Part shown: piece after piece, positions 1 through 9,657 of the stretch
Layout of the letters: each line of letters starts with the position of its first letter
Numbering within the stretch: the stretch's first letter is position 1
Assembly: GCA_947454745.1 (NCBI GenBank)
Contig: CANGMV010000023.1
Span: 1 to 9,657 of the forward strand
Source of the DNA: Bacteroidota bacterium
GTDB taxonomy: Bacteria; Bacteroidota; Bacteroidia; Chitinophagales; Chitinophagaceae
Reading direction: 5' to 3'
DNA: 9,657 bases
Program-made: the position numbers and the translations under genes
The notes under the pieces: model-generated
Told to the model about the DNA's origin: nothing
Seen by the model: only the letters and a program-made list of their open reading frames with translations
The model's database searches: none

Positions 1-3000
1 GTCTTCTAAAGCCGGAACCCAGTCAATTTCCAATGCCAGTATTTCGCGGCAAATATAATCGGAAAATTCATTAATGGAGTCCTTCAAATTTGTGTTATCC
101 ACAATTCGGAGTAAAATCTTGTCTGTAAGCTCAAAATTGGCCTCTTTTCTGATATTTTGGACCCTATTTACCAATTCTCTGGCGTTTCCTTCCTTCAATA
201 AAGCCTCACCTAGGGTTATATCCAAGGCAACAGTTAGGGCGTTTTTTACCGCAACACTCCATCCTGGGATATCCTCCGCTATAATTTCTACCTCAGCAAC
301 CAACAATGGAATCAATTCACCCTCTACATCCAGCTGAATGGATCCATCCTTCTCCAATTGGCTAATTTGAGCTTGACTTAATGCCGTGATCACCGCCGAA
401 GCTTGTTTCATTTTGGTACCTAACTTAGCGCCCAATAATTTGAAGTTCGGCTTTAATTTTTTGCTAATCACCCCTTCGGTCTCGGTGATATAATTTATTT
501 CTTTAACATTCACTTCGGCCAAAATAAGTTCCTCCATTTGTTCAATGGCTGCTTTCATTTTTGGATCCAAAACTGGAATTAATATTTTTTGTAATGGTTG
601 TCTTACTTTGATATTTACTTTCTTACGAATAGACAATACCAACGAACAAATATCTTGTGCCATTTGCATACGATCTTCTAAGGCAGTATCCATTTTTGAA
701 AGATCTGCTTTAGGAAAATCTACATGATGAATAGAAGTTGCATTGTGTCGCTTTGTAATACCATTTAAATTTCTGAAAACTTGATCACAGAAGAAAGGAG
801 CAATCGGAGCCATTAATCTAGTAATTGTTTCAAGACATTCATACAAGGTTTGATAAGCAGCAATTTTATCGTCGGTATAAGTACCTTTCCAAAAACGTCT
901 GCGACATAAACGTACATACCAGTTACTCAAATGCTCGTCCACAAAGGTTTCTATGGCACGGCCAGCAATGGTTGGCTCAAAGTCATCCATCGCAGTTGTA
1001 ACTGTTTGTACCAGTGTATTTAATGAAGAGATAATCCAACGATCAATTTCTGGTCGCTTATTTACAGGAATATAATCTTGTTCGAATTTAAATCCATCCA
1101 CATTCGCATACAAAACAAAAAACTGATAAGTATTGTATAAAGTGCCAAAGAATTTTCTTTGTACTTCCTGTATACCCGATAAGTCGAATTTTAAATTATC
1201 CCATGGCGACGCATTGGTAACCAAATACCATCTTGTTGCATCCGCACCATAAGTTTGCAATGTTTCGAATGGATTTACTACGTTACCTAAACGCTTACTC
1301 ATTTTGTTGCCGTTCTTGTCCAACACCAAACCATTACTCATAACGGCTTTGTAAGCAACGCTGTCAAATAACAATACGCCCAATGTATGTAATGTGTAAA
1401 ACCATCCACGCGTTTGGTCTACCCCTTCGCAAATAAAATCAGCAGGGAAGGCTTGTCCTTTATCGATCAAATCCTTGTTCTCAAATGGATAATGCCATTG
1501 CGCATAAGGCATGGCCCCGGAATCAAACCAAACGTCTACTAAGTCCGATACGCGTTTCATAGGCTGACCGCTTGCACTTAATAATTCAATTTGATCTACA
1601 AAAGGTTTGTGTAAATCCACGTCTAATTTACCATCGATGATTTGCAATTGCACATCCTTATTATATCCTTTCTCCTTAGCAGCAACATAAGCAGCCGTTA
1701 ATTCGTCTATCGATCCAATGCAAATTTCCTCCGTGCCATCTTCGGTTCTCCAAATAGGCAAAGGAGTTCCCCAATACCTGCTTCTTGATAAATTCCAATC
1801 CACCATATTCTCTAACCAGTTGCCAAAACGGCCCTCTCCCGTACTCTTTGGTTTCCAGTTAATGGTTTTATTTAATTCTACTAAACGATCCTTAACCGCC
1901 GTTGTTTTAATAAACCAAGCATCCAATGGATAGTATAAAATTGGCTTATCGGTTCTCCAACAATGCGGATAATTATGTTCATATTTTTCAACCTTAAACG
2001 CTCTATTTTCTTTTTTCAATTTCACACAGATGTCTACGTTTACATCGACATATTCTTTTTCGTCCTTGTAATTTTTTACATAACGTCCGCTAAATTCTCC
2101 TACGCCCTCTATAAATTTTCCTTCTCTATCAACAAGCGTAATGATGCCTAAATTATTTTTCTGTCCAACTTTATAGTCATCTGCACCAAATGCGGGCGAT
2201 GTATGTACAATACCCGTTCCGTCTTCCGTGGTTACAAAATCGCCTATTATAATTTTAAATGGATCCCCTTCGAATGTTGTTGGATTATTTGCTTCAAATG
2301 GCATTAACTGCTCATATCTTAATCCATTTAATTGCGCTCCTTTACATTCTGCAATAATTTTCCAAGGCACAATTTTATCACCTTCTGCAAATGTTTCAAT
2401 AGTCAATCCTTCTTCTTTAAAATATTTGGATAGTAATGCTTTTGCCAATACTACATTTACTGGCATTGCCGTATAAGGATTGTAAGTTGCTACTAAAACA
2501 TAGTCAATGTTAGGACCAACTGTTAAGCCTAAGTTAGATGGCAATGTCCAAGGAGTTGTTGTCCAAGCCATGTAATACACATCCTGATTGTTTTTATTAG
2601 CAGCTGCTGCATCAAACAAAAACTGAGACTCATTTGATTGTATTGCTTTAAACATTACAACTGCAGATGTATCTTTTACGTCCTTGTAGGTACCCGGTTG
2701 ATTTAATTCATGTGAGCTTAATCCCGTTCCTGCTGCAGGAGAATATGGCTGTATACTTACGCTTTGGTATAGGTATCCTTTTTTATAAAGTGTACTTAAT
2801 ATCCACCAAAGTGTTTCGATATAATTGTTTTCGAAAGTGATATATGGATTATTTAAATCCACCCAATAACCCATTTTATTCGTAATGTCATCCCACTCTT
2901 TCTTATAACGCAATACTGCTTCGCGACATTTTTTGTTATATTCTTCGACAGAAATTTTTTTGCCGATATCTTCCTTGGTAATACCCAATTCTTTCTCAAC

Positions 3001-3291
3001 ACCTAACTCTACGGGCAATCCATGCGTATCCCATCCTCCTTTTCTTTTTACCTGAAAACCTTGCATGGTTTTATATCGACAAACCATATCCTTTAAAGTT
3101 CGAGAAATTACGTGGTGAATACCCGGCATTCCATTGGCACTTGGTGGTCCTTCGTAAAATACAAATGGAGTTTTACCTTCACGTAAACTAACTGATTGCT
3201 CAAATGCCTGTTCTTTTTTCCAGGCGGCTAATATTTCGGCCTCGATTGAAGGCAGATTTAGGCCATTAAATTCTGGGTATTGGTTGCTCAT
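1..3291 (-). CDS. ileS: Isoleucyl-tRNA synthetase, type 2 (IleS2), C-terminus cut by window edge
   Basis: Cytoplasmic class I aminoacyl-tRNA synthetase that charges tRNA-Ile and edits mischarged Val. The frame is open from ATG 3291 to base 1, giving 1097 codons; with type-2 enzymes usually a little over 1100 residues, probably only a few tens are missing. Visible landmarks: N-terminal catalytic segment EGPPSANGMP then GIHH at residues 57-60 (the HxGH position), GGWDTHGLPVE shortly after, CP1 editing domain with the Thr-rich peptide AWTTTPWTLPSN (242-253) and HTSPAFGADDY ending at residue 373 (Asp371-Asp372), WFDSG at 588-592, and KMSKR at 663-667, followed by the helical anticodon-binding domain. 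The overall pattern is the type-2 (eukaryote/archaea-like) clade normal for Bacteroidota. The first Met is preceded in frame by a TAG at 3304-3306, so the start is well constrained. No Shine-Dalgarno. It follows lspA by 51 bp. The odd feature is GIHH in place of the usual HxGH. Confidence 0.97.
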   Translation of the reverse strand, partial: MSNQYPEFNGLNLPSIEAEILAAWKKEQAFEQSVSLREGKTPFVFYEGPPSANGMPGIHHVISRTLKDMVCRYKTMQGFQVKRKGGWDTHGLPVELGVEKELGITKEDIGKKISVEEYNKKCREAVLRYKKEWDDITNKMGYWVDLNNPYITFENNYIETLWWILSTLYKKGYLYQSVSIQPYSPAAGTGLSSHELNQPGTYKDVKDTSAVVMFKAIQSNESQFLFDAAAANKNNQDVYYMAWTTTPWTLPSNLGLTVGPNIDYVLVATYNPYTAMPVNVVLAKALLSKYFKEEGLTIETFAEGDKIVPWKIIAECKGAQLNGLRYEQLMPFEANNPTTFEGDPFKIIIGDFVTTEDGTGIVHTSPAFGADDYKVGQKNNLGIITLVDREGKFIEGVGEFSGRYVKNYKDEKEYVDVNVDICVKLKKENRAFKVEKYEHNYPHCWRTDKPILYYPLDAWFIKTTAVKDRLVELNKTINWKPKSTGEGRFGNWLENMVDWNLSRSRYWGTPLPIWRTEDGTEEICIGSIDELTAAYVAAKEKGYNKDVQLQIIDGKLDVDLHKPFVDQIELLSASGQPMKRVSDLVDVWFDSGAMPYAQWHYPFENKDLIDKGQAFPADFICEGVDQTRGWFYTLHTLGVLLFDSVAYKAVMSNGLVLDKNGNKMSKRLGNVVNPFETLQTYGADATRWYLVTNASPWDNLKFDLSGIQEVQRKFFGTLYNTYQFFVLYANVDGFKFEQDYIPVNKRPEIDRWIISSLNTLVQTVTTAMDDFEPTIAGRAIETFVDEHLSNWYVRLCRRRFWKGTYTDDKIAAYQTLYECLETITRLMAPIAPFFCDQVFRNLNGITKRHNATSIHHVDFPKADLSKMDTALEDRMQMAQDICSLVLSIRKKVNIKVRQPLQKILIPVLDPKMKAAIEQMEELILAEVNVKEINYITETEGVISKKLKPNFKLLGAKLGTKMKQASAVITALSQAQISQLEKDGSIQLDVEGELIPLLVAEVEIIAEDIPGWSVAVKNALTVALDITLGEALLKEGNARELVNRVQNIRKEANFELTDKILLRIVDNTNLKDSINEFSDYICREILALEIDWVPALED
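3112..3123 (-). other. Variant HxGH signature (GIHH) in IleRS active site
   Basis: Codons GGT ATT CAC CAC encode Gly57-Ile58-His59-His60, directly after Asn-Gly-Met-Pro. Aligned by eye with the usual type-2 pattern (P-x-A-T-G-x-P-H-x-G-H), the first and third signature residues are exchanged: His to Gly and Gly to His. The second catalytic signature, KMSKR, is intact at 1291-1305, and the reading frame is continuous between them, so this is not a frameshift or a degraded gene. Confidence 0.9.
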
Positions 3292-3322
3292 AAAACGCTT
3301 ATCCTAGCTGATTTTTAGGGCA

Positions 3323-3330
3323 CGAAGGTA
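3323..3330 (-). promoter_or_regulatory. Possible Bacteroidota -7 box upstream of ileS
   Basis: The minus strand reads TACCTTCG in the 51-bp lspA-ileS gap, one mismatch from the Bacteroidota -7 consensus TAnnTTTG. A start site a few bases downstream would give an ileS leader of roughly 25 nt. I see no clear -33 TTG element at the expected distance (that stretch is the end of lspA), so ileS may instead be read only from the lspA promoter. Confidence 0.3.
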
Positions 3331-3342
3331 CGAAATTTTAGG

Positions 3343-3996
3343 CTATTCAGCAGGGGTTTCGGCAGTAGGGGTTGAATCCTCGGGCATTTTCCCGAAAAAT
3401 TTGCCCTGAAATACAAATAAGGTAATAACGCCTGTACTAATCGCCATATCCGCAAAATTGAATACTGGACGGAAAAACTCAAATTCCTCGCCTCCCCAAA
3501 TTGGGAACCAAGTAGGGAAATGAGCATCACGGACAATCGGGAAATAAAACATATCCACTACTTTGCCGTGTAAAAACGGGGCATAGCCACCATATTTCGG
3601 AAAAAGCTGCGCCACTTGAGTAGTGTACGGCACGCTTTGCTCAAAAATCATTCCGTAAAACATACTATCTATCAAATTGCCTACAGCCCCAGCATAAATT
3701 AAGGCTGCGCAAACTATAAAGCCATTGTGGTATTTTTTTTCTATGAACCCTTTTATCAAAAACGAACCCCAAATCACTGCTACCAATCGGAATAAAGTAA
3801 GTATGATTTTTCCAAAGCCGCCTCCGAATTTTAAGCCCCAAGCCATACCCTCATTCTCTACAAAATGCAGCCTTGCCCAAGCACCTATCATGGAATGTTC
3901 CTCGCCAATAAAAAAATTAAGTTTGATATAAAACTTAATAGCTTGGTCTATAAATAAAATTAGCAGAATTAATGCGATTACTTTTTTCCCGTTCAT
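3343..3996 (-). CDS. lspA: Lipoprotein signal peptidase (signal peptidase II), Bacteroidota type
   Basis: Inner-membrane aspartyl protease that removes signal peptides from diacylglyceryl-modified prolipoproteins. The protein has 217 residues, longer than the roughly 160-170 of proteobacterial LspA. Four membrane segments are apparent (about 5-23, 62-82, 92-110, 182-201). Family motifs: Asp17 with Lys21 in TM1 (DQAIK), VENEGMAWG (46-54, the NxGxA motif), GNLID (106-110), GKVVD with Asp148, and FNFADMAI with Asp183. By homology Asp148 and Asp183 are the catalytic pair. The extra length lies in the loops between 111 and 147 and between 149 and 178, plus an acidic Pro/Thr tail (205-217). Residue 111 is Ser where many LspA have Arg, which I believe is common in this phylum. 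ATG 3996 is followed directly by TM1. It lies 62 bp after terC with its own candidate promoter, and ileS follows. Confidence 0.96.
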   Translation of the reverse strand: MNGKKVIALILLILFIDQAIKFYIKLNFFIGEEHSMIGAWARLHFVENEGMAWGLKFGGGFGKIILTLFRLVAVIWGSFLIKGFIEKKYHNGFIVCAALIYAGAVGNLIDSMFYGMIFEQSVPYTTQVAQLFPKYGGYAPFLHGKVVDMFYFPIVRDAHFPTWFPIWGGEEFEFFRPVFNFADMAISTGVITLFVFQGKFFGKMPEDSTPTAETPAE

Positions 3997-4016
3997 GCGT
4001 TTGTTTGAATTGAGTG

Positions 4017-4024
4017 CAAAGATA
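4017..4024 (-). promoter_or_regulatory. Candidate Bacteroidota -7 promoter box for lspA(-ileS)
   Basis: The minus strand reads TATCTTTG, an exact match to the TAnnTTTG -7 consensus of Bacteroidota primary sigma promoters. It ends 20 nt before the lspA ATG, in the 62-bp terC-lspA gap. The expected -33 TTG-type element about 19-21 nt further upstream is not evident (the sequence there is A/T-rich), so support is from the -7 box and its location only. Confidence 0.45.
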
Positions 4025-4058
4025 AGACAAGTGATGTTACTCTATTATTAGTATTTTG

Positions 4059-5018
4059 TTATTCTTTATTCGCCTTGAGCATTTTTTGCTTATTGGTAAA
4101 TATGGAATACAATATAGAGCCAGTGATGCAAAATAAAATCACAAGCAAGGAAAGGATTACTTGTGCATTTTTGTCCATCCATATATTAATATAATGCTCC
4201 CCTAACATCTTGGCTCCTATAAATACGAGTACAATGGCTATGCCTTGTTGCAAATGTTCAAATTCATTCACTGCACCTCTTAATAAAAAGAACAAAGACC
4301 TTAATCCTAAAACAGCAAAAATGTTGGAGGTGTAAATCACCAAGCTATTGCGTGAAATGCCCATTACTGCTGGAATAGAGTCCAATGCAAATACCAAGTC
4401 AATTGCAGCCAATAACACTACTACTACAAATAAGCTTGTGTACACGGGTTTGTTATTATGGTCTCTGATCACAAATTTTCCATCACCATCGGTTGCGCCG
4501 ATTGGCAATATCTTTTTTATGAATTTATATACGCCCGACTCATGTGGATCAAAATGATCTTCTTCCTTAGCAACAAACATTTTGTATCCTGTATATACTA
4601 GGAATACTCCAAAAACATATAAGATCCATACAAATTTTGCTACCAATGCCACCCCTAAAGTGATGAAAATAACACGGAACACAATGGCGGCTAAAATACC
4701 TATCAACAAAACTCTCGGGTAATTTTTTTCTTTTACTTTAAATGCATCGAATATTAAAATAAAAACAAAAATATTGTCAATACTCAAACTCCATTCCATC
4801 AAATAGCCACTCAAATATTCTAGCCCAATTTTTTGTCCTTCTTCTATCCATAAAAAAACAAAAAAAGCAAGGGCCAATAATACCCACAAAAAAGTTTGCT
4901 TCAAGGCTTGGGAAATACTTATGATTGAATTTTTTTTGCTCATAAAACCCAAATCTAAAATAAGGGCAAATACAATCACGCATCCAAACACTGCGTATAC
5001 TATTTGATCGGTTGTCAT
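4059..5018 (-). CDS. TerC/Alx-family integral membrane protein, probable metal (Mn2+) transporter
   Basis: Polytopic inner-membrane protein of 319 residues, full length for the TerC/Alx family, with about eight hydrophobic segments. Family hallmarks: Asp22 in TM1 (ALILDLG), MEWSLSIDNIFVF at 74-86 with Glu75 and Asp81, the hydrophilic loop DPHESG (157-162), FVIRDHNNKP (182-191) before the second repeat, AAIDLVFALDSIPA at 204-217 with Asp207 and Asp213, and the RSLFFLLRG segment (240-248). The paired acidic motifs in the two halves are the presumed ion-binding residues. The founding name comes from tellurite resistance, but E. coli Alx exports manganese and Bacillus TerC homologues help metallate secreted enzymes, so manganese handling is the better guess. 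Substrate cannot be read from the sequence. No leader-embedded riboswitch can fit in the 23-bp gap after gldFG, so it is probably co-transcribed with that gene. Confidence 0.92.
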   Translation of the reverse strand: MTTDQIVYAVFGCVIVFALILDLGFMSKKNSIISISQALKQTFLWVLLALAFFVFLWIEEGQKIGLEYLSGYLMEWSLSIDNIFVFILIFDAFKVKEKNYPRVLLIGILAAIVFRVIFITLGVALVAKFVWILYVFGVFLVYTGYKMFVAKEEDHFDPHESGVYKFIKKILPIGATDGDGKFVIRDHNNKPVYTSLFVVVVLLAAIDLVFALDSIPAVMGISRNSLVIYTSNIFAVLGLRSLFFLLRGAVNEFEHLQQGIAIVLVFIGAKMLGEHYINIWMDKNAQVILSLLVILFCITGSILYSIFTNKQKMLKANKE

Positions 5019-5041
5019 GGGTTAAAGTTAATAAAGAAATA

Positions 5042-7495
5042 TTAGGCCGCAAATAGCCCTTTTCGATAACGCGTCCAAATGCCAAAAACTACCCATAAAA
5101 TTAGCAATGGGCCTACTAACAATGCCAATTGCCAATACATTCTTGTGTTCGCTAACTTTTCCTTGTCCAAGAGTCTTAATACCACCACTTTGTTTCTGCT
5201 CTCTAATAAACCTGCGGGTTCATTTAGCGCTGCAATGGCATTTACATAAAAGCTGTTATTGGCAAATTGGTACTCCTCAAATGGAAGCATCCCCATGGGC
5301 AAAGGCCTTAATCCGCCTTCTTGCGTTTTGGTAGTTTTATTGGTAATGATATCGGCGTCGGCAATGACAATTTGCTTTGAAACTACATTCCCTTTTGCAG
5401 CAAAATCATGTCCTGTATATATCTTAAAACTATCTCGGACCACACTGCTAATCCGATTAGCATACAAAGAATTGAATTTGCCCTCCAACAATACCGCAAT
5501 TGATACATGGTGTTTTGTAAAAGACAACATCTCCGATTCATCTTTAACACTATTTAAACTCACTACATTCGGAGTTGCAATAAAACGGGTATTGGTATCG
5601 GTACTTAATAATATTGTTTTTTTGATTTCCTTATTTGCAAGCGTATCAATACTGGAAGGGAATAAAGACAATACCCTATCCATATTTTGTGAAATGGGCG
5701 CATTGTCATTTCCATTTAAAAATGGATAGTAAGGCCAAGGTATTCTTTGAATCATCGGTGCCCCGTCGGCCTGCTTACCCACTACTATAGGGAGTTTAGC
5801 ACAATTTAAGTCTTGTACTAAATTTGCATTAATGCGCACTCCGTATTTAAACAATAAATCATCCAGTCCCAGTCCACGATCAAAAGCAATATAAGAACCA
5901 CTCGTTTTTTGAAGGCTATCATATTCGGCATACAATTTGTCAATAGCCCAAATAATATTTCCACCCCCCATCACATACTGATCCAATTTTAATTTATCGG
6001 CATCGGTAAACGGCTGAGTTGGTTTTACAATTAATAAGGTTTTGATTTTTCGCGCATCGGGGTACCCTTTCTTTAAATCAAATACCGTTAAGTGATATTG
6101 ATTTTTTATGGAGACACCTAAATCATTGACTGATAAATCCACCGGTTCACCATTACCAATTAAATAACTGATTTGAGGAACCGTCGTGCGATTTAATAAA
6201 TAAATGGCTTGTACAAACTTGTGTTCCAATAAAGCTTCAGCAGCATTGGCACTTGCTTCTAAATCCTCTACTGGAATATCTTTGACAACATTATACGGTT
6301 TAAAATATTTCTTACCAGAGCGTAAGTCAATAGCCATCGGCTTTTGACCTTGAACTTCCACAAGTGCGCCAGGAATTAGTAATTGGTCCACACGCTTGTC
6401 GGATGCATTGCCTTGATCCTGCACACGCTCAATTGGCACCCCCATTTTAGACAAACTATCATACAATTGATACAAAGCTGTATCCGCATACATTTTACTT
6501 GGCACTTCCAATTGCCATTGTATATTTTGCGGATTCATTTGCTGCAACTGATTTAATAAAGCCACTGCTGATTGCGCGATTTTCTTATAATAAGTAGGAA
6601 TCTCTCCGCCTAAATACAAATGAATTTTTACAGGAGCACTTATGCTTTTTATGATTTCACTTGAACTTGCACTTAAAGTATAGCGATGATCCTTGGTTAA
6701 ATCCAATTGCGTGGGAAAAAGCGTAACTATATAGTTTACCGCAATAATGCTAATAAGTACCAATGTGTTTTTGATCTTCCCTTTTATTTGTTCTATCGCA
6801 CCAATACCAAATAAAACAACCAAGGATATAAAGTAAAACAGATCTCTTAATGTAATGACACCCTTGTTCCCATTTTGATAATGACTTGACAATCCTAACT
6901 GCTGTACATAAAAATCAAACCCATTGTTGAAAACGGAAATTGCACTTAGCCAATCAAACCCTTTATACATTAATGCCGAAATGGCAATTGAAAATAACAA
7001 TGCAATTAAACCATTCTTGGTGATGCTACTTGTAAATACGCCAATCGCAGTATATACCGCCGACAAACATATTAATCCCCAATAAGCGCCAATGGTTGCA
7101 CCCCAGTCCAATCCTCCCACAGCACTTAAACTATCCAATGCAACTGCATATAATAAGGTGGGCAAAATTGCAACCACTACAATTAAAAACGAACCTAAGA
7201 ATTTAGCTGCCACTAATTGCACTTGCTTTATTGGCAAACTCACTAACAACTCATAAGTACCTTGTTTATACTCTTCCGAAAAACTGCGCATGGTTATGGC
7301 AGGAATCAATAAGAGCAAAAACCAAGGTGCAAAATCAAAATATACTTGCAATGAAGCATAGCCAAAGTCGAAGACATTATAGTTGGGCAATACAAACAAA
7401 AACAAACCATTGACTAATAAATAAAAGCCAATGATTAAATAGCCTGTTAAGCCACTAAAATACTGCGTCCACTCTTTTTTGCAAATTGCCCACAT
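5042..7495 (-). CDS. gldFG: GldF-GldG fusion: ABC-2 permease joined to gliding-motility auxiliary subunit
   Basis: One 817-codon frame encodes what in Flavobacterium is two proteins. Residues 1 to about 240 are GldF-like ABC-2 permease: N-terminal KKEW, the cytoplasmic RSFSEEYKQGTYELL segment (70-84), about six membrane helices, and the GldF-type HYQNGNKGVITLRDLFYF stretch near 205-222. Residues about 244-817 are GldG: a signal-anchor-like helix (244-260), DLTKDHRYTLS (265-275), a GATase-like segment with GGGNIIW (510-516), WPYYP (587-591), and a C-terminal helix (788-807) ending in RYRK. Together with an ATPase (GldA, absent here) these form an ABC transporter required for gliding in F. johnsoniae; many non-gliding Bacteroidota also keep homologues, so motility is not implied. 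The longest frame starts at TTG 7504, but that TTG lies within a TAGCTTTG box, and ATG 7495 gives the expected MWAICKKEW start. terC follows after 23 bp. Confidence 0.92.
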   Translation of the reverse strand: MWAICKKEWTQYFSGLTGYLIIGFYLLVNGLFLFVLPNYNVFDFGYASLQVYFDFAPWFLLLLIPAITMRSFSEEYKQGTYELLVSLPIKQVQLVAAKFLGSFLIVVVAILPTLLYAVALDSLSAVGGLDWGATIGAYWGLICLSAVYTAIGVFTSSITKNGLIALLFSIAISALMYKGFDWLSAISVFNNGFDFYVQQLGLSSHYQNGNKGVITLRDLFYFISLVVLFGIGAIEQIKGKIKNTLVLISIIAVNYIVTLFPTQLDLTKDHRYTLSASSSEIIKSISAPVKIHLYLGGEIPTYYKKIAQSAVALLNQLQQMNPQNIQWQLEVPSKMYADTALYQLYDSLSKMGVPIERVQDQGNASDKRVDQLLIPGALVEVQGQKPMAIDLRSGKKYFKPYNVVKDIPVEDLEASANAAEALLEHKFVQAIYLLNRTTVPQISYLIGNGEPVDLSVNDLGVSIKNQYHLTVFDLKKGYPDARKIKTLLIVKPTQPFTDADKLKLDQYVMGGGNIIWAIDKLYAEYDSLQKTSGSYIAFDRGLGLDDLLFKYGVRINANLVQDLNCAKLPIVVGKQADGAPMIQRIPWPYYPFLNGNDNAPISQNMDRVLSLFPSSIDTLANKEIKKTILLSTDTNTRFIATPNVVSLNSVKDESEMLSFTKHHVSIAVLLEGKFNSLYANRISSVVRDSFKIYTGHDFAAKGNVVSKQIVIADADIITNKTTKTQEGGLRPLPMGMLPFEEYQFANNSFYVNAIAALNEPAGLLESRNKVVVLRLLDKEKLANTRMYWQLALLVGPLLILWVVFGIWTRYRKGLFAA

Positions 7496-7501
7496 AAGCT
7501 T

Positions 7502-7509
7502 CAAAGCTA
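7502..7509 (-). promoter_or_regulatory. Candidate -7 promoter box for gldFG
   Basis: The minus strand reads TAGCTTTG, matching TAnnTTTG exactly, six bases before ATG 7495 and downstream of the isc terminator. With a start site a few bases past the box, the transcript would be leaderless or nearly so. No convincing -33 element is seen. The box contains the TTG that would begin the longest open frame, which argues against that TTG being a start codon. Confidence 0.35.
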
Positions 7510-7536
7510 CTAAATATTCGTTTGCATACTATACAG

Positions 7537-7568
7537 CAAAATGCCCCAGTTTGAACTAGGGCATTTTG
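7537..7568 (-). terminator. Hairpin terminator after the isc operon (bidirectional-type)
   Basis: CAAAATGCCC (7537-7546) and GGGCATTTTG (7559-7568) form a perfect 10-bp inverted repeat around a 12-nt loop that can itself pair AGT with ACT. The GC core is flanked by an A run on one side and a T run on the other, as in a Rho-independent terminator that works in either direction. It begins 22 nt past the iscA stop codon and separates the isc operon from gldFG. Confidence 0.75.
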
Positions 7569-7590
7569 AATAAATTATTTAATTTTTCGG

Positions 7591-7944
7591 TTACACTGCG
7601 AAGCTTTCTCCACATCCACAGCTACGACTTGCATTGGGATTGTTAAAGTAAAACCCTTTGCCATTTAAACCGTCCGAAAAATCCAATTCGGTATTGACCA
7701 AGTACAAGAAGCTTTTTAAATCGGTTACTATTTTTACACCATTGTCCTCAAACACCTGATCCATGGGCTTGATTTCGTTGTCAAAGTCTAACTTATAGCT
7801 TAACCCTGAGCAACCACCACCCACTACACCTACTCTTAAAAAATAAGTGCTGTCGTTTGCGATTTCAGCGTCCTGCATCAGTTGAACAACTTTTGCCTTA
7901 GCCTTTTCACTCACCAAAATAGTGTTCTCTGCTACTGTACTCAT
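7591..7944 (-). CDS. iscA: A-type iron-sulfur carrier protein (IscA/ErpA/HesB family)
   Basis: Small cytoplasmic protein that accepts or holds Fe-S clusters (or iron) and delivers them to target enzymes. Its 117 residues are near the usual 105-120. The three invariant cysteines are present: Cys45 in GGGCSGLSY and Cys109 and Cys111 in the C-terminal SCGCGESF. It is the last gene of the isc operon, beginning 10 bp after the iscU stop, and a hairpin terminator follows. The GGGCSG form is also seen in ErpA, so iscA is a positional name; sequence alone does not separate the IscA and ErpA roles. There is no Shine-Dalgarno ahead of ATG 7944, as is normal for the phylum. Confidence 0.95.
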
Positions 7945-7954
7945 GTCTTATAAA

Positions 7955-8371
7955 TTAGTGAATGCGCTCTTCGAATACCAATTCTTCTAAACCATTCTTT
8001 TTACGGTAATCGTTGATTGCAGATTTGATTGCATCTTCGGCTAAAACTGAACAGTGAATTTTTACTGGAGGTAAATTTAATTCCTCTACTAAATCCATGT
8101 TGTCGATTTTAACTGCCTCATCAACCGACTTTCCCTTTAACCACTCAGTAGCTAATGAAGAAGATGCGATTGCTGAACCACAACCAAATGTTTTGAATTT
8201 TGCGTCAGTAATAATACCTGTTGCATCGTCCACTTGAATTTGCAAACGCATAACGTCTCCACATTCTGGTGCACCTACTAAACCGGTACCTACACTTTTT
8301 GATGCTTTATCTAAAGTTCCTACATTTTTAGGATTAGAATAATGATCGATTACTTTATCTGAATATGCCAT
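7955..8371 (-). CDS. iscU: Iron-sulfur cluster scaffold protein IscU
   Basis: Cytoplasmic scaffold on which Fe-S clusters are assembled from iron and the sulfur supplied by IscS. At 138 residues it is slightly longer than E. coli IscU (128). Ligand residues are all present: Cys37 and Asp39 in APECGDVM, Cys64 in TFGCGSAIASSS, and His106-Cys107. LPPVK (100-104), the site bound by the chaperone HscA, is intact although no hscA or hscB gene lies in the window. Asp39 and the LPPVK/HC arrangement mark IscU rather than SufU. It begins 49 bp after iscS with an A-rich leader (AAAACATACAACA before the ATG), as expected for translation without Shine-Dalgarno. Confidence 0.97.
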   Translation of the reverse strand: MAYSDKVIDHYSNPKNVGTLDKASKSVGTGLVGAPECGDVMRLQIQVDDATGIITDAKFKTFGCGSAIASSSLATEWLKGKSVDEAVKIDNMDLVEELNLPPVKIHCSVLAEDAIKSAINDYRKKNGLEELVFEERIH

Positions 8372-8420
8372 TGTTGTATGTTTTAGTTGTTTTGATAAAT
8401 GTTATGAAACTTGAAATATT

Positions 8421-9638
8421 TTAGTGATGTGCCCATTGAATTGCATCAATATCCACGCCTTCTTTAAACATTTCCCACAATGGACTCATCTCTCTCAATT
8501 TTAAAACAGTATCAGTTACTGCCTTAATTGTGAAATCGATTTGCTCTTCGGTAGTGTAGCGACCTAATCCAAATCTTAATGAGCTATGTGCTAAGTCGTC
8601 CCCAAGACCTAATGCTTTTAACACATAACTAGGCTCCAAAGAAGCCGATGTACAAGCCGATCCTGATGACAAAGCGATATCCTTGTTGAAGCCCATCATT
8701 AACCCTTCACCCTCTACATATTTGAAAGAAATATTACTTACATGTGGCAAACGATGTGCTGGATTTCCATTCACATATGACTCGTCGATTTGCTTTAATG
8801 CGTTTTCTAATTTATCTCTTAATTTAGAAATTCTTGCCGTATCCGCTTCCATATCGGTTCTTGCGATTTCGGCAGCTTTACCAAAACCTACAATACCTGG
8901 AACGTTTAAAGTACCACTACGCATTCCTCTTTCGTGGCCACCGCCATCCATTTGAGCAGTTACTTTTACTCTTGGATTTTTACGACGAACATACAATGCG
9001 CCAACACCTTTTGGCCCGTACATTTTATGTGCTGTAAATGCCATGATATCAATGCCATCTGCAATTACGTCTACAGGAATTTTACCTACCGCTTGTACGC
9101 CATCTGTGAAAAATAATGCGCCATGCTTTTTAGCAATTGCACTAATTTCTTTTACTGGTTGTACTACTCCGATCTCATTATTTGCATACATGATTGCCAC
9201 TAATATAGTAGTTGGTCTCATTGCAGCTTCCAATGCTTTTAAATCAATCAATCCGTCAGGTTGAACTTCTAAGTAAGTAACTTCAGCACCTAATTTTTCT
9301 AAGTGCTTACAAGTATCTAAAACAGCTTTATGCTCAGTTGTACAAGTAATAATGTGATTACCCTTGCTTGCGTACATTTCGTATACACCTTTGATTGCTA
9401 AATTGTCGCCTTCAGTTGCTCCTGAAGTGAAAATGATTTCTTTTGGATCAGCGCCAATTAACTTTGCTACTTGCTCACGCGCGTAATCAACAGCTTCTTC
9501 AGCATGCCATCCAAAGGAGTGGTTTCTACTTGCAGCGTTTCCGAAATTTTCGGTAAAATAAGGAATCATCGCTTCCAATACCCTTGGATCCATTGGGGTA
9601 GTTGCGTTATGATCAAGATAAATAGGTAATTTTAACAT
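8421..9638 (-). CDS. iscS: Cysteine desulfurase IscS
   Basis: PLP-dependent enzyme that converts cysteine to alanine and holds the sulfur as a persulfide for IscU and other acceptors such as tRNA thiolation enzymes. Its 405 residues compare with 404 in E. coli IscS. Fold-type I class V aminotransferase features: YLDHNATTP near the N-terminus, SGATEGDN (72-79), His103 in TTEHK, Asp179 and Gln182 in the [10 protein letters not shown] segment, the PLP-binding Lys205 in [23 protein letters not shown] (232-243), and the mobile-loop catalytic Cys329 in [10 protein letters not shown], typical of group I (IscS/NifS). The C-terminus ends in WAHH, like E. coli IscS, where the tail helps bind IscU. It is the first isc gene visible; only 19 bp of upstream sequence is present, so the promoter and any iscR lie outside the window or are absent. 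Confidence 0.98.
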
Positions 9639-9657
9639 GTCTGTGTTTGATTTTTCA

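Follow-up and report, generated by a model that had tools for sequence, protein, structure and literature searches.

Type-2 isoleucyl-tRNA synthetases (IleRS2) in which the class I signature HxGH is replaced by GxHH, with catalysis retained and inhibition constants for mupirocin in the millimolar range, have already been published, as the preliminary description of the present locus had correctly stated; the published work covers the motif, what it does and how widely it occurs among IleRS2 enzymes (PMC10485003). The naturally ALHH-bearing enzyme of D. radiodurans (DrIleRS2) has a mupirocin Ki of 6.6 mM, which falls to 8.1 µM once the motif is changed to HVGH, and the change to GVHH raises Ki from 0.20 to 35 µM in TtIleRS2 and from 1.08 to 460 µM in PmIleRS2 (PMC10485003). 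For the IleRS of S. griseus (SgIleRS) a Ki of 10 mM has been reported (PMC4861432). In type-2 enzymes helix 1 has its tip closer to the KMSKS loop, which gives room for a histidine at position 3 of the signature; the imidazole of this residue stands where that of the first histidine would otherwise be, and the exclusion of mupirocin has been modelled as a clash with this position-3 histidine (PMC10485003). The same swap in the type-1 enzymes (IleRS1) of P. megaterium and E. coli abolished product formation, and 86 of 379 IleRS2 sequences were found to be of the G/AxHH form (PMC10485003). As far as the text of PMC10485003 and PMC4861432 goes, none of the enzymes measured comes from Bacteroidota; the string 'bacteroid' is absent from the main text of the former, the Figure 2 tree of which may include the phylum, and no paper tying Bacteroidota to GxHH was found among those listed in a search of openly available texts. 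The addition made here is modest: no exception to GxHH in a sample of the phylum, and no IleRS1 found alongside it.

The window, that is, the whole stretch of 9,657 nucleotides analysed, is contig C23 of a Bacteroidota assembly that is 57.66% complete and totals 1.30 Mb over 222 contigs, and the loci nearest to it (93–95% identity) lie in metagenome assemblies labelled Sediminibacterium or Bacteroidetes, a placement in or close to Sediminibacterium (Chitinophagaceae). Read along the minus strand, the genes follow each other as iscS, iscU, an iscA-like gene, a gldF–gldG fusion, a terC/alx-family gene, lspA and ileS. The ileS frame opens with the ATG at position 3291 and runs past base 1, with 1097 residues inside the window; the full length among the best 120 proteins listed as closest to it is 1116 residues. 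The first 89 bases of another contig of the same assembly, C36, are identical to window positions 1–89 in reverse complement, and a 48-residue frame there would supply the missing C-terminal end.

The encoded protein is an isoleucyl-tRNA synthetase by its TIGR00392 score (1022.8 bits, with a cut-off of 621.4). Type-2 enzymes are recognized by lacking Tyr59, NKIL and SSL of type 1 and by carrying HYPFE (PMC4861432); the window IleRS has Ser51, SRTL and TLH at the type-1 sites and HYPFE at residues 600–604, and is thus of type 2. Its best sequence match in the PDB is a Priestia megaterium IleRS2 mutated to GVHH, 8c8w (828 bits), with 824 and 823 bits for the wild-type-motif entries 8c8u and 8c8v, versus 341 and 333 bits for the PmIleRS1 entries 8c9f and 8c9e, so that a solved IleRS2 is nearer to it than IleRS1 (828 versus 341 bits). 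When its predicted model (mean pLDDT 77.7) was used in two fold comparisons, the top ranks (1–11 and 1–12) were all taken by type-2 or eukaryotic cytosolic IleRS, with type 1 below. The features of the gene are collected in Table 1.

Table 1. Features of the window ileS gene (window positions)
Feature	Position	Strand	Residues, basis or remark
ileS, type-2 isoleucyl-tRNA synthetase	1..3291	(-)	truncated by contig end; TIGR00392 match
Ser51, in place of E. coli Tyr59	3139..3141	(-)	alignment with E. coli IleRS1
Swapped class I signature G57-I58-H59-H60, GIHH for HxGH	3112..3123	(-)	codons and alignments
Editing-domain TTTPWT	2545..2562	(-)	residues 244-249, alignment
Editing-domain GTGIVHTSPAFGADD (GTGIVH...DD)	2176..2220	(-)	residues 358-372, alignment
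HYPFE, type-2/eukaryote-like motif	1480..1494	(-)	residues 600-604
KMSKR loop	1291..1305	(-)	residues 663-667
C-terminal DUF5915 domain (PF19302)	16..534	(-)	residues 920-1092

The preliminary description had read GIHH at the HxGH position with intact KMSKR and editing-domain motifs, and both readings hold. The codons GGT ATT CAC CAC (3123..3112) specify Gly57-Ile58-His59-His60, and the KMSKR and editing motifs are found at residues 663–667, 244–249 and 358–372. In the alignment with P. megaterium IleRS2, the window sequence MPGIHH lies opposite LPHVGH of the wild-type entry and LPGVHH of the mutant, while in that with E. coli IleRS1 NGMPGIHH lies opposite NGSIHIGH, with GIHH in the HIGH column; in neither of these alignments, which that description had suggested, does a His-x-Gly-His occupy the catalytic signature column. 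Residues 57–60 thus conform to the G/AxHH form, defined by a class I signature with Gly or Ala in first and His in third position. In the predicted structure a helix formed by residues 58–76 begins at the motif, where helix 1 should have its tip; the KMSKR loop is unresolved in the model, since pLDDT falls below 50 over residues 661–669. Asp372 is aligned with E. coli Asp342, a residue with a role in editing. Among 30 aligned rows, no residue beside the motif is strictly linked to the swap. KMSKR occurs in 17 of the 19 rows of the tree branch of the window, the exceptions being KMAKS (Taibaiella soli) and KMSKH (Prevotella sp. 299); the other phylum rows of the motif alignment carry KMSKS (six of seven) or KMSKT (one), and KMSKS is also found in all six additional phylum genomes whose loci were added and in a Saprospiraceae locus (L088).

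The window very probably encodes a type-2 IleRS with GIHH in place of HxGH that is likely to be the only working IleRS of the cell, with mupirocin binding predicted at millimolar concentrations only. By analogy with its published relatives, the enzyme is likely to be functional despite the swap. Judging from the published enzymes of P. megaterium, T. thermophilus and D. radiodurans, helix 1 would have its tip shifted and His59 would act in the transition state in place of the canonical first histidine, a role in which it would not displace adenine, and its side chain would clash with the nonanoic part and the ring of mupirocin. Among the papers listed in a literature search over titles and abstract openings, no mupirocin MIC for Sediminibacterium or its kin was found, and none came from PMC9911510; a model presented in PMC13085705 predicts a higher diversity of Bacteroidaceae isolates with mupirocin in the media.

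The distribution of the motif was assessed by searching the DNA pattern N-G-x-P-[GA]-x-H-H in 395 genomes sampled from the phylum, among them that of the window; the sample also takes in classes other than that of the window. The pattern was found in 392 of the 395 genomes and, among those of high quality (completeness of at least 90% and contamination of at most 5%), in all 370, covering 55 family labels and 170 of 170 genera. No match was obtained in three genomes, all of them incomplete assemblies in which the motif part of ileS was not found: a protein search (E ≤ 1e-20) returned only a C-terminal part at a contig start in G291, only a ValRS-like match in G338 and no match in G354. Since the pattern also admits Ala, the reversed pattern matched in six genomes and 21 genomes held at least two matches, individual genomes read only as DNA could represent false matches; such chance matches exist but cannot account for the overall result. 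At the protein level, 34 further genomes of the phylum (five from the pattern-scan loci, 23 from the protein search and six more) gave 28 GIHH, six GVHH and no exception. Among 80 related loci that were fetched, GIHH was present in all 77 in which the motif could be read, the other three ending before it; one relative (L048) reads GPSSAYG ahead of the motif and was for this reason missed by the motif expression, although GIHH is present there too. GIHH is likewise carried by six records, two from Prevotella and one each from Riemerella, Parabacteroides, Bacteroides and Phocaeicola.

With E. coli IleRS1 as the query, no match at E ≤ 1e-120 was obtained in any of the 395 genomes; such an empty result is informative only with a positive control, which came from a separate search outside that tool, in which the IleRS1 of P. 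megaterium and S. aureus scored 820–898 bits and the H. pylori IleRS 652 bits, versus at most 354 bits for IleRS2, so that this threshold should separate the two types. A single full-length IleRS per genome was found in 23 of 23 high-quality genomes, among them two congeners (100% and 99% complete). All 21 genomes with at least two pattern matches, when searched with the protein, contained one full-length IleRS each, so that several GxHH enzymes per genome were rejected for these. In seven of them the extra protein matches (22–28% identical) fall within residues 340–936, as those of a valyl-tRNA synthetase would, and are probably of that kind, and in an eighth, G115, the extra match is a 77-residue fragment. 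This fragment belongs to a minus-strand frame of 205 residues on contig C10 of that genome (L117), a second, partial ileS beside the full-length gene, in which a GIHH-containing stretch of about 77 residues (69% identity) continues in frame as non-matching sequence. Given that the phylum sample yielded no sensitive IleRS1, the mupirocin insensitivity of the organism would reside in the target itself, with no need of an acquired gene.

The mapping of GxHH over a tree of Bacteroidota IleRS, also suggested in the preliminary description, placed the form in all 32 phylum rows of a 37-row tree, which make up one branch with a support of 91/99, below the 95/80 mark. The expectation of that description that the form is common across the phylum was borne out at the level of the DNA pattern, but as a lineage trait GxHH is not exclusive: it is not confined to Bacteroidota, since the IleRS2 of the clostridial Acetoanaerobium noterae carries GIHH. 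Further sequences from outside the phylum read HIGH (Paenibacillus), HAGH (Sutcliffiella) and HYGH (Tsukamurella). All GxHH rows lie on one side of a branch with a support of only 72/86; given this support value, the midpoint root and the long branches of E. coli and Tsukamurella, a single origin of GxHH for the phylum and Acetoanaerobium is possible, but not more than that.

Several other explanations of the locus were considered. An error of sequencing or assembly behind the GIHH codons has a practically negligible probability and is refuted by the 77 of 77 readable relatives with the same motif, which make chance or such an error very unlikely; the window ends inside ileS at a contig break, and nothing else was found that would speak for an error. 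It is highly improbable that the window gene is a divergent second copy, with a canonical IleRS elsewhere in the genome performing the housekeeping function. The incompleteness of the window assembly does leave room for another IleRS in this very genome, but in the two near-complete congeners this IleRS is the only one found, none of the 395 genomes yielded an IleRS1 match, and the isc, gld, terC and lspA neighbours are ordinary chromosomal genes. A real motif in a background in which mupirocin still binds at micromolar concentrations, leaving the organism only moderately tolerant, is unlikely, although not to the same degree. The protein background does matter, and a millimolar Ki is not automatic, since GVHH-bearing TtIleRS2 reached only 35 µM (PMC10485003); the replacement of KMSKS by KMSKR, frequent in that part of the phylum to which the window belongs, could also alter the loop. 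On the other hand, the two natural non-canonical enzymes for which these papers give a Ki have values of 6.6 and 10 mM (PMC10485003; PMC4861432).

A separate question is why the swap persists. The swap may have been fixed in the only IleRS that the ancestor of the entire phylum, taken over all the classes in the sample, possessed, and kept since, with the position-3 histidine acting in catalysis, mupirocin insensitivity passed on by descent and tRNA-dependent pre-transfer editing perhaps lost, as in S. griseus IleRS; we regard this full scenario as about as likely as not. It is fairly probable that with the swap an ancestral state of the active site has become entrenched, held for catalytic or historical reasons, and that mupirocin tolerance is a by-product and not what maintains it; this proposal concerns persistence and is compatible with the window enzyme being a working, mupirocin-insensitive IleRS2. 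It agrees with the DNA pattern in every one of the high-quality genomes across 170 genera and 55 family labels, with the lack of any departure in the genomes read as protein, with the one branch, GxHH throughout, formed by the 32 phylum rows (91/99) and with the GIHH of a clostridial IleRS2. Against it, Brkic et al. inferred two or more gains of GxHH along with a reversion in Deinococcus-Thermus (PMC10485003), so that the form can change, and natural mupirocin-like compounds may be more frequent than is known.

If the window enzyme behaves like its measured relatives, the structure of the target would make the whole phylum, including Bacteroides and Prevotella of the gut, insensitive to mupirocin. 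Surveys of the resistome aimed at acquired mupA would then overlook such insensitivity, and mupirocin-based selective media and the topical use of the drug would tend to spare Bacteroidota. The many natural enzymes with a swap in the most conserved class I signature also offer material for studying its costs in catalysis and editing.

The neighbourhood of ileS shows some features of its own. GldF and GldG form a single 820-residue frame (5042-7504, minus strand; GldF at residues 4–233 and GldG at 247–816), the junction of which is spanned by one tblastn alignment in the six near relatives with a gldFG match in their fetched flank (L012–L015, L076 and L082). The lspA gene (3343-3996, minus strand) lies directly upstream of ileS in the window and in nine of the 80 fetched loci, all close kin, and downstream of it in nine others (L075, L077, L081, L084–L087, L089 and L090) as well as in the Parabacteroides, Bacteroides and Riemerella records; 62 of the 80 loci have no lspA match within the fetched stretch. 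The lspA–ileS order is likely to have been rearranged in the window's group.

Plasmid-borne MupA and MupB of staphylococci are also type-2 IleRS enzymes. The window protein scores 803.4 and 785.9 bits with the corresponding NCBIfam models, the cut-off being 1900, and falls outside these families; the staphylococcal mupA records among the matches listed are 38–39% identical to it. Unlike MupA and MupB, the window ileS looks like a chromosomal housekeeping gene. The plasmid collection contains 197 matching records (E ≤ 1e-60), of which 142 come from Staphylococcus, and the matches listed begin with nine Bacteroidota records, six of which were fetched and are all typed as non-mobilizable. In the three of these six taken with 6 kb flanks, ileS is followed by TraR/DksA and lspA, for which reason they look like pieces of chromosome. 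L122, L123 and L128 (PLSDB NZ_OY725767, NZ_OY725923 and NZ_CP072187), with ileS in a housekeeping setting and non-mobilizable, look like mislabelled chromosome pieces. No mobilised copy of a GxHH gene was found among the fetched Bacteroidota plasmid-labelled records.

P. megaterium IleRS2 shares the overall fold of the window IleRS, with 38–41% identity over the model alignment, but the wild-type enzyme (8c8u/8c8v) has the canonical HVGH, unlike the GIHH of the window, and occurs side by side with an IleRS1 in its host (PMC10485003), whereas no IleRS1 was found in the 395-genome sample of the phylum. The mupirocin hyper-resistant G/AxHH IleRS2 enzymes of S. griseus and D. radiodurans (ALHH) differ from the window IleRS in phylum and in KMSKS, which is KMSKR in the window, but share with it the same swap of signature positions 1 and 3 in a type-2 enzyme; the KMSK loop and the editing motifs are intact in the window sequence.
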